Part shown: positions 1-64,000 of the stretch, piece by piece
Layout: every line of letters starts with the position of its first letter
How positions within the stretch are numbered: the first letter of the stretch is position 1
DNA from: Lacibacter luteus
GTDB taxonomy: Bacteria > Bacteroidota > Bacteroidia > Chitinophagales > Chitinophagaceae
Length of the DNA stretch: 64,000 nucleotides
NCBI RefSeq assembly: GCF_004118265.1
Contig: NZ_SDHW01000001.1
Span: 1,798,001 to 1,862,000 of the forward strand
Reading direction: 5' to 3'
Made by a program: the position numbers and the translations under genes
Notes under the pieces: generated by a model
Database searches by the model: none
What the model saw: only the letters and a program-made list of their open reading frames with translations
What the model was told of the DNA's origin: nothing

Positions 1-1
1 T

Positions 2-1039
2 AAGCTGAGCCAATGGACACAAGGCCCCATGCTGTTGCAAAGCCTCAACATCCTGGAGAACTTTGATTTGAAGAGTATGGGCTACAACAGCACACGTTAT
101 ATTCATACGTTGTATCAAACCATGAACATGACATTTGCTGACCGAGATTTTTATTATGGCGATCCTTACTTCGCTCCTGCTGAACCCATTCAAGGTTTGC
201 TGAGTAAAGAATATGCAAAGTTCAGAGCCAAACAAATTTCAATGGAACGTAATGATCCATTAACCGGACCAGGCGATCCTTATCCATACGAAGGCAAAAC
301 CAATCCCTACATGGATGTGCTGAAGAAAAGAGGATTCAATATGGATACCACATCAACACAACGCAGAAATTTTGCGCCAGCACATGATGTACGTAACGAA
401 GCTGTAGCAGCTGTTGATGCAGATTATATGGATCGTTTGTGGAGAGGTACAACATCAGTTGAAGCAGCCGACGCAGAAGGCTGGGTAGTTTCTATAACAC
501 CATCTGGTGGTTGGTTACCTGCCTGCATTGCAGGCAATACAGGCGTTGGTATGAGTCAGCGTGGACAAAGTTTTGTGCTTGATGCAACACTCAATCCTTT
601 CAATGTAATTGAACCGGGCAAACGTCCACGTGTAACATTAACACCAACGCTTGCACTCAAAGATGGCAAACCGTTTTTATCATTTGCAGTACAAGGTGGC
701 GATACACAGGATCAGAACCTCTTACAGTTTTTCTTAAACATTGTTGAGTTTGGAATGAATGTGCAGGAAGCATGCGAAGCAGCAAACATTAATACAAATC
801 AACTCTGGTTATCGCTTGGTGGCAGTAAAGTTGATGATCGCAAACCACGCCCTGGCAGTTTGTTATTACACGACAACACATCGGAATGGGTGCGGAAGGA
901 ATTACGGCAGATGGGTTATACACTTACATTCGATGATCGTACAAGTGGCCCGATCAATGCAATATATTTTGATTGGAAACATAAAACATTCTGGGGTGGT
1001 AGTAGTAATCATGGCGAAGATTATGGCATTGGCTGGTAA
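2..1039 (+). CDS. Gamma-glutamyltransferase, C-terminal part (truncated by window edge)
   Basis: The reading frame is open from base 2, so the gene continues to the left. Visible residues include WTQGPMLLQSLNILE, the conserved helix of the gamma-glutamyltranspeptidase family, then RGTTSVEAADAEGW, where the first Thr of GTT aligns with the autocatalytic nucleophile that opens the small subunit, and a glycine-rich segment (GNTGVGMSQRGQSF) matching the substrate-binding part. The family cleaves gamma-glutamyl bonds of glutathione and similar compounds, normally in the periplasm; the signal peptide would lie outside the window. The ATG at 29 is internal, not a start. A strong hairpin terminator follows at 1061. 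The C-terminus is long for a classical GGT small subunit, but the family call is secure. Confidence 0.9.
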   Translation, partial: KLSQWTQGPMLLQSLNILENFDLKSMGYNSTRYIHTLYQTMNMTFADRDFYYGDPYFAPAEPIQGLLSKEYAKFRAKQISMERNDPLTGPGDPYPYEGKTNPYMDVLKKRGFNMDTTSTQRRNFAPAHDVRNEAVAAVDADYMDRLWRGTTSVEAADAEGWVVSITPSGGWLPACIAGNTGVGMSQRGQSFVLDATLNPFNVIEPGKRPRVTLTPTLALKDGKPFLSFAVQGGDTQDQNLLQFFLNIVEFGMNVQEACEAANINTNQLWLSLGGSKVDDRKPRPGSLLLHDNTSEWVRKELRQMGYTLTFDDRTSGPINAIYFDWKHKTFWGGSSNHGEDYGIGW

Positions 1040-1060
1040 TTAAACAACCATATTTAAGCG

Positions 1061-1088
1061 AAAGCCCTCTCATTGCTGAGAGGGCTTT
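1061..1088. terminator. Rho-independent terminator between convergent genes
   Basis: Perfect 12-bp inverted repeat aaagccctctca / tgagagggcttt with the 4-base loop ttgc. It lies between the end of the gamma-glutamyltransferase (+) and the end of the surface protein (-), and can serve both strands because each arm ends in an A or T run. Confidence 0.85.
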
Positions 1089-1114
1089 CTGATTTATAAC
1101 CTTTACTTACTCTT

Positions 1115-2410
1115 TCATTGTTTTGTAAACTGTGTATAATACCGCATGCCCGTTTTTGGTTGATACAGCTCCATAAAATAAGAACCTGTTTGCAACGCTT
1201 TAATATTAACTGATGGGTTGGAAGAGGATACATTGCTGGTTAACACCATTCGTCCTTCTGTACTATACATTCGACAAACATAAATGCCGTTTTGTTCAGG
1301 AAGGCTTATTCGAACAATATCACTAGTTGGATTAGGATATAATTTTACAGTTAATGATTGTCCACTGCTTAATCGTATCTTTTGTACATTGCTGTACGTT
1401 GTTATTTTGTCTTTACCAACAGCTTTAATCCGGTAAGAAGATTCAACATCACGTACAGTTATCTTATCCTTGTATTCGTATTTTTCTTCGGCTGTATTAT
1501 CTGTACCCATCACTAAGCCAATCGTTTTGAAATCGCCATTATTATCTTTTCGTTGCACTTCAAAATAATCGATCAACTGATTGTTTTCCGATTTCCACTG
1601 AACTTCTACATGATTTGATTTATCTGCAACGTTGGCATCAACTGCTTTACCGGCAAGAACACCGTTGATGGGCGTAATGAAATTTGCATCCTCTTTACCA
1701 ATTGAAATTGGATTAAAATTACCTAATTCACAATTGCTTGCATCAAATGGCTGGTAAGGTTCCTGTGAATTCGATATTCTATTAACAATAATTGCAATGT
1801 CTTTAAAATCATCAGAGAGATAAGCATTATGCGGATTATTATTTGGCACACTCCATTTATCCAAGAGTTGGGCAATAAACTCATTGTCACCAAATCCATA
1901 ATCAGGATCAGTAAGATGATAATAAGAAGGTTGCCTAGATACAAGTGTAAAATAAATATCGAGCAAAATGATCATGGAACCTGATGGAATTGGGATGGCG
2001 TTGGTACAAACAGAAGTAGAGCGGTTAATATACTTTCTGTTCATTGTTTTATATTGACCAGTTGATTGTACGTAAGCAGATCGAGAAGAAGGGGAATCAT
2101 CATCACTCGGAGCATCACCCGTATCTGGCCCAATAAAGGACAAATAACTGGGATCATTTAAAGAAGTCATGTAGCTTTGATAACCAACATAGTTAACATG
2201 CACAGGGTTATATTGAAAACCAAAGCGCATACCAACAAATTTCATTTGACCGGTACTTGAGCCAGTAGGATTACGCAATGCCAAACGTACAACTATTCTG
2301 TTTGATGCGCTTTGCCAAAAACAATTGGCATACATTTCAGCGCCTTGAGCATATGTGTTTTGCAGGTGTGCAGTTACTACAACCAGCAACAAGAGTAACT
2401 TTCTAATCAT
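1115..2410 (-). CDS. Secreted protein with T9SS C-terminal sorting domain
   Basis: 431 residues. An N-terminal signal peptide (MIRKLLLLLVVVTAHLQNTYAQ) is followed by about 200 residues of unrecognised sequence, a fibronectin-like segment near residues 275-350 (VEVQWKSENNQLIDYFEVQR), and a C-terminal domain from about residue 355 with LYPNPTSDIVRISLP and a final SYFMELYQPKTG segment. The latter is the pattern of type IX secretion C-terminal sorting domains, so the protein should cross the outer membrane through the SprA system encoded downstream and be anchored or released. Its function is unknown. The start is the only ATG directly before the signal peptide. An 18-bp inverted repeat lies 139 bases upstream. 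Confidence 0.85.
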   Translation of the reverse strand: MIRKLLLLLVVVTAHLQNTYAQGAEMYANCFWQSASNRIVVRLALRNPTGSSTGQMKFVGMRFGFQYNPVHVNYVGYQSYMTSLNDPSYLSFIGPDTGDAPSDDDSPSSRSAYVQSTGQYKTMNRKYINRSTSVCTNAIPIPSGSMIILLDIYFTLVSRQPSYYHLTDPDYGFGDNEFIAQLLDKWSVPNNNPHNAYLSDDFKDIAIIVNRISNSQEPYQPFDASNCELGNFNPISIGKEDANFITPINGVLAGKAVDANVADKSNHVEVQWKSENNQLIDYFEVQRKDNNGDFKTIGLVMGTDNTAEEKYEYKDKITVRDVESSYRIKAVGKDKITTYSNVQKIRLSSGQSLTVKLYPNPTSDIVRISLPEQNGIYVCRMYSTEGRMVLTSNVSSSNPSVNIKALQTGSYFMELYQPKTGMRYYTQFTKQ

Positions 2411-2548
2411 GTAGAGAAGTTTAAATTGTTAACTGGTTTCCGTAGGTGTGGGAGATTAAAGTAGGGCTTTTTCAGGGAGATCGTAGTGCAAAAGTAATAT
2501 TCACACCCGAGGATAGCAAGTAGAACTGTAGATTTTTTAAAAGAAAAA

Positions 2549-2566
2549 TGTCGTAAAATTACGACA
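2549..2566. repeat. Perfect 18-bp inverted repeat TGTCGTAA-AA-TTACGACA
   Basis: Eight-base arms around two bases, 11 bases after the SET-domain gene stop. On the minus strand it is followed by TTTTTCTTTT, so it could be that gene's terminator; its symmetry would also suit a dimeric regulator upstream of the surface protein gene. The sequence alone does not decide. Confidence 0.55.
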
Positions 2567-2576
2567 AGCCCTAACC

Positions 2577-2984
2577 CTATTTTGCTTCAAACCAAAGTAC
2601 TTTCTTGTCGTCCCAGTTTCCGTTGTAATTAATGGTTATCTCTTCGCCGGGAGCAATAGACCGCACCGATTTAACAAACATCCACCCCTCTTCAAAATCC
2701 ATAAAATATTCGGCATTGCTGGCATAAGAGTGGTTATACACCGGTATCCAGCCCAAAGCCATTGCACATTCGGTTTTACCTTCCCCCCACTCAAAAATGT
2801 AATCATGCAATAAGGTCTGATCGAGCAAAACACGTTCCGCCGCACTCATCACTATTACGGGAGCCATTTCTATTATTTCTCCAGCATCAATGCCCTGCTC
2901 GGTAAAAACACCCCGGCCTTTATCGGCAGTATTATCAATATAAAGATCGGGTAAACGCATGCGGTTTTGTTTTAGCAATGCCAA
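2577..2984 (-). CDS. Small SET-domain protein
   Basis: 135 residues, nearly all SET domain. The motifs in order are GRGVFTEQGIDAGEIIE near residue 24 (the N-terminal SET strand), PVYNHSYASNAEY near residue 82 (the NHS motif of the SAM and substrate site) and PGEEITINYNG near residue 112 (the GEEI.INY pseudoknot signature). SET proteins transfer methyl groups from SAM to lysine; the substrate of these short bacterial forms is not established. No pre- or post-SET cysteines are visible. The gene is divergent from mgtE, with 103 bases between the two starts. Confidence 0.85.
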   Translation of the reverse strand: MALLKQNRMRLPDLYIDNTADKGRGVFTEQGIDAGEIIEMAPVIVMSAAERVLLDQTLLHDYIFEWGEGKTECAMALGWIPVYNHSYASNAEYFMDFEEGWMFVKSVRSIAPGEEITINYNGNWDDKKVLWFEAK

Positions 2985-3016
2985 AGAAACTAACTTTTCG
3001 CTAAAACGCCGAAGGG

Positions 3017-3024
3017 TAAGTTTG
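3017..3024 (+). promoter_or_regulatory. Candidate -7 element TAAGTTTG for mgtE
   Basis: Exact match to the Bacteroidetes TAnnTTTG -7 box, 63 bases before the chosen mgtE start. The -33 position shows TTTTC rather than TTTG, so the match is partial. Confidence 0.4.
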
Positions 3025-3087
3025 CTGTTCCTTCTCTTGCTTTAGCTTAAATTGCAAGCCGGGAATTTAATCTTAAAACAGCGCAGT

Positions 3088-4482
3088 ATGAGTCTTGAAC
3101 TGGAACCGGAAGTTTCCTTAAAAGAGCAGTTTGAAACCCTGATGATCAGGGAAGACAAGCTGGAAATACAGGATTTTTTAAATAATCAGAACATCAGCGA
3201 TGTTGCTGAGCTTGTTGATGAATTTCCCGACTATGAAGGTCAGATACTGGCTAATATGAGCGTGCATAGGGCTGCAAGTGTTTTTAAAATTCTTGACCTG
3301 CCAACACAAAAACATGTCATCAAAGAATTACCTCCGTTTAAAACTGCCGAACTGTTAAACGAACTTCCTGCCGATGACCGTACCTCTTTCCTGGAAGAAC
3401 TGCCGAGTAATGTAGTACGGGAATTGATAAAACTGTTGAACCCTGAGGAACGAAAGATCACGTTATCGCTTCTTGGTTATCCGGAGAATAGCATTGGTCG
3501 TTTGATGACACCAGATTATGTGTACATCTATGCCAACGATACTGTTGCAGAAGTTTTTGACACCATCCGTAAATATGGCAAAGACAGTGAAACCATTAAC
3601 GTATTGTACGTAATTGACAGGAAAGGTGAATTGATTGATGATATCCGCATCCGGGATATTATTCTTGCTGCTCCTGACAAACGTGTAGAAGAATTGATTG
3701 ACGGACGTTTCATTGCATTAAAAGCCTACGACGACCAGGAAACGGCCAACGAAGCATTTAAAATGAATAACCGTGTGGCTTTACCCGTAGTGAGCAACAC
3801 CAATAAACTCCTCGGCATTGTAACAATCGACGACGTTTTGTGGGTAGCCAATGAAGAGTTTAGCGAAGACATGCAAAAGATGGGTGGTACAGAAGCACTC
3901 GATGAACCCTATCTCGAAACACCATTAATGAAACTCTTCAAAAAAAGGGTTGTATGGCTGATCGTTCTTTTCCTCGGCGAATTATTAACTGCATCGGCAA
4001 TGGCTTTTTTTGAAGATGAAATTGCCAAAGCAGTTGTACTTGCTCTTTTTATTCCTTTAATCATTTCGAGCGGAGGTAACAGCGGCTCGCAGGCTTCAAC
4101 TTTGGTTATACAGGCAATGGCTGTTGGTGAAGTAACCCTCTCCGATTGGTGGAAGGTGATGCGCAGGGAAATTATCCAGGGCTTAATGCTTGGTACGGCT
4201 TTGGGTATTATTGGCTTTATCCGCATTTTTCTCTGGCATTCTATCTCTCCCGAAATTTATGGCAGTCATTGGGATGAAATTGGGATGGTGGTTGGCTTTT
4301 CGCTCGTGGGGGTAGTGCTATGGGGTACGCTCAGCGGTTCAATGCTTCCCTTATTCCTGAAAAAACTGGGGGCCGATCCTGCCGTTTCATCAGCACCATT
4401 TGTGGCAACGCTGGTTGATGTTACCGGATTGATCATTTACTTCTCAATGGCATTTCTCTTTTTAAAAGGAATACTGCTGTAA
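3088..4482 (+). CDS. mgtE: Magnesium transporter MgtE
   Basis: 464 residues, close to the family's usual 450. The N-terminal MgtE superhelical domain (about 30-130) carries the repeated VAELVDEFPDYEGQ / TAELLNELPADDR motifs; two CBS domains follow (about 130-260; PDYVYIYANDTVAEVF, ALPVVSNTNKLLGIVTIDDVLW); then five membrane helices with the signature PLIISSGGNSGSQAS near residue 330 and PAVSSAPFVATLVDVTGL near the end. MgtE is a dimeric inner-membrane Mg2+ channel gated by Mg2+ binding to the cytosolic domains. The ATG at 3088 was preferred over an in-frame TTG at 3052 because the family domain starts soon after it. Confidence 0.95.
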   Translation: MSLELEPEVSLKEQFETLMIREDKLEIQDFLNNQNISDVAELVDEFPDYEGQILANMSVHRAASVFKILDLPTQKHVIKELPPFKTAELLNELPADDRTSFLEELPSNVVRELIKLLNPEERKITLSLLGYPENSIGRLMTPDYVYIYANDTVAEVFDTIRKYGKDSETINVLYVIDRKGELIDDIRIRDIILAAPDKRVEELIDGRFIALKAYDDQETANEAFKMNNRVALPVVSNTNKLLGIVTIDDVLWVANEEFSEDMQKMGGTEALDEPYLETPLMKLFKKRVVWLIVLFLGELLTASAMAFFEDEIAKAVVLALFIPLIISSGGNSGSQASTLVIQAMAVGEVTLSDWWKVMRREIIQGLMLGTALGIIGFIRIFLWHSISPEIYGSHWDEIGMVVGFSLVGVVLWGTLSGSMLPLFLKKLGADPAVSSAPFVATLVDVTGLIIYFSMAFLFLKGILL

Positions 4483-4565
4483 GCAGGAAGCCGGTTGATG
4501 AAGCCATCATGTTTCCGTTTATCTAAAAGCCAACGTTCACCATTCAATTTGCTTATTTTTGAAAA

Positions 4566-4856
4566 ATGGAAGTAAACCATGCATTAATTGATAAACTGAG
4601 CCTGTTAGCAAGACTGAACATTAAGCCTGCCGAAAAAGAAAAGCTGCGTAGTGATCTTGAACAAATGATTGGCTTTATTGAAAAGCTGCAAGAGCTGGAC
4701 ACTACAGGTATCGAACCTCTGATGCATTTAACCGAAGAAATAAATGTACTGCGTACCGATGAAGTAAAAGGATCTGTTTCAATAGATGAAGCCTTGCAAA
4801 ATGCCCGATTGAAAAAAGATCGTTTCTTTATGGTGCCCAAAGTCATCAAAAAATAA
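4566..4856 (+). CDS. gatC: Asp-tRNA(Asn)/Glu-tRNA(Gln) amidotransferase subunit C
   Basis: 96 residues. The N-terminal [18 protein letters not shown] segment and the central [19 protein letters not shown] stretch are the two conserved GatC blocks. GatC is the small clamp subunit of the GatCAB complex that converts Glu-tRNA(Gln) and Asp-tRNA(Asn) to the amides; gatA and gatB are not in the window, which is common for dispersed gat genes. An exact TAnnTTTG box (TATTTTTG, 4554-4561) stands immediately before the ATG, suggesting a very short leader. An ABC ATPase gene follows after 13 bases. Confidence 0.93.
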
Positions 4857-4869
4857 ACTTATCATCTTT

Positions 4870-5574
4870 ATGTCGTCAGTTATCCATCTTGAAAATCTCC
4901 GCAAAAGTTATTATCTCGGCAAACAGGAATTACCGGTTTTGAAAGGGATCGATCTCGACATTTTTAAAAACGAGTTTGTTGCGTTGATGGGACCTTCCGG
5001 TTCGGGTAAGAGTACGCTCATGAACATTCTCGGATGCCTTGATACATTGAGTGATGGGAAATATGTACTGAACGGAAAAGATGTAAGCCGCATGAGCGAC
5101 AACGACCTTGCAGAAATTCGTAACCAGGAAATCGGTTTCGTATTTCAACAGTTTAATCTTTTGCCACGCTTAACCGCCTTGGAAAATGTAGCTCTACCGC
5201 TTATTTATGCAGGTGTTACAAAAAAAGAACGCAACGAACGTGCTTTGGAAATGCTTGAAAAAGTAAAACTGGCCGATCGTTATCATCATAAACCAAATGA
5301 ACTGAGTGGCGGACAAATACAGCGTGTTGCTATTGCACGTGCCTTGGTAAACCGTCCTTCGATTATTCTTGCAGATGAACCTACAGGTAACCTCGATTCA
5401 AAAACTTCGGTGGAGATCATGAACCTCTTAACCGATATTCATCAATTGGGAAATACCGTTGTACTTGTTACACACGAAGAAGATATTGCAGGTTATGCAA
5501 AGCGTGTGGTTCGCCTTCGTGATGGCTTAATTGAAAGCGACCGTAAGCGGGAAGAAATGGCACATCAGCATTAA
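4870..5574 (+). CDS. ABC transporter ATP-binding protein, MacB/LolD type
   Basis: 234 residues, a single nucleotide-binding domain. Walker A is GPSGSGKST (about residue 40), the Q-loop is [18 protein letters not shown], the signature is [15 protein letters not shown] (about 142), Walker B is [13 protein letters not shown] and the switch His is in LVTHEED. The [13 protein letters not shown] and DEPTGNLDS sequences place it in the MacB/LolD/FtsE branch, which powers lipoprotein release, efflux or cell-envelope processes with FtsX-like permeases. No permease gene is adjacent. It probably shares the gatC transcript (13-base gap) and is followed by a terminator at 5600. Confidence 0.9.
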
Positions 5575-5599
5575 TCATTCTTTTAACTGATTATAGTTG

Positions 5600-5625
5600 T
5601 GGAGAGTTTTCAACTCTCCATTTTT
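5600..5625 (+). terminator. Rho-independent terminator after the ABC ATPase gene
   Basis: Nine-base arms tggagagtt / aactctcca with loop ttc, followed by five T. It separates the gatC-ABC ATPase unit from the adenosyltransferase gene and also shows that the GTG at 5599 is not that gene's start. Confidence 0.8.
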
Positions 5626-5673
5626 ATTTACAACCAATACCTGTCTATTTTTGTAATAAGAAAAGGAAACATC

Positions 5674-6234
5674 ATGGCATATAAGATCTACACCAAAACA
5701 GGCGACCTTGGTAAAACAAGTTTAATCGGCGGAACAAAAGTTCCAAAAAGCCATATTCGTATTGAAACATATGGCACTGTTGATGAACTCAACTCGTATG
5801 TGGGTCTTGTTACCGATCATGTGGCCGATGTACATACCAAAGCGGTATTAAAAGAAGTGCAGGATCGTTTGTTTACCATTGGTTCATCGCTAGCCTGCGA
5901 CCCGGAGAAAGAGCCGAAGATGAAAATTCCTGATCTGAAGGAAAGTGATGTAGAGTTGCTGGAAAAAGAAATGGATAAGATGAATGAAGCCATTCCTCCA
6001 ATGAAATTCTTTGTGTTACCCGGCGGTCATGTTTCAGTTAGTACAATGCATGTAGCCCGTTGTGTTTGCCGTCGTTGCGAACGTTTATGCGTTCATATGC
6101 AGCAGGAAGATATGTTTGTTGAACCTCTTGTTATTAAATACATCAACCGCTTAAGCGATTACTTATTTGTGCTGGCACGTTTTACAGGTCATCAGTTAGG
6201 TATTGATGAAATTCCATGGAAGCCGAGAGTGTAA
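5674..6234 (+). CDS. Cob(I)yrinic acid a,c-diamide adenosyltransferase, PduO type
   Basis: 186 residues. The N-terminus KIYTKTGDLGKTSLIGGTKV is the ATP-binding P-loop-like motif of PduO-type ATP:corrinoid adenosyltransferases; VDELNSYVG, the ARCVCRRCER helix and the final LSDYLFVLARF are the other family blocks. The enzyme transfers the adenosyl group of ATP to cob(I)alamin, making the coenzyme for mutases or reductases. No other cobalamin gene is nearby, so it may serve salvage. The start ATG at 5674 has an AAAGGAAA stretch before it and TATTTTTG (5646-5653) as a likely -7 box; a longer frame from 5599 would overlap the previous terminator. Confidence 0.93.
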   Translation: MAYKIYTKTGDLGKTSLIGGTKVPKSHIRIETYGTVDELNSYVGLVTDHVADVHTKAVLKEVQDRLFTIGSSLACDPEKEPKMKIPDLKESDVELLEKEMDKMNEAIPPMKFFVLPGGHVSVSTMHVARCVCRRCERLCVHMQQEDMFVEPLVIKYINRLSDYLFVLARFTGHQLGIDEIPWKPRV

Positions 6235-6237
6235 TAG

Positions 6238-6268
6238 CAAGTACGAGGTACAAAGTTGGAAGTACGCA
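6238..6268 (+). repeat. Degenerate GTAC-containing heptad repeat
   Basis: AAGTACG, AGGTAC and AAGTACG units occur in the spacer after the adenosyltransferase gene. The same units are seen in reverse orientation at 8006-8035, so this looks like a dispersed short intergenic repeat. The rest of the 106-base spacer shows nothing recognisable. Confidence 0.4.
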
Positions 6269-6341
6269 AGAATTCCCACTCAAGCATCTGTCGTACGATT
6301 AAGATAATCAAGGAAGGTTCTTACATCATAAGTGCTAATTC

Positions 6342-7004
6342 TTAATTCACTCCTGCCACAATTCGCCCATCTTTCATATGCACAGTCCTGTCGCATTGTG
6401 CAGCTAACTCTTCGTTATGTGTAACAATTAAAAAAGTTTGATTGAATTGTTTACGCAGATCAAAAAACAACTGATGCAACTCACGGGCATGTGTACTGTC
6501 TAAATTACCGGTTGGCTCATCGGCCATGATTATATCAGGATTATTAATAAGCGCTCTTGCTACTGCTACCCGTTGCTGTTCGCCCCCGCTTAGTTCAGAT
6601 GGTTTGTTATGCATGCGTTCTTTCAGTCCAAGCATAGCCAGTAATTCCATTGCTCTTGTTTCAACTTCTTTTTTCTTTTTATTACCCAGCCAACCCGGAA
6701 TGCATACATTTTCCAAAGCAGTAAACTCCGGTAGCAAATGATGAAACTGAAATACAAAACCGATATGTTTGTTACGAAACGCAGCCAGTGCATTTCCTTT
6801 CAGTTTATCTACCTGTACATTATTCAGCAACACTTGCCCCGCATCCGCTTCATCCAGCGTACCCAAAATATGCAGCAAAGTGCTCTTACCTGCACCACTG
6901 CTTCCTACAAGGCTTACAATTTCGCCTTTGGCAATCTCTAGGTCAACCCCCTTCAGTACCTGCAGGTTTCCGTATTGTTTTGTTATCTGTTTACAGCTTA
7001 ACAT
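6342..7004 (-). CDS. ABC transporter ATP-binding protein, LolD-like
   Basis: 220 residues, a lone nucleotide-binding domain: Walker [10 protein letters not shown] near residue 34, Q-loop [18 protein letters not shown] near 85, signature [15 protein letters not shown] near 138, Walker [14 protein letters not shown] and the His switch LIVTHNEEL. The [16 protein letters not shown] sequence is characteristic of LolD, which drives the LolCDE extraction of outer-membrane lipoproteins from the inner membrane; the LolC/E permease is not adjacent. It is the second LolD-family ATPase within 2 kb but is distinct from the first in sequence and strand. Confidence 0.88.
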
Positions 7005-7106
7005 GCATCATATCTCCTTTGTACAAACCTAAGCTATTGAACCGTAGCACCAAACAGCCGGTAAAAATTCCTTTCGGGCCGTTATTCACATACTTAACAA
7101 AGCAGA

Positions 7107-7137
7107 TTTGGTTATTTCAGCAGGAGAGTTACATTTG
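7107..7137 (+). promoter_or_regulatory. Bacteroidetes consensus promoter for the DUF2795 gene
   Basis: TTTG at 7107-7110, exactly 19 bases, then TACATTTG at 7130-7137: a full match to TTTG-N19-TAnnTTTG. Transcription should begin near 7142, giving a leader of under 20 bases before the ATG at 7160. Confidence 0.75.
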
Positions 7138-7159
7138 CGGAAAATTAAAGGGTTACCTT

Positions 7160-7381
7160 ATGTTCTGGACACTTGAATTAGCCTCGTACCTCGAAGATGC
7201 TCCCTGGCCTGCTACCAAGGATGAATTGATTGATTATTCGATCCGCAGTGGTGCACCCATTGAGGTAGTAGAGAACCTGCAGGAGTTAGACGACGAGGGC
7301 GAAATTTACGAAAGCATTGACGACATCTGGCCTGATTATCCAAGCCAGGAAGACTTCTTCTTTAACGAAGATGAATATTAA
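7160..7381 (+). CDS. DUF2795 family small acidic protein
   Basis: 73 residues, strongly acidic (the C-terminus is PSQEDFFFNEDEY). The pattern WPATKDELIDYSIRSGAP followed by VVENLQELDDEGEIYESIDD fits DUF2795, in which a short helical unit with a DELI...A and L..L.....Y core is conserved; the function is unknown. The start is the ATG at 7160: it lies 22 bases after a consensus -7 box, and the upstream extension of the frame reads through the divergent ABC gene. A terminator follows at 7429. The high acidity and strong promoter suggest an abundant cytosolic protein (inference). Confidence 0.85.
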   Translation: MFWTLELASYLEDAPWPATKDELIDYSIRSGAPIEVVENLQELDDEGEIYESIDDIWPDYPSQEDFFFNEDEY

Positions 7382-7428
7382 GCAAGCTGTAAGTTTACAG
7401 TTTTTAGCTACTAGCTAAAACATTATTC

Positions 7429-7457
7429 AACCCTGCCCCAAATGGCAGGGTTTGTTT
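7429..7457 (+). terminator. Rho-independent terminator after the DUF2795 gene
   Basis: Nine-base arms aaccctgcc / ggcagggtt with loop ccaaat, followed by tgttttta. Confidence 0.8.
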
Positions 7458-7525
7458 TTATCCTGAGCGAAGTCGAGATACAAATGATTGTAACCGATGT
7501 CAGTCACCTTGCCGGTGAACAGACA

Positions 7526-7915
7526 TCAAATCGTTAACTCAATCCTGTTTTTTTCCGGATCAAGTATCACACTTTCATAATAACCATCACCAGTGGTTCG
7601 TGGTCCATCCAGTACTTCAAATCCATCAGTTTTAAATCTTGCAGTCATCTCATCAACCTTTTCTTTGCTGCCTAATGAAATGGCAAAATGAATAAGCCCT
7701 GTGAACTGCTTGTAAATATCATCGTTTGTATCAGGCACCGTTGGCATCTGCATCAACTCTAAACGGGGACCGCCTGCAAACGAAAGAAAATACGATTGAA
7801 ATTGTTTTACAGGATTGATGTATTTACTGTTAGCTGTAGCTGCAAAATAACTGCAGTAAAAATCTTTCATCAGTTCAATATCCTTCACCCATAGGGCAAG
7901 ATGTTCAATACGCAT
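7526..7915 (-). CDS. VOC (glyoxalase/bleomycin resistance) superfamily protein
   Basis: 129 residues, one VOC domain: IEHLALWVKDIELMKDFYCSYF at the N-terminus is the first beta-alpha-beta unit, with a His at residue 5 that is a usual metal ligand; LELMQMP, IHFAISLGSK (a second His ligand) and ILDPEKNRIELTI (a terminal Glu) complete the double module. Such proteins bind a divalent metal and act as lyases, dioxygenases or resistance proteins; the substrate cannot be read here. A hairpin (GATGTC...GACATC, 7496-7527) overlaps the stop codon but lacks a T run. Confidence 0.88.
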   Translation of the reverse strand: MRIEHLALWVKDIELMKDFYCSYFAATANSKYINPVKQFQSYFLSFAGGPRLELMQMPTVPDTNDDIYKQFTGLIHFAISLGSKEKVDEMTARFKTDGFEVLDGPRTTGDGYYESVILDPEKNRIELTI

Positions 7916-8005
7916 TGCTTATTCTTTAAAAACGAAAAGTTGACAAGCACAGGCCTATCAACTTTTCAACTATTAATTATTGTAAGAAAGATGAACATAG
8001 GACAA

Positions 8006-8035
8006 TTCGTACCTCGTACCTCTTACTTCTTACTT
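8006..8035 (-). repeat. Tandem heptad repeat (AAGTAAG)2(AGGTACG)2
   Basis: Read on the minus strand, four consecutive 7-base units AAGTAAG AAGTAAG AGGTACG AGGTACG lie just beyond the fabI stop. A related cluster is at 6238-6268. Confidence 0.55.
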
Positions 8036-8039
8036 GTGT

Positions 8040-8855
8040 TTACTTTTCCATCTGTTCAATTACTTCAGCCGTTACACCGGTAAAGCTAAAGCCACCATCA
8101 TGGAAAAGATTTTGCATGGTAACATAACGTGTAAGATCGCTGAACATAACAGCAATATAATTTGCGCAATCTTCTGCAGTAGCATTGCCTAACGGACTCA
8201 TTTTTTCCGCATAGTTAATAAACCCGTCAAAACCTTTTACTCCGCTACCTGCGGTTGTTTTAGTTGGCGATTGCGAAATAGTATTTACACGTACTTTGTT
8301 TTTCACCGCATAATGATAGCCAAAACTGCGTGTTATACTTTCCAATAACGATTTCGCATCAGCCATTTCATTATAATCAGGAAACACACGTTGTGCAGCA
8401 ATGTAAGTAAGTGCCACCACACTTCCCCAATCGCTGATCGCATCCATATCCCATGCAGTGCGCAATACACGGTGCAGGCTCATTGCAGAAATGTCGAGTG
8501 TTTTTGCATTCCATTCGTAATTAAGTTCTGTATAATGTTTGCCTTTGCGAACATTTAAGCTCATACCAATTGAGTGCAATACAAAATCTACTTTACCGCC
8601 GAAATGTTCCATTGATTTTTCGAACAGATTTTTCAAATCGTCCATATTGGTAACATCAGCACCAATAACGGGTGCATTACCGCAAGCTTCAGCCAGTTTA
8701 TTGATCTCGCCCATGCGTAAAGCCACAGGCGCATTGGTTAATACGATCTGTGCGCCTTCTTCATAACACTTCAACGCAGTTTTCCAGGCAATTGATTTTT
8801 CATCGAGTGCGCCGAAGATGATCCCTTTTTTCCCTTTCAATAATTGATGACTCAT
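8040..8855 (-). CDS. fabI: Enoyl-[acyl-carrier-protein] reductase (NADH) FabI
   Basis: 271 residues, the usual FabI length. The N-terminus GKKGIIFGALDEKSIAWKTA is the modified nucleotide-binding loop of FabI (GxxxxxSIA) and ALTYIAAQRVFPDYNEMADAK holds the catalytic Tyr-x6-Lys pair together with the upstream Tyr. The enzyme performs the last reduction of each type II fatty-acid elongation round. An exact TAnnTTTG box (TACTTTTG on the minus strand, 8873-8880) precedes the ATG by 17 bases. The gene is monocistronic; fabH and fabD lie elsewhere in the window. Confidence 0.95.
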   Translation of the reverse strand: MSHQLLKGKKGIIFGALDEKSIAWKTALKCYEEGAQIVLTNAPVALRMGEINKLAEACGNAPVIGADVTNMDDLKNLFEKSMEHFGGKVDFVLHSIGMSLNVRKGKHYTELNYEWNAKTLDISAMSLHRVLRTAWDMDAISDWGSVVALTYIAAQRVFPDYNEMADAKSLLESITRSFGYHYAVKNKVRVNTISQSPTKTTAGSGVKGFDGFINYAEKMSPLGNATAEDCANYIAVMFSDLTRYVTMQNLFHDGGFSFTGVTAEVIEQMEK

Positions 8856-8999
8856 AAACTTTGATTTGGGGTCAAAAGTAAGGAAGATGAGGCAAATGTT
8901 TGAAGAACACCGTTTAACAGATAAGGAAGAGAAAGCAAAGCTGAAGGCACAAGGAGCAACCAGTTTCGGTTGTTCGGTTTAAATGACGTTTCTTGCAGT

Positions 9000-9278
9000 A
9001 TGAATATTTTACAAACCGACAATGGTAAAAAAGGTGCTTTTTATATTGAAGAAGATGGCGAACTCCTTGCCGAAATGACCTATGTATGGGCAGGAACAGG
9101 CATGTTTATTATCGACCACACAGAAGTTAGCGATAAGCTTGCAGGAAAAGGTGCAGGCAAACAGTTAGTAGCAAAAGCAGTGGATTTTGCAAGGGAGCAA
9201 AAAGTAAAAATCAAACCGCTTTGCCCTTTTGCAAAATCGGTATTTGATAAAACTCCGGAATATCATGATGTGCTCTAA
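9000..9278 (+). CDS. Small GNAT-like N-acetyltransferase (YjdJ type)
   Basis: 92 residues. GAFYIEEDGELLAEMTYVWAG is followed by MFIIDHTEVSDKLAGKGAGKQLVAKAVDFAREQKVK, where the GxGAGxxL motif is the acetyl-CoA pyrophosphate loop, and PLCPFAKSVFDK ends the domain. This is the minimal 90-residue COG2388 acetyltransferase form; the substrate is unknown. The ATG at 9000 is chosen over a TTG at 8970 because family members begin close to this point. A bidirectional terminator follows at 9400. Confidence 0.85.
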   Translation: MNILQTDNGKKGAFYIEEDGELLAEMTYVWAGTGMFIIDHTEVSDKLAGKGAGKQLVAKAVDFAREQKVKIKPLCPFAKSVFDKTPEYHDVL

Positions 9279-9399
9279 CTACCATTTCGTACAAATTGAA
9301 TATTAATAGCTGTTCACCTGCATGATGACTGTGTAGCATGAATGCAAAAGACAACAACTTAAAGTTGTCAGTCAATTTGCAGATGAACAGACAACAATA

Positions 9400-9429
9400 A
9401 AAAAGCCTCCGATAATTCGGAGGCTTTTT
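9400..9429. terminator. Bidirectional terminator between the acetyltransferase gene and sprA
   Basis: Perfect 13-base arms aaaaagcctccga / tcggaggcttttt with loop taat. It lies between convergent genes and ends in T runs on both strands. Confidence 0.9.
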
Positions 9430-9445
9430 ACTATAAACTATTTTG

Positions 9446-12400
9446 TTATTGCGCCAGACTGATATTAATCTGCACACCTGCTCTTGTATTTACAACCGGC
9501 GGCGGTGTTGCAATATAACCTGTAACCCTGTTTTGCTCAAAGAACAAACGTAAACGGATCCGGTTGTTTAATACATAATCAATCGAGGGGTTGATAGAAA
9601 GAATTTTCTGTCCACCTGTTGGTATCGTGTTCCGCTGATCAAGAATGTTATTGGACGTTGCGTTATCACGATAAGTAAGATCGAAACGGAAACTTAAATC
9701 ATTTGATAATGCTTTGCTGTTGTTTTTACTGAACGGCACTTTAAACGGCAACTTCAATCCACGCTTACGGTAACCTGCACCAACAGTAATTTCAATGCTG
9801 CGCACTTCACTTACCTGGAAGTCGATCAAACTTAAACTGATGGTACGGCTGCGGCCATAATCGAGCTTAAAGTTTACCTGGCTGGTTGTTTGCACATCAA
9901 TACCGATCAATGGCGAGAAGCGCTCACTAATGGTTAAGTTGGGCACAATGAAGAACGGTACAAAGTTGTTCGATACCGGATCAACAAACGAAGGGAACCC
10001 ATAACCAAACTGATCGGCGTACAGCAACGCACTTGTAAAGTTGTTCATGCTGAGGTTGCTGCTGTAACCATGTGTTATGCTGAAGTTGGTAAACAAGCGT
10101 TCCATTCCGGGTATACGTGTTAAACCATTATAGGTTAAACGCCAGTTGGGTTTGGGGAAATAACGTTTGAACGGATTATCGTTAATACGTTTATTCGACT
10201 GATCGATCAAACCAACTTTCAAAGGATCCTGATCGGTATATGCTGCAATAAATGCAGGAATCAACACATCCTGTGCATAACGTCCGTAGCCTTTATAATA
10301 ACTATCTGCGTTAGGAGTTTGGCTGTAAGGATTCGACTGGCCTAAACGCTTCGACAGAATTAAACGGTTGGCTTCAAACTGCAGGAATGTTTCGCCCGGT
10401 GTTGTTGCTGAAAATTTCTTAAACATGGTTTGATAAGAAATAAAGCTGATATCGAAACCACCACTTGCTAACGGACTCAGATGACCGAAAGTGCCAGTGC
10501 CTGTTGTATCCTTAAACAGTTGCGAATAATTTTTGCTGAACGAACGTGTAAGGTTTAAATCAATGGTAAAGTCACGGAACGGTTCAACAGTTGCTTCCAC
10601 TTTCAATTCCTGTTTATAACTCTGTGTAAACAGGTAGTTGAAATTGGTATCTCTTGTTATCAGTCCTTTTTGTGCAGCACTGTTGAGCCAGTTATTATCG
10701 GGTTGTTTGCCAAAAATATAACCAAGGCTTGGTGCTCCACTTCGCCAGTTCTGTCCAATAAACTGTGTGCTATCCAGGTAACCCGGCAAGCGTGAATTAA
10801 ATGATTCGTTGTAGTTAAGATTAATACTCTTTACCGAAGTAAGTAATCCACCAAAGAAGCGTGCAGCACCGGAAGGTTCGTATTGCAGACTCTTATCTTT
10901 TTTCGCTTCCAAACGGTTTAACCGGCGGAACAGCTTCGCCACATATTTCTTACTCTTACCAACTGTATCTTTTGGATTGAATTTAATATTGGGCGATGCT
11001 AATGCAGCAGGCGCATTGGGATCTTTTTCGGTTTCAAGTGCACGCAGGAATTTCGATTTTTGATAAAGCCTGTTAAAATCGAGCTGACCAGTAAACACTC
11101 TTGTTTGCGAATTTTCAATCGTGTTGCCAAGGTTTACTGCAAGGCGTGATGCGCCGATCCAGTTATACGTTGTAGCGTAATTGAATCGTGCAGTTGTCCA
11201 GTCGAGTGCAGGAATTTTTGCTAACGGCAAATTGTACGATGCATTTGCTGTTTGGCGATAGATCGTATTTCTTCCGCCTTTGAACAGGTTTGTGCGAACA
11301 CTATCTTTTTTCTGTTTGGTATCTATGCGGCCAAACGGCTCATCAACACGTGAGTTATTGGTTGCACTAAAATCGATATTGATAGAACGTGTAAGATCCC
11401 AACGCATGTTGTACACACGATCGAACACAAAATACTTATCGTAGGTTTCAGGAATTTTGAACGGACTTGGTGCAACACCGGGTATTGTTACTTCTCTTGC
11501 ACGCACTGCACCAAACTGGCGGTTAATATCTGCACGGAAACTTAATAAGCTTGGGCGATAGTTGAAATTGAAGTCTTTAACAATATTCCACCAGGGGCTT
11601 CTGTATTTAATGAGTTTTTTAAACGGCTCAATAAATTTCGGTTGTGGTGCATAGTTATATCCCACACCTGCATAATGCTTTTCAATTACATCGTTTTCTA
11701 TAAGCGGATTACGTTTTTCTGTTTTGGTGTAAGAGTAGCTTACATCAAAATTTGAAATGTCGTAGATCTGTGCAGGTTTACCATTGGTTTTATTTTTCCG
11801 CATGTTGGTTACGTTAACCGTTGTAATAGCAGAAAAATCCTGTGCAATATTTTTTAACGAGTCTTTGTTGTTTACTGTTTGCAGTTTGTCTTTAAACTTC
11901 ACATCCTGATCGTATGGATCATACTCCGGGTTCATCACTGTTTGCGAATAGCTGGCATAGAACGGAATTTCCAATCCGGATTTTTTCGGCAACAGTTTGC
12001 CTAACTGTAAACTTGTAGCAGCATCAAACTGGTAAAAGAATTCACGGCTGCGTTCGTTTACACGTTGTTCAATAGTACCAAAGCCTGCACTGCGTGCAGA
12101 AGCAGAAACGGAAATGGTACCAAGATCGGCCAACTGAATATCTACACGACCGGTTGCTGCCCATCCGCCTTTTTCATCCAACCCACTTAAACGTAATTCG
12201 TTTACCCAAACTTCAGAACAGATAGAAGATGTATTATCGTTCTTGTTATTTTCAATACCAACAAGGAAACCTTTTACTTCACCAAGATTGGGATTACCCA
12301 TTACTGCCCATCGAACACCGTTTCCTCTGTCTTCGCTGTACAACATACTTACAGAGCTTGTACGACGTAACTTGAAACGAACAAGTTCTTCCAAGTTCAC

Positions 12401-15400
12401 ATCAAACTGATTGATACCCGGCCATACAGCACTTGTATCGCCTGCGTTACTGCCGGGTCGTGGATAGGAGCCCCAACGTGTAACTTTTAACGGCATACGT
12501 ACTTCGTAAAAGTTATTGATAAAATCGGTACCAAATCGAATTACAGCAATTGCTTCACCATCCTGCAGGTTATCGCTTTTACCTCTCGACTCTGCGTGCA
12601 TAAACATGCGTACTCGTTTGTACTGGCGCAGATCGTGGTTAAGCGTTTTAAATACAGCACGGCTATCACCATCCTGCAGGTCGCACACCTGCATACTTAA
12701 CGATGCTTCGTTTTGCAACAGGTTTACACCATTATTACTCAACTGTTGTACACGTTCAATACCAGGAGGAATAACATAATTAACAGGAACACGGTTATCG
12801 TTCTCCTCAACGTTTACTGCAGTTACATTAAACGAAGTAACTGTTTGGTTCTGCAATGGCAGATACTGACCGGTTGTATCAAGCGCATACTGATAAGAAC
12901 GCCACATGTTACGCACCAGTTCCAGTTTACCAAAACGCACAACAAGTGAATCTTCAAAACCCGTCATAAACATCCGCATAAAACGGATCGATTTAAAATC
13001 GGGGATATTGCCCACTTTTTGTTCGTAATCTTTAATTGGAATACGGAACAGGAACCATGTTTCTTTACGGGTGTTGCCATCTGCAAGTTTCACATCCACA
13101 TCTCTTCTGTCTGCAATATAATTTTGCCCAACCTGCATTAACGGATCGGTTTTAGGACGCATCTCTAAATGGTACTGGAAATATTCTTCCACTTCATTTA
13201 AGGTATTATCCCGGTTAAGATCTTCATTGTCTGGATACAATGTTGATGCAGATGTATACTCCACATCGTTATTTGCAATTGGACTGTTGCCTTGCGGATT
13301 GTTGAAGTTTTTATAACGATTAAGGATACCTGCATTAGCTGGCTGATCGACACGAAAATGTTTATAGTTATCGCTCGATGGATCGGCCAGCAAACGCTGA
13401 TAGGCAGCGCCTGTACCAAAATTGCTGCTATACTGTGTAAGGAATGCATTGAACACTCTTGCCTCTGCACTATCGCTGCGTCCATCTAAACCAACATCCT
13501 GTTGCGGACGCTCTTCGGGTATATTACTGAACGCTTGTGCAATCTGAATTGGATTGCGTGGTACACGTGCCCAGTTACTGAAATCTTCACGTGCCGGTGT
13601 TTGTGTTGTGCTCAATCCGTTTTCGTAAAAACGGCGGCCATCTTTTAAGATATCTTCCGAAATGTTACCGAGGTTGAAATACATCTGACCTCCGGTGCTT
13701 GTTGGGTTAAGGATGAAGGGATCCTGCACCCACATTTCAATAAACTCAATGTTGTTTGTTTCAAAATCGATCTGGTCGATGGCACGCATAATACCACCCC
13801 ATCTTCTTGTTGGGTTGAGTAAGCGGCCATTGGCAGGATTAATGCTGCCATTACGTGCATCAAAATTATACGGACCACGTTCTGTTGGATAAAAAGCCAT
13901 ATCGAAAGTGATCAACTGGTTTTGACCGAGATCAGGTGTTACCTGCGGAAACACTTCCTGCCTGTTTACAAAACGTACACGAGGATCGGACAACTCAATC
14001 AGATTATCGCCCAACGGATTATTGGGATCACGACGTTGCTGCAATACCGGTTCGATATTATACCAGGCCATTTTTGCACGGTTATAACCATATTGGAGAT
14101 CGTCGGATAAACCGGCTTCAGGAAATAATTCTACACCAAAACGATCCTGCGATTTGTAAGGTGTTGATGCAAGCGACCAGGCGATGAACGGAAAACGCAG
14201 ATCAATACCATTACGTGTTCCTTCAAAATCATCAATATAAACCAACCCACCACCTCCTTTTTCAGGACGTATTTGTTTTGCTGTACTTGGAATAAGCTGT
14301 GCACCTTCGCCATATACATTAATTGATGATGGTTGTTTTGTTGAGTAAAACGGTAAAGCATCCAGCCATTTGCTTAATCGTTTCCAATCGCTGCGGTAAT
14401 TAACATCGGCGCCGATCATTGTATTGCGGATCGGATCATCACCATAACCCATTTTTGTAAAGAAAGGACGCTCACCCAAACGCATAACCGCTGCGCCGAG
14501 ATTCAGTTGCTTGTTTTGTCGTTCAATGGCTTTGTAATCTAAACGCAATGCCATGAAGTTGCGGTTTTGCATTCCAAAGGTTGCATTGTTTTCGAAGCTT
14601 GCATTAATTGGTACACCTGCGTTTACAATTGCCTGGTTAATGATGCGTACTGTACCTAAATTATAATCTACTGTGTAATCAACATTTTCACGCAACACTT
14701 GTCCGCCGGCTGTTACTGTTACAGAACCTTGCGGAATATTAAATGCACCGAGTGAAATATCGCCGCTGCCACCTGCACTGCGTGATGCTCCACGGAAGAT
14801 AAAACGGTTTAACTGTGGCGATTGCTGTGCTACCCATTTAATTGAATCGTACAAAGGATAGAAAAGATATTTCTGCCGCAGCTCAATAGAGTCTACTCCA
14901 CGAAAAACATATTCAAGGTCTTTACCAAAAGGCTCGAGTGTTGGAAAAATAACACGGCTTAATTGCGAGTTAACGGTAAATCCTTCTACATAATCAAACA
15001 CACCATCGGGCTGCGGATCGTTTTGATTATTTAAACGATCGAGGTTTACCAATTCAATAATAGGGCGACCTTTTTCTTCGCCTTCCGGAATATATCTTTT
15101 TTCACCGCCGCCCGGTTCCTGGTAAAGAATATTCAGTTTAAAATCTTTACGTTCCAGCTGACCGTAACCAACTGAATACACGTTCTTCATCATTAAATCC
15201 CAGATAGGCAGCAACGGACGTTGTGATGTTGCCTTCAGCATTTTTAAGAACAAAACTTTTTGTGTACCGCTGTTGTTTGCTGTTGTATCGGGAGTAACAT
15301 CGTTCGAAAATTCACCCACTTGGTAAACTCTGCCGTTAACGGTGTACTGGAAGGCAATGCCCAATACTTCATCGGGTTGCAGAATGGTATTGAGCGAAAG

Positions 15401-16735
15401 AAAACCAATTTGCGGATTGAAATAATATTCTTCGGGGCGAAGCTTGCGTGCAAATGTGCGTTCGAAATCCTGTACTGCTGTTAAACCAAAACTTGTTAAA
15501 CGGTTTGTTACAAGTGATGCATCACGTGTTGCAGGATCGTTCACCATTCGTTGATACAGATCGTTGGCATCGTTTGCCGGCAGTTCGGAAGTAGTTAATG
15601 GAAATACATTGCTGTTGTATGGTTGCGATTCTCCCAAATCCATTAATGCAACTACATTCCTGTTTTCGGTGGTAGATCCTGTACGGTTTGTAACCCACAC
15701 TTCCATACGAAGAACCTGTACAGGCGATGTTACAGCCGGTACATTTTTCATGTTCTTGTTATAATTTTTACGGAAGTATTGCGCCATTAAGAAGTGGCGG
15801 TTTTCTTCATACTCATCGGCTTTAACCTGAAACTGTTGCAAACCTGTACCACCTGCCAATTGCATTTGCTGACGGTTAGAGTTTTGATTAGCCAATACTG
15901 CGGTAACATACAACTTGCCAAACTGCAGTTCTGTTTTTAAACCAAACAAAGCCGAGGCGCCCGGCATTAATGTTCCTTTTGCGGGAAACTGAATATTACC
16001 TGCTTCAATACGTTTGATGATAGCGTCGGAATTACCGGAATAATCCAGCTTTAATTGGTTTTCGAACTGGAAGTTTGCGAGTGTATTATAGGTAACCGGA
16101 AAATTAAGTTTATCACCAATCTTCGCATTTAAACCAAAGTTGGCGTTCATGTCAAAATCAAAGGTTCCGTTTTTGCGTGCACGCTCAGGTAAAGTTGGGT
16201 TTTTAATATTCTGGCCAAGATAACCGGCTGTCAACGTAACATCACCCTGCGGACGGATCTCTACTTTAGGAATGCCCGTTGTGCTAAACAAGCGGTTAAA
16301 GAAACTGGGGCGAACCTGCAGCTTGGGGTCTTGTATTTTGCGATTAAGATTAAGTGTAGTATTTAAGCGGCGTTGAAAATAGTCCCGCTCATCTTGCCGG
16401 CTTTTATATGCAAGCATTTCTTCGAATGTGAGATAGCTTGGCTTGCGAAACCATGTACGACCGACCTTTTCATAAATGTAGTAACGCTTGGTTGCAGGAT
16501 CGTAGGCAATGGAATCGTTGATATTCGATGGGCGTTGCAGATCGAACGTATTTCTGTTTGGCTCGGTAAAAGCATCGCCACGGCGGTCGGTGAGCGGAAA
16601 ACGCAAACTATCTTTTCCGGGAACAGTATCTCTTACAGGAATATCGAATGGATAAGCTCCACCGTAACTTACCAATGACAAGCAGGTAATTACAATGGTC
16701 AGGAGGGCATAGATGCCAGTTATGGTGCGTCGCAT
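9446..16735 (-). CDS. sprA: T9SS outer-membrane translocon protein SprA
   Basis: 2429 residues, matching the very large SprA family. A hydrophobic N-terminal export signal (about residues 5-25) is followed by repeated beta-strand-rich stretches over the whole length: GDVTLTAGYLGQNIKNPTLP near 165, INVYGEGAQLIPSTAKQIRP near 815, and a terminal strand ending NTRAGVQINISLAQ, consistent with a giant outer-membrane barrel closing at the C-terminus. SprA forms the type IX secretion pore through which CTD-bearing proteins cross. The ATG at 16735 was chosen; a TTG three codons upstream is possible. ruvA lies 37 bases upstream on the same strand, a neighbour seen in other Bacteroidetes, so the two are probably co-transcribed. 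Confidence 0.95.
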   Translation of the reverse strand: MRRTITGIYALLTIVITCLSLVSYGGAYPFDIPVRDTVPGKDSLRFPLTDRRGDAFTEPNRNTFDLQRPSNINDSIAYDPATKRYYIYEKVGRTWFRKPSYLTFEEMLAYKSRQDERDYFQRRLNTTLNLNRKIQDPKLQVRPSFFNRLFSTTGIPKVEIRPQGDVTLTAGYLGQNIKNPTLPERARKNGTFDFDMNANFGLNAKIGDKLNFPVTYNTLANFQFENQLKLDYSGNSDAIIKRIEAGNIQFPAKGTLMPGASALFGLKTELQFGKLYVTAVLANQNSNRQQMQLAGGTGLQQFQVKADEYEENRHFLMAQYFRKNYNKNMKNVPAVTSPVQVLRMEVWVTNRTGSTTENRNVVALMDLGESQPYNSNVFPLTTSELPANDANDLYQRMVNDPATRDASLVTNRLTSFGLTAVQDFERTFARKLRPEEYYFNPQIGFLSLNTILQPDEVLGIAFQYTVNGRVYQVGEFSNDVTPDTTANNSGTQKVLFLKMLKATSQRPLLPIWDLMMKNVYSVGYGQLERKDFKLNILYQEPGGGEKRYIPEGEEKGRPIIELVNLDRLNNQNDPQPDGVFDYVEGFTVNSQLSRVIFPTLEPFGKDLEYVFRGVDSIELRQKYLFYPLYDSIKWVAQQSPQLNRFIFRGASRSAGGSGDISLGAFNIPQGSVTVTAGGQVLRENVDYTVDYNLGTVRIINQAIVNAGVPINASFENNATFGMQNRNFMALRLDYKAIERQNKQLNLGAAVMRLGERPFFTKMGYGDDPIRNTMIGADVNYRSDWKRLSKWLDALPFYSTKQPSSINVYGEGAQLIPSTAKQIRPEKGGGGLVYIDDFEGTRNGIDLRFPFIAWSLASTPYKSQDRFGVELFPEAGLSDDLQYGYNRAKMAWYNIEPVLQQRRDPNNPLGDNLIELSDPRVRFVNRQEVFPQVTPDLGQNQLITFDMAFYPTERGPYNFDARNGSINPANGRLLNPTRRWGGIMRAIDQIDFETNNIEFIEMWVQDPFILNPTSTGGQMYFNLGNISEDILKDGRRFYENGLSTTQTPAREDFSNWARVPRNPIQIAQAFSNIPEERPQQDVGLDGRSDSAEARVFNAFLTQYSSNFGTGAAYQRLLADPSSDNYKHFRVDQPANAGILNRYKNFNNPQGNSPIANNDVEYTSASTLYPDNEDLNRDNTLNEVEEYFQYHLEMRPKTDPLMQVGQNYIADRRDVDVKLADGNTRKETWFLFRIPIKDYEQKVGNIPDFKSIRFMRMFMTGFEDSLVVRFGKLELVRNMWRSYQYALDTTGQYLPLQNQTVTSFNVTAVNVEENDNRVPVNYVIPPGIERVQQLSNNGVNLLQNEASLSMQVCDLQDGDSRAVFKTLNHDLRQYKRVRMFMHAESRGKSDNLQDGEAIAVIRFGTDFINNFYEVRMPLKVTRWGSYPRPGSNAGDTSAVWPGINQFDVNLEELVRFKLRRTSSVSMLYSEDRGNGVRWAVMGNPNLGEVKGFLVGIENNKNDNTSSICSEVWVNELRLSGLDEKGGWAATGRVDIQLADLGTISVSASARSAGFGTIEQRVNERSREFFYQFDAATSLQLGKLLPKKSGLEIPFYASYSQTVMNPEYDPYDQDVKFKDKLQTVNNKDSLKNIAQDFSAITTVNVTNMRKNKTNGKPAQIYDISNFDVSYSYTKTEKRNPLIENDVIEKHYAGVGYNYAPQPKFIEPFKKLIKYRSPWWNIVKDFNFNYRPSLLSFRADINRQFGAVRAREVTIPGVAPSPFKIPETYDKYFVFDRVYNMRWDLTRSINIDFSATNNSRVDEPFGRIDTKQKKDSVRTNLFKGGRNTIYRQTANASYNLPLAKIPALDWTTARFNYATTYNWIGASRLAVNLGNTIENSQTRVFTGQLDFNRLYQKSKFLRALETEKDPNAPAALASPNIKFNPKDTVGKSKKYVAKLFRRLNRLEAKKDKSLQYEPSGAARFFGGLLTSVKSINLNYNESFNSRLPGYLDSTQFIGQNWRSGAPSLGYIFGKQPDNNWLNSAAQKGLITRDTNFNYLFTQSYKQELKVEATVEPFRDFTIDLNLTRSFSKNYSQLFKDTTGTGTFGHLSPLASGGFDISFISYQTMFKKFSATTPGETFLQFEANRLILSKRLGQSNPYSQTPNADSYYKGYGRYAQDVLIPAFIAAYTDQDPLKVGLIDQSNKRINDNPFKRYFPKPNWRLTYNGLTRIPGMERLFTNFSITHGYSSNLSMNNFTSALLYADQFGYGFPSFVDPVSNNFVPFFIVPNLTISERFSPLIGIDVQTTSQVNFKLDYGRSRTISLSLIDFQVSEVRSIEITVGAGYRKRGLKLPFKVPFSKNNSKALSNDLSFRFDLTYRDNATSNNILDQRNTIPTGGQKILSINPSIDYVLNNRIRLRLFFEQNRVTGYIATPPPVVNTRAGVQINISLAQ

Positions 16736-16772
16736 CAGGGTCAAGGTCTCTAAAGCAAATAAGTTTTGTAGG

Positions 16773-17357
16773 TTACAGGCACTTTAGGGCCGCCTTTATC
16801 AGCTCCTGAACTTCGGCAAACTCCGTATTAATTTGCCTTGCCTTTTTTATCGCTGATTCGGCTGCATTGCGGGCAATGCCTAAAGCAGTCATAGCTGTTA
16901 ACGCATCAAGGTCTAAACTATTGTGATTCAGCGGAGAAATATTCACCTCTACCGGGGTTTTCGCCAGTTTATCCCTTAATTCCAAAACAATTCGCTGAGC
17001 AGTTTTCTTACCAATGCCTTTTACGCTTTCCAGCAGCACCACGTTTCCGTTAAGAATGGCTTTTACCACCTCCTCTGCATGCAGCGACGAAAGCATCATG
17101 CGTGCAGTGGTAGCCCCTACTCCGCTTACACTTAACAGGTGCAGAAACACTTCTTTTTCGGCTTTGTCGTAAAAACCATAAAGTGTATGTGCATCTTCCC
17201 TGATTAATAAATGTGTAAAAAGTGTACCCTCATCGAGGTTTTGAATTTTGGAATAGGTGTGCAGACTTACCTGAACTTCATAGCCTACGCCATGCACATC
17301 TACATGTACAACAGTTGGGGTTTTAAGCGAAAAGACTCCTTTTAGGTACGCAAACAT
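16773..17357 (-). CDS. ruvA: Holliday junction branch migration protein RuvA
   Basis: 194 residues. The N-terminal OB domain starts MFAYLKGVFSLKTPTVVHVD, equivalent to the usual MIAYLKG; HLLIREDAHTLYGFYDKAEKEVF and the two helix-hairpin-helix elements LLSVSGVGATTARMML and LESVKGIGKKTAQRIVLEL follow, and the C-terminal domain III (about 145-194) binds RuvB. RuvA tetramers clamp four-way junctions for RuvB-driven migration. The ATG at 17357 is the family start; an upstream in-frame ATG at 17381 would add eight residues not expected in RuvA. Confidence 0.96.
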   Translation of the reverse strand: MFAYLKGVFSLKTPTVVHVDVHGVGYEVQVSLHTYSKIQNLDEGTLFTHLLIREDAHTLYGFYDKAEKEVFLHLLSVSGVGATTARMMLSSLHAEEVVKAILNGNVVLLESVKGIGKKTAQRIVLELRDKLAKTPVEVNISPLNHNSLDLDALTAMTALGIARNAAESAIKKARQINTEFAEVQELIKAALKCL

Positions 17358-17482
17358 GAAACGAAAATAATGGTTTTGCAAAGGGTTGCCAACCGAACTT
17401 TTCGGACCGGACTGTTATATTCGAAAATGTAAAGGTTAGCAACCACTTGTTATCCGCTAACAACTCCTTGCTTTTCAAAGCT

Positions 17483-17490
17483 TATATTTG
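17483..17490 (+). promoter_or_regulatory. Candidate -7 element TATATTTG for fabH
   Basis: Exact TAnnTTTG match 45 bases before the fabH ATG; no TTTG is seen at the proper -33 distance. A hairpin (17499-17516) falls directly in the predicted 5' leader. Confidence 0.45.
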
Positions 17491-17498
17491 CGCCAGAA

Positions 17499-17516
17499 AA
17501 CAGGGTTCACCCTGTT
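17499..17516 (+). promoter_or_regulatory. Hairpin in the fabH leader
   Basis: Seven-base perfect arms aacaggg / ccctgtt with loop ttca, placed between the likely transcription start and the fabH ATG. There is no T run, so it is not a normal terminator. It could be an operator for a dimeric lipid regulator or an mRNA structure; the sequence does not tell. Confidence 0.4.
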
Positions 17517-17534
17517 GTAAACATAAAAAACCAC

Positions 17535-18536
17535 ATGAGCAATAAGATTACTGCAGCTATTACAGCTGTTGCCGGATGGGTTCCTGAAGACAGGTTAACC
17601 AACTTCGACCTCGAAAAAATGGTTGATACAAACGACGAATGGATCCGTACACGTACCGGCATTTCTGAAAGAAGAATTTTAAAAGGTGAAGGTCTTGCAA
17701 CTTCCGATATGATTGCACCTGCCGTACTGGAGCTTTGTAAAAAGCGTGGCATCGACCCGAAAGAAATTGATTGTATGATCGTGGGTACGGTTACCCCCGA
17801 CATGGTGTTTCCCTCAACAGCCAATGTGGTGTGCGACAAAATCGGTGCTACTAATGCATGGGGGTTCGATTTAAGTGCAGCCTGCAGCGGTTTCCTTTTT
17901 TCACTTACTACCGGCGCTTCTTACATCGAAAGCGGGCGTTACAAAAAAGTTGTGGTAGTGGGTGCCGATAAAATGAGTGCGATCATTGATTATACCGACC
18001 GTAACACCTGTGTGATTTTTGGTGATGGTGCAGCCTGCGTTTTGCTGGAACCAAACGAAGAAGGTTATGGCGTACAGGACAGCATTTTAAAAAGTGATGG
18101 TGCCGGAAGAAACTTCCTGAATATGAAAGCAGGTGGTAGCTTACGTCCTGCAAGTATGGAAACTGTTGCCAACCGTGAGCACTTTGCTTACCAGGAAGGA
18201 CAAACTGTTTTCAAATTTGCGGTAAAGGGCATGGCCGATGTGAGTGCCGAATTATTAGAGCGTAACAATTTAACAGGCGATGATATTGCATGGCTGGTTC
18301 CACACCAGGCCAACCTGCGCATTATTGATGCCACTGCAAACCGCATTGGTTTGTCAAAAGAAAAAGTAATGATCAACATTCAAAAATTCGGTAACACAAC
18401 TGCAGGAACTATTCCGCTTTGCTTGTGGGAATGGGAAAGCAAACTGAAAAAAGGCGACAACATTGTACTGGCTGCTTTTGGTGGTGGCTTTACATGGGGT
18501 GCAACCTGGTTAAAGTGGGCCTACGATCCGAAATAA
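17535..18536 (+). CDS. fabH: 3-oxoacyl-[ACP] synthase III FabH
   Basis: 333 residues. The catalytic triad is visible: Cys117 in [12 protein letters not shown], His257 in VPHQANLRI and Asn287 in FGNTTAGT. The N-terminal [20 protein letters not shown] and [10 protein letters not shown] are also typical. FabH condenses acetyl-CoA or branched acyl-CoA with malonyl-ACP to start type II fatty acid synthesis. No plsX or acpP is adjacent, unlike in many bacteria; ruvA is divergent. A leader hairpin and a terminator (18560) bound the transcript, so it appears monocistronic. Confidence 0.95.
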
Positions 18537-18559
18537 GCTAAGAGAAAAAAGTTATAAAG

Positions 18560-18588
18560 AAAAGCGGTTGCAGCAGCAGCCGCTTTTT
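18560..18588 (+). terminator. Rho-independent terminator after fabH
   Basis: Twelve-base arms aaaagcggttgc / gcagccgctttt (one T-G wobble) with loop agca and a trailing T run. Confidence 0.8.
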
Positions 18589-18721
18589 GTTTACTCTTAA
18601 TTATACAATAATCAGTTCTTTCTGTCTACTACGTTTTTATCCAGGATGTCGTTTTAAAAAATGTTTCAGCCGCAATAAATAAATTTTAGCTTAGCAGAGA
18701 GAAATTAAACAAGATTAAAAC

Positions 18722-19168
18722 ATGAAAACGCTATTCGAATCATCGGTTCGTGAAGAAATTATCAACCGCATCAATTCTTTAACATCAGAAAACAATGCAC
18801 AATGGGGCACCATGAATGTTTCGCAAATGCTGAAACATTGTACACTGTGTGATGATATGTTTTTCGGAAAGATTAATATCAAGCGTGTGTTCATTGGTCG
18901 CCTTATAGGGCCAATGTTATTGAAGAAGGCATTGCAGGATGATCGTGGTTTTGGAAAAAATTCACCAACAAGTCCGCTGTTGAAAACAAATAATGAGGTG
19001 TGTGATCTTGCAGTGCAAAAAAAAGAATGGACACTTAGCATCGAGCAATTTGCAGATTTCAACAACAATAATTTTGTGCATCCCTTTTTTGGGCCAATGA
19101 ACAAAGAGCAGATCGGTTTATTTGCATATAAACATGCAGATCATCACCTGCGGCAGTTCGGAGCATAA
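18722..19168 (+). CDS. DUF1569 (DinB-like) protein
   Basis: 148 residues, all helical in appearance. WGTMNVSQMLKHCTLCDD carries the first His and HPFFGPMNKEQIGLFAYKHADHHLRQFG carries the C-terminal H..HH set, the metal-binding arrangement of DUF1569, a member of the DinB/YfiT four-helix metalloprotein group. Some relatives are thiol transferases or hydrolases; the substrate is unknown here. The gene stands alone between fabH and a GrpB-family gene. Confidence 0.85.
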   Translation: MKTLFESSVREEIINRINSLTSENNAQWGTMNVSQMLKHCTLCDDMFFGKINIKRVFIGRLIGPMLLKKALQDDRGFGKNSPTSPLLKTNNEVCDLAVQKKEWTLSIEQFADFNNNNFVHPFFGPMNKEQIGLFAYKHADHHLRQFGA

Positions 19169-19257
19169 GTATCCGGCATTTCGAAATACACCTTACACTG
19201 AGTTAACCAATAGCTCTGCCTTAAACGTTTTATTTCTGTTTTAATTATTCAAACGCA

Positions 19258-19785
19258 ATGCTCATCAGGCCGTATTCAGCAACATGGGCTTCCGATTTTC
19301 AACGCATCGAAACCGTACTTGCAAAAGCGTTGACGGGAACCTCCTTTACTATTGAACACATTGGCAGCACGGCTGTTCCCGGTTTGGCGGCTAAACCAAT
19401 TATCGATCTTGATATTGCATTTGATAACAACACCGACTTCAACAACATTAAATCGAAACTTGAATTGCTTGGTTATTATCACAACGGCAACCAGGGAATT
19501 ACAGACAGAGAAGTTTTTAAACGATCTGCAGAGTCTATATCAAACAACATTTTAGACATGATCGCTCATCACCTTTACGTTTGCCCTGCAGACAGTGAAG
19601 AGTTAAAGCGACATCTGTTGTTCAGGAATTATTTACGTTCAAACGCAGCTGCAAGAAACACCTATGAACAACTGAAATATCAACTTGCAGAAGAAGCCAA
19701 ACACAACAAAAAGCTTTATGCTCAACTGAAGGAAGAAAAAGCAAAAGCGTTTATTGAAAGTATCGTTGCTAAAGCAGTTCATTAA
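19258..19785 (+). CDS. GrpB/UPF0157 family nucleotidyltransferase-like protein
   Basis: 175 residues. FTIEHIGSTAVPGLAAKPIIDLDIAF is the GrpB signature, containing the GS..........D.D pattern of the nucleotidyltransferase fold (two Asp near residues 45-47). HHLYVCPADSEELKRHLLFRNYLR and the final YEQLKYQLAEEAKHNKKLYAQLKEEKAKAFIESI match the rest of the family. The molecular role of GrpB proteins is not established. Two cysteine-free halves and normal length indicate an intact gene; the start ATG follows a short A/T-rich leader. Confidence 0.9.
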   Translation: MLIRPYSATWASDFQRIETVLAKALTGTSFTIEHIGSTAVPGLAAKPIIDLDIAFDNNTDFNNIKSKLELLGYYHNGNQGITDREVFKRSAESISNNILDMIAHHLYVCPADSEELKRHLLFRNYLRSNAAARNTYEQLKYQLAEEAKHNKKLYAQLKEEKAKAFIESIVAKAVH

Positions 19786-19813
19786 GTATGAATGCCGGCT
19801 ATGCGTTGCAACG

Positions 19814-20308
19814 TCAGACACGTGTGCGGTACCAATGCACAAAATCGGTTGCAGGAATTTTGGTTACGCCCAGCTCCCGCATCATTGTAACCAATTGCCC
19901 ACGATGATACGTGCCGTGATTGAACAGATGATGCACAACTGTCCATACAGCCGATCGAAACGCATCACCTTTTAAATTCTTATAGTCAAATTCACGATGG
20001 AGATCGTCTTCGGTACAATGTTGTAAAAAACGCTCCCACTCTCCCGATTGTTGCAACAACCCATTGATCACTTCGTTCATTGTGGGATTAAACTGTTTGC
20101 TCGGTATCACCAGTTGCTGATGGCCTTCCATACGCTGCCACCAGATACTTTCGGCATCCCACAAATGCAGAACAGTTGCGTACAAGTTCGGGAAGCTGCT
20201 TTTCACAATCTGCTGGTGCAGATGTTCATCCATTTCCAGAATAGCTGTTGTAATTTGCTCATATGCCCAACGATTGTAAGTTGCGTATGCCTGCAGCAGT
20301 TCTTTCAT
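19814..20308 (-). CDS. DinB family protein
   Basis: 164 residues. YNRWAYEQITTAILEMDEHLH at the N-terminus, LWDAESIWWQRMEGH with the first His, and TVVHHLFNHGTYHRGQL with the H...H pair give the DinB-type four-helix bundle with three His ligands for a divalent metal. Such proteins are damage-induced in Bacillus and related to bacillithiol transferases; the activity here is not readable. It is convergent with the GrpB-family gene 28 bases away and stands alone. Confidence 0.9.
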   Translation of the reverse strand: MKELLQAYATYNRWAYEQITTAILEMDEHLHQQIVKSSFPNLYATVLHLWDAESIWWQRMEGHQQLVIPSKQFNPTMNEVINGLLQQSGEWERFLQHCTEDDLHREFDYKNLKGDAFRSAVWTVVHHLFNHGTYHRGQLVTMMRELGVTKIPATDFVHWYRTRV

Positions 20309-20444
20309 AAAAAAGATTTGCTTTGAAATTAATCAATTAATCAAAACGAAATTACTTCGTTTGGCGTCTTCAATTCTTTAAGAACGGTTGGCTGTACGTT
20401 TTATTAATGCGTACTTTTATTCACTCATAGTAAATAAGGAAGCA

Positions 20445-21572
20445 ATGGAATTTTCTACACGCATCATTCACGAAGACAATATTAAAGATGGAAGTGGAGC
20501 AGTAATGTCTCCGATCATTTTATCTACCACGTTCGAACGTGGTGAAGACGGCATCAATTATCCCGGTGGTTATTTTTATTCACGTTACGATAACCCTAAC
20601 CGTAATGCACTTGAAAACAAATTAGCGAAGATGGAAAACGGTGCTACCTGTGTAAGCTTTGCATCAGGACTTGCAGCTGCAACCAACGTTTTCCAGAGTT
20701 TGAAAAGCGGCGACCACATCATCATCCCCGATGATACTTACTTTTCCATCCGTTCAATTCTTGATCAGATGTTTGCTGCATTTGGCATCCGTTATACATT
20801 GGTTGATATGACCGATCTTGCAGGTGTTGAAAAAGCAATTCAACCAAACACTGTTCTCATCTGGATGGAAACACCTTCGAACCCGTCATTAAAAATAACC
20901 GACATCGAAGCAATTGTGCGTATTGCAAAAAAACACAACTGCTTTACCGTTGCCGACAATACATGGGCTACTCCTTTTTATACAAAGCCTACCGATCTTG
21001 GTGTTGATATTACGTTACACTCAACAACAAAATACTTAGGCGGCCACAGCGATATACTTGGTGGTGCATTAATTTTTAAGAACGCCGATGAACGTTATGA
21101 ACGCATCCGTGCATTTCAAAAATTAGGAGGCGCTGTTCCCTCACCATACGATTGCTGGTTGTTATGCAGAAGTCTTACAACATTTGTTGCACGTATGCCA
21201 ATACATTCAAACAACGCTATGCAACTTGCAAGTTACCTCGAAGCGCATCCAAAAATTGAACGGGTGCTATATCCCGGTCTTACATCGCACCCGCAACATC
21301 CAATTGCTGTAAAACAAATGCAAAACGGTTACGGTGGCATGCTTTCCATTTTAGTAAAAGGCGATCGTTCATCTGCATTAAAACTTGCAGATGCATTAAA
21401 CCTGTTTACACATGCAACCAGTTTAGGAGGTGTTGAAAGTTTAATAGAACATCGTAAGTCAATAGAAGGAGAAGCTTCCCCTACTGCAGATAACCTGTTG
21501 CGTATTTCTGTTGGTATAGAAGACATCAAAGATCTTGTTGAAGATTTTAAGCAGGCGCTTGAAAAAATCTAG
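20445..21572 (+). CDS. Trans-sulfuration PLP enzyme (cystathionine gamma-synthase/lyase family)
   Basis: 375 residues, Cys/Met metabolism PLP family. Visible blocks are STTFERGEDGINYPGGYFYSRYDNPNRNALE, the SGLAAATNVFQSL loop, the Asp-containing VADNTWATPF, and LHSTTKYLGGHSDILGG, in which the Lys of TTKYLGG forms the Schiff base. SLGGVESLIEHR near residue 325 is the C-terminal substrate loop. The family includes MetB, MetC, MGL and O-acetylhomoserine enzymes; the exact reaction cannot be fixed from sequence by eye. The ATG at 20445 follows AAGGAAGC, a fair ribosome site, and is preferred over an upstream frame extension to 20388. Confidence 0.9.
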   Translation: MEFSTRIIHEDNIKDGSGAVMSPIILSTTFERGEDGINYPGGYFYSRYDNPNRNALENKLAKMENGATCVSFASGLAAATNVFQSLKSGDHIIIPDDTYFSIRSILDQMFAAFGIRYTLVDMTDLAGVEKAIQPNTVLIWMETPSNPSLKITDIEAIVRIAKKHNCFTVADNTWATPFYTKPTDLGVDITLHSTTKYLGGHSDILGGALIFKNADERYERIRAFQKLGGAVPSPYDCWLLCRSLTTFVARMPIHSNNAMQLASYLEAHPKIERVLYPGLTSHPQHPIAVKQMQNGYGGMLSILVKGDRSSALKLADALNLFTHATSLGGVESLIEHRKSIEGEASPTADNLLRISVGIEDIKDLVEDFKQALEKI

Positions 21573-21650
21573 TTCTGCCTGTAACAGCGCATCACTTATT
21601 GCGACTTACTAATCGAAAGACTATCATCGAACACCATAAACAACATCATC

Positions 21651-23447
21651 ATGAGAAAACTTTTACTGTCGCTCATTGCTTTTGCAGCAGTGCAAATAAC
21701 CTATGCACAAAAAACCGATAAACGCCTTGCAGGTATTGATACGTTTATTACCCGTGTGTTAAACGAATGGAAAGCAGCAGGTGTAACAGTTGCAATTGTT
21801 GAGAAAAACAAAGTGGTTCTTGCAAAAGGATTTGGTTACAAAGATTATGAGAATAAAGTGCCTGTAACTGAAAACACACTGTTTGCAATTGGCAGCTGCA
21901 GCAAAGCTTTCACATCTTCATTACTTGCATTTCCAATGAAGGATGGCAAACTCGATTTAGATAAGCCGGTAACACAGTATTTACCTGAGCTTCGTTTTAT
22001 TGATGATGATTTGAACAACAATGTAACAACAAGAGATATGATGAGCCATCGTACCGGCCTACCCCGTCACGATCTTGCATGGTATGGTTCATCTACACGA
22101 AGAGACAGTTTAATTTACTCCATCCGTTTTTTTGAAAAAACAGCTCCGCTTCGCAGAGTTTGGCAATACAACAACTTTATGTTTTTAGCACAAGGTGTGC
22201 TTGCAGAAAAACTATGTGGCAAAACATGGGAAAATTTAGTAAAAGAACAATTGTTTACTCCGCTTGGCATGGGTGCTTCCAACACATCTATGCACGATCA
22301 TGTACTTGCTCCTGATTATTCATTCGGTTATAAAGAAAAAGATGGCAAGGTTGTAAAGATGAAGTTTATGAATATTGATGCAATTGGTCCGGCAGGCTCC
22401 ATCAACTCCAATGCAACAGATATGGCCAAGTGGGTAATGATGTGGGTGAATGGCGGCAAATTCAACGGCAAAGAAATTCTTCCATCCTTGTATTATAACC
22501 AGGCTATCAGTTCGCAAATGATCATTGGTGCAGGTTTGCCAACAAAAGAACAGCCAGATGTATTCTTCAGCAATTATGGTTTCGGATGGTTTCTTGCAAA
22601 CTACCGGGGTCATTATCGTGTTGAACATGGCGGTAATATCGATGGTTTCAGTACAAGCACTTGCTTTTTTCCAACGGATAGCATCGGCATTTTTGTATCG
22701 GTAAATCAAAACGGTTCAGCAATTCCGTCCATCATCCGTAATACTATTGCTGATAAATTATTAGGACTTCCGTATAAAGACTGGCAACGAACACAACGCA
22801 ATGCATACGAAAAAGCATTAGCCACTGCAAAAGAACAGGCAAAAGCCGATAGCACACAACGTAAGCTTGGCACAAAACCGACGCATGCAATAACAGATTA
22901 TACAGGCACATATACAAGCGATGGTTATGGAAGTATTGTAATTGATCAGAAAAAGGACGGACTTACTGCACATTACAACAGTTTAACATTTACAGTAAAA
23001 CACTATCATTTTAATTATTTCAACTTCATTCCTGTTGATGATGGAGTCGATGCTGATGAAAGTGCAGCTTTAAAAGGTCAGTTCAACATTAATGTAAAAG
23101 GTGAAATCGAATCGCTGTCGTTACCACTGCAATCGGGAGTAAAAGATATTGTTTTCAAAAAGCAGGTGCAAACAATTGAAGTTAGCAAAGCTGATCTTGA
23201 AAAATATGTTGGCGAATACGAATTACCCGGACCAACAATTGTAAAAGTGTACATTAAAGGCGATAAAACCCTCATGGTGTTTGTTCCCGGTCAGCCCGAT
23301 TATGAATTGGTTGCTGTAAAAACCGATCTCTTCAACTTTAAAGCATTGAGTGGTTTTAGTGTAAAGTTTGATAAAGATGAAAACGGAAACATTACGGCAT
23401 TAAACTTTGTACAACCCAACGGTACATTCAAAGCAAAACGAAAATAA
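21651..23447 (+). CDS. Secreted serine hydrolase, class C beta-lactamase family, with DUF3471-type tail
   Basis: 598 residues. Signal peptide MRKLLLSLIAFAAVQITYAQ, then the penicillin-binding-like domain: Ser82-x-x-Lys85 in FAIGSCSKAFTS, the Tyr-x-Asn element in WQYNNFMFLAQG, and HGG in VEHGGNIDGFST replacing the KTG motif, as in esterase-type members. From about residue 400 there are two lipocalin-like tail modules (HAITDYTGTYTSDGYGSIVI and LEKYVGEYELPGPTIVKVYI). Likely a periplasmic or outer-membrane peptidase/esterase of the AmpC-like group rather than an antibiotic-resistance enzyme (inference). It is monocistronic, with a terminator at 23463. Confidence 0.9.
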   Translation: MRKLLLSLIAFAAVQITYAQKTDKRLAGIDTFITRVLNEWKAAGVTVAIVEKNKVVLAKGFGYKDYENKVPVTENTLFAIGSCSKAFTSSLLAFPMKDGKLDLDKPVTQYLPELRFIDDDLNNNVTTRDMMSHRTGLPRHDLAWYGSSTRRDSLIYSIRFFEKTAPLRRVWQYNNFMFLAQGVLAEKLCGKTWENLVKEQLFTPLGMGASNTSMHDHVLAPDYSFGYKEKDGKVVKMKFMNIDAIGPAGSINSNATDMAKWVMMWVNGGKFNGKEILPSLYYNQAISSQMIIGAGLPTKEQPDVFFSNYGFGWFLANYRGHYRVEHGGNIDGFSTSTCFFPTDSIGIFVSVNQNGSAIPSIIRNTIADKLLGLPYKDWQRTQRNAYEKALATAKEQAKADSTQRKLGTKPTHAITDYTGTYTSDGYGSIVIDQKKDGLTAHYNSLTFTVKHYHFNYFNFIPVDDGVDADESAALKGQFNINVKGEIESLSLPLQSGVKDIVFKKQVQTIEVSKADLEKYVGEYELPGPTIVKVYIKGDKTLMVFVPGQPDYELVAVKTDLFNFKALSGFSVKFDKDENGNITALNFVQPNGTFKAKRK

Positions 23448-23462
23448 CAACCTCATGTAAAT

Positions 23463-23494
23463 AAAAAAGCCGCTTGTATACAAGCGGCTTTTTT
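23463..23494 (+). terminator. Rho-independent terminator after the serine hydrolase gene
   Basis: Perfect 14-base arms aaaaaagccgcttg / caagcggctttttt with loop tata. Confidence 0.92.
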
Positions 23495-23579
23495 ATTTAC
23501 ATACTTACAACATTTAGGTTTTGTTCAACCCGTACAGATGGTTTATTTTAGCGACATTCCTCATTTAAACATTTTGCCT

Positions 23580-24548
23580 ATGCAGTCGTTGCTGAAAAAA
23601 ATAATCATCAACACAATTGTACGTCGTAGAATTAAAAACGATAAAGCCGTAACCAATTATCAACTGGCAATGGGCTGGCGTGAGTTGAAGATCACTTTTT
23701 TCAGTCAGCTAAAAGATGTGGCATTGATCATTACCGGTATTTTTTCTGCTGCGTTTGGTTTTAAAGGTTTCCTGCTTACTAATCATTTTATTGATGGTGG
23801 GGCAACAGGCATATCGCTGTTAATTTCTGCACTTACAAAAGTGCCTTTGTACATTTTATTACCGCTGGTAAATATCCCCTTTATACTTCTTGCACTAAAA
23901 GTAGTAAACCGAACCTTTGCCATTAAAACAGCGTTGGCTATTTGTGGTCTTGCATTGGTAGTAGCAACGGTTGAATTTCCAAATATTACCAACGACAATT
24001 TACTCGTAGCACTTTTCGGTGGCTTTTTTCTTGGTGCAGGCATTGGCCTTTCGGTAAGAGGAGGTGCTGTTATTGATGGCACCGAAGTACTGGCAATTTA
24101 TTTAAGCCGTAAGCTGGGTACTACGATGGGCGATATCATTATCCTCATCAACATCTGCATCTTCGGTACTGCTGCTTATTTTCTTTCCATTGAAATTGCC
24201 ATGTATTCATTAATCACTTACCTGGCTGCATCAAAAACACTCGACTTTATTGTGGAAGGCTTGGAAGAATATATTGGTGTAACGATCATTTCATCGCACA
24301 ACGAAGAAATACGGCAGATGCTGATCAACAATATTGGCCGTGGGTTTACTGTGTACAATGGCAAACGTGGCTTTGGTAAAAAAGGCGAATCGCAGGATGT
24401 TGACATTATCTACACAGTTGTTACACGGCTTGAATTGAACAAATTGAAAACTGAAATTGAAAAGATCGATCCGCATTCATTTGTTGTAATGAGCAGCGTT
24501 CGTGATACAAAAGGTGGGATGATTAAAAAGCGTCCGCTCAAGCATTAA
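23580..24548 (+). CDS. YitT family membrane protein with DUF2179 domain
   Basis: 322 residues. Five hydrophobic segments lie between about residues 45 and 215 (ALIITGIFSAAFGFKGFLL, VPLYILLPLVNIPFILLALKV, FGGFFLGAGIGLSVRGGAV and others), with GGAVIDGTEVLAIYLSRKLG as the YitT signature. The C-terminal DUF2179 domain (about 235-310; EEYIGVTIISSHNEEIRQML, DVDIIYTVVTRLELNKL) is cytosolic and PII-like in overall layout. The transported substrate is unknown. Start 23580 fits the family better than an upstream ATG at 23538, but both are possible. Confidence 0.88.
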   Translation: MQSLLKKIIINTIVRRRIKNDKAVTNYQLAMGWRELKITFFSQLKDVALIITGIFSAAFGFKGFLLTNHFIDGGATGISLLISALTKVPLYILLPLVNIPFILLALKVVNRTFAIKTALAICGLALVVATVEFPNITNDNLLVALFGGFFLGAGIGLSVRGGAVIDGTEVLAIYLSRKLGTTMGDIIILINICIFGTAAYFLSIEIAMYSLITYLAASKTLDFIVEGLEEYIGVTIISSHNEEIRQMLINNIGRGFTVYNGKRGFGKKGESQDVDIIYTVVTRLELNKLKTEIEKIDPHSFVVMSSVRDTKGGMIKKRPLKH

Positions 24549-24595
24549 AACATCACCGGCATAACACGTAATTTTGCTGAATTAAAAAATACAAG

Positions 24596-25048
24596 ATGGC
24601 AATTGCAATAAGAAGAGCTGTTAAGGAAGATTGTCCACGTTTATTAGAACTGGTACAGGAACTTGCATTGTACGAAAAAGCACCGCAGGAAGTTACGGTT
24701 ACGCTCGATCATTTTATTGAAAGTGGTTTTGGGGCAAATCCTGTTTGGTGGGCTTTTGTTGCAGAAGAAGATGGACTTGTACAAGGCTTTGCATTGTACT
24801 ACGTTCGCTACTCAACATGGAAAGGGCAGCGTATGTATTTGGAAGATATTCTTGTTACCGAACAGGCAAGAGGTAAAGGCTTAGGCAAGTTATTATTTGA
24901 TCAATTAATTGCTGAAGCGAAAGAACGAAAATTCAGCGGGATTGTATGGCAGGTGTTGGAGTGGAACGAACCTGCTATTAATTTCTATAAAAAATATAAA
25001 GCAGATTTTGACCCCGAATGGATCAACTGCAGCATAACTATTTCGTAG
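24596..25048 (+). CDS. GNAT N-acetyltransferase, SSAT-like
   Basis: 150 residues. IRRAVKEDCPRLLELVQELALYEKAPQEV at the N-terminus, ALYYVRYSTWKGQRMYLEDILV, then TEQARGKGLGKLLFDQLIAEA with the R-G-x-G-L-G acetyl-CoA loop, and VLEWNEPAINFYKKYKA. The YSTWKG..MYLEDI pattern is that of spermidine/spermine or diamine N1-acetyltransferases, so an amine or amino-acid substrate is likely but unproven. TAATTTTG (24569-24576) is an exact -7 box 19 bases before the ATG. A second small gene follows after one base. Confidence 0.88.
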   Translation: MAIAIRRAVKEDCPRLLELVQELALYEKAPQEVTVTLDHFIESGFGANPVWWAFVAEEDGLVQGFALYYVRYSTWKGQRMYLEDILVTEQARGKGLGKLLFDQLIAEAKERKFSGIVWQVLEWNEPAINFYKKYKADFDPEWINCSITIS

Positions 25049-25049
25049 C

Positions 25050-25388
25050 ATGGGAATACTTATTTACGGCACATACAGCAAACCAATAGGAATTGATGAA
25101 TACTTGATAAAGTGTGCAGCATGTGAAGCACATACCTGGCATGATGTAATGATCTCCAGTAAATATTTGCATTTCTATGGAATTCCGGCATGCCCTGTAG
25201 AGAAAGAAGCTGATTTTATTTGCCAAAAATGTGGACTAAAAAGGTATGGAAGGAGTTTTAATGAAGATACGATTCCAGACTATAAAAATGTAAAGCACAA
25301 ATTCCGACACCCAATTAGTTCATGGTTCTTAACTATTTTAATTGCAACCCCGTTATTAATCTCAATACTATTTAACATTCTTACATAA
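25050..25388 (+). CDS. Hypothetical zinc-ribbon membrane-anchored protein
   Basis: 112 residues; no family recognised. Two cysteine pairs (CAAC near residue 22 and CQKC near residue 61) are spaced like a zinc ribbon, and a single hydrophobic segment near residues 92-110 (WFLTILIATPLLISILFNIL) would anchor the C-terminus in the membrane. It begins one base after the acetyltransferase stop, so the two are translationally coupled. A strong bidirectional terminator begins at its stop codon. Confidence 0.65.
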   Translation: MGILIYGTYSKPIGIDEYLIKCAACEAHTWHDVMISSKYLHFYGIPACPVEKEADFICQKCGLKRYGRSFNEDTIPDYKNVKHKFRHPISSWFLTILIATPLLISILFNILT

Positions 25389-25422
25389 AAAAAGAGCCGC
25401 AAATCATTGCGGCTCTTTTTTT
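25387..25422. terminator. Bidirectional terminator between the zinc-ribbon gene and fabD
   Basis: Perfect 16-base arms: seven A, gagccgcaa, loop atca, ttgcggctc, seven T. It sits between convergent genes and works on both strands. Confidence 0.93.
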
Positions 25423-25442
25423 ATGTACTTCTAACTTCGTAT

Positions 25443-26333
25443 TTAATTCACTCCTTCCACCAACATTTCTTTATTGATTTTTTGTACAAGCCCCTGCAGT
25501 ACCTTACCCGGACCAACTTCAGTAAACTTGCTTGCACCATCTGCAATCATCGATTGCACACTTTGTGTCCAACGTACAGCACCGGTTAACTGATCGATAA
25601 GGTTTTGCTTAATCTCATCTTTGTCCAACACTGCTTTCGCAACTACATTCTGATAAACGGGACATTGTGGTGTGTAGAAATTTGTGCTCTCGATCTTTGC
25701 TTTCAATTCTTCTTTTGCAGGTTCCATCAATGGACTGTGAAACGCTCCACCAACAGGTAATACCAATGCACGCTTTGCTCCTGCTGCTTTCATACGTTCG
25801 CAGGCAATATCAATTCCTTTTAATGAACCACTGATCACTAACTGGCCGGGGCAGTTATAGTTTGCAGCAACAACAACCTCACCTGTTTCTTCAAATACCT
25901 GTTTGCAAACTTCTTCTACTTTTTCATCGGCTAATGCTAATACTGCCGCCATGGTCGATGGGTTCATTTCACATGCTTTCTGCATGGCTTGTGCACGAAC
26001 ACTAACCAGTTGCAAAGCATCTTCAAAACTAAGAACAGCATTTGCCTCCAATGCACTAAACTCACCCAACGAATGACCAGCCACCATATCGGGTTTGGCA
26101 TTTTCAATTGTTTTATACGCTACAACAGAATGTAAGAACACAGCCGGTTGTGTTACGTTGGTTTGTTTCAGATCCTCATCGGTGCCGGTGAACATAATAT
26201 CAGAAATACGGAAACCTAATATTTCATTCGCCTGTTCAAATAAACGTTGGGCAGATGCACTTGAGTCGTACAAATTCTTTCCCATTCCGCTAAATTGTGA
26301 ACCTTGACCCGGAAATACAAACGCATGTTTCAT
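25443..26333 (-). CDS. fabD: Malonyl CoA-acyl carrier protein transacylase FabD
   Basis: 296 residues. FVFPGQGSQFSGMGKNLYD opens the acyltransferase domain; the catalytic Ser is in VAGHSLGEFSAL (about residue 91), the substrate-binding Arg in FEDALQLVSVRAQAMQ (about 116), and the catalytic His in VGGAFHSPLMEPA (about 200). FabD loads malonyl onto ACP for fatty acid synthesis. It follows folE by about 150 bases, but a terminator at 26432 separates them, so it is its own transcription unit. Confidence 0.96.
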   Translation of the reverse strand: MKHAFVFPGQGSQFSGMGKNLYDSSASAQRLFEQANEILGFRISDIMFTGTDEDLKQTNVTQPAVFLHSVVAYKTIENAKPDMVAGHSLGEFSALEANAVLSFEDALQLVSVRAQAMQKACEMNPSTMAAVLALADEKVEEVCKQVFEETGEVVVAANYNCPGQLVISGSLKGIDIACERMKAAGAKRALVLPVGGAFHSPLMEPAKEELKAKIESTNFYTPQCPVYQNVVAKAVLDKDEIKQNLIDQLTGAVRWTQSVQSMIADGASKFTEVGPGKVLQGLVQKINKEMLVEGVN

Positions 26334-26431
26334 ATGCTTGTCTTTTTATTGTTTTTTAATTGTCCTGTATAATTCGCCACAAAAAATTTATGACTCATTT
26401 CATATTGAAAAATTCAGTGGGCAAAAATAAA

Positions 26432-26460
26432 GAAGTCTGTTGCAATCAGCAACAGACTTC
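26432..26460 (-). terminator. Rho-independent terminator after folE
   Basis: Perfect 12-base arms (gaagtctgttgc / gcaacagacttc on the plus strand) with a five-base loop; on the minus strand it is followed by TTTATTTTTG. Confidence 0.9.
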
Positions 26461-26482
26461 GATCATAATCAATAGCGGGCTA

Positions 26483-27079
26483 TTAATTGAACTTTCCGGA
26501 AATGAGTTTCAGAAACTCACTCCTTGTTGCTTCTTTTTGAAATTCGCCTGAAAATGCTGAGGTAGTAGTTACTGAGTTTTGCTTTTGTACTCCACGCATC
26601 ATCATACATAAATGCTGTGCTTCTACAACAACAGCCACACCCATCGGGTTCAGCGATTCTTTAATGGCTTCCAGTATTTGCGTAGTTAAACGTTCCTGCA
26701 CCTGTAGTCTGCGGCTGTACACATCTACCACCCGGGCAAGTTTACTCAACCCCGTTATCCAGCCGTTAGGAATGTAAGCAATATGTGCTTTGCCGAAAAA
26801 AGGCAACATATGGTGCTCGCACATGCTGTACAACTCAATATCTTTCACAATTACCATTTCACTCACCTCTTCATGAAACTTTGCACTTTCAAGAATTGCT
26901 TTCGCATCCATATGGTAACCCTGTGTAAGAAACTGCATAGCTTTTGCTACACGCTCAGGTGTTTTCAATAATCCTTCTCTTTGGGAATCTTCCCCTAACA
27001 GATCAATTGCGCTTCTGTAATTTTCAATTAGTCCTGAAGTAATTTTCTCTTCGTATTGTTCTGTTTTTTTATACGCCAT
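26483..27079 (-). CDS. folE: GTP cyclohydrolase I
   Basis: 198 residues. [21 protein letters not shown] holds the zinc ligands Cys and His (CEHH); the second Cys ligand is in [17 protein letters not shown] near residue 160; [22 protein letters not shown] is the GTP-binding core. The enzyme makes dihydroneopterin triphosphate, the entry point to folate, queuosine and biopterin. Directly upstream on the same strand are two PTPS/QueD-family genes that consume this product, so the three probably form a pterin or queuosine unit (45 and 94 bases between them). Confidence 0.95.
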
Positions 27080-27124
27080 GTTTCAGTTTTAATATACTAT
27101 AAGTTATTTCCTGTTGCCTTTACA

Positions 27125-27538
27125 TCAGGCAGGATATTCTACAAAGTTGCGGGGTGTTTCGTACAAACGAATCTGCATTTCTTTATCTGCATCAATATGC
27201 GGCCGCAGTAATTCATAAATTACAATTGCAATATTTTCTGCAGTAGGATTTATATTTTTAAACTCTTCGGTATCGAGGTTAAGATTTTTATGATCGAAGC
27301 GGTCGTGCACTTCACGATGAATAAGATCGCTCAGCATTTTTAAATCCATTACATAACCAGTAGCAGCATCGGGCACGCCGGTAACTTTTACTACAAGTTC
27401 GTAATTATGTCCGTGAAAGGAGGGATTGTTGCACTTACCAAACACCGCATCATTTTTTTCATCGGTCCATGCCGGGTTGTATAAACGATGTGCAGCATTG
27501 AAATGTTCGTGCCGGAAAACAGATACTTTTTTTTGCAT
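27125..27538 (-). CDS. 6-pyruvoyl tetrahydropterin synthase / QueD family protein (copy 1)
   Basis: 137 residues. Zinc ligands are His in FNAAHRLYNP and the two His in FHGHNYEL; the catalytic Cys lies in FGKCNNPSFHGH with Cys-x5-His spacing. DRFDHKNLNLD contains the catalytic Asp-His and IRLYETPRNFVEYP carries the pterin-binding Glu. The Cys-x5-His-Gly-His spacing resembles animal PTPS more than Escherichia coli QueD (Cys-x3). The family makes 6-pyruvoyltetrahydropterin or 6-carboxytetrahydropterin from the folE product. It is a clear paralogue of the next gene. Confidence 0.9.
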   Translation of the reverse strand: MQKKVSVFRHEHFNAAHRLYNPAWTDEKNDAVFGKCNNPSFHGHNYELVVKVTGVPDAATGYVMDLKMLSDLIHREVHDRFDHKNLNLDTEEFKNINPTAENIAIVIYELLRPHIDADKEMQIRLYETPRNFVEYPA

Positions 27539-27632
27539 GACAGATGAAACACCAATTTAATCCTGCCATGTACTTTACAGAAAAGAACCTTGCAGGTGTA
27601 CAGGAACTATAACAAGGTACGCAGTAAAATGT

Positions 27633-28043
27633 TTATTCGCCGAAATATTCCACGTAAATGCGGGCTGTTTCATACAGCTTAATGCAATGCAGTTTTACTT
27701 CTTCGGGTAAATGAGGAGCGAGTTGTTCCCAAATTGCTTTCGCAAGGTTTTCGGTAGAACACATTTTGCCACGCATAAAATCAACATCAATATTGAGGTT
27801 TTTATGATCGAGCTTTTCAAGAACATGTACTTTAATCAGCTCACTCAGCTTTTTTACATCAAACAAAAAACCGGTGTCTTCGTTTACTTGTCCTTTAATG
27901 GTAACAAACAGGTCGTAGTTATGCCCATGCCAGTTTTCGTTAGCACATTTTCCAAACATAGCCTCGTTCTTTTCGGGAGTCCAGTTTGGGTTGTAAAGCT
28001 TGTGAGCCGCATTAAAATGTTCAAGTCTCGTTAAATACACCAT
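27633..28043 (-). CDS. 6-pyruvoyl tetrahydropterin synthase / QueD family protein (copy 2)
   Basis: 136 residues, aligned end to end with copy 1: FNAAHKLYNPNWTPEKNEAMFGKC versus FNAAHRLYNPAWTDEKNDAVFGKC. All catalytic residues are kept: Cys of FGKC, WHGHNYDL, KLDHKNLNID, and the Glu of KLYETARIYVEYFGE. The two copies differ most in the central loops and at the ends, so they have diverged rather than being a recent duplication. One may serve queuosine/preQ0 and the other biopterin-like pterins (inference). The divergent gene mqnB starts 95 bases away. Confidence 0.9.
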   Translation of the reverse strand: MVYLTRLEHFNAAHKLYNPNWTPEKNEAMFGKCANENWHGHNYDLFVTIKGQVNEDTGFLFDVKKLSELIKVHVLEKLDHKNLNIDVDFMRGKMCSTENLAKAIWEQLAPHLPEEVKLHCIKLYETARIYVEYFGE

Positions 28044-28137
28044 GTCTATACCTCAAAATGTTGGGCCGCAAAGGTAACAAGAATGCGGCATTTTTCTGCT
28101 CTTCGGGTTTTAAAGAAACTTCCCCGAACTTTACCGT

Positions 28138-28794
28138 ATGAACTGTTTAGTTGTTTCGGCTACCGTACAGGAAATAAAGCCCTTTATTCAGCATTTGCAC
28201 AGCACCAATAAGCTCGATTTTATTGATTTACAGATCGATTTCCTTGTTACAGGGGTCGGCTCTGTTAACAGCACATACAGCCTCATGAAGCATTTGCAGG
28301 TAAAAAAGCCCGATGTGGTGGTGATGGCTGGCATAGCCGGTGCGTTTTCGCCAAAGCTGAAATTGGGGGCAGTGGTTGCAGTAAAGCAGGAAGCAATGGC
28401 CGATTTGGGCGTGATGGAAAAGGATGGTTATAAAGATGTGTTTGATCTGAAACTGCTGCCGGCAAATCAATTTCCTTACAAACAGAAGAAGCTTGTTAAC
28501 CCATTTACAGGTTTGCTCGAACGAACATCGCTACCACTGGTAAGCAGTATTACCGTTAACCAGATCACTGCTGCAAAAAAAACAGCTGAACTTTATCAAA
28601 AAAAATACAAAGCAGCAATTGAAAATATGGAAGGTGCAGCTTTGCACCTGGTTTGCATAAAAGAAAATATTCCGTTTGTGCAAATAAGAAGTATTTCTAA
28701 TTATGTTGGCGAACGCAACAAAAAGAAATGGATGTTGAAAGAATCGGTTGAAGCGTTGAATAAAGAATTGATTCGTTTTGTTGAAAGCCTGTAA
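28138..28794 (+). CDS. mqnB: Futalosine hydrolase
   Basis: 218 residues, nucleoside phosphorylase fold. VTGVGSVNSTYSLMKHL near residue 38, VVMAGIAGAFSPKLKLGAVV (the GIAG glycine motif) and AAIENMEGAALHLVCI (Met-Glu-Gly substrate loop) are diagnostic, as is IPFVQIRSISNYVGERN near the end. It removes hypoxanthine from futalosine in the alternative menaquinone pathway. The stop TAA shares its last base with the ATG of mqnD, so the pair is co-translated. Confidence 0.9.
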   Translation: MNCLVVSATVQEIKPFIQHLHSTNKLDFIDLQIDFLVTGVGSVNSTYSLMKHLQVKKPDVVVMAGIAGAFSPKLKLGAVVAVKQEAMADLGVMEKDGYKDVFDLKLLPANQFPYKQKKLVNPFTGLLERTSLPLVSSITVNQITAAKKTAELYQKKYKAAIENMEGAALHLVCIKENIPFVQIRSISNYVGERNKKKWMLKESVEALNKELIRFVESL

Positions 28795-29615
28795 TGCAAT
28801 TAAAAATGAAACTTACTCTAGGATTTTCGCCCTGCCCCAACGACACATTCATTTTCGATGCGTTGGTGAATCATAAAATTGATACCGAAGGTTTACTGTT
28901 TGATGTACAGCTTGAAGATGTACAAACGCTTAACGAGTGGGCTTTACAGGGCAAGCTTGATGTATCGAAGATCAGTTACGGAGTATACCCCAAACTCTTG
29001 AACAGCTATACACTTTTACGTAGCGGCGGTGCATTAGGCAAAGGCGTTGGACCTTTATTAATCACAAAGCACGAAATAGATAACACAACGCACGAAGAAC
29101 TGCAGCAACTTGTAACCACTTCTACAATCGCTATACCTGGTATAAACACAACTGCCCACTTTTTATTTTCGCAGGCATTTCCAAATGCAAAGCAAAAACA
29201 GTTCATGGTATTTCATGAAATTGAAGATGCGGTATTAAGCGGCAAAGTGGATGCAGGTGTTATTATACACGAAAATCGTTTCACTTACCAGCAAAGAGGA
29301 TTAACAAAGCTGATCGATCTTGGTGAATATTGGGAAGAAACTACAGGCTTTCCTATTCCACTTGGTGGCATTGTTGCACACAAACGATTAGATATTGCCA
29401 TTGCACAAAAAGTTGATGTGCTCATTCGCAAAAGTGTGGAATATGCGTTTGCCAATTATCCACTTGTAACAGATTATGTAAAACAACATTCGCAGGAAAT
29501 GAGTGAAGAGGTGATGCGCCAGCACATCGATTTGTATGTAAACAATTATTCTGTTGACTTAGGCGATGATGGTTTGAAAGCTGTAGAACAGTTTACCCGT
29601 ATTGCATCGGCCTAA
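28794..29615 (+). CDS. mqnD: 1,4-dihydroxy-6-naphthoate synthase
   Basis: 273 residues, periplasmic-binding-protein fold of the MqnA/MqnD family. LTLGFSPCPNDTFIFDALV at the N-terminus and GKLDVSKISYGVYPKLL are MqnD signatures; IPGINTTAHFLF and VIIHENRFTYQQRGL contain the substrate loop and catalytic His region. It converts cyclic de-hypoxanthine futalosine to 1,4-dihydroxy-6-naphthoate. The start at 28794 overlaps the mqnB stop by one base; a Met five codons later is an alternative. It converges on the photolyase with a four-base overlap. Confidence 0.93.
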   Translation: MQLKMKLTLGFSPCPNDTFIFDALVNHKIDTEGLLFDVQLEDVQTLNEWALQGKLDVSKISYGVYPKLLNSYTLLRSGGALGKGVGPLLITKHEIDNTTHEELQQLVTTSTIAIPGINTTAHFLFSQAFPNAKQKQFMVFHEIEDAVLSGKVDAGVIIHENRFTYQQRGLTKLIDLGEYWEETTGFPIPLGGIVAHKRLDIAIAQKVDVLIRKSVEYAFANYPLVTDYVKQHSQEMSEEVMRQHIDLYVNNYSVDLGDDGLKAVEQFTRIASA

Positions 29616-30925
29616 TCTTTCTTCAATGCATTTGCATACACTTCAAGGCATCGCTTACGGGCAAACTCATGTTGTACGATAGGTTGTACATAGTTAAACC
29701 CTTCAAACTCGGGCACCCATTTGCGTATGTATTCAAGTTTCGGATCGAATTTTTGTGTTTGCAGATAAGGATTAAAAATGCGGAAGTAAGGTGCAGCATC
29801 GCAACCGCTTCCTGCAGCCCATTGCCAACCTCCGTTATTGGCAGCTAAATCAAAATCCAACAGTTTCTTTGCAAAATAAGCTTCACCCCAACGCCAATCA
29901 ATTAATAAATGCTTGGTGAGAAAAGAAGCAACGATCATGCGTACACGATTATGCATAAAGCCGGTTGCATTCAACTCCCGCATGCCTGCATCAACAATGG
30001 GATAACCAGTTTGGCCATTACACCATTTATGAAAATCATTTTCGTCATGTCGCCATTGAATAAAATCATATTCCTTTTTGAAAGCTTTATCTTCTCCAAC
30101 ATGCGAAAAATGCCAAAGGATCATATGGTAAAAATCACGCCAGATGAGTTCGTTTAAAAAACCTTCACTTAGTGCTAATGCCTGCTTTGCCAGCTCTCGA
30201 ATACTGATTGTACCAAAACGAAGATGCACGCTTAACCGGCTTGTTCCTTCTATTGCCGGAAAGTCTCGCTGTTCTTTGTACTGTTTAATGATTTCTTTTC
30301 TTGTTGCTGAAGATGGAAAAGGAATTCCTATCGCTTCAAAACCCATTTCAGTTAACGATGGAATTACTTGCGCCTGCTGCCGATAAAAATTCTCCCTGTA
30401 TTTTTCTACAGGGTAACTCTTCAAATAAAAATCATTCAGCTTTGCCTTCCACTTTCTGCTGTAAGGGGTAAACACCGTGTAAGGCTTACCATCATCTTTC
30501 AACACTTCATCTTTTTCAAAAATCACCTGGTCTTTGTACGTATGAAATGAAATACCTGCTGCATTTAGTTGTTGTTGAATAGCAGCATCACGTTGCTTTG
30601 CATACGGTTCGTAGTCGTGATTGGTAAATACTTTTTCAATGTTGTATTTTTCTGCAAGCTTGCGAAACACATCGGCAGGAAAACCATAAAACACTTCCAT
30701 ACTACTGCCCATTTCTTGTAACTGTTGCTGCATAGCTTCTACAGCATTGTGAATAAACTCCACTCGTCGGTCTTGCTTATCCTCCAGCTGATCTAAAATA
30801 GACCGGTCGAAAATAAATACAGGAACAACTGGAATACCTTCCTTTAAAGCATAATAAAGTGCAGCATTATCATGCAAACGTAAATCTCTCCGGAACCAGC
30901 AAATATGAACGGTCTGTTTAGCCAT
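29612..30925 (-). CDS. Deoxyribodipyrimidine photolyase (class I, CPD type)
   Basis: 437 residues. The N-terminal alpha/beta antenna domain (ICWFRRDLRLHDNAALYYAL) is followed by the FAD-binding helical domain: LSVHLRFGTISIRELAKQA, ELIWRDFYHMILWHFSH, WCNGQTGYPIVDAGMRELNATGFMHNRVRMIVASFLTK and DWRWGEAYFAKKLLDFDLAANNGGWQW, all canonical for photolyase/cryptochrome. The Asn in AANNGGWQW and the Trp residues support electron transfer to FAD. It repairs UV cyclobutane dimers using blue light. It is normal in length, with no accessory domain. Confidence 0.94.
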   Translation of the reverse strand: MAKQTVHICWFRRDLRLHDNAALYYALKEGIPVVPVFIFDRSILDQLEDKQDRRVEFIHNAVEAMQQQLQEMGSSMEVFYGFPADVFRKLAEKYNIEKVFTNHDYEPYAKQRDAAIQQQLNAAGISFHTYKDQVIFEKDEVLKDDGKPYTVFTPYSRKWKAKLNDFYLKSYPVEKYRENFYRQQAQVIPSLTEMGFEAIGIPFPSSATRKEIIKQYKEQRDFPAIEGTSRLSVHLRFGTISIRELAKQALALSEGFLNELIWRDFYHMILWHFSHVGEDKAFKKEYDFIQWRHDENDFHKWCNGQTGYPIVDAGMRELNATGFMHNRVRMIVASFLTKHLLIDWRWGEAYFAKKLLDFDLAANNGGWQWAAGSGCDAAPYFRIFNPYLQTQKFDPKLEYIRKWVPEFEGFNYVQPIVQHEFARKRCLEVYANALKKD

Positions 30926-30955
30926 GCATGTATAACGAAGATCCGTTCAGAATGT

Positions 30956-31801
30956 TCAGGAGAAAAGCGGTTTTATGATCTGTTGAAAAATTAGTGACGC
31001 AAATTGAGCTGTGTACTGTTTTTCATTCCATTGCTTCACCCAACGTAATCCGCTCATTGCATTTGTAAGAAATATTTCATCTGCCTCAGCTAACTCTTCC
31101 GGAGCAAATGCGCCTTCCTTAATGCTGAATCCGTTTTGAGGTAACGATGTTAGTAAATGCGTACGCATAACTCCGGCAATACAACCTTCAGTAAGTGCAG
31201 GTGTATAAATGGTTTTATTTTTTACAAAGAAAATATTGGCAATAGTGGCATCGCTCACTCTGTTAAATTGATTTAATACAATGCACTCATTCCACTTTTG
31301 AGCCTTCGCATATTGTGCTGCCAAAGCATACAAAAGATAGTTGCTTGTTTTGCAGTTCGAAATTTCATCGCAGGCTTTGCGGCCACTTTCAAACACACCA
31401 ATATCCAGCCCATTCTTATTTATGTTTATTTCCTTTTGTTCGAGGGGCCAGCATTGCAACAGGTAACGAAAACCAGAAGTTGGCTTTTCCCAAATTCCTC
31501 CTTCGCCTTTAAAAATCATAATACGCACCCTTGCTGCATCAAAACAATTATTCCGTTGGGCTAACTGAAGCAATGCTTTTTTCAGATATTCTTTTGTAAA
31601 GTGAGTTGGCTGGTTAAAAAACAGAATTGGCAGCGAACGGGTAAGTCGCTGCCAATGCGAATCAAACAAAGGCATTTCGCCTTTATATAGCCTGATGGTC
31701 TCAAACAAACCTTCGCCATATCGGAATGCCCGGTTATCGGGACGAATCAGCAATTCATCTGCAGCATACAGTTTACCATCAAGGTTATACATTGTTCCCA
31801 T
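30956..31801 (-). CDS. Aminotransferase class IV (PabC/branched-chain family)
   Basis: 281 residues. RPDNRAFRYGEGLFETIRLYKG at the N-terminus and ISNCKTSNYLLYALAAQYAK with the PLP Lys (about residue 155) are fold type IV signatures; NRVSDATIANIFFVKNKTIYTPALTEGCIAGVMR contains the phosphate-binding turn. The family includes aminodeoxychorismate lyase and D-amino-acid or branched-chain aminotransferases; which one is not readable. A terminator (31814-31846) covers the GTG at 31831, so the ATG at 31801 is the better start. How transcription enters this gene is unclear. Confidence 0.82.
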   Translation of the reverse strand: MGTMYNLDGKLYAADELLIRPDNRAFRYGEGLFETIRLYKGEMPLFDSHWQRLTRSLPILFFNQPTHFTKEYLKKALLQLAQRNNCFDAARVRIMIFKGEGGIWEKPTSGFRYLLQCWPLEQKEININKNGLDIGVFESGRKACDEISNCKTSNYLLYALAAQYAKAQKWNECIVLNQFNRVSDATIANIFFVKNKTIYTPALTEGCIAGVMRTHLLTSLPQNGFSIKEGAFAPEELAEADEIFLTNAMSGLRWVKQWNEKQYTAQFASLIFQQIIKPLFS

Positions 31802-31813
31802 TGCAGGCGAATA

Positions 31814-31846
31814 TAAAAAAAGAGGCGACACTTTGCAGTATCGCCT
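31814..31846 (-). terminator. Rho-independent terminator after response regulator A
   Basis: On the minus strand AGGCGATACT, loop GCAA, AGTGTCGCCT (one T-G wobble) followed by CTTTTTTTAT. It is 27 bases past the regulator stop and only 13 bases before the aminotransferase ATG, so it also fixes that start. Confidence 0.85.
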
Positions 31847-31872
31847 ATACGGTTGGTTTTGGTTTATTCGTT

Positions 31873-32565
31873 TTAACCTTCAATAATATTGTGTTTTACA
31901 GCATAGAGGATAAGCCCCGCTGTTGATCTTGCTCCGATCTTCGATTTGAGTTTATCACGAATGGCTTCAACCGTACGTGGACTCAGATCAACAATATCGG
32001 CAATTTCTTTTGTGCTTTTTTCTTCGCACATTAAACGAAGGATTGTAATTTCTTTTTCATTCAGCTTTACATCGTGGCCCATCACCGAATCGCCCTGGCG
32101 TTTCATTTTTAAACCATCGATCAATGCTTTATTGGTAAGTGTGTTGAAGAAATACTCCTGTTCATGACAGGTTTTGATTGCTTCATAAATCACTTCACTA
32201 TCCGAATTTTTGGTGAGGTAAGAATTTGCTCCTAACTCCATTAAACGAGTGATCATGGTATGCTCATCGTGCATGGTAAGCATAATGATCTTAATATCGG
32301 GATAGAGTTTCTTTACTTCGGGGAGTGTAGCAATACCATCCATGATGGGCATTTGCACATCAAGCAGGATAACATCAGGCTGAATCGACTTGAGCATGTT
32401 CAATAAATGCATGCCATTGTCTGCTTCGAATACTACCTGTATATCCTTTTTCATACCCAATGCAGTTTTTACACCTGCACGGTATAAAACATGGTCATCA
32501 GTAATGGCTACTTTGATAATGTCGGTCGTGGAGTCAGTTGGTTTTACGGTTTTCATTGTGTACAT
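31873..32565 (-). CDS. NarL/LuxR-type response regulator A
   Basis: 230 residues. Receiver: the acidic pair in VAITDDHVLYRAGVK, phospho-acceptor Asp in VILLDVQMPIMDG, Thr in IIMLTMHDE and Lys in NSYLTKNSD. DNA-binding domain (about 165-228): LNEKEITILRLMCEEKSTKEIADIVDLSPRTVEAIRDKLKSKIG. It activates or represses promoters on phosphorylation. No kinase gene is adjacent on this strand. It is paralogous to regulators B and C in the same cluster and is followed by a terminator. The ACTTATTCA element at 32588 lies in its leader. Confidence 0.93.
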   Translation of the reverse strand: MYTMKTVKPTDSTTDIIKVAITDDHVLYRAGVKTALGMKKDIQVVFEADNGMHLLNMLKSIQPDVILLDVQMPIMDGIATLPEVKKLYPDIKIIMLTMHDEHTMITRLMELGANSYLTKNSDSEVIYEAIKTCHEQEYFFNTLTNKALIDGLKMKRQGDSVMGHDVKLNEKEITILRLMCEEKSTKEIADIVDLSPRTVEAIRDKLKSKIGARSTAGLILYAVKHNIIEG

Positions 32566-32672
32566 AGGATATGTTGTTTAACGTAGTACTTATTCAGTAT
32601 GCAAGATGGCGCTTTTTTGCGTCATTTTTACTGGTAGTAGTACCTGACTTTAAAATTGTGGATTTTACGGTT

Positions 32673-33332
32673 TTACTCAATTAACCGGTTACGCATTCCG
32701 TAAACAATTAAGCCCGCAATCGTCTTAGCCCCCACTTTATTTTTCATGTTTTGCCTTATGGTTTCTATTGTTCTGGGGCTCAAAAACACAGTTTTAGATA
32801 TTTCCTCCGTGGTTTTATCTTCTGCCAGTAGTTTGAGGATTTGAAGTTCTTTTTCAGAGAATTTGGTTGTGTTGGGATAAAACTGTTTAACTGTTTTTTT
32901 GTAGTTCAGTTTCAACAACACAGCCTGGTTAACAAGCTCGTTGAAGTAGAAATCCTCATTCATGCAGGTTAAAATAGCATCGTAGATCTCGTTAGGATCG
33001 GTAGTTTTTGTAAGATAAGCATTGGCCCCCATCTCCATCATCTTGCTCACCATTTGCTGATCGTCGTACATACTCAACACCACAATTTTAACGCCTTCAT
33101 ACTCCTTTCTAATCAACGGAAGAGCGTTAATGCCATCCAGCTCAGGCATTCGAATGTCCATTAAAAGAATGTCGGGCTTTTTAATTGTGAGTTTGTGCAT
33201 CAGATCTTTTCCGTCTTCTGCTTCCCATATTAATTTAAGGTGGGGTCTGCCGCCAAGTGCCATTTTTATGCCGTCACGAAAGATTTTGTGATCATCGGCA
33301 ATAGCGAATTTAATGCTAGTATCTACAGACAT
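32673..33332 (-). CDS. NarL/LuxR-type response regulator B
   Basis: 219 residues. Receiver motifs: FAIADDHKIFRDGIK, ILLMDIRMPELDG with the phospho-acceptor Asp, IVVLSMYDD, NAYLTKTTD. LuxR-type domain: FSEKELQILKLLAEDKTTEEISKTVFLSPRTIETIRQNMKNKVG. The PRTIE and KT..EI residues are those of the recognition region. It lies upstream of regulator A with 107 bases between, and a near-consensus promoter (33360-33389) drives it. The cognate kinase is probably the one at 34979, but with three regulators and one kinase the pairing is uncertain. Confidence 0.93.
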   Translation of the reverse strand: MSVDTSIKFAIADDHKIFRDGIKMALGGRPHLKLIWEAEDGKDLMHKLTIKKPDILLMDIRMPELDGINALPLIRKEYEGVKIVVLSMYDDQQMVSKMMEMGANAYLTKTTDPNEIYDAILTCMNEDFYFNELVNQAVLLKLNYKKTVKQFYPNTTKFSEKELQILKLLAEDKTTEEISKTVFLSPRTIETIRQNMKNKVGAKTIAGLIVYGMRNRLIE

Positions 33333-33359
33333 GGGATATTTGGGTTTTAGAGGTTAGTG

Positions 33360-33389
33360 CAAAATAAACTACTTAATTCACACTTCAAA
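33360..33389 (-). promoter_or_regulatory. Near-consensus promoter for response regulator B
   Basis: On the minus strand TTTG (33389-33386), exactly 19 bases, then TATTTTG (33366-33360), one base shorter than TAnnTTTG. The start codon is 28 bases beyond. Confidence 0.55.
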
Positions 33390-33672
33390 GTAATTTGCTT
33401 ACCAAAATAGATTAATTCCTTGTATGTTAAAGCGTTCACCCCATTTACCAGTGCTTTTTATACGCTTTCAATTTGCTTGCTTGAGCCAATTAAATTAGGT
33501 ACTTTAGAGTGTTGAAAGATTAGATCAAAGGAATAGTTGACCTTAACTCCATTCATTCGAGAGGGCTAAATAAGTGTTTCTACTTATTCACATTTTTTAC
33601 ACATAGTAGTCCTACTTCGTCATTTTTCGCAAATTCTACTCGTTAATTTACAGTTTTTGAAATAGTAATTTT

Positions 33673-33690
33673 ACGTATTTTAATACGTAG
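33673..33690. promoter_or_regulatory. 18-bp perfect palindrome TACGTATT-TT-AATACGTA
   Basis: Eight-base perfect arms about a two-base centre, in the middle of the divergent region between regulator B and the 121-residue protein gene. NarL-family regulators bind inverted TAC-starting heptamers (known consensus TACYNMT), and this site has TAC at both outer ends; G at the fourth place departs from that consensus. A -7-like TAGATTTG overlaps its right edge (33689-33696). Function as a regulator site is inference. Confidence 0.5.
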
Positions 33691-33855
33691 ATTTGCCTTA
33701 GCTATTTTACTTATTTCACAAAATTTAAGGCATAAAGCACTTTATTTCAAATAATTAAGTGCAGCGTAACAACTTATTCACAATGCTAAACTATTGTTCG
33801 TCGGCGAGTTTTTTTAAAAATTAGTAGTTCAAACTTAACTTCTAAACCTACAACT

Positions 33856-34221
33856 ATGCAACACGAATTACTTCAAAAAACCCAAAACGTATCCGAAATT
33901 GGAAGACACATTGGCTTGGAAGCTGGCGAAGAAATGGCAAAACGTTTTTTTGACAAGCACCCTGAGCAAGCATTTGTAAACATCCTTGGAAAGGATTTAT
34001 TTCTGAAAGCATTATCACAACCAGGCTGCGAAGGCATCGCAATTGTTCCCGGTTACAACGCTGCTGGTGTTCGCCAAGCAATCATTGTAGCTGTTGATGC
34101 TAACAAACAACCAATTTACCAATATGCTGTAGTTTCTGCTACTGGTGAAATCACTATGGAAGAAGCGCTTGTTGGTGATGATGGCACTATTGATAACAGT
34201 GGCTGGGGCTCTGGCAAGTAA
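33856..34221 (+). CDS. Hypothetical 121-residue protein, signalling-cluster associated
   Basis: No family recognised. The sequence is soluble, with no signal peptide or membrane segment. An N-terminal helical part (VSEIGRHIGLEAGEEMAKRFFDKHP) is followed by a compact alpha/beta-looking part (FVNILGKDLFLKALSQPGCEGIAIVPGYNAAG, QAIIVAVDANKQPIYQYAVVS), and the C-terminus is a flexible Gly/Asp/Ser tail ending DNSGWGSGK. There is one cysteine (GCEG). The gene is bounded upstream by a 520-base repeat-bearing regulatory region and downstream by its own terminator, so it looks like a strongly and independently expressed single gene. Placement between regulators and the kinase suggests a role as a signal, partner or target of the system (inference only). 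Confidence 0.75.
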   Translation: MQHELLQKTQNVSEIGRHIGLEAGEEMAKRFFDKHPEQAFVNILGKDLFLKALSQPGCEGIAIVPGYNAAGVRQAIIVAVDANKQPIYQYAVVSATGEITMEEALVGDDGTIDNSGWGSGK

Positions 34222-34237
34222 GTAGTATTAAGTAATT

Positions 34238-34268
34238 TTTGACTACTAATAGGAAGTTCCTATATTTG
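34238..34268 (+). promoter_or_regulatory. Consensus promoter for the membrane protein-kinase-regulator genes
   Basis: TTTG at 34238-34241, exactly 19 bases, then TATATTTG at 34261-34268: a full consensus match. It overlaps the left arm of the terminator of the preceding gene. Transcription should start near 34273, about 57 bases before the TTG start at 34330. Confidence 0.7.
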
Positions 34269-34298
34269 ATTTAAACCATCAGATATAGGAACTTTTTT
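34254..34298 (+). terminator. Rho-independent terminator after the 121-residue protein gene
   Basis: Perfect 12-base arms aagttcctatat / atataggaactt with a 17-base loop, then a T run. The -7 box of the next promoter lies across the left arm and loop. Confidence 0.75.
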
Positions 34299-34329
34299 AT
34301 CTATAAACGATTTACGGGGATTAACTCTG

Positions 34330-34965
34330 TTGCTCCCGATTATTGCTTTTTTTCTTAATAAAGCCAACAGACAATCACCATTCAAAAAGTTTGTCTTATC
34401 ATTTTTCTTAGTTAAGCTTATTAGCGAATTACTGAATAATTATTTTTTTTACCGGAACTTCAGTATTTATGAAATAAACGGTATTACCTTCTCCTACATA
34501 AAAATGGCCATTGTTTGCCTTGTTTTCAAAAGTATATCAACTACATCGTTATTAAGAAAGGGAGTGCTTATTGGGTTTATTATTTATGTTTTTACGTTAA
34601 GTATATACTTCTTTTTCTTTGCAGACGGGAACTATTATGACAAAACACCGTCATCATTTCAAGGTGTGTTAGTTATTGTACTATCAATTCTGTTCTTTTA
34701 CGAACAAATAAAAAAACCCGACACTTTATTCATTTACGCCCTACCGGAATTTTGGTATGTAACAGCTGTGTTTATACATGCTGCCGGTACTTTCTTTATA
34801 TACATATTCGCTGCCTTTTGGTTGCAAAACAGTGCAAATGAAAATGATTATATGAATATTTTTGGGTCTTTATCGATATTGCATAATTTACTCATTGCCT
34901 TTGCAACGTTCAAACAATATAAAGACCCTTTGCTATCAACGACATCAAAACCCATTACCGCATAA
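34330..34965 (+). CDS. Hypothetical multi-pass membrane protein preceding the kinase
   Basis: 211 residues, about six hydrophobic segments (LPIIAFFLNK, FVLSFFLVKLISELL, VLIGFIIYVFTLSIYFFFF, GVLVIVLSILFFYEQI, EFWYVTAVFIHAAGTFFIYIFAAFWL, LSILHNLLIAFATF). No enzyme motif is seen. Conserved-looking polar residues within the membrane (Glu in LISELLNNYFF, His in VFIHAAG, Glu-Phe-Trp-Tyr) suggest a sensory or ligand-binding membrane domain. No ATG is available: the frame opens at 34270 and the best start is TTG 34330 with GGGGA upstream (34316-34320). The kinase begins 13 bases after the stop, so the two may form a split sensor (inference). Confidence 0.7.
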   Translation: MLPIIAFFLNKANRQSPFKKFVLSFFLVKLISELLNNYFFYRNFSIYEINGITFSYIKMAIVCLVFKSISTTSLLRKGVLIGFIIYVFTLSIYFFFFADGNYYDKTPSSFQGVLVIVLSILFFYEQIKKPDTLFIYALPEFWYVTAVFIHAAGTFFIYIFAAFWLQNSANENDYMNIFGSLSILHNLLIAFATFKQYKDPLLSTTSKPITA

Positions 34966-34978
34966 CTGCTTATAACCC

Positions 34979-35803
34979 ATGTTTTTTTTACAAGCCACAA
35001 CTTCCACTAACGTAACCTATGTGGTGTACTTCGGTACATTCGGGATGCTTCTGTTGGCTGTTGGCCTCATTGTTTTCATTGTTATTCATCAGCGAAAGGT
35101 TATTTACTTTCAGCTACGGATGAAAAAAATGCAGGAGGAGCAACAACAAATGATGCTTCAGGCATCTATTGAAAGTCAGGAAGAAGAACGCCAACGTATT
35201 GCAGCCGATTTACACGACGATGCCGGACCATTACTTGCTACAGTACGTCTTTATTTGAATGAAAATCTAATTCACCAGGATCAGGCAACACAATTGCAAA
35301 GTATCTATAATGCCAAGCAGATTATTGATGATACGATTCAGTTGATACGTAACATGTCACATAGCCTTATTCCTCCAACGTTGAAGAACTTTGGTTTGGA
35401 AAGTGCTGTAAATGACATGTTTCAAAAAATAAACGGAAGCGGATCCATTAGCGCAAGTGCACGTTTTCATGATTATAAGCGACGTTTAAAACTTGATTAC
35501 GAACTGTCAATTTTCCGTGTGTTGCAGGAGTTAGTAAATAATACCATTAAACACAGTCATTCCAGTTTCATCCATTTAACTCAAAATAAAACGGATCAGT
35601 ATATATATATTCGTATCCATCACGATGGAGAAGGACTTACTCAAACAGAGTACGAAAAGTTAAGAGATACGCCCCAGGGAATGGGATTGAAAAATATATT
35701 CAGCAGGGTAAAAATCCTTAACTCCAAAATCCTTTTTGAAAAAGACCCCTCTAATACATACTATAAGGTTACTATTGAGATTCCAATTGAGGCAATGTTG
35801 TAA
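34979..35803 (+). CDS. Sensor histidine kinase, NarX-type (HisKA_3)
   Basis: 274 residues, short. A single membrane helix (residues about 16-38) leads to a coiled-coil linker rich in Gln/Glu/Met (MKKMQEEQQQMMLQASIESQEEE), then the HisKA_3 dimerisation domain with the phospho-acceptor His in IAADLHDDAGPLLATVR (about residue 79), and an ATPase domain with N-box VLQELVNNTIKHSHS and G2 box GMGLKNIFSRV; no D-box of classical type is obvious. There is no periplasmic sensor domain of its own, so sensing must come from a partner, likely the preceding membrane protein. Regulator C follows 35 bases later. Confidence 0.92.
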   Translation: MFFLQATTSTNVTYVVYFGTFGMLLLAVGLIVFIVIHQRKVIYFQLRMKKMQEEQQQMMLQASIESQEEERQRIAADLHDDAGPLLATVRLYLNENLIHQDQATQLQSIYNAKQIIDDTIQLIRNMSHSLIPPTLKNFGLESAVNDMFQKINGSGSISASARFHDYKRRLKLDYELSIFRVLQELVNNTIKHSHSSFIHLTQNKTDQYIYIRIHHDGEGLTQTEYEKLRDTPQGMGLKNIFSRVKILNSKILFEKDPSNTYYKVTIEIPIEAML

Positions 35804-35838
35804 CTTGAGAAAACAGTAACTTTACAATTGTTGATAAT

Positions 35839-36489
35839 ATGAGCCAGATAAAAGTAGCTATCGCAGACGATCATCAAATCTTCCGGAAAGGCGTAATTCT
35901 TTCCCTTCGTGCGTATACTAATTTAAAGTTTGTACTTGAAGCTGAAAATGGCGACGAGTTGCTTGCAGGTTTAGCTGAAGCAGAACCTGATGTAATTCTT
36001 ATGGATTTACGGATGCCCGGCAAGGATGGAATTGAAACAACCAAAGCGGTAAACAAGCTTTATCCCAATATGCATGTATTGGTGTTAACGATGTATGAAG
36101 ACGAACGTTTTGTAACACATCTGATGGAAAACGGAGCGAATGGATATTTACTTAAAAGCTCCGACCCTTCGGAGATCAAAAAAGCTATTCTGGAAGTGTA
36201 TACAAAAGGATATTATCTCAACAACTTTGTAAATCGCATTCTCCTCAAAAAATCACACAACAAGGTTAAATCAATTCCAACACTTAACAGCGAAATTCAA
36301 ATCTCTGATAAAGAGAAACAGGTTATTCGTCTTTTATGTATGGAATACACAGCTCAGGAAATTGCCAAAGAAATGGAAATCAGTGCACGTACTGTTGAGG
36401 CAATTAAAGATCGCCTGATGGAACGTTTTGGTGTAAAGAACTCTGTTGGCCTGGTTTTCTTTGCAATGAAAAACTCATTGATCGATTAA
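35839..36489 (+). CDS. NarL/LuxR-type response regulator C
   Basis: 216 residues. Receiver: VAIADDHQIFRKGVI, VILMDLRMPGKDG with the phospho-acceptor Asp, VLVLTMYEDER, NGYLLKSSD. LuxR domain: ISDKEKQVIRLLCMEYTAQEIAKEMEISARTVEAIKDRLMERFG. It is the genetic partner of the kinase directly upstream. Overall layout and the AIADDH..F..G start resemble regulators A and B, indicating expansion by duplication. Its end overlaps the convergent next gene by four bases, and no terminator is visible. Confidence 0.93.
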   Translation: MSQIKVAIADDHQIFRKGVILSLRAYTNLKFVLEAENGDELLAGLAEAEPDVILMDLRMPGKDGIETTKAVNKLYPNMHVLVLTMYEDERFVTHLMENGANGYLLKSSDPSEIKKAILEVYTKGYYLNNFVNRILLKKSHNKVKSIPTLNSEIQISDKEKQVIRLLCMEYTAQEIAKEMEISARTVEAIKDRLMERFGVKNSVGLVFFAMKNSLID

Positions 36490-37235
36490 GCTTTTAGCAA
36501 TTCTGTTTTAATGTAGCTGTATCGAAGTGCTTCATTTAGGAACCTTCGCATAAATGTTGCAAGTTGTGGATTTATAGTTGCAAGTAGTTCCAAATCGGAC
36601 ATGCCCATGTTATAAGCCGCTTCAATCGCCGCAGCATCATTTCCTAACTCAATAATTGTATTTTCATCTCCAGATAATCTGTCCTCCGGCAAATCTTTAA
36701 AATCGTCGAGCAGTAAAATAGGGCGTGCAAGGGAATACCAGTATGGTAAAAATTGATTTATCCACTCATCGGTTAAATCAATATCTACTAACGTAAATAA
36801 AAAGCTGTCCGATCTTGCTAAAGCTTTATGTTTAGTTTCGAATGTAAAGAACGATGCCTGCTTACCGGCAAACACAGCAAACAAATCTGCGGCCAACTTT
36901 GGTTGTTTTATTTTATCCTTCAGTAAAGTTTTACAGCCAACCAGAAAATTTTCAAACGATATTTCTTCATTCTCATAGAGCTTCAACAGGTGAAAGCCTT
37001 GCTCCATTAAAGACACATGTTCATCCTGCAGTAATAAATCCAATGATACTCCGCATTTATGTACCAGGTCAAAGATCATTGGAATCGTAAGAAATCCAAA
37101 ACCAGACGAAATATAAATGCGTTTATTTTTCCAAAAAAGGTTGTTGTCGGGAACCTTTCTTTCGTTTGCGAAGTAATTAGCAATTACGCTATTTATTCCC
37201 AGCTCCTGCTCCAGCTTTCGAGACGTTATGACCAT
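36486..37235 (-). CDS. Hypothetical helical protein in the coaBC operon
   Basis: 249 residues from the ATG at 37235, which overlaps the previous gene by 47 bases. No family is recognised with confidence. The sequence looks wholly helical, without signal peptide or clear membrane span. An acidic cluster near residue 177 (LLLDDFKDLPEDRLSGDENT) loosely recalls the Asp-rich metal sites of class I isoprenoid enzymes, but no second Asp-rich motif is seen, so this is only a resemblance. It is last in an overlapping unit with coaBC, the porD-like gene and a DUF4296 lipoprotein gene. The start is uncertain; shorter forms are possible. Confidence 0.6.
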   Translation of the reverse strand: MVITSRKLEQELGINSVIANYFANERKVPDNNLFWKNKRIYISSGFGFLTIPMIFDLVHKCGVSLDLLLQDEHVSLMEQGFHLLKLYENEEISFENFLVGCKTLLKDKIKQPKLAADLFAVFAGKQASFFTFETKHKALARSDSFLFTLVDIDLTDEWINQFLPYWYSLARPILLLDDFKDLPEDRLSGDENTIIELGNDAAAIEAAYNMGMSDLELLATINPQLATFMRRFLNEALRYSYIKTELLKA

Positions 37236-37605
37236 TGGGTTTAGGTTTTGATGTATCGGCAGACAGACGTTCACTTTTACGAGAAAGTTGTGCAGATACA
37301 GAGTCTGTAACAACTTTCAGCAGATCGGGCCGGCTTAAATAATAATTATAGCTAACCATAAATTGATTTTTGGTTACGCCATGCATTTCAAAAACTTTTA
37401 AAAAGTAGACAGCATTTGCATCGGGAATTTTAACGCCGGTATCTTTAAACGACTGCTCTGTACTTAAGGCATCCGCAATAACAATATCTTTTAAAACAGC
37501 CTGAAACTTTTGCTCACCTAAAACATTGGAGGGCACTTTCCCCTTACCCGAACACGCAAATAAAAAAACAGCTACACATAAAATAACAACTTGCTTCAAC
37601 CTCAT
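37189..37605 (-). CDS. DUF4296 lipoprotein
   Basis: 138 residues. Lipoprotein signal VVILCVAVFLFACSGKG with the lipidated Cys near residue 18. The DUF4296 domain follows: FQAVLKDIVIADALSTEQSF and DANAVYFLKVFEMHGVTKNQFMVSYNYYLSRPDLL. The C-terminal 30 residues (RLSADTSKPKPNGHNVSKAG) are low-complexity and probably flexible. The domain is of unknown function and frequent in Bacteroidetes outer-envelope proteins. Its ATG overlaps the stop of the porD-like gene (ATGA), and its end overlaps the next gene by 47 bases. Confidence 0.85.
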   Translation of the reverse strand: MRLKQVVILCVAVFLFACSGKGKVPSNVLGEQKFQAVLKDIVIADALSTEQSFKDTGVKIPDANAVYFLKVFEMHGVTKNQFMVSYNYYLSRPDLLKVVTDSVSAQLSRKSERLSADTSKPKPNGHNVSKAGAGAGNK

Positions 37606-38525
37606 TTCAACTCCTGTTTGTATTTGTTTGAATTTGTAATATCAAGCCTGCTCAATATTTCAACAACTCTCGTTTTATCCTGCTGCGGTGCCTTACGAAA
37701 AAGGTTGATTAACTCATCCGCTTTGCCGAGCATAAAAAACTGGACAACCATCAGGTTGGGAGTTTCCCTATTCAAGTTATCAAGATATAAGAGCGCATTG
37801 AGTACTTCCAATCTCGCAGCAGCTTCATCTTCATAAAGTTTATCAAACCCTTTGCGATAGTAAGTATAATAAACATCATGAATGGTGGCGTACCTGTTAT
37901 TAATTAAATTCTCAGTTAACCAATAACGATTACGATTATTACTTTCGAACGACTTCCAACCTGATATTTTACTTGCTTCGGGAGCATTGTTTACAATGTT
38001 CAACGCTTTTTGAAAATAAGGATCTCCACCTCTGGTAGAAAAAGAAGTATAATCGAACCCGATAATGATATATGCATAATATGCCATTACTGCAGATAAG
38101 TTCGAAGCTAATGGATCAGCTCCTGAAATTCTGTTATCATTAAATTCAACTGGCTGCGATTCAACATATTTAAAGTCGAGACTTGCATCTTTAAAATTAA
38201 TTAACGGCGACACATAAGAACTTGCATAAACGGGACGTGCTGCCTGTATGGTGATGCTTGCATTATAAACATTTGGCTCAACCATCGATTCCAGGTTAAT
38301 TAAAAACTGGCAATTAATTTTCTCAGCAGACTTAAAATTATCCTGCGACCATTTACGGTTATTCAAAAAATTTGTAAGCACAGTTTCCAGTGTACGAAAA
38401 ATTTTGCGATCAACAGTAGAAGGCATTTGATTATCTATAACACGAACCCTTGCATTCAGTTCTTGTGCCTGCAAACAAAAAACAAAGCAAGTGCAAATAA
38501 TTGCAGCAAGCAATTTCTTAAACAT
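37602..38525 (-). CDS. DUF4835 / PorD-like type IX secretion-associated protein
   Basis: 307 residues. Signal peptide MFKKLLAAIICTCFVFCLQAQ, then ELNARVRVIDNQMPSTVDRKIFRTLETVLTNFLNNRKW, INCQFLINLESM, and DPLASNLSAVMAYYAYIIIGFDYTSFSTRGGDPYFQKALNIVNNA, the pattern of DUF4835 proteins, which are associated with the type IX system (PorD). A periplasmic or outer-membrane location is expected. Its start overlaps the coaBC stop by eight bases, so expression is coupled to coenzyme A synthesis genes, an arrangement also known in related genomes. ATG 38525 directly precedes the signal peptide. Confidence 0.85.
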   Translation of the reverse strand: MFKKLLAAIICTCFVFCLQAQELNARVRVIDNQMPSTVDRKIFRTLETVLTNFLNNRKWSQDNFKSAEKINCQFLINLESMVEPNVYNASITIQAARPVYASSYVSPLINFKDASLDFKYVESQPVEFNDNRISGADPLASNLSAVMAYYAYIIIGFDYTSFSTRGGDPYFQKALNIVNNAPEASKISGWKSFESNNRNRYWLTENLINNRYATIHDVYYTYYRKGFDKLYEDEAAARLEVLNALLYLDNLNRETPNLMVVQFFMLGKADELINLFRKAPQQDKTRVVEILSRLDITNSNKYKQELK

Positions 38526-39717
38526 GTATAAATTGTTTAATTGTATCAACAATATCTTTAGCTACTTCTGTTTTACTCTTTACAGAAAACGCATATTCCT
38601 GTTTATTCTTATCGAAAATTGTGATTTTATTCGTGTCTTTACCAAACCCAGCACCCTGATCGTTTAATGAATTGAGAACAATCATATCTGCGTTTTTAGA
38701 CTCAAGCTTATTTAGAGCATACTCTTTTTCGTTTTGTGTTTCTAATGCAAAGCCCACAAGCAACTGCTCTTTGTTTTTTATTGAGCCTAAATATGCCAGG
38801 ATATCTTTTGTACGTTTAAGCTCCACCTGCAAGTCTGTATCGCTCTTCTTTATTTTTTCTTTCTCAATTGTTACAGGCGTATAATCTGCCACGGCTGCAG
38901 ACATTATTGCTATTTGGCAAGATGGGAACAAACTCGCACACGCATTAAACATCTCCTCTGCACTTGTAACCTTTGTAACATTTATACCTGAAGATTTCAC
39001 TATTTGCGATGATGGCCCCAGCACAAGTTCCACTCTTGCACCTCTTTTGGCCAATTCCTCAGCTAAAGCTACCCCCATCTTACCACTTGAGTTGTTGCCG
39101 ATAAAACGAACCGGATCAATAGCTTCATAAGTTGGACCGGCAGTTATTAAAACCGTCTTACCGGAGAATTCATTTTGTTGAAAAAAAAACTGCTGAATAG
39201 AATTAAGTATTGCATCGGGCTCTGCCATTCGTCCTTCTCCTACCAGGCCACTTGCAAGTTCGCCGGCAGCAACAGGTATAACAATGTTTCCGAATGATTT
39301 AAGAGACGCTATGTTGTTTTTCGTTGCAGGGTGCTTCCACATATCTTCATCCATTGCAGGGGCAACCATAACCGGACAAGTAGCAGAAAGGTATACCGCA
39401 AGCAATAAATTGTCGCACATACCTGTAGCCATTTTTGCTAAGGTATTGCAGCTTAGAGGAGCTATCAGCATCAAATCAGCCCACCTGCCTAATTCAACAT
39501 GATTTGTCCAGCTATTTTCCTCAAACAAGTCCACCACAACTTTGTTTTTAGAGAGTGTTGAAAGTACTAATGGTGAAACAAAATCTTTAGCTGCGGGAGT
39601 AAGCATCACTTTTACATCAGCACCTTCCTTTATCAAAAGCCGAACTAATAAAATTGATTTATACGCTGCAATGCTTCCACTAATACCTAATACTATTTTC
39701 TTGCCTGCTAAACTCAT
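38518..39717 (-). CDS. coaBC: Bifunctional phosphopantothenoylcysteine decarboxylase / phosphopantothenate-cysteine ligase
   Basis: 399 residues. CoaC half: KIVLGISGSIAAYKSILLVRLL (FMN site), WTNHVELGRWADLMLIAPLSCNTLAKMATG with the active His, and APAMDEDMWKHPAT. CoaB half from about 185: VLITAGPTYEAIDPVRFIGNNSSGKMG and MSAAVADYTPVTIEKEKIKK with the catalytic Lys. It makes 4'-phosphopantetheine from phosphopantothenate, Cys and CTP. The motif usually holding the CoaC catalytic Cys reads ELASGLVGEGRMAEP, with Ser instead of Cys; the substitution may be common in the phylum. First gene of an overlapping operon. Confidence 0.92.
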   Translation of the reverse strand: MSLAGKKIVLGISGSIAAYKSILLVRLLIKEGADVKVMLTPAAKDFVSPLVLSTLSKNKVVVDLFEENSWTNHVELGRWADLMLIAPLSCNTLAKMATGMCDNLLLAVYLSATCPVMVAPAMDEDMWKHPATKNNIASLKSFGNIVIPVAAGELASGLVGEGRMAEPDAILNSIQQFFFQQNEFSGKTVLITAGPTYEAIDPVRFIGNNSSGKMGVALAEELAKRGARVELVLGPSSQIVKSSGINVTKVTSAEEMFNACASLFPSCQIAIMSAAVADYTPVTIEKEKIKKSDTDLQVELKRTKDILAYLGSIKNKEQLLVGFALETQNEKEYALNKLESKNADMIVLNSLNDQGAGFGKDTNKITIFDKNKQEYAFSVKSKTEVAKDIVDTIKQFIHV

Positions 39718-39749
39718 TTGTTATTGAAAATAGAGTAAAATGTTCAATT

Positions 39750-39787
39750 AAAAAACAGTAATGGCGGTCGAGCTCGACCGCCATTAC
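39750..39787 (-). terminator. Terminator after rpoZ built on a perfect 30-bp palindrome
   Basis: Plus-strand 39758-39787 reads gtaatggcggtcgag followed directly by its reverse complement; on the minus strand it ends in TGTTTTTTAA. It separates the bamD-rpoZ transcript from coaBC. Confidence 0.85.
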
Positions 39788-39807
39788 AAATCTTGTATGC
39801 TACTCTC

Positions 39808-40149
39808 TTAAGAGAATAAATCATTCTCAGCTCTGCGATGATATACTTTATCATCAACAAATTCCTGTGTAGCCAATAAAGCAGGGTTTGGCATTCTTTC
39901 GTATGCTTTTGATATTTCAATCTGCTCTTTGTTTTCGTGAATTTCTTCGAGGCTATCGGTATGGCTCGCAAACTCTTCCAGCTTATTATGCAATTCTTCT
40001 TTCAAAGAAATATTGATCTGGTTTGCACGTTTGGCAATAACAGCAATAGACTCGTACAAGTTGCCTGTTTTAGCCTTTAAGTCAGCCACATTCTTTGTTT
40101 CTACAACATTGCTTGTGTTAGCGCTAACTTTTCGTATTAGTCTGCTCAT
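39808..40149 (-). CDS. rpoZ: DNA-directed RNA polymerase subunit omega (Bacteroidetes form)
   Basis: 113 residues. TGNLYESIAVIAKRANQINISLKEELHNKLEEFAS is the omega core (the N.YE...I...RA..I pattern that in other phyla reads NRYELVLVAAKRARQL). The C-terminal 40 residues, ending RRAENDLFS, are longer than in Proteobacteria, as is usual in this phylum. Omega helps fold and hold the beta-prime subunit. The start overlaps the end of bamD by 26 bases, so it is translated from the same message, and a strong terminator follows. Confidence 0.87.
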   Translation of the reverse strand: MSRLIRKVSANTSNVVETKNVADLKAKTGNLYESIAVIAKRANQINISLKEELHNKLEEFASHTDSLEEIHENKEQIEISKAYERMPNPALLATQEFVDDKVYHRRAENDLFS

Positions 40150-40954
40150 TTTTATTTGATTTTATATTATTTGATGATTGAATGAAATATTTTTCAGCGT
40201 CTTTTGTAAGCTTGCTTTCAGGAAAACGATCAACAAAATCGTAATATTCTTCTATTACTTTCTGATAACGCTCTTTCTGTTTTTCCTCTATACTCATTTG
40301 CGCATACTGAAAGTATGATTTAATGATCATGAGCTTATATTCATCCCCTTTTTTTGATGCAGGATAATTATTAAGCAAATTGGTAAATGTTATTGCTGCA
40401 GCTCTGTAAGATGAAACATTATAATATAATTCCGCACTTTTGTATTCTTTAAGCTCCAGCTTATCAAAGCATTCATCAATGATTTTTCTTGCTTCTTCTG
40501 CCTTAGGCGATTCAGGATAATTACTCAAATGAGTACGCATTGCCCCAATAGCTTTTTCAGTTGCAGTTTGTTCTAACTCTACTCGTGGCGACTGCTTGTA
40601 ATAACAATAAGCACGCATATAATCAACTTCTGCCGCCCTCGAGCTTTTAGGGAATACTTCTAAAAATCCTTTGTACAGATTTTCTGCACTCATATAATCT
40701 TTCTGATTGAACGCACAGTAGGCATACTTATAATAAAGATCTTCAAATCTCGGATCGTTTCGCAACAACGGAAACAGATCTTCGTAAATAACCTGAGCCT
40801 TACTGAATTTTTTATTGGCATAATACTGTTCTGCCATACCCAGTTTGTACTCCACATCTTTACTCTTGAGGATTTTTGTAATTGTTTTCTTATTACATCC
40901 TGCAAATGAGCCTGCAACGATTACCAGAAATAAAAAACGAATGATCAAATTCAT
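40124..40954 (-). CDS. bamD: Outer membrane assembly lipoprotein BamD
   Basis: 276 residues. Lipoprotein signal IIRFLFLVIVAGSFAGCNKK with the acylated Cys near residue 20. The tetratricopeptide repeats follow: KLGMAEQYYANKKFSKAQVIYEDLF, YKYAYCAFNQKDYMSAENLYKGFLEVFP, and EDYKLMIIKSYFQYAQ-like segments, matching BamD/ComL. BamD is an essential part of the BAM complex that inserts barrel proteins, in this organism including T9SS and SusC-type barrels. ATG 40954 starts the lipoprotein signal. TAACTTTG (40964-40971, minus strand), an exact -7 box, lies just before it, implying an almost leaderless message. Confidence 0.9.
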   Translation of the reverse strand: MNLIIRFLFLVIVAGSFAGCNKKTITKILKSKDVEYKLGMAEQYYANKKFSKAQVIYEDLFPLLRNDPRFEDLYYKYAYCAFNQKDYMSAENLYKGFLEVFPKSSRAAEVDYMRAYCYYKQSPRVELEQTATEKAIGAMRTHLSNYPESPKAEEARKIIDECFDKLELKEYKSAELYYNVSSYRAAAITFTNLLNNYPASKKGDEYKLMIIKSYFQYAQMSIEEKQKERYQKVIEEYYDFVDRFPESKLTKDAEKYFIQSSNNIKSNKNEQTNTKS

Positions 40955-41042
40955 AAAAGCCAGCAAAGTTAAGATTTTCGGGCAAATTAGGGCTAACCTT
41001 TTTCTGAATCAGAAAACGGCGGTTAATCTTTTCATAAAGAAA

Positions 41043-41067
41043 AGCCCCCCGGTGAAACCGAGGGGCT
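41043..41067 (-). terminator. Rho-independent terminator after the OmpA-like gene
   Basis: On the minus strand AGCCCC then TCGG, loop TTTCA, CCGG and GGGGCT followed by TTTTCTTT; one mismatch in the stem. Confidence 0.75.
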
Positions 41068-41090
41068 ATATAAGCAATTAGTCTGTACGA

Positions 41091-42785
41091 TTATTTCTTT
41101 TCAGCACGGAGCTCAACTACTGAAGGATCGCCTTCGTGGCAGTCGTACTGCGCTACTACACGATCAGCGCTGATACCTTGTACTTCTACCAGGTACTTAA
41201 CGATCGCATCAACACGCTTCTGACCTAATGCCTGACCAGATTTGCTCTTAGCAGCGCTACCGCAAACGATCAATTTACATTCAGGATTACCACGGAGAGA
41301 AGAAGCTACACTACCAACCAAAGCTTTTGCTTCAGCACTCAGGCTGCTTGAGCTACCACCGAAGTTGATGCTTGGGAGATCAACCAGGTTACAAGCTGGA
41401 GGAACAACTACTGGATTTTTACAGCATTCTGGATCTGGGCACTTACCAACACCATCAGCATCTACTGGCTGGCACTGAGTAGGAGTAATCAGTTCCTTGT
41501 CTTTACAATCAGGAACACCATCACCATCAGTATCACGAGCAACACCATGCGTATCAACAGGGCAACCTGCAGGAGTGTTAGGTTCGTTATCAAACTGATC
41601 TGTAACGCCATCGCCATCAGCATCGTCCAAAACAGGTTTTGGCATTTTCATGTGGCGAGGAGCATTCAATTCGTTGTAAGCATAGTCCAATGGGTTTAAC
41701 CACCAGAGAGGCTCAACTGACTTAGCACCAAGGCTATAGTTAAAGTTGATGTTTGTATAATGCCATGTATCGAAATCACGAGTAAGAGAAGCATCACCCA
41801 CAGCCCATTCTTGCCAACGCTGACCATCAAGTAAATCATCTTTTGTAGTTGTGAAAACTTCTTCAACACCGATGCTGAAACGTTTGCCAACTTTGAAAGC
41901 TAAACCAGCACCAACTTGAGCAACTGGTTTGAAAGTCATATCGAACAATTTAGGACGACGCAATTGGTGACCGTCAGCCTTGCTTTCGTATGTATTATCC
42001 ATGCCAGCTTTCAAATCACGACGAATTTGCTTTCTGTTTTTGAAAGATGGAGCATATGTTGCAGCAACAGTATTAAATAATGCCTCGTAAGGGGCGCCGC
42101 TTGCATTTAATGCGTTAGACTTAGTTTCATAAATCATACCGCCGATACCTGCTAAACCGTAGATAACGAAATTGGTTTTTGATTTATGGAAACGGATATT
42201 ATTTAAAGTAATAATACCTTGTAAAGCTAACTGATGAGACACTGTGCGGTAGTTATAATAAACCGCATCGATGTTGTTGTCAGTAATAGGCACATACAAA
42301 CTATTAGTTTGCAACTGCTTAGAACTTACCTGGTAAAGTTGACCAGACTGACCGCCGGGTAAACCTGGAGTTGTACCGCCATGCTTAATGTTTTGAGGGC
42401 CGTCGTATTTAGGACCCCAAGCTGGGTTTTTAGCATAGTTGTAAGCTGGTGTAAAGTTCATACCTTTTGCGATACCGCCGATGTACTGAACACGAGCTGA
42501 GAAAATGTAACCGAACGCTTTTCTAACATGCGCACCCCAACCAATTTGAGGGATTTTAGCGTATACGTCGCCTGAAATTAAAGAGTTACCAACACTTAAA
42601 CCAATTTCCCATTGGTTACGTGGTTTCGCAGGAAATGCGTTTTGGTTTTGTAAAAACTCGCTGTGTTGAGCTTGTCCTTTTTTAGGGATGAGAGAGGAGT
42701 CTTTCCAGTCGTAGCTTTGAGCAGAGACGTTTGTTAAAAAGAAACATAGGGCCCCCAGTAAAAGGGTGTACTTTTTGCTTGCCAT
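41091..42785 (-). CDS. Outer-membrane OmpA-family protein with thrombospondin type 3 repeats
   Basis: 564 residues. Signal peptide MASKKYTLLLGALCFFLTNVSAQ; an N-terminal barrel (about 55-355) with alternating strands such as NQWEIGLSVGNSLISGDVYA and SARVQYIGGIAKG; acidic TSP3 calcium repeats (about 370-440: DADGDGVTDQFDNEPNTPAGC, DTDGDGVPDCKD); then an OmpA-like C-terminal domain (about 460-560). The latter keeps the Arg of GQKRVDAIVKYL but replaces the usual GHTD with GSAAKS, losing the Asp expected to hold diaminopimelate. A perfect promoter lies upstream, suggesting abundant expression. Confidence 0.9.
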   Translation of the reverse strand: MASKKYTLLLGALCFFLTNVSAQSYDWKDSSLIPKKGQAQHSEFLQNQNAFPAKPRNQWEIGLSVGNSLISGDVYAKIPQIGWGAHVRKAFGYIFSARVQYIGGIAKGMNFTPAYNYAKNPAWGPKYDGPQNIKHGGTTPGLPGGQSGQLYQVSSKQLQTNSLYVPITDNNIDAVYYNYRTVSHQLALQGIITLNNIRFHKSKTNFVIYGLAGIGGMIYETKSNALNASGAPYEALFNTVAATYAPSFKNRKQIRRDLKAGMDNTYESKADGHQLRRPKLFDMTFKPVAQVGAGLAFKVGKRFSIGVEEVFTTTKDDLLDGQRWQEWAVGDASLTRDFDTWHYTNINFNYSLGAKSVEPLWWLNPLDYAYNELNAPRHMKMPKPVLDDADGDGVTDQFDNEPNTPAGCPVDTHGVARDTDGDGVPDCKDKELITPTQCQPVDADGVGKCPDPECCKNPVVVPPACNLVDLPSINFGGSSSSLSAEAKALVGSVASSLRGNPECKLIVCGSAAKSKSGQALGQKRVDAIVKYLVEVQGISADRVVAQYDCHEGDPSVVELRAEKK

Positions 42786-42826
42786 AGTTGTTGTAATTAA
42801 GTTTCGAAAATTCCTGATGATTAATG

Positions 42827-42857
42827 CAAAAATAGAGATCACAGCTTAAAAAGCAAA
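42827..42857 (-). promoter_or_regulatory. Consensus promoter for the OmpA-like gene
   Basis: On the minus strand TTTG (42857-42854), exactly 19 bases, then TATTTTTG (42834-42827): a full match to TTTG-N19-TAnnTTTG. The ATG is 41 bases further. Confidence 0.78.
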
Positions 42858-42936
42858 TTTTTTGCAATTTATTTACAATCAGTTAGTCGTATATGACCGC
42901 TTTCGATAAAGAAGTGCTGCTTTGAACTGATTTTTA

Positions 42937-42964
42937 TTGAAAAAAAGGCAATTACCGTAATTTG
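42937..42964 (+). promoter_or_regulatory. Near-consensus promoter for the polyprenyl synthase gene
   Basis: TTG (42937-42939), 18 bases, then TAATTTG (42958-42964), one base short of TAnnTTTG. The ATG at 42972 is only eight bases further, so the message may be nearly leaderless. Confidence 0.4.
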
Positions 42965-42971
42965 CCGCATC

Positions 42972-43943
42972 ATGAATACGACTTCTTCCATTCAACTTCT
43001 TATAAAAGACGAGCTAAATACCTTTGAAGACAGGTTTCGACAGGCGGTGAAAAGCAGGGTTTCTTTGCTTGACCGCATTATGCAATACATTATCAAACGC
43101 AAGGGAAAGCAGGTTCGGCCAATGTTTGTTTTTTTAAGCGCCAAACTGTTTGGAACAGTTACAGAGAATACGCACCGTGCTGCGGCCTTAGTGGAGTTAC
43201 TGCATACTGCTACCTTAGTTCACGACGATGTGGTCGATGAATCGATGGAAAGAAGGGGGTTTTTCTCAATTAATGCCCTTTGGAAAAATAAAGTAGCTGT
43301 TCTTGTTGGCGACTACCTTTTATCGAAAGGATTACTACTTTCTCTTAAAAACAACGACTTTAACACGCTAAAGATTTTATCTGAGGCGGTTGAAAAAATG
43401 AGCGAGGGCGAATTATTACAGATAGAAAAAACCCGTAAATTAAACCTTAGTGAAGAAGTTTACTTTGAAATCATTACCAATAAAACAGCTTCACTCCTCG
43501 CCTCTGCCTGTGCAGCAGGAGCATGGTCAACAACAGCTGACGATTACAAAACTGAACAGTTGAAACTTTTTGGAGAAAAAGCCGGAATTGCTTTTCAAAT
43601 AAAAGACGACTTGTTCGATTATGGAAGTGCATCAATTGGTAAACCTACTGGAAACGATATCAAAGAAAAAAAACTTACCCTTCCGTTGATCTATACGCTA
43701 AACAACGTTGATGGGGTCAAGAAAAAAGAGCTGATTTATCTTTTGAAAAATGATAACCGTCAAAAGAAAAACATCCAATACATTATCGAAGAAGTTGTAA
43801 AGGCGGGAGGTATTGAATATGCAGAAAAAACGATGTTTCGTTACAGAGATGAGGCCATTGCTTTATTGCAGCAGTTTCCTCAAAACGAAATCCGTGATGG
43901 TTTAGAATCTCTTGTGCGCTATACAACCGACAGAAAATACTGA
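42972..43943 (+). CDS. Polyprenyl diphosphate synthase
   Basis: 323 residues, trans-isoprenyl synthase family. First Asp-rich motif LVHDDVVDESMERRG (about residue 84), second KDDLFDYGSASIGKPTGND (about 213), and the earlier KGKQVRPMFVFLSAKLFG (IPP-binding Lys/Arg). The small residues before the first motif (LLHTATLVHDD) are those of enzymes making C30 or longer chains, fitting the menaquinone side chain made with the mqn genes elsewhere in the window. Product length cannot be fixed. It is probably co-transcribed with recJ, which begins one base after its stop. Confidence 0.92.
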   Translation: MNTTSSIQLLIKDELNTFEDRFRQAVKSRVSLLDRIMQYIIKRKGKQVRPMFVFLSAKLFGTVTENTHRAAALVELLHTATLVHDDVVDESMERRGFFSINALWKNKVAVLVGDYLLSKGLLLSLKNNDFNTLKILSEAVEKMSEGELLQIEKTRKLNLSEEVYFEIITNKTASLLASACAAGAWSTTADDYKTEQLKLFGEKAGIAFQIKDDLFDYGSASIGKPTGNDIKEKKLTLPLIYTLNNVDGVKKKELIYLLKNDNRQKKNIQYIIEEVVKAGGIEYAEKTMFRYRDEAIALLQQFPQNEIRDGLESLVRYTTDRKY

Positions 43944-43944
43944 T

Positions 43945-45648
43945 ATGCAGAAACGATGGACATTTTTAGCTGACAACCCGAAAGGCGCTGATATTTTAGA
44001 ACAGGAACTGAAAGTCCACGCTGTTATTTGTAAAACTCTTGCACAACGTGGAATTGACTCATTCGTAAAAGCCAAAGATTATTTCAGACCGCAGTTAAGT
44101 GATCTGCATAGTCCCTGGCTAATGAAAGATATGGACAAAGCTGTGGCTCGGATTGGTAAAGCTATTGCAGCTTCGGAAAAAATTTTGGTATTCGGCGATT
44201 ATGATGTGGATGGTACAACAAGTGTTGCCTGCATGTACCAATTTCTTTGTGAGCTTCATCCCAAATCATTACTCGATTTTTATATCCCCCATCGCTATCG
44301 TGAAGGTTATGGTGTTTCAAAACAAGGAATCGACTTTGCAAAAAACAACAACTTTACGCTTATTATTTCGCTCGACTGTGGTATTAAATCTGTAGAACTT
44401 ATTGCCTATGCAAAAGAGCTTGGAATCGACTTTATTGTGTGCGATCACCATTTACCCGATGCGGCCGTGCCCGACGCAGCAGCTATTCTCAATCCCAAAC
44501 AAACAGATTGTGCTTATCCTTACAAAGAGCTATGTGGTTGCGGGGTTGGATTTAAGCTGATTACTGCACTTGCAGAGAAACACCAACTTGCAGATGAGAA
44601 AATCTACTGTTATCTCGATCTGGTGGCAACTGCAATTGCAGCCGACATTGTACCAATTACAGGAGAAAACAGAATACTTGCTTTTCATGGTTTAAAACGA
44701 GTAAACACACAACCATCAAATGGTATAAAAGCATTAATGCATTTAAGTGATGTGCGTACAGAAATGCATATCAACAACCTGGTCTTTATAATTGCGCCAA
44801 GAGTAAACGCAGCAGGGCGCATGGACGATGCAAAAAAAGCAGTAGACATGTTTATTGCCGACAGCTATGAACAGGCACTAAGCTTCGCCGAACTGTTGCA
44901 TGCAGATAATGATGACAGAAAAGAAGCGGATATGTCGATTACCGAAGAAGCACTGCACATCATTAACAGTAATGACAAACTCAAAACAAAAAAAACAACT
45001 GTACTCTACCAACCGCATTGGCACAAAGGCGTTGTAGGCATTGTTGCATCACGGTTAACAGAACATTATTATCGCCCAACAATTGTATTAACAAAAAGCG
45101 GCGATTATGCTGCAGGAAGTGCCCGCAGTGTTAACGGGTTTAATTTATACGAAGCTATTCATGCATGCAGGGAGCACCTCTTAGGTTACGGGGGGCACTT
45201 TGCAGCAGCAGGCTTAACCTTACAACCAGAAAACATCGATGCATTTACAAATGCGTTTGAAAAAACTGTAAGTGAAACAATTAAAGATCATCAATTAACT
45301 CCTGAAATAATTATTGACAGCGAACTGAAATTTGCGGATATAAAACCTGCTTTTTTCAACATCATTAAACAAATGGAGCCGTTTGGTCCCGAAAACATGC
45401 GTCCTGTTTTTGTATCGAAAAATGTAATTGATACAGGCTACAGTAAAATTGTAAAAGAACAGCATCTTCGTTTTGTAGTAAAGCAGAATGAAACAGTTTT
45501 AACAGGCATCAGTTTCCGCTCTGCACATTTATTCCCTATTTTACAAAAGGGACCTGTTGATGTTGTATATACAATTGATGAGAATGAATGGAACGGCACA
45601 ACAAGTCTTCAACTAAAGATTATTGACATAAGACCATCTGTTTTTTGA
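43945..45648 (+). CDS. recJ: Single-stranded-DNA-specific exonuclease RecJ
   Basis: 567 residues. The DHH phosphoesterase core is seen as LVFGDYDVDGTTSVACM (motif I), LIISLDCGIKS, FIVCDHHLPD (DHH), YCYLDLVATAIAADIVP; then APRVNAAGRMDDAKKAVDM and the DHHA1 motif GHFAAAGLTL with RSVNGFNLYEAI. A C-terminal OB domain closes the protein. RecJ degrades single strands 5' to 3' in recombination and mismatch repair. ATG 43945 matches the family start MQKRWTFLA; the frame upstream overlaps the synthase gene. Confidence 0.94.
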   Translation: MQKRWTFLADNPKGADILEQELKVHAVICKTLAQRGIDSFVKAKDYFRPQLSDLHSPWLMKDMDKAVARIGKAIAASEKILVFGDYDVDGTTSVACMYQFLCELHPKSLLDFYIPHRYREGYGVSKQGIDFAKNNNFTLIISLDCGIKSVELIAYAKELGIDFIVCDHHLPDAAVPDAAAILNPKQTDCAYPYKELCGCGVGFKLITALAEKHQLADEKIYCYLDLVATAIAADIVPITGENRILAFHGLKRVNTQPSNGIKALMHLSDVRTEMHINNLVFIIAPRVNAAGRMDDAKKAVDMFIADSYEQALSFAELLHADNDDRKEADMSITEEALHIINSNDKLKTKKTTVLYQPHWHKGVVGIVASRLTEHYYRPTIVLTKSGDYAAGSARSVNGFNLYEAIHACREHLLGYGGHFAAAGLTLQPENIDAFTNAFEKTVSETIKDHQLTPEIIIDSELKFADIKPAFFNIIKQMEPFGPENMRPVFVSKNVIDTGYSKIVKEQHLRFVVKQNETVLTGISFRSAHLFPILQKGPVDVVYTIDENEWNGTTSLQLKIIDIRPSVF

Positions 45649-46325
45649 AACTTCTAAACCATATCAAATACTTCTACTACATTGCTTCCAACTGGAGTTA
45701 TAAACTGGGTTGGTTTACGTTAAAAAAAGAAATCCAGGGCGAACGCAGGTACAATATTGATACGACTGCGGCCATCAGTCTTTCCAAATTAAAACTAAAA
45801 GGATCGCAACTTAAGCATGCTACCGAATACATGCCGGTGAACTATTTTACCCTTGAGGCTTTGTTAGATCGCATGCCCGACACTGCAAAAAAGGGAGCTT
45901 TTCTTGACATTGGCTGTGGCAAAGGGCGGGCTTTGTGTGTTGCAGCAGCGTACGGTTACAAAAAAGTTGAAGGAATAGATTTTGCAAAAGAGCTGATAGA
46001 AGCAGCAAACACAAACCTTGAAAAACTAAAAAAACAATACCCGACAACCGCCTATAATTTAGCATGGGGAGATTTGAACTCCCTTACTATTGATGAGCAT
46101 GTAACAACCATTTTTCTTTTTAATCCGTTTGATGAAGTATTAATGAAGCATGTAATTCGTAAAATAAACAGCAGCCTTGCAAAACGTCCCCGGCGTTTAT
46201 TTGTGTTGTATTGTACCCCACGCCATGAAGAACTTTTTTTTGAAGATGGGTTTGATGTTACATTCCGGGTTAAAAAATTCGGCTATCTCGAAGGTGTTAT
46301 CCTTGAAAAAAGTAATTCCCAGTAG
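45645..46325 (+). CDS. Class I SAM-dependent methyltransferase
   Basis: 226 residues with a TTG start at 45645 overlapping the recJ stop (TTGA). GAFLDIGCGKGRALCVAAAYGYKKVEGIDFAKELIEAA (about 84-121) is the SAM-binding motif I with motif II Asp; VTTIFLFNPFDEVLMKHVI is motif IV. The remainder fits no named subfamily; the substrate is unknown. The N-terminal hydrophobic HIKYFYYIASNWSYKLGW may associate with membrane or lipid. There is no ATG before the methyltransferase core, so the TTG call, giving overlap with recJ, is likely. Confidence 0.8.
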   Translation: MKLLNHIKYFYYIASNWSYKLGWFTLKKEIQGERRYNIDTTAAISLSKLKLKGSQLKHATEYMPVNYFTLEALLDRMPDTAKKGAFLDIGCGKGRALCVAAAYGYKKVEGIDFAKELIEAANTNLEKLKKQYPTTAYNLAWGDLNSLTIDEHVTTIFLFNPFDEVLMKHVIRKINSSLAKRPRRLFVLYCTPRHEELFFEDGFDVTFRVKKFGYLEGVILEKSNSQ

Positions 46326-46473
46326 TTTTACGAAGAAGTTAATAAATATTTTACCTGCAAAACTCAATGTGAATCGGCATTCGCTTTATTTTTAATTTTC
46401 CAAAATCCTGCCGATTAATCCGAATCCTCTCTCCTGTATTCTTCCACTTTTAATTTGTAATTAAACTAAAGCA

Positions 46474-49400
46474 ATGAGAAAATTTTTAAGGTTCCCATCT
46501 TTACTCGTGCCCTTATTTTTGCTCTTTTCCAATAGTGGATGGAGTCAAAGTTTTTCTGGCACGTACAATTTCGCCAATGTTACAACAAGTTCCGGAACAA
46601 CCGACCCAACTCCTGTACCTATCGCTACGGGGCTAACATTCGGTTCATTTTCTGCAGTTGGACAAACCACTACAAATCCTAACGCAGGGGGCCGGTTTAG
46701 TTTTACAGGACAATCTACGGGGGCTGTAAATGGATCTGATGTATTTTCAGGTTCTATAACAACAACTCGTTATTACGAAGTAACAATAACACCCTTGCCT
46801 GGTTATTCGTTGGATGTGAACTCGATTACGTTTACATTACAAAGATCAGGCACCGGTATCAGGCAGTATGCCGTAAGATCAAGTTTAGATTTTAACACTA
46901 ATCTTCCCGCAAGCATCTCGCCGGCAAACACTGATCTCTCAGTTGTACCAACTAATATATTTCAGGTTTCTGATCTTACAACAGTTGCTGAAGAGGGAAG
47001 TACAATTACTTTGAGTTCATCGTTCGACGCAATTACTTCTCCACTCACTTTTCGATTTTATGGGTGGAATGCAGAAGCTACGGGTGGTACATTTAGTATT
47101 GACAACGTAGTAATTAACGGAGTTGCAAGCTCGGTGGCAGCTTCACCTACGGTTAATCTTTCTGTAAGCTCCAATGCCGGAACCGAAGCCGGAACAACTG
47201 CAGTAACTGTTACTGCAACTGCCAGCGCACCTGTAACAGGAAATCAAACAATTGACCTTGCTGTATCAGGTACAAATATTACTACTGGCGATTTTACATT
47301 GAGCAATAGTACCATTACAATTTCTAATGGACAAACTACAGGTTCGACAACATTTACGATTGTTGACGATAATATACCGGAAGATCTTGAAACAGCCATT
47401 CTAACGATCAGTAATCCATCCGCAGGTATTTTACTTGGCGGAACAACTACACAAAGCATCAGCATTGCTGATAACGATGCAGCAATAAGCGTCTCTGCTA
47501 GCGCAGGAGCAAATGCTGCCGAACCTGCAACAAGCGGAACATTTACAATTAACTCTTCTGTCGCTGCTCCTGCCGGTGGCATTACAGTTTCGTACAGTTT
47601 AGCAGGTACAGCAACTTTAGGAAGTGATTATTCTAACCCACAAGGAGGTTCTGTTATAATTGCAGCAGGTTCATCAACTGCAACAGTAACGTTGCCTGTT
47701 ATTGATGATAATGATGTTGAAGCAGCTGAAACAATTCAACTTACAATAACCGGCGTTTCCGGCTCGGCAACAATTGGCACCGGATCAGCAACAATCAATC
47801 TTACAAGTGATGATATTCTTCCGGGCATTTTACTTTCATCGGGTTACTCGCAAGATTTTAACTCACTTGCAAACACAGGCACTTCATTGCCTTGGGCCGA
47901 TAACAGCACTATTGCGGGTTGGTATGCATCACGTACAACTTACAATAGCGGAACAGGTAGTTCCAATGCAGGCGCACTCTACAGTTTTGGCGATGCTGCA
48001 AGTATAGACAGAGCATTGGGTTCTGTAGGATCGGGCAGTACGGGTACAGTCTTCTACGGAGCACGCTTTAAAAACAACACTGGAACAGCAATTACTAAAT
48101 TGAAAATTACTTACCGTGGCGAACAATGGCGCAATGGTGGTGTTGCAAGCACACAAACTGTAAACTTCGCATACCAGGTAAGTAATACAACCATTACTTC
48201 CCTAACTGCAGGAACATGGATTCCGGTGTCTTCGTTAGATTTTTCAAGCCCTGTTGCCAGTACAACTTCCGGAGCATTAAATGGAAACAGTGCAGATAAC
48301 AGTACTGCTATTACATACAGTATTGCCGGTTTGAATATTCCTGCGAATGCAGAGTTTATGATCCGTTGGGAAGATATCGATCACAGTGGTTCAGATCATG
48401 GGCTTTCAATTGATGACTTTACCATCGAAGCAAACCCTGTTGATCTGATACCTCCAACTGCAACAACACTTACACCTGCAAACGGCGCAACGAATATTGC
48501 TGTAAACTTTACATCATCAATCACGTTCAGTGAAGATGTTGTAAAGGGAAGCGGCAATATTGTATTAAAGAAAAGCAGCGATAACAGTATTGTGCGTACA
48601 ATAGCAGTAAACGATGCAATTTTAAGCGGCCGTACATTAAGTGTTGCATTAACAAATCTGCAGATCAATACAGCTTATTATCTTGAAGTGGCAGCAGGCG
48701 CTGTAACAGATCTTGAAGGCAATGCTTTTGCAGGTATTAGCGGTAACAGCACATGGGCTTTCACTACAGGCATCAATGTTTATGTAGCCAATTTCCAAAA
48801 CTGTTCTTCAGCTTTAGGTGATGGCTTTACGCAATACAGCCAGGTTGGAAGCATTGTTTGGGCATGCACAACTTTTGGTCGTGACCCGAATGCCCCTGCA
48901 GCTACAACAGCATTCCCAAGTGCTGTGCAAATGAATGGTTTTGCAGGTGGTACCAATGTGCCGAATACAGATTGGTTGATTTCGCCTTCGTTCGATTTAA
49001 CGGCTACAGATTATCCGTTGCTTTCGTTCTGGAGCCGTACGGCATTTAACGGTCAGCCTTTACAACTGAAAGTTTCTACAAACTATGTAAGCGGCGATCC
49101 TTCTTCCGCAACATGGACCGATATCAATGGCAAGTTCCCTGCACAAACATCAAACGTATGGACATTGTCAGAAAACATCAATCTCTCCGCATTTAAAGCA
49201 AGCAATGTACATTTTGCTTTTGTATATGTTTCGGATGATGATGAAGGTGCACGTTGGACATTGGATGATATTGCTCTTGGCAATTCACCCGTACCTCCTC
49301 CACCAAGCTTAACCGTAAGCACAACTGATATGCAGTTTGCATTTGCAGCGGCAGGAAGTACGGCCGATAAAACATTTACAGTTGTTGGTAACGATCTTAC

Positions 49401-51468
49401 AAACGATATCACACTTACTGCAACAGGTGCATTCAGTTTGTCGAAAGATGGTTTTACGTTCAGTCCTTCTGTTACATACACAGTTGCTGAAGCAAACAAT
49501 CTGCTCAAAACTGTAACAGTTCGTTTCGCACCTGCACAAAACAATCAAGACTTTACAGGAAACATCAGTATCAGCAGTGGCGATCTTTCTGCAGCTATCA
49601 GCCTTGGTGGTTCAAGCATCGATCCTGTAACAACACTTGAAGTTGTAAACTGGAATGTTGAATGGTTTGGCAGCGCCGATAATGGTCCAACAAATAATGA
49701 TCTGCAGCAACAGAATGTAAAAACCATTCTCAGCAACCTTAATGCAGATGTTTATGCGGTAGCTGAAATTGTAAGTGAAGAGCGTTTGGCTGCAGTAGTA
49801 AGCCAGATGCCGGGCTATGCTTATGTAATCAGCAACTACGGTTCGCATACCAATACAAGTGCTAATCCGCCATCGGCATTGGCAAGTGCACAAAAGCTGG
49901 CATTCATTTATAAAACATCGGTAGTAAGCAATGTAAGTACAACAGCATTGTTATCGCAGGGCATTAATACTGCAGCCGATCTTACAAACCCTGCTTACAA
50001 CTATTGGGCAAGTGGTCGCTTCCCTTATATGATGAGTGCAGATGTTACATTGAATTGTGTAACCAAGCCTGTGAAGTTTATCCTGGTGCAGGCAAAAGCA
50101 AACACATCACCCACAACGGAATCATATAACAGAAGAAAGCGTGGAGCTGATACATTGCATTACACATTGCAGCAACAATACGCAAACGATAACATCATTA
50201 TTCTTGGTGATTACAATGATGATCTCGATCAATCGATCACCGCAGGGTTTACAACCACATCGTATTCGATCTTTACAAACGATGCTGTAAACTTTACGCC
50301 TGTTACATTGCCTTTAAGCTTAGCGGGCAAAAAATCTACAGTGAGTTATAACGATGTAATCGATCATGTAACCGTATCGAACGAACTTGTTGCAGATTAT
50401 ATGACCGCAAGTGCTAAAATTCTTACCGATGTTACATCGCTGGTAAGCAATTATGGCTCTACAACATCCGATCACTACCCTGTTTTCAGCCGTTACCGTT
50501 TTGTAAACACAACCGCACCGGTTGTAACAACCTGCAGTACGGAAATAAAATTCTGTGCGGTTGAAAACAACAGCTATACAGTTCCTGCCTTTGTTGCTAC
50601 CGACGATTGTGGCGATGCAATTACTTACAGCTACAGCATCAGCGGAGCAACTGAACGCAGCGGCACAGGTAATGATGCAAGTGGCCTGTTCAATATTGGC
50701 AGCAGCCTTATTGTGTGGACAGCTACAGATGGCTGGGGTAACCAGGCAACCTGCAGCACAACAGTTATCGTAAACAGCAAACCTGTTGTTACAATTGCTG
50801 ATGCCTATGCTTTGCCAACAGGTACTGTGCCTAATACTGTTTATATTGGTTATGCTCCGGCATCATCCATTACATTAACTGCTTCTGCAAGTGGCGGAAC
50901 CGAAGGATACAGCTATAGCTGGTCGAATGGTTCAACAATTGCCACAGCAACGGTAAGCCCGCAAACAGCAACTGTTTATACAGTTACTGTATCTGATGCC
51001 AACGGATGCATTGCAACTGCAGAAAAAGCAATTGATATACTTGATATCAGAAGTGGCAAAAAGCTCGACAAAGTAACTATCTGTCATCGCACAGGTAGCG
51101 GCAAACAAATCATCAGCATCAGTCAGGCCGATGTAGCCGATCATCTTGCACATGGCGATATGCTTGGAACTTGTGTAACCACACAACCAACTGCTGCTGC
51201 CCGTGTAACAACTGCTGCAGCAACAACACTTGCAGTACAGGTGTTACCGAATCCTTCAACTTCGATGTTTACCTTGTTGATAAACAGCCAGCGTACCGAA
51301 CGTATTGTGGTACGGATACTCGATGTTCAGGGTCGGGTGCTGGAACAACAGATCAGCAATGGCCAGAACCAGCCGGTTAAGGTTGGCGAAGGCTTCCGTG
51401 CGGGTATTTATTTCGCAGAAATTATACAAGGCAGTGAGCGCAAACTCATAAAACTGCTCAAACTTTAA
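46474..51468 (+). CDS. Giant secreted multidomain protein with EEP nuclease/phosphatase-like domain and T9SS sorting domain
   Basis: 1664 residues. Signal peptide (residues 1-25); two Calx-beta-like units (about 225-330 and 340-445; DDNIPEDLETAILTISNPSAG, DDNDVEAAETIQLTITG); a carbohydrate-binding-like region (about 455-650); an SbsA-type Ig unit (about 665-770); a choice-of-anchor J-like domain (about 775-945); an endonuclease/exonuclease/phosphatase domain (about 1055-1345) with VVNWNVEWFG, IILGDYNDDLD and STTSDHYPVFSRY, i.e. the Asn-Glu, Asp-Asn and Asp-His motifs; HYR/PKD-like modules; a VTICHRTGSGKQ segment; and a type IX C-terminal domain (VLPNPSTSMFTLLI, last 75 residues). Likely surface-exposed or released and acting on extracellular nucleic acid or phosphodiesters (inference). 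Own terminator follows. Confidence 0.9.
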   Translation: MRKFLRFPSLLVPLFLLFSNSGWSQSFSGTYNFANVTTSSGTTDPTPVPIATGLTFGSFSAVGQTTTNPNAGGRFSFTGQSTGAVNGSDVFSGSITTTRYYEVTITPLPGYSLDVNSITFTLQRSGTGIRQYAVRSSLDFNTNLPASISPANTDLSVVPTNIFQVSDLTTVAEEGSTITLSSSFDAITSPLTFRFYGWNAEATGGTFSIDNVVINGVASSVAASPTVNLSVSSNAGTEAGTTAVTVTATASAPVTGNQTIDLAVSGTNITTGDFTLSNSTITISNGQTTGSTTFTIVDDNIPEDLETAILTISNPSAGILLGGTTTQSISIADNDAAISVSASAGANAAEPATSGTFTINSSVAAPAGGITVSYSLAGTATLGSDYSNPQGGSVIIAAGSSTATVTLPVIDDNDVEAAETIQLTITGVSGSATIGTGSATINLTSDDILPGILLSSGYSQDFNSLANTGTSLPWADNSTIAGWYASRTTYNSGTGSSNAGALYSFGDAASIDRALGSVGSGSTGTVFYGARFKNNTGTAITKLKITYRGEQWRNGGVASTQTVNFAYQVSNTTITSLTAGTWIPVSSLDFSSPVASTTSGALNGNSADNSTAITYSIAGLNIPANAEFMIRWEDIDHSGSDHGLSIDDFTIEANPVDLIPPTATTLTPANGATNIAVNFTSSITFSEDVVKGSGNIVLKKSSDNSIVRTIAVNDAILSGRTLSVALTNLQINTAYYLEVAAGAVTDLEGNAFAGISGNSTWAFTTGINVYVANFQNCSSALGDGFTQYSQVGSIVWACTTFGRDPNAPAATTAFPSAVQMNGFAGGTNVPNTDWLISPSFDLTATDYPLLSFWSRTAFNGQPLQLKVSTNYVSGDPSSATWTDINGKFPAQTSNVWTLSENINLSAFKASNVHFAFVYVSDDDEGARWTLDDIALGNSPVPPPPSLTVSTTDMQFAFAAAGSTADKTFTVVGNDLTNDITLTATGAFSLSKDGFTFSPSVTYTVAEANNLLKTVTVRFAPAQNNQDFTGNISISSGDLSAAISLGGSSIDPVTTLEVVNWNVEWFGSADNGPTNNDLQQQNVKTILSNLNADVYAVAEIVSEERLAAVVSQMPGYAYVISNYGSHTNTSANPPSALASAQKLAFIYKTSVVSNVSTTALLSQGINTAADLTNPAYNYWASGRFPYMMSADVTLNCVTKPVKFILVQAKANTSPTTESYNRRKRGADTLHYTLQQQYANDNIIILGDYNDDLDQSITAGFTTTSYSIFTNDAVNFTPVTLPLSLAGKKSTVSYNDVIDHVTVSNELVADYMTASAKILTDVTSLVSNYGSTTSDHYPVFSRYRFVNTTAPVVTTCSTEIKFCAVENNSYTVPAFVATDDCGDAITYSYSISGATERSGTGNDASGLFNIGSSLIVWTATDGWGNQATCSTTVIVNSKPVVTIADAYALPTGTVPNTVYIGYAPASSITLTASASGGTEGYSYSWSNGSTIATATVSPQTATVYTVTVSDANGCIATAEKAIDILDIRSGKKLDKVTICHRTGSGKQIISISQADVADHLAHGDMLGTCVTTQPTAAARVTTAAATTLAVQVLPNPSTSMFTLLINSQRTERIVVRILDVQGRVLEQQISNGQNQPVKVGEGFRAGIYFAEIIQGSERKLIKLLKL

Positions 51469-51489
51469 AAAGCAAAAGCCTTGAAAATC

Positions 51490-51520
51490 AAAGCGCCCCG
51501 CCAAAACCGGGCGCTTTTTT
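51490..51520 (+). terminator. Rho-independent terminator after the giant surface protein gene
   Basis: Nine-base arms aaagcgccc / gggcgcttt with a ten-base loop, then TTTG. Confidence 0.85.
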
Positions 51521-51629
51521 GTATGCTGCAGTTTTGCAAAGTCTTTACAGTCGTAGCTTTGCCGCTACCACAAGGCGCAAATGCCTGAAAAAACAGGGCT
51601 TTCGTGAAGCAAGTTCAGCTGTATTCCCC

Positions 51630-51637
51630 TACCTTTG
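51630..51637 (+). promoter_or_regulatory. Candidate -7 element TACCTTTG for the rpsF operon
   Basis: Exact TAnnTTTG match 92 bases before the rpsF ATG; no TTTG at the -33 distance. It would give a leader of about 85 bases that contains the possible S6:S18 site. Confidence 0.5.
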
Positions 51638-51678
51638 CAGCCCCAAATCTGTATTGGCAGATTTCCCGACCGCAAGGA

Positions 51679-51707
51679 AGGGATCCGATGGGTAAACCCA
51701 ATTTTTA
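51679..51707 (+). promoter_or_regulatory. Probable S6:S18-binding mRNA leader motif
   Basis: The known autoregulatory motif of rpsF operons is a bulged CCG flanked by a stem and a hairpin. Here CCG (51685-51687) is followed by a hairpin TGGG-TAAA-CCCA (51689-51700) and bracketed by weak pairing of GGGAT with ATTTT. A second hairpin (aaatctg...cagattt) precedes it. Fold by eye only. Confidence 0.45.
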
Positions 51708-51728
51708 ATTTTTAAATCACAAACAGTA

Positions 51729-52082
51729 ATGAACAATTACGAAATGATGGTGATTTTTACCCCTGTTCTGTCTGATGACGAATTCAAGGCAGCACAAAAA
51801 CGCTACATCGACCTGGTTGCAGCTAACGGCGGCGAACTGGTACACAGCAATCCCTGGGGTTTAAAGTCACTCGCTTATCCGATCGAGAAAAAAACAACCG
51901 GTATTTATTGGGTTGTTGAGTACAAAGCTCCTTCTGATTTTAATGCGAAACTGAACATTCAGATTCACCGTGATGAGCAAGTGCTCCGTCACATGTACAC
52001 TGCACTCGACAAATACGCCGTTGAGTACAATGCAAAAAAGAGAAGTGGCGTAGCATCTTCAACTGAAAAAGCGGAGGCGTAA
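51729..52082 (+). CDS. rpsF: 30S ribosomal protein S6
   Basis: 117 residues. MNNYEMMVIFTPVLSDDEFK, LVHSNPWGLKSLAYPIEKKTTGIYWVVEYKAP and IQIHRDEQVLRHMYTALDKY are standard S6 blocks. S6 pairs with S18 on the platform of the 30S subunit. First gene of the rpsF-rpsR-rplI operon, with a long leader that may be bound by the S6:S18 complex. rpsR begins three bases after its stop. Confidence 0.97.
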   Translation: MNNYEMMVIFTPVLSDDEFKAAQKRYIDLVAANGGELVHSNPWGLKSLAYPIEKKTTGIYWVVEYKAPSDFNAKLNIQIHRDEQVLRHMYTALDKYAVEYNAKKRSGVASSTEKAEA

Positions 52083-52085
52083 GTC

Positions 52086-52349
52086 ATGGCAAAGAATGAA
52101 ATCAAATACCTGACGGCGATCAAAACCGAGAAACCTCGTAAAAAATATTGCCGCTTCAAGAAGTACGGTATCCGTTACATCGATTATAAAGATGTTGAGT
52201 TCCTGAAAAAGTTCTTGAACGAACAGGGTAAAATTCTTCCCCGTCGTTTAACCGGTAACTCGCTTAAATACCAACGTAAATTATCAGATGCTGTTAAGAA
52301 AGCACGCCAGATGGCGCTGTTGCCTTATGTAACTGATCTTTTGAAATAA
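52086..52349 (+). CDS. rpsR: 30S ribosomal protein S18
   Basis: 87 residues, basic. [64 protein letters not shown] is a full S18 with the single zinc-type Cys seen in some forms (CRFKKYG). It binds S6 and 16S rRNA. It sits three bases after rpsF; rplI follows after an 88-base gap with a small cccg...cggg hairpin. Confidence 0.97.
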
Positions 52350-52437
52350 AAACAATTAGTGAACCTTTCCCTAACTCCCGGAATTGCATTCGGGAAGACA
52401 GTGTAAAAACTGGGTTACGGAAACTAAAAACAAAACA

Positions 52438-52887
52438 ATGGAAGTAATCTTAATTCAGGATGTAAACACACTCGGCGGTAAGAACGAGGTTGTAAAAGTA
52501 AAGAACGGTTATGCCCGTAACTTTCTCATCCCTCAGAAATTCGCTGTAGAAGCTTCACCTTCTAACCTGAAACAATTAAACGAGCGTTTAAAAGTTCAGA
52601 AGAAGAAAGAAGATGCAATGATGGCTGAAATCAAGTCGGTAATTGCAAAACTTATTGAAGCTCCTGTAAAACTTACTGCTAAAACAGGTACAAGCGGTAA
52701 AATCTTCGGTAGCATTACCACTGTAATGGTTGCACGTGCAATCCGTGAGCAGAAAGGTTATGAAATCGATCGTCGCAAAATTCACCTGCCAGACGAAGTA
52801 AAAGAACTCGGCACTTACAAAGCAAAAGTTGATTTTGCTAATGGTAACGAAGCTGAAGTTGAATTGGAAATTGCTGCAGAAGCTTAA
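52438..52887 (+). CDS. rplI: 50S ribosomal protein L9
   Basis: 149 residues. MEVILIQDVNTLGGKNEVVKVKNGYARNFLIP is the conserved N-domain; a long helix (LNERLKVQKKKEDAMMAEIKSVI) joins it to the C-domain (KIFGSITTVMVARAIREQKG, VELEIAAEA). L9 lies at the base of the L1 stalk. ATG 52438 is the family start; the longer frame from 52384 has no support. Terminator at 52911. Confidence 0.97.
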   Translation: MEVILIQDVNTLGGKNEVVKVKNGYARNFLIPQKFAVEASPSNLKQLNERLKVQKKKEDAMMAEIKSVIAKLIEAPVKLTAKTGTSGKIFGSITTVMVARAIREQKGYEIDRRKIHLPDEVKELGTYKAKVDFANGNEAEVELEIAAEA

Positions 52888-52910
52888 TTCCTTTCAATAG
52901 AAATAAACAG

Positions 52911-52938
52911 AAGTCCTGCTTTTTAGCAGGACTTTTTT
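52911..52938 (+). terminator. Rho-independent terminator after rplI
   Basis: Perfect ten-base arms aagtcctgct / agcaggactt with loop tttt and a trailing T run. Confidence 0.9.
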
Positions 52939-52965
52939 ATTTTCATACCACATACCATTTTCGCT

Positions 52966-53475
52966 ATGTTGCATAAAACACTTTACCCGATTTTATTCTG
53001 TGCCTCTTTAATTATACTTACTCTTCCTGCCTGCAAATCATCTAACGGAAAAAACAACGGGCAGGTAGTCGATACGATTCCTAAAAAACAACCGGCCGAT
53101 ATAACGCTGCCGGGTAACTTCAGCACACAAACTCAACTAAAGTTCGATAGTACTGCAATTCCTGCTTTCTTTACACAATATCCAAGGCTACAGGTTTATG
53201 AAAAGGAACTGCTCAGTTTTTATCAGCACCGCAACTATGCTTATGCCTGGTTCGACCAGAATGGCATTCTTGAACAAGCAGGTAATCTGTATAACAAAAT
53301 TGAAAATATTTCGGACGAAGGCGTTTCGGCCAGCCTTATTTACCACAACGAGTTTCATGCGTTGATGGATAATGATTCAACAGAATCGTTTACCGGGCAA
53401 CCCAACAGTACCATTGAACTGATGCTTACTGCGCAGTATTTCTTTTATGCTAAAACCATCTGGACGGGGCTTTGA
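52966..53475 (+). pseudogene. L,D-transpeptidase, N-terminal fragment ending at an in-frame TGA
   Basis: 169 residues before a TGA at 53473-53475. Lipoprotein-type signal LFCASLIILTLPACKSSNG; then FFTQYPRLQVYEKELLSFYQHRNYAYAWFDQNGILEQAGNLY, which is the N-terminal scaffold of YcbB-type L,D-transpeptidases, and NSTIELMLTAQYFFYAKTIWTGL. The catalytic domain lies in the next open stretch in the same reading frame: the codons after TGA read A-K-G-M-Q-A-T-N-W-D-L-P-R-K-K and continue the family pattern. One base change (for instance TCA or GGA to TGA) would explain the break. No frame change is involved, and both sides look intact. Confidence 0.85.
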
Positions 53476-53484
53476 GCAAAAGGA

Positions 53485-54603
53485 ATGCAGGCAACCAATT
53501 GGGATCTGCCCCGCAAAAAATTATCATATGCTGCTTTTCTTGATTCGCTGTTGAATGTGCCATCCTCTGCGTTTATGAATACCGAACCGGTGTTTAGGCA
53601 ATATGGCTTATTAAAAACATTTTTGAAACAATACCGCAGCATTGAACAAAGCGGCAACTGGAAACCGATTAAAGCCGATAAGAAAAGTTACCGGCTGGGC
53701 GACAGCAGCAAAGTAATTAGCGAAATAAAAGAGCATCTGCATTTACTCGGCGATCTGAAAAGCAATGATCAATCGAACATGTTTGATGCAGCACTGGAAA
53801 CAGCAGTTAAAAATTTTCAGCAACGTTATGGCATTAAGGATGATGGTATTGTTGGCAGGAGTATGGTCGCTGAACTCAACTTCCCTTTGGCCAAACGTAT
53901 TGAACAGATTATTGTAAACATGGAGCGTTGCCGTTGGCTGCCTGTTGCGCTTAACCAGGATTACATTGTAGTAAATATTCCCGAATATAAATTTCATGCA
54001 TACGAAAACGATTCGCTTGTGTGGAGCATGAACGTAGTTGTAGGAACAGAAATGAACAAGACCGCCATTTTTAACGGCATGATGAATACGGTTGTCTTCA
54101 GCCCTTACTGGAATGTACCAAGCAGCATCAAGAACAAAGAAATTTTACCTGCTATCCGTCGTAACGGAAATTATCTTGAACGCAATCACATGGAATGGAA
54201 CGGCAGCAACATTCGCCAGAAGCCCGGCCCATGGAATGCGTTAGGCAAAGTAAAATTTCTCTTCCCCAACAGCCACAGCATTTACCTGCACGACACACCA
54301 TCGAAATCTTTGTTCAGCCAGGATAAACGGGCATTCAGTCATGGATGTATTCGGGTGGAAGAACCCCGCCGTTTAGCGATTTATGTGTTGCGCCACCAAC
54401 CCGAATGGACAGAAGCCCGCATCGATTCTGCAATGAATGCAGAGAAAGAGTTATATGTAAAAGTGCAAAAGCCTGTTCCTGTCTTTATTGCTTATTTTAC
54501 AGCGTGGGTAGATCGTGCAGGCCGTATCAATTTTCGTAACGATCTTTACAAAAGAGATAGTCGCTTAGCGGAAATGATCATCGAAAATTCAAATCTTAAA
54601 TGA
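53485..54603 (+). pseudogene. L,D-transpeptidase, catalytic part after the in-frame TGA
   Basis: 372 residues from an ATG four codons past the TGA. A peptidoglycan-binding domain (FDAALETAVKNFQQRYGIKDDGIVGRSMVAELN, about 100-135) precedes the YkuD-like catalytic domain: VVGTEMNKTAIFNGMMNTVVFSPYWNVPSSI, YLHDTPSKSLFSQDKRAFSHGCIRV with His and nucleophile Cys (Cys461 counted from 52966). Such enzymes crosslink peptidoglycan in the periplasm. Alone, this part lacks an export signal, so if translated from 53485 it would stay in the cytosol and be inactive in its pathway. The last codon overlaps the aldo/keto reductase start (ATGA). Confidence 0.85.
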
Positions 54604-55475
54604 GTTATTCCAGAATAATAGCCGGCACCATGAAGTGGGGTGCATGGGGCGCTCACTTTAATACAGCTGCATACGAAGCAATGATCAAGGATTGTCTATC
54701 GCTTGAGGTTACCACTTTCGATCATGCAGATATTTATGGCGATTATACAACTGAAGAAGAGTTTGGAAAAGTATTGAAGCATGAGCCTTCGTTACGGCAG
54801 CAAATGCAGATTGTTACAAAGTGCGGTATCCGCATGCTGTCTGTCAATCGTCCGCATCACAAAATAAAATCGTACGATACATCATTCACCCATATTACAG
54901 AATCGGTTGAACAGTCGTTGAAAAATCTACATACCGATTATATTGATTGTTTATTGATTCATCGCCCCGACCCTTTGTTTAATGCAGAAGAAGTTGCTGC
55001 TGCATTTGAGCAATTACAGAAAGAAGGAAAGGTTTTGCAATTTGGTGTATCGAATTTTCGCAAATGGCAGGTCGATCTTATCCGCAGTCGCTTTCCGGTA
55101 AGCGTAAATCAAATAGAATGTTCTGTTTTGCATCTCGATCCGTTTGGCGATGGCACACTCGATCAATGTCAGCAACACGGCATTATTCCTATGGCATGGA
55201 GCCCGATGGGCGGCGGTAATTTATTTGCAGATGATGAAGACGAACGCAATAAACGCATTCTTGCAGTTGCCAAGTTACTTGCCGATAAATACAATACCTC
55301 TGCTGATGTTATTTTACTCAGCTGGTTAATGACACATCCATCACGCATACATCCTGTAGCCGGCACTTCAAAAATTGAACGCATTAAATCGGCAGTAGAT
55401 GCTACTAATATTAAACTGGAACGGGAAGACTGGTTTATTATGTGGCGTGCAAGCACCGGCCGAGAAGTAGCCTAA
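54600..55475 (+). CDS. Aldo/keto reductase
   Basis: 291 residues, TIM barrel. FDHADIYGDYTTEEEFG contains catalytic Asp and Tyr, IVTKCGI the Lys, and DCLLIHRPDPLF the His; GVSNFRKWQVDLIRSRFP and PVAGTSKIERIKSAVDA are NADPH-binding blocks. It resembles the YdhF type; the substrate is unknown. Its ATG overlaps the L,D-transpeptidase stop by four bases, so it should be co-transcribed with that interrupted gene, and polarity from the premature TGA could reduce its expression. Confidence 0.93.
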   Translation: MSYSRIIAGTMKWGAWGAHFNTAAYEAMIKDCLSLEVTTFDHADIYGDYTTEEEFGKVLKHEPSLRQQMQIVTKCGIRMLSVNRPHHKIKSYDTSFTHITESVEQSLKNLHTDYIDCLLIHRPDPLFNAEEVAAAFEQLQKEGKVLQFGVSNFRKWQVDLIRSRFPVSVNQIECSVLHLDPFGDGTLDQCQQHGIIPMAWSPMGGGNLFADDEDERNKRILAVAKLLADKYNTSADVILLSWLMTHPSRIHPVAGTSKIERIKSAVDATNIKLEREDWFIMWRASTGREVA

Positions 55476-55529
55476 TCATCTTCGGCAAAACGGTTGTAGT
55501 TTCGTGCACTTATTCACTAAATCCTCTTT

Positions 55530-57185
55530 ATGAACAAGACTTCCATTGCTGTACTTTTTGCAATTATCTGTGCCGTTTATTTTGTTGCATTGGGTGTTGA
55601 TACAATGGATGTCGATTCTTCGCAATACGCTGCCATGAGCCGTGAAATGAACGAGAGCGGCAGTTACCTGCAAGTATATGAGCAAGGAAAAGATTATTTA
55701 GATAAACCTCCGTTTCTGTTCTGGGCTTCTGCATTTTCAATGAAACTGTTTGGTGAAAACAATTTCGGCTTTAAATTTCCTTCTATCCTCTTTGCCATTT
55801 TTGCTGTGCTTGCTACGTTTCGTTTTGCAAGATTGTTTTACGATAAAACAATTGCACTGCTTGCTGCTGCAGTACTTGCAACCTGCCAGGCTGTTTTTTT
55901 AATTACCAACGATGTGCGTACAGATACTATTCTTATGAGTTGGGTAATTATTGCCATGTGGCAACTGGCAGAATGGTACCAATCAAAAAAACTGAAACAT
56001 TTTTTATTGGGTGCTGCCGCCATTGGTGCAGGCATGGTTACCAAAGGCCCTATTGCATTGTTTGTACCCATCTTTGCATTTGGCAGTCATTTTGTTTTAA
56101 AGCGTGAATGGAAACAGATTTTCCAACCGGTTTACCTGTTGGGCCTGGTAGTAATTGCTGTTGTATTGATACCAATGAGTATTGGTTTGTATCAGCAATT
56201 TGATCTGCATCCTGAAAAAACAGTAAATGGTTTAAAAAATGTTTCGGGTTTAAAATTCTTTTACTGGACACAAAGTTTTGGCCGCATTACCGGCGAAAAT
56301 GTATGGAACAACAATGCACCGTTCAGCTTCCTGTTTGAAAATTTATTGTGGGGTATGTTACCGTGGACGTTGTTCTTTGTTGCAGGCTTGATTCGTGAAC
56401 TGGTGCAGATCGTTTATAACCGTTTTACGCTTACACGTAACGAAGAGTTTTTAACTACCGGCGGTTTCGTGTTAAGCTATTGCTCACTGGGCATTTCAAA
56501 ATATCAATTGCCGCATTACATCTATGTAGTGTTACCCTTTATCGCCATCATTACCGCTAAAATGATTTACAGTTTGTTTTGGGAAAAGAAACTGAACTGG
56601 CTTCGTTTAACTATTGTACCCATTCACTGGCTGGTTGTTGCTGTATTACTGGCAGCCCCTTTTCTTATTTTGCTGTTTGCATTTCCGTCTGCGTCTGCAT
56701 GGCCATGGGTTATTGCTGCTGTTTCGGCGATTGCAGCAGCAGCTTTACTCTTTAATAAAAACATCAACCGTAAACTCATTGCTTTATCGCTTTCGGCTAT
56801 TATTGGTTTAAATATTTTTCTCAGCAGCTGGTTTTATCCAAGCCTGTTAAACTACCAGGCGGGTAACAATGCCGGACGCTTTGTTGCAAAACAAAACATT
56901 CCGAAAGATCAATTCTTCATTTACAAATTCAACGGTAACGGCACAGCGTTACACTTTTACAGCAAACGCATTGTAAAAGGTATTCACGATTTAAACAGTG
57001 TAAACAGTGGTATGTATTTACTAACCATGGAAGAAGGATTGAAAGACCTTGCCGATAACAATAAACATTTTGAAGTTGTACACGAAGGACTCGATTACCA
57101 TGTAACAGCATTAACAGGGAAATTCCTGAACAAAGAAACACGTGATGCGCAATGCAAAAAATTTTACGTGGTAAAGATCCTGTAA
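55530..57185 (+). CDS. Glycosyltransferase family 39-like membrane protein (ArnT/PMT type)
   Basis: 551 residues with about 11-12 membrane helices. The first extracellular loop VDTMDVDSSQYAAMSREMNESGSYL has the acidic residues expected of the GT-C catalytic site, and KDYLDKPPFLFWASAF is the second conserved block (the DKPP motif of the ArnT family). GAGMVTKGPIALFVPIFAFG is a further family signature. Enzymes of this group transfer sugars from polyprenyl phosphate to lipid A or proteins. A GT2 gene that could make such a donor is convergent 95 bases away. Confidence 0.88.
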   Translation: MNKTSIAVLFAIICAVYFVALGVDTMDVDSSQYAAMSREMNESGSYLQVYEQGKDYLDKPPFLFWASAFSMKLFGENNFGFKFPSILFAIFAVLATFRFARLFYDKTIALLAAAVLATCQAVFLITNDVRTDTILMSWVIIAMWQLAEWYQSKKLKHFLLGAAAIGAGMVTKGPIALFVPIFAFGSHFVLKREWKQIFQPVYLLGLVVIAVVLIPMSIGLYQQFDLHPEKTVNGLKNVSGLKFFYWTQSFGRITGENVWNNNAPFSFLFENLLWGMLPWTLFFVAGLIRELVQIVYNRFTLTRNEEFLTTGGFVLSYCSLGISKYQLPHYIYVVLPFIAIITAKMIYSLFWEKKLNWLRLTIVPIHWLVVAVLLAAPFLILLFAFPSASAWPWVIAAVSAIAAAALLFNKNINRKLIALSLSAIIGLNIFLSSWFYPSLLNYQAGNNAGRFVAKQNIPKDQFFIYKFNGNGTALHFYSKRIVKGIHDLNSVNSGMYLLTMEEGLKDLADNNKHFEVVHEGLDYHVTALTGKFLNKETRDAQCKKFYVVKIL

Positions 57186-57233
57186 AGAATCTGTTTGCAT
57201 TTTCTCTGACGCAGAGATAATACTCTGCCATCA

Positions 57234-57257
57234 ACCCGATAGCTATTGGGTCTTTTT
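57234..57257 (+). terminator. Rho-independent terminator after the GT39-like gene
   Basis: Seven-base arms acccgat / attgggt (one G-T pair) with loop agct, followed by CTTTTT. Confidence 0.75.
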
Positions 57258-57280
57258 CTTCTTTCTCTGCGTTAAAGAAT

Positions 57281-58003
57281 CTATCGGAATAAATTATACT
57301 TCAGAATACAATAGATTGCACGAAAACCATCTTTCCAGTTGATCTTCTTTCCTTCGGCATAGGTGCGGCCATAGTACGAAATACCTACTTCGTAAATACG
57401 AATATCGGGTTGGCGTGAAATTTTTGCTGTTACCTCCGGTTCAAAACCAAAACGAGTTTCTTTCAGATCGAGCCGTTGAATAATTTCTCTGCGGAAGAGT
57501 TTGTAACAGGTTTCCATGTCTGTTAAGTTCAGATTGGTGAACATGTTCGATAATGTAGTAAGCACTTTATTGCCGATGCTGTGCCAGAAGAATAAAATAC
57601 GATGTGCATTCCCTCCCATAAAGCGTGAGCCATACACTACATCGGCAAAGCCATCCAGTACAGGTTTCAGCAATACATTGTATTCATGCGGATCGTATTC
57701 AAGGTCGGCATCCTGGATAATTACCAAATCGCCTGTTGCCTGTTTAATACCGGTATGCAATGCTGCACCTTTGCCTTTATTTATTTCATGATTATAAAGC
57801 ACAATAGATAAAGACGATTGCTGCATATAACGTTCAACCGCTTCCTTTGTATCATCCTTACTGCAATCGTTCACAATAATCACTTCTTTTTGAATATTGT
57901 TGAGCAACTGTACTTCCGTGATCTTATCAAGAATACGGTAAATGGTTTTGCCCTCGTTGTACGCAGGAATTACAATTGAAAGTTTGGAGATCGTTTGATT
58001 CAT
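57281..58003 (-). CDS. Glycosyltransferase family 2, dolichyl-phosphate-mannose-synthase-like
   Basis: 240 residues, one GT-A domain. [57 protein letters not shown] (the DxD-type QDADLEYDP motif), [10 protein letters not shown], and [14 protein letters not shown] are typical of DPM1-like enzymes, which charge polyprenyl phosphate with a sugar. No C-terminal membrane domain, so it is a soluble short form. The partner is probably the GT39-like protein on the other strand. ATG 58003 is used, since the upstream frame has no family support. Confidence 0.9.
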
Positions 58004-58057
58004 GAAATGCTGTTCCGGTTGAAGCTGCAAGTTTACGAATAATCGGCAAGAGCTGCT

Positions 58058-59299
58058 TTAATCTTGTTTACTGTTGCTTTTTTGCGGTGTAGAATAAGCA
58101 GGGTGGTTCGTCATTTTATAAAACAACCGCCGTGCAAGAAAGAAACAGATCACCAACACCACAATACTCAAATAGCCCAGCCAGTTGTAATGCTGAATTT
58201 TTCCATCACCTCCTTTTATCACAATCATACCCGCAATAAACGAAGCCGCTGCAGTACCCAGTTGTTGTACACTGCTGTTAAAGCTCATAAAGCTGCCACG
58301 ATGTTGCGGTGTAACTACATTGCTGATCATGGCCTGTGCTGCTACACTGCGCCCTGTAGCCAACACAAACCAAACGGCAAATAAACTAAGCATAAGTGCT
58401 ATATGTACAGGTGGCAGATTGGTAATGATCCAAACAAACAACAAGGAAAGTAACACCGATACAGAAAACACCGGAAGCTTGCCATACTTATCGGAAAACT
58501 TACCCAAAATATTCGCTGCAAAAAATGAGGAGACACCTCCAACCAGGTAGATCATAGGTGTAACGGTTTTCGAATAGCCGTTATTAAATTCCATGTAGGG
58601 ATTAATAAAAGGAATGATCAGAAAATGTCCCATCATCATTAAAAAAGAAAACAACAGTGCCAAACGCTGTGTAGGATTTTCAACTACTACATGCAATACT
58701 TCAAACCGATTTCGATCGGCTTCTCTTTCTTTAATATGCCCGCTCATTGATGGAAGATATTTTGATACGAGCGGAATGATGGCAATGCCTAACACTCCTA
58801 CCAGTATAAACGGTGCATGCCAGCTGATGATGTTGGCGAGGTATAGCGAAAACGGCACACCAAATGTAGAAGCCACTGCAAACGCACTCATAATAGCGCC
58901 CATAGCCGCACCTCTTCTTTCGTAAGGAATAATATCGGCAACAATTGATAACACCTGTGCACCAATTAAACCGCCGAACAATCCGGCAAGTATGCGTGCA
59001 GCAAGCAACAACTCAAACGTAGGAGCAATGCCACAGGCTATGGTGCCAAGCAAAAAGCCCGCATAGCCGTACAGCAATACTTTTTTACGATCGTAGTTGT
59101 TTACAAAAAACGCAGCAGTAAAACCCGATACTCCCGCCGTAAGTGTGTATGCCCCCACCAAAAAAGTAAATTGCTGTGGCGATATTTTAAAATAAGGCAT
59201 CAGGTAATTACCCAATGGCATCATGATCATAAAATCAAGAATGTGGGTAAAGTTGATAGAAGCCAGCAACGCAATAATCAGTCGTTCATTTTTACTCAT
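58058..59299 (-). CDS. Major facilitator superfamily transporter
   Basis: 413 residues, twelve hydrophobic segments. NFTHILDFMIMMPLGNYLMPYF and NYDRKKVLLYGYAGFLLGTIACG (the A-motif type loop after helix 2), AARILAGLFGGLIGAQVLSIVADIIPYERRGAAMG, and the second-half A-like motif GKFSDKYGKLPVF. It resembles the drug/sugar-efflux DHA1 branch, but the substrate is unknown. The protein is intact and starts with MSKNERLII at 59299. It lies just 54 bases from the GT2 gene on the same strand, so co-transcription is possible. Confidence 0.88.
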   Translation of the reverse strand: MSKNERLIIALLASINFTHILDFMIMMPLGNYLMPYFKISPQQFTFLVGAYTLTAGVSGFTAAFFVNNYDRKKVLLYGYAGFLLGTIACGIAPTFELLLAARILAGLFGGLIGAQVLSIVADIIPYERRGAAMGAIMSAFAVASTFGVPFSLYLANIISWHAPFILVGVLGIAIIPLVSKYLPSMSGHIKEREADRNRFEVLHVVVENPTQRLALLFSFLMMMGHFLIIPFINPYMEFNNGYSKTVTPMIYLVGGVSSFFAANILGKFSDKYGKLPVFSVSVLLSLLFVWIITNLPPVHIALMLSLFAVWFVLATGRSVAAQAMISNVVTPQHRGSFMSFNSSVQQLGTAAASFIAGMIVIKGGDGKIQHYNWLGYLSIVVLVICFFLARRLFYKMTNHPAYSTPQKSNSKQD

Positions 59300-59537
59300 A
59301 CTCGTCAATCTTTAAAAATCCGGTTGCAGATGGTGAAGGCTTTCCCGGTGGTTGGTGCAGTGCAGATGATCGCCGGGCAAGCAGCAAATTTACGTAAAGA
59401 CGAATGAACAGCAGGTTATCCTTTACAGCAACGGTAAAAACTACGGGCAACCGATTGCCTGTTAGTATTTCACAACTGCATTAATACTTATCTTTAAACA
59501 CTTCAAATTCTTGTCATAACAAAAACAATCGAAACGC

Positions 59538-60947
59538 ATGTCCGGCAATAATTATTCAAGAAGAAAATTCTTACAACAAGCTTTACTTGCCTCTGCTGCA
59601 GCTGCAGCACCCGGCTTATTAATGGGTAGAGGTTTTCGTGCAGACAAAGTAAACCTTGCCGTTATCGGCATTGGTAACCGTGGTGCGGAAATCATCCAGG
59701 AATTGTATAAAACAGGGCTCGCAAATATTGTAGCGCTTTGCGATGTGGATATGGAAGCACCGCATACACAAAACATCATTAAACAATTTCCGAATGTGCC
59801 CCGCTTTAAAGATTTCAGACAAATGTTTGATAAGATGGGTAACCAGATCGAAGCGGTTTCAATTGGCGTTCCCGACTTTGCACACTTTCCTATTACGATG
59901 ATGGCAATCGGTTTGGGCAAACATGTATATGTTGAAAAACCAATGGCCCGTACATTCCAGGAAGTAGAGTTGATGATGAAAGCTGCTGCAAAAAATCCGA
60001 AAGTGATAACGCAGATGGGCAACCAAGGACATTCGGAAGCAAACTATTTCCAATTTAAAGCATGGAAAGAAGCAGGCATTATTAAAGACGTAACTGCTAT
60101 TACTGCACATATGAATTCTGCACGCCGCTGGCATGGTTGGAATCCAAAGATTACATCGTTTCCAGCAGCAGAACCCATTCCGTCAACACTTGATTGGGAT
60201 GTTTGGCAAATGCAGACAGATGGCCATACTTACAATAAAGATTTTGTGAACGGACAATGGCGTTGCTGGTTCGATTTTGGTATGGGTGCATTGGGCGATT
60301 GGGGTGCACATATCCTCGATACTGCACATGAGTTTCTTGATCTTGGATTACCGTACGAAGTTGATCCGTTGAAATTATCAGGACATAATAATTTCTTCTA
60401 CCCCATGTCAACCACACTTTCGTTTAAATTTCCAAAGCGTGGCAATATGCCACCGGTAGAAATAAAATGGTATGATGGTATTGATAACCTGCCTCCTATT
60501 CCTGAAGGTTATGGTGTGCAGGGATTAGATCCAAGCATTCCACCACCAAGCACAGGTGCAATGCAACCTGCCAAACTGAATCCCGGTAAAATTATTTACA
60601 GCAAGGATCTTACGTTCAAAGGCGGTTCGCATGCAAGTACACTATCCATCATTCCTGAAGCGAAAGCAAAAGACATGGCTTCGAAGTTGCCGGAAGTTCC
60701 GAAGAGTCCATCCAATCACTTCGCCAACTTTTTAAAAGCATGTAAGGGTGAAGAAAAAACCCGTTCATCTTTTGCAATTGCAGGTCCATTAAGTCAGGTG
60801 TTCTGCCTCGGTGTACTGGCACAGTGGACAGGTGAGAAAATTGTATTCGACCGCAACAAGAAAATTGTAACCAGCAGCAAGCGTGCAAACGAATTACTCA
60901 TTGGCCCACCACCAAGAAAAGGTTGGGAGCAGTATTATAAAGTGTAA
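59538..60947 (+). CDS. Tat-exported Gfo/Idh/MocA family oxidoreductase
   Basis: 469 residues. Twin-arginine signal YSRRKFLQQALLASAAAAAPGL; Rossmann fold with VNLAVIGIGNRGAEIIQELYKTG; the EKP motif in HVYVEKPMARTFQEVELMMKAA; and a C-terminal domain (WHGWNPKITSFPAAEPIPSTLDWDVWQMQ, RCWFDFGMGALGDWGAHILDTAHEFLDLGLP) with the GALGDWGAH block typical of Bacteroidetes exported members. Such enzymes oxidise sugar hydroxyls, e.g. to 3-keto sugars, with tightly held NAD(P). A DUF1080 protein, often paired with these oxidoreductases, lies downstream in convergent orientation. Confidence 0.9.
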   Translation: MSGNNYSRRKFLQQALLASAAAAAPGLLMGRGFRADKVNLAVIGIGNRGAEIIQELYKTGLANIVALCDVDMEAPHTQNIIKQFPNVPRFKDFRQMFDKMGNQIEAVSIGVPDFAHFPITMMAIGLGKHVYVEKPMARTFQEVELMMKAAAKNPKVITQMGNQGHSEANYFQFKAWKEAGIIKDVTAITAHMNSARRWHGWNPKITSFPAAEPIPSTLDWDVWQMQTDGHTYNKDFVNGQWRCWFDFGMGALGDWGAHILDTAHEFLDLGLPYEVDPLKLSGHNNFFYPMSTTLSFKFPKRGNMPPVEIKWYDGIDNLPPIPEGYGVQGLDPSIPPPSTGAMQPAKLNPGKIIYSKDLTFKGGSHASTLSIIPEAKAKDMASKLPEVPKSPSNHFANFLKACKGEEKTRSSFAIAGPLSQVFCLGVLAQWTGEKIVFDRNKKIVTSSKRANELLIGPPPRKGWEQYYKV

Positions 60948-60970
60948 TCGTTGGTGAGACGAATAAAAAT

Positions 60971-61010
60971 AAAGAAGAAGCCAACTGAAATCAGTTGGCT
61001 TCTTCTTTTT
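60971..61010 (+). terminator. Rho-independent terminator after the oxidoreductase gene
   Basis: Perfect 18-base arms aaagaagaagccaactga / tcagttggcttcttcttt, two-base centre, then TTC. Its core closely matches the terminator at 61598. Confidence 0.92.
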
Positions 61011-61055
61011 CAATTGTTACTTTTTATATATCTTAAGTTTTTAAGATCCCATTAT

Positions 61056-61586
61056 ATGGAATGGATAACTATACATAAAGACCATGAGTCATTAAAAAAG
61101 GATTTTATCAACCATCTTTATTGCCGATAGAAAAAAGAACTATCCAGTAGTAAAACAATTTGGATTATTACCGCACTCCTTTTAATTATAGCCATCCACC
61201 TGTCACTGTATTTAAGAAGTTATGGTTTAAAAGACTTGATATTTTCTTCTCCAATTACGATAAGTATTCTATACTATCCGGCTGCTTTTATTTTTCAAAG
61301 AATCAAATTAAAACGTTGGCTGAAAAGATTAAACGATGAAACATCTGAAACTTATTTATTCAAATTTGACGAGAATGGATATTCATACAAAACAGAAAAA
61401 TATACAACTGAATTAAAATGGAATTACTTTGAAAACTATGAGTACAAACAAAAGGAAAAAATAATTTATCTCTACGTTAAAAACAAAAGACTGGCAGATA
61501 TAATGACCGGCAGATTATTAAAGGATGGCAATTTTGAAAAAATATTAGTCCTTATTCAATCGAATGTTACTCCCAGGTACGACTAA
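61056..61586 (+). pseudogene. YcxB-like membrane protein gene interrupted by an in-frame TAG
   Basis: Reading from ATG 61056: MEWITIHKDHESLKKDFINH, L-Y-C-R, then TAG at 61128-61130, then K-K-E-L-S-S-S-K-T-I-W and open coding in the same frame to 61586. Joined, it gives 176 residues: a short cytosolic N-terminus, two membrane helices (IITALLLIIAIHLSLYL and FSSPITISILYYPAAFIF), and a C-terminal domain (FDENGYSYKT, ELKWNYFENYEYKQKEKIIYLYV) of YcxB type, the normal length for that family. The part after TAG has no ATG start (only a TTG at 61236, inside the second helix), supporting a single nonsense change in an intact gene. Family call is moderate. Confidence 0.7.
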
Positions 61587-61597
61587 GAATCATACAT

Positions 61598-61637
61598 AAA
61601 TAAAGAAGCCAACTGATGACAGTTGGCTTCTTTATTT
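61598..61637. terminator. Bidirectional terminator between the YcxB-like gene and the DUF1080 gene
   Basis: Perfect 18-base arms aaataaagaagccaactg / cagttggcttctttattt with loop atga. The gaagccaactg / cagttggcttc core is shared with the terminator at 60971. Confidence 0.93.
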
Positions 61638-61668
61638 AAAGACGAACACACTCATCATTCACTACTCA

Positions 61669-63036
61669 TCACTTCATCTCCCTTATCTTAATACTCTTAA
61701 ACCAAACTTCATTACCATGATCCTGCAACAAAATATGTCCCTTTGCAGCTTCGCCAAAGTTGGGCCATACTTTGTATTTGCTGATGGCAACCAGGTCACG
61801 GAAAGCCTGCGAACCACGATCGTATTCCAATACTTTAATACCATTTAAGTAATGCTCTACATGATTGTTGGGATAAACAACAATGCGTGCTGTATTCCAG
61901 TTGCCGGGCTGGCGAATAAAACGAGTAGTCTTTTGTGCTTTGATGAGATCGTAAAGAGAAGCTAATGTGCGGTTACCATCACGACCCAATTTTGCATCGG
62001 GATGTAAAGTATCATCAAGCAATTGATATTCTAAACCAATAGCAGAACCACTGCTTTGTTCGTTAAGCGTTACAAAATATTTCAAACCACTGTTAGCGCC
62101 TTTGGTCAACATGAAATTAAACGAAAGCTCAAATGCACTATACTGATCTTTTGTAACAATATCACCGCCATTGGTTGATTCGCCACCTGTTGAGGGCAAC
62201 ACTTTCAAAATTCCATCTTTTACTTCCCATCCTTTTTCAGGGAAAATATTTTTATGTGCGCCCACCCATCCGTTGGTTGTTTTACCGTCAAACAATAATT
62301 TCCAGCCATTTTGCTTTTCGTAAGGAGTAAGAAAATTTGGCTGCAGATTGGCTACATAAATTCCTTTGGGGAAAGCTTTTGGTTGAATGCCTTTTGTTTG
62401 GATGCGGATGTTTCTCCAATACACTTTTACTCCCGCATGTTCAGGTTTGCCAATGGAGTGTACCTGCAAAGCAAGAATGCCTTCATTTGCAGTTAACGTA
62501 TCAACCACGTACGAAACGGCAACACCATCTAACCATGTCTTTACTGTATTGCCAATACACTCGATACGGATCTTGTGATAAACATCAGGTGAAAAGAATA
62601 ACTGTCCTTTCGGATTATACGATGCAGGATATAACCATTCTCGTCTTCCTTCATCATAAATGCCACCACTCCATTTACGGGAAGTAGGATCGAAATCGAA
62701 TTGGTAACCGTAAATACGTCCTTTGCCGTTGTTCGCTTTGGGATCGAAATTACTTTTAAACTGCACACCAGAATTGGTTGTTGTATCCGTCATCATCGAC
62801 TCCAGCTCCAATACAAAATCACCAGTGAATCTTTGCTCACTAACTAAAAAAGAATTGGGCGAGCCGGGAACTGTTGTTCCTACAATTTGTCCGTTCTCAA
62901 CTGCATATGGTGCAGAACCGGTCATTTGTTTCCATCCGTTGAGCGTTTTGCCATCAAATAATGTTTGCCAGTTACTGCTCTGCGAAAAAGCTGTAGCTGT
63001 AATAGCCACTAAAGCGATCGTTAAAAACTGTTTCAT
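61669..63036 (-). CDS. Secreted protein with two DUF1080 (3-keto-disaccharide hydrolase-type) domains
   Basis: 455 residues. Signal peptide MKQFLTIALVAITATAFSQ, then two PF06439-type domains: the first (about 22-210) opens with WQTLFDGKTLNGWKQMTG and has FVLELESMMTDTTTNSGVQFKS; the second (about 240-453) opens with WKLLFDGKTTNGWVGAHK and has FELSFNFMLTKGANSGLKYFV. Both show the LFDGKT..GW and NSG.....F signatures. The fold is a concanavalin-like sandwich; recent work links the family to hydrolysis of 3-keto glycosides, the products of Gfo/Idh/MocA oxidoreductases such as the one at 59538. Located in the periplasm or on the surface. Confidence 0.9.
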   Translation of the reverse strand: MKQFLTIALVAITATAFSQSSNWQTLFDGKTLNGWKQMTGSAPYAVENGQIVGTTVPGSPNSFLVSEQRFTGDFVLELESMMTDTTTNSGVQFKSNFDPKANNGKGRIYGYQFDFDPTSRKWSGGIYDEGRREWLYPASYNPKGQLFFSPDVYHKIRIECIGNTVKTWLDGVAVSYVVDTLTANEGILALQVHSIGKPEHAGVKVYWRNIRIQTKGIQPKAFPKGIYVANLQPNFLTPYEKQNGWKLLFDGKTTNGWVGAHKNIFPEKGWEVKDGILKVLPSTGGESTNGGDIVTKDQYSAFELSFNFMLTKGANSGLKYFVTLNEQSSGSAIGLEYQLLDDTLHPDAKLGRDGNRTLASLYDLIKAQKTTRFIRQPGNWNTARIVVYPNNHVEHYLNGIKVLEYDRGSQAFRDLVAISKYKVWPNFGEAAKGHILLQDHGNEVWFKSIKIREMK

Positions 63037-63171
63037 GTGATAATTTGTTAATTGTTTTAAGCCACATAGTATAACCATAAAAATTATCATCGCTGTAGCA
63101 ATAAATTTTATGGTTATTTCATAATTGTTTGCTGTGTATCGTAATTGAATGTTTAAAAGAAGAGGTCTAAG

Positions 63172-64000
63172 TTACGGATTCAACAGTTTTAAAAAGGCCG
63201 AACTTGCTGTATCTGCTATCCTTCCATTGGCATTCTTATAAACAAAATATGCAGCAAGATCCTTTCGTCTCTCTACAAATGCCAACGCCTGTTTCAGTCC
63301 CATTAACATTAATGCATTGTCATATGCATCAGCAGTCATTGCATCTTTTGCATAAACCGTTACGCTGATGAGTTCATTCTTTTGCGGATATCCTGTTTTA
63401 GGATTGATGATGTGTGTAATCTTTTGCCCCTTTGTTTCGTGGTAACGGCGATAGCTGCCCGAAGTTGTTATTGCACCTGCATCCATGCTTAGTATTTTTT
63501 GTAATGGATGTTCATCAAACGCACCCAATGCCGGCGATTCAATACCAATCTTCATTTGCTCATTTGTTGGTTGTTTTCTTCCTTTCACGCTTATTTCGCC
63601 GCCAATTTCAACAAGATAATTGCTGATATTTTTAGATTCAAGAAAAGCAGCCAGTACATCAACCGAATATCCCTGTGCAATACCATTAAGATCGATCTTT
63701 ACACAAGGCTTTTTCTTGTACAGGTAATTCCCTTTCAATTGCAGCCATTTACTGTTTACACAAGATTGTAAGGAACGTACTGTTGCTGAATCGGGAATTG
63801 TATTCATTTTCTTTACTGCAAAGCCCCAGGCTTCCACTAATGGAAATACAGTTGCATCAAACAATCCGTTTGTTTTTTTATAGGTTGAAATCGATGCTCT
63901 TACTACATGCAGTAAATGTTCATCGAGTAACAAACCCTTTGTTGAATTATTGAATTGATTGATGAGTGAGTTGGGTTGATACAACGAAAGCGATTGATCG
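63172..64000 (-). CDS. FAD:protein FMN transferase ApbE (truncated by window edge)
   Basis: 275 residues visible; the frame is open to the right edge (DQSLSLYQPNSLINQFN lies directly at the edge), so the N-terminus and signal peptide are missing. ApbE motifs are clear: TNGLFDATVFPLVEAWGF, CVKIDLNGIAQGYSVDVLA, YLVEIGGEISVKG, IINPKTGYPQ and the metal/FAD motif KDAMTADAYDNALMLMG. ApbE attaches FMN to Thr/Ser of periplasmic redox proteins such as NqrB/C and RnfG. The apparent start at 63984 is internal. No target gene is in the window. Confidence 0.93.
   Translation of the reverse strand, partial: DQSLSLYQPNSLINQFNNSTKGLLLDEHLLHVVRASISTYKKTNGLFDATVFPLVEAWGFAVKKMNTIPDSATVRSLQSCVNSKWLQLKGNYLYKKKPCVKIDLNGIAQGYSVDVLAAFLESKNISNYLVEIGGEISVKGRKQPTNEQMKIGIESPALGAFDEHPLQKILSMDAGAITTSGSYRRYHETKGQKITHIINPKTGYPQKNELISVTVYAKDAMTADAYDNALMLMGLKQALAFVERRKDLAAYFVYKNANGRIADTASSAFLKLLNP

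Follow-up and report, generated by a model that had tools for sequence, protein, structure and literature searches.

A small protein, membrane protein, histidine kinase and NarL-type regulator cassette that recurs in Bacteroidota, and one of its copies in Lacibacter luteus

In the ComX-ComP-ComA system of Bacillus (ComQXPA), a small protein is followed by ComP, a single polypeptide with a multi-helix membrane part and a kinase, and then by a NarL-type regulator. DesK likewise has its membrane helices fused to the kinase. UhpC, a transporter-like protein, is a separate membrane sensor that serves a kinase paired with a NarL-type regulator, and UhpB has a multi-helix membrane part of its own. 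We know of no counterpart in UhpBCA/MctSR or in DesK-DesR to the small protein described below. A ComQXPA census describes ComX as variable with a Trp at its end and ComP as variable in its membrane part and conserved in its kinase part, and it detected no comQXPA-like locus outside the Firmicutes (PMC4008528). In LiaFSR, a membrane protein that acts as negative regulator lies beside the core kinase and regulator (PMC3543457).

We examined an island of six genes (Table 1) within a 64,000-nucleotide stretch of the L. luteus genome, referred to here as the window. An ORF check found all six open reading frames of the original prediction to be real, with exactly the boundaries given there. The core of the island, P121-MemP-HK-RR_C, is one copy of a Bacteroidota four-gene cassette of which P121 is a full member, not a bystander, and RR_A and RR_B are lineage-specific additions; elsewhere the cassette has a single regulator. 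A search of Rfam matched nothing in 31500-37500.

Table 1. Genes and intergenic elements of the island, in window positions.
Feature	Positions	Strand	Description	Basis
RR_A	31873..32565	-	NarL-type response regulator, sister of RR_B	ORF, Pfam, tree
RR_B	32673..33332	-	NarL-type response regulator, divergent from P121	ORF, Pfam
TTATTCACA element	33584..33592	+	DnaA-box-like, upstream of P121	
second TTATTCACA element	33774..33782	+	190 bp from the first	
P121	33856..34221	+	small protein; conserved domain ~16-108, variable C-terminal tail with Trp117	
TTG-N19-TATATTTG	34239..34268	+	promoter-like, upstream of MemP	
Strong hairpin with T-run	34251..34298	+	in the P121-MemP gap; like a terminator or attenuator; z -5.1	
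MemP	34330..34965	+	membrane protein with seven helices, probable receptor or gate	ORF, AF2 model
HK	34979..35803	+	short HisKA_3-type histidine kinase	ORF, Pfam, NCBIfam
RR_C	35839..36489	+	NarL-type response regulator of the cassette	ORF, Pfam, tree

The cassette resembles ComQXPA in its order of small protein, variable multi-helix part, HisKA_3-type kinase and NarL-type regulator, in the Trp close to the small protein's C-terminus, and in the pairing of a variable receptor part with a conserved kinase and regulator. It differs in that its membrane part is a separate gene rather than a portion of a one-polypeptide ComP, in that P121 has a folded domain of ~95 residues and distant members have Cys-containing tails, and in its occurrence in Bacteroidota; a ComQ isoprenyl transferase domain was not found among the ten window proteins at 30956-38552. 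The likeness to UhpBCA/MctSR lies in UhpC being a separate membrane sensor and in the NCBIfam matches, which were best with MctS and UhpB for HK (below the cut-offs) and with MctR for RR_A and RR_B, but MemP (211 aa as annotated, seven helices) matched none of the curated transporter models, unlike UhpC. LiaFSR and VraTSR also combine a separate membrane protein with a short, sensorless HisKA_3-type kinase, to whose LiaS/VraS members HK is similar, and a NarL-type regulator; the cassette, however, has a seven-helix MemP with no match to the curated LiaF model that to our knowledge exists in Pfam/NCBIfam, and a fourth, conserved small protein. With DesK-DesR it shares a DesK-related HisKA_3-type kinase, a NarL-type regulator and membrane helices as sensor, although here the helices are separate from the kinase. 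The gene set had not been recognised as a described system when first noticed, and this holds for the family libraries and open-access papers that we searched: no title or abstract returned by our searches of open-access full texts describes it.

Recurrence of the cassette and its parts

Using P121 similarity alone as the starting point, we collected 56 close loci and 21 loci with weak P121 similarity. The original prediction hinged on conserved linkage, and linkage was found: HK lay downstream of P121 in 56/56 close and 20/21 distant loci. Among the close loci, the MemP profile matched in 55/56 and a regulator lay behind HK in 54/56, while 19 of the 21 distant loci had a regulator and 19 a membrane ORF (12 by profile, 7 as a hydrophobic ORF in the gap). 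The P121 profile matched 110/294 family genomes at E<=0.001, 66 of these at E<1e-20, and a phylum-wide search gave matches in 27/296 genomes; at the 20 phylum-wide loci examined, all outside the family, we observed the small protein with a multi-helix membrane ORF in 20, HK in 19 and a regulator in 17. The reverse survey from MemP found matches in 62/296 genomes, and 30 MemP-anchored loci, which overlap partly with those anchored on P121, had HK directly downstream in 27 cases, P by profile in 19, and an ORF of 98-249 aa at the P position in nine more. At least six copies are present in the window's own genome (genus Lacibacter). Such synteny of the gene set excludes chance. Exceptions are a P-like ORF without a kinase at L146, no regulator in the stretch examined at L215 and L216, and no clear regulator at L220.

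HK has one N-terminal hydrophobic stretch and otherwise only HisKA_3 (31.7 bits; cut-off 24) and HATPase_c (32.0 bits; cut-off 26.4), bearing out its earlier description as a kinase without a sensor domain. Its best NCBIfam matches, all below cut-off, were MctS (E 7.8e-34), UhpB (1e-22) and LiaS (NF052531; 1.6e-18), and among solved structures it comes closest to VraS and DesK. The split sensor that had been proposed, a sensorless kinase beside a detached membrane partner, is conserved as a unit. Fusion of the membrane part with the kinase was never found in the surveyed loci, and since all MemP profile matches in the 62 genomes lay in open frames of no more than 304 aa, we conclude that the sensor is really split. 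One close locus (L180) has a MemP ORF of 489 aa, and its kinase is nevertheless separate.

MemP was first described as a six-helix protein, which its structure model corrects to seven helices (AF2 pLDDT 89.2, pTM 0.85). Its annotated TTG start is doubtful: the sister species has CTT at this position, and in both window and sister species the interval from the preceding stop codon to the first helix lacks ATG and GTG. Both have an ATA at window 34303, and comparison of the two suggests that the true start is probably this upstream codon. We found no curated match over cut-off for MemP (17 sequences in Pfam, 23 in NCBIfam) and no sequence relative among solved structures up to E 1. The top fold matches (VIA) were GPCRs and other seven-helix proteins, namely LYCHOS (Z 11.7, rmsd 4.5, 195 aligned, against a caution level of ~13 for helical bundles), Ste2 (Z 10.7, rmsd 4.1, 195 aligned) and proteorhodopsin (Z 9.8, rmsd 4.3, 185 aligned). 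Foldseek returned nothing at E<=0.001, and because its best match had E 0.23 and helical bundles often reach Z values of this size, we do not assign MemP to the GPCR or rhodopsin fold.

P121 is covered by no curated model in Pfam or NCBIfam and has no sequence relative among solved structures (best E 0.32). Weak hits such as DdfA (E 0.064) and DUF4938 (E 0.0036), each confined to 2/24 members, and DNA_pol3_a_NII (E 0.0023), confined to 1/15, were set aside because so few members had them. The structure model is of moderate confidence (pLDDT 67) with a disordered tail, and gave no significant fold match (best VIA Z 2.8, rmsd 4.2, 53 aligned). Trp117 is invariant in 15/15 and 24/24 aligned rows, and 56/57 unique close homologues have a Trp in the C-terminal tail. 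These tails, 8-28 residues long as cut, differ in length and sequence, and Trp accounts for 90/985 tail residues versus 8/6465 domain residues. In distant cassettes the tail is of a fairly constant CPxxC...SPLN type, a terminal Trp is not the rule, and P lies no more than 50 bp from MemP in 12/12 loci with a scored MemP.

Rates, co-variation and regulator relationships

MemP evolves far faster than the rest of the cassette. Between the window and its sister species, the kinase and regulators are 99-100% identical, P121 96% and MemP 62%; the corresponding dN values are 0.004-0.012 for RR_A, RR_B, RR_C and HK, 0.022 for P121 and 0.26 for MemP, with seven flanking genes at 0.039-0.155. The drop in identity across the P121-HK stretch falls between ~34325 and ~34950 and has sharp edges. 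MemP is not always the fastest gene, as its dN between genomes G002 and G006 was 0.021, that of ordinary neighbours. Across the window and 38 loci, mean pairwise identity was 28% for MemP, 46% for the P domain, 71% for HK, 77% for RR_C and 79% for RR_B.

P and MemP co-vary more strongly than control genes, with a partial Mantel r of 0.39 (p 0.0005) given HK, RR_B and RR_C in the window and 38 loci, and an r of 0.51 (p 0.0015) with flanking genes as controls in the window and 13 loci. The control neighbour P275 gave r 0.12 with P and -0.15 with MemP. A fast neighbour, DUF4296, gave r 0.25 (p 0.013) with P and 0.24 (p 0.017) with MemP, and the P-MemP signal may partly come from both being fast markers. 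In the window and 38 loci, MemP and HK reached an r of only 0.18, and RR_B and RR_C, a pair not known to touch, an r of 0.39 given HK.

All three regulators have Response_reg and GerE domains over the Pfam cut-off, and they fit their earlier description as duplicates with phosphorylation residues kept, as the acidic pair, phospho-acceptor Asp, Thr/Ser and Lys are present in every receiver. Identities are 42.9% for A-B, 39.4% for A-C and 39.8% for B-C; in the regulator tree A and B are sisters (100/99), and A, B and C group together with one other cassette regulator (95/90). These sequences place the three in a single lineage of cassette regulators, and their common descent together with their linkage speaks for a putative branch from HK to all three receivers. 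The window's genome has 26 HisKA_3 matches, and RR_A and RR_B may be phosphorylated by a kinase other than HK.

Candidate signal path and alternatives

We consider it fairly probable that the island is an expanded copy of the four-part cassette, with a chain running from P121 through MemP and HK to RR_C and perhaps to RR_A and RR_B. P121 would be the input partner acting on MemP, a seven-helix receptor or gate that would supply the sensing function absent from HK. The state of MemP would be passed through the membrane to HK, which would autophosphorylate and then phosphorylate RR_C; RR_A and RR_B, added in this lineage, would probably tap HK too. For this chain we infer physical contact between P121 and MemP and between MemP and HK, the direction of the signal, its ligand, any secretion, the membrane side on which P121 acts, and phosphotransfer from HK to RR_A and RR_B. 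This genome has short sensorless kinases whose own sequence gives no clue to their input. The cassette links such kinases, phylum-wide, with a dedicated small protein and a seven-helix partner encoded separately, the four genes keeping a fixed order, and thereby allows joint tests of the receptor, the candidate ligand or modulator, the kinase and the regulator.

The part given to P121 could be different. In an envelope-stress system of the LiaFSR/VraTSR kind, MemP would restrain an intramembrane-sensing kinase, and P121 would be a cytosolic modulator or the main output gene, not a ligand. The resemblance of HK to LiaS, VraS and DesK and the LiaFSR layout described above agree with this, and the hairpin and promoter-like site that part P121 from MemP would be expected if P121 were expressed above the rest. 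We nonetheless regard it as rather unlikely: MctS and UhpB outscore LiaS, the scanned MemP sequences match no curated model, LiaF's included, the MemP model has seven helices, P co-varies with MemP, and the tight spacing of the two in distant loci suits a stoichiometric partner better than an output gene. Peptide-based cell-to-cell signalling, with the P121 tail cut and exported and the Trp peptide read by MemP as the hypervariable receptor half of a ComP-like kinase, would account for tails that vary yet keep their Trp and for MemP being the most variable cassette part, a pattern that the census also gives for ComX and ComP. It seems to us unlikely, as no export signal was seen by eye in P121, no protease, exporter or ComQ-like gene was found among the ten window proteins at 30956-38552, the constant distant tails are unlike a pherotype, and P121 is nearly unchanged in the very pair in which MemP diverges. 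Quite unlikely, in our estimation, is a whole peptide family of Bacteroidota, in which the P tail is released, MemP is a stand-alone seven-helix peptide receptor docking on a short kinase of generic type, and strains exchange receptor alleles in the manner of pherotypes but keep their kinase and regulators unchanged. Were it true, several cassette copies per genome would be separate channels, and a small protein carrying a peptide message would bring a peptide signalling family to a phylum in which our searches found none. With receptor and kinase encoded by different genes, the swapping of receptors would also be easy to study.

That RR_A and RR_B are mere neighbours, HK phosphorylating RR_C alone while A and B belong to a different kinase or work without phosphorylation, is a serious contender that we place somewhat below even. 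Elsewhere one regulator lies behind the kinase, and A and B are on the opposite strand; other kinase-regulator pairs adjoin P121 in L057, L058 and L061, and RR_A/RR_B orthologues were not found in the examined stretches of L057, L061 and L063. The common lineage of A, B and C with their phosphorylation residues kept speaks against it, as does a divergent regulator (the RR_B position) within 1.2 kb of P121 in 49/56 close loci, and both agree with the branched path from HK.

Intergenic elements

The TTATNCACA elements upstream of P121 suggested an oriC at the locus, a possibility ruled out by GC skew and dnaA distance; TTATTCACA, in the 523-bp intergenic region between RR_B and P121, resembles the DnaA-box consensus. 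In one complete genome, sampled at 20 places of 20 kb each, the change from negative to positive skew falls between 4.75 and 5.0 Mb, and skew is positive to either side of the locus, at 0.92 Mb. The distance from the locus to dnaA is 265-299 kb in four genomes of the genus, 16 kb in G017, and 0.23-2.7 Mb in a further five genomes.

The hairpin between P121 and MemP is identical in the sister species. Only 9/55 P121-MemP gaps passed the hairpin-plus-T criterion, so we claim a terminator-like hairpin for the window and its sister only. The promoter-like site upstream of MemP was assigned by the Bacteroidota consensus; matches of the TTG-N19-TATATTTG type number 11 over both strands of the window, so such a site is not rare. 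It is kept in the sister species with one spacer base changed.

Gene content and conserved gene order

The six open reading frames of the original prediction proved to be real and correctly placed. By Pfam, the regulators RR_A, RR_B and RR_C carry receiver and LuxR-type DNA-binding domains and the short histidine kinase HK carries HisKA_3 and HATPase_c; neither P121 nor MemP matched a Pfam family. As originally suggested, the kinase appears to lack a sensor domain, its sequence offering a single N-terminal hydrophobic stretch and no candidate sensor before the kinase core. MemP had been read as a six-helix protein, whereas our model, of good confidence, predicts seven helices. MemP also apparently lacks an ATG or GTG start in both the window species and its sister species, Lacibacter cauensis. 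In a sequence comparison its TTG start corresponds to CTT in L. cauensis, and an upstream ATA common to both species stands where relatives have ATG.

Features of the island and its borders (window positions)
Feature	Position	Strand	Description
RR_A	31873-32565	-	response regulator
RR_B	32673-33332	-	response regulator
TTATNCACA elements	33584-33592, 33774-33782		DnaA-box-like; upstream of P121, within 33333-33855
P121	33856-34221	+	121-residue small protein
TTG-N19-TATATTTG	between P121 and MemP		promoter-like; one spacer base differs in sister species
Hairpin and T-run	between P121 and MemP		strong, z -5.1; identical in sister species
MemP start region	34303-34330		apparently no ATG/GTG start
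MemP	34330-34965	+	membrane protein
HK	34979-35803	+	short histidine kinase
RR_C	35839-36489	+	cassette response regulator
~247-275 aa protein	36486-37313		overlaps DUF4296 gene; no Pfam match

P121 was present in 17 of 59 genomes (its own and relatives), 14 of them, its own included, from the genus Lacibacter of the Chitinophagaceae. The order P121-MemP-HK-RR_C was kept in all 16 wide stretches around P121 from other genomes (two being contigs under 7 kb); of the 16, 11 also hold an orthologue of RR_B and 9 one of RR_A. A profile built on P121 (A1) matched 110 of 294 family genomes, 66 with E<1e-20; 40 of these were newly examined, 9 had been covered before and 17 were left out, giving 56 close loci (16 + 40). 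Among them MemP was found by profile in 55, a regulator behind HK in 54 and a divergent regulator less than 1.2 kb away in 49. Our distant set comprised 21 loci, namely 20 weak A1 matches, most of them chosen among the highest-ranked weak ones, and a paralogue in the window genome (L069); 19 had a regulator and 19 a membrane ORF, which the profile found in 12 and hydropathy of the gap in the other 7. Since distant loci were picked by similarity of the small protein (P) alone, cassette and weak matches are validated together. The neighbourhood survey that the original prediction called for thus found conserved linkage, HK following P in 56/56 close and 20/21 distant loci, with L146 the only distant locus without a kinase.

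Second, paralogous kinase-regulator pairs lie beside or within five loci (L057, L058, L061, L065 and L070), and the ~247-275 aa protein adjoins RR_C in 13/13 other genus loci. Two loci in records named Williamsia sp. and Beijerinckiaceae (L170, L171) hold a Chitinophagaceae-type cassette; the names resemble mislabelled metagenome bins.

Spread through the phylum and copies within the genome

With a broader profile (A5), the small protein was detected in 27 of 296 phylum-wide genomes, in several families and also beyond the class. Twenty loci outside the family were examined, of 39 A5 matches in total: all 20 had P and a multi-helix ORF, 19 had HK (counting one in L216 at only 14 bits) and 17 had a regulator (omitting an 18-bit match within a 684-aa ORF of L220). 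L222 encodes a 250-aa P-like ORF with two matched stretches. L215 holds two P-MemP pairs with a single kinase, and L216 and L225 each combine one P with three MemP genes and one kinase, arrangements hinting at combinatorial receptors.

A broad MemP profile (A6) matched at least 62 of the 296 genomes, a lower bound because ten candidates per genome were scored. None of its matches lay in an open frame longer than 304 aa, so the split between MemP and kinase is general; in L180, with a 489-aa MemP ORF, the kinase is still a separate gene. At 30 loci found via MemP, partly shared with those found earlier via P, HK lay directly downstream in 27 (two at 13-15 bits). Three loci lack HK under this rule: in L250 two further MemP genes stand before the kinase (L225), and L265 and L266 carry overlapping kinase ORFs. 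P was recognized by profile in 19 of the 30; of the remaining 11, 9 carry at its position an ORF of 98-249 aa that was not scored. The window genome itself has at least six MemP places, each a cassette (the window, L069, L140, L185, L184 and L280). In four of them P was identified with the profile to which three of these four had contributed rows, and in L184 (158-aa ORF, end CPPPAC...) and L280 (159-aa ORF, end PCPPLC...) from position and tail.

Divergence, co-variation and a candidate pathway

Taking the window together with 38 of the 56 close loci (complete loci, MemP >=180 aa), mean pairwise identity was 28% for MemP, 46% for the P domain, 71% for HK, 77% for RR_C and 79% for RR_B. Against L. 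cauensis, dN was 0.262 for MemP, 0.022 for P121, 0.005 for HK, 0.004 for RR_A, 0.012 for RR_B and 0.010 for RR_C, with 0.039-0.155 for seven flanking genes. DNA identity falls at ~34325 and is back to 100% at 34950, just ahead of HK; the island's sole other low-identity stretch in this comparison is the RR_B-P121 intergenic region. With synonymous sites saturated (pS 0.88), the divergence of MemP looks like allele replacement or very local diversification. In another genome pair (G002, G006) MemP dN was 0.021, like ordinary genes, which counts against a fast MemP being universal.

Given HK, RR_B and RR_C, P-domain and MemP distances co-varied (partial Mantel r 0.39, p 0.0005), compared with 0.26 for P-HK, 0.18 for MemP-HK and -0.04 for MemP-RR_C, although RR_B-RR_C given HK was as high (0.39). 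With flanking genes as controls (window and 13 loci), P-MemP was 0.51 (p 0.0015), and P-P275, MemP-P275 and P275-DUF4296 were 0.12, -0.15 and -0.10. P-DUF4296 (0.25, p 0.013) and MemP-DUF4296 (0.24, p 0.017) were also correlated, so part of the P-MemP signal is general.

P121 homologues extend 8-28 residues past the folded part, as tails were cut here. Of 57 unique tails, 56 contain Trp (L123 is the exception), which makes up 90 of 985 tail residues versus 8 of 6465 domain residues; several loci combine it with a CPPxC motif (L124, L126, L128, L131, L132 and L138). Since most distant cassettes have CPxxC...SPLN-like tails, the Trp tail looks like a form belonging to P121's own branch, and across the family as a whole the tail cannot be called hypervariable.

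The suggestion that the three regulators are duplicates held up: in a tree of 52 regulators (midpoint-rooted for drawing) each formed one group, RR_A and RR_B were sisters (100/99), and all three joined the cassette regulator of L150 (95/90). From this grouping, RR_A and RR_B look like additions within their own cassette lineage, and linkage and ancestry make shared phosphorylation of the three regulators likely.

The least demanding chain would run from P121 through MemP and HK to RR_C, plus RR_A and RR_B. It would follow from a kinase without its own sensor, from an unfused MemP (we found no MemP-kinase fusion among the loci and profile matches examined) with HK next in nearly all loci, and from P-MemP co-variation. 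P121 could act as a cytosolic protein or through a released peptide. The layout is close to that of ComXPA, with a variable Trp-ended small protein, a variable candidate membrane receptor, a HisKA_3 kinase and a NarL-type regulator, but an adjacent ComQ, a fused receptor and evidence of export are missing here. The best NCBIfam models for HK were MctS and UhpB, then LiaS. LiaF and UhpC are known examples of separate membrane partners, but MemP matched no curated model of either kind. No curated Pfam or NCBIfam model exceeded its cut-off for P or MemP and our search of open-access full texts found no description of the cassette, in agreement with the earlier impression of an unrecognized gene set. 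We regard the cassette as a two-component system, spread through the phylum, that carries two additional dedicated parts, one of them a separate partner predicted to have seven helices.

DNA elements upstream of P121

TTATNCACA was 30-fold enriched upstream of P121 (52 in 34.0 kb versus 33 in 653 kb for the rest of the loci), occurring there in 37 of 56 close loci; none was found in the 500 bp upstream of 21 weak-P genes. The window alone holds six matches versus 4.1 expected, not above chance, two of them upstream of P121. A chromosome origin in this region was ruled out. We consider the elements putative DnaA sites or regulator operators, and some form inverted repeats, which could suit a dimeric regulator or paired DnaA. 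Among 13 genus loci, six share the window's arrangement of two elements ~190 bp apart, five have one at either place, and L061 and L063 have no element.
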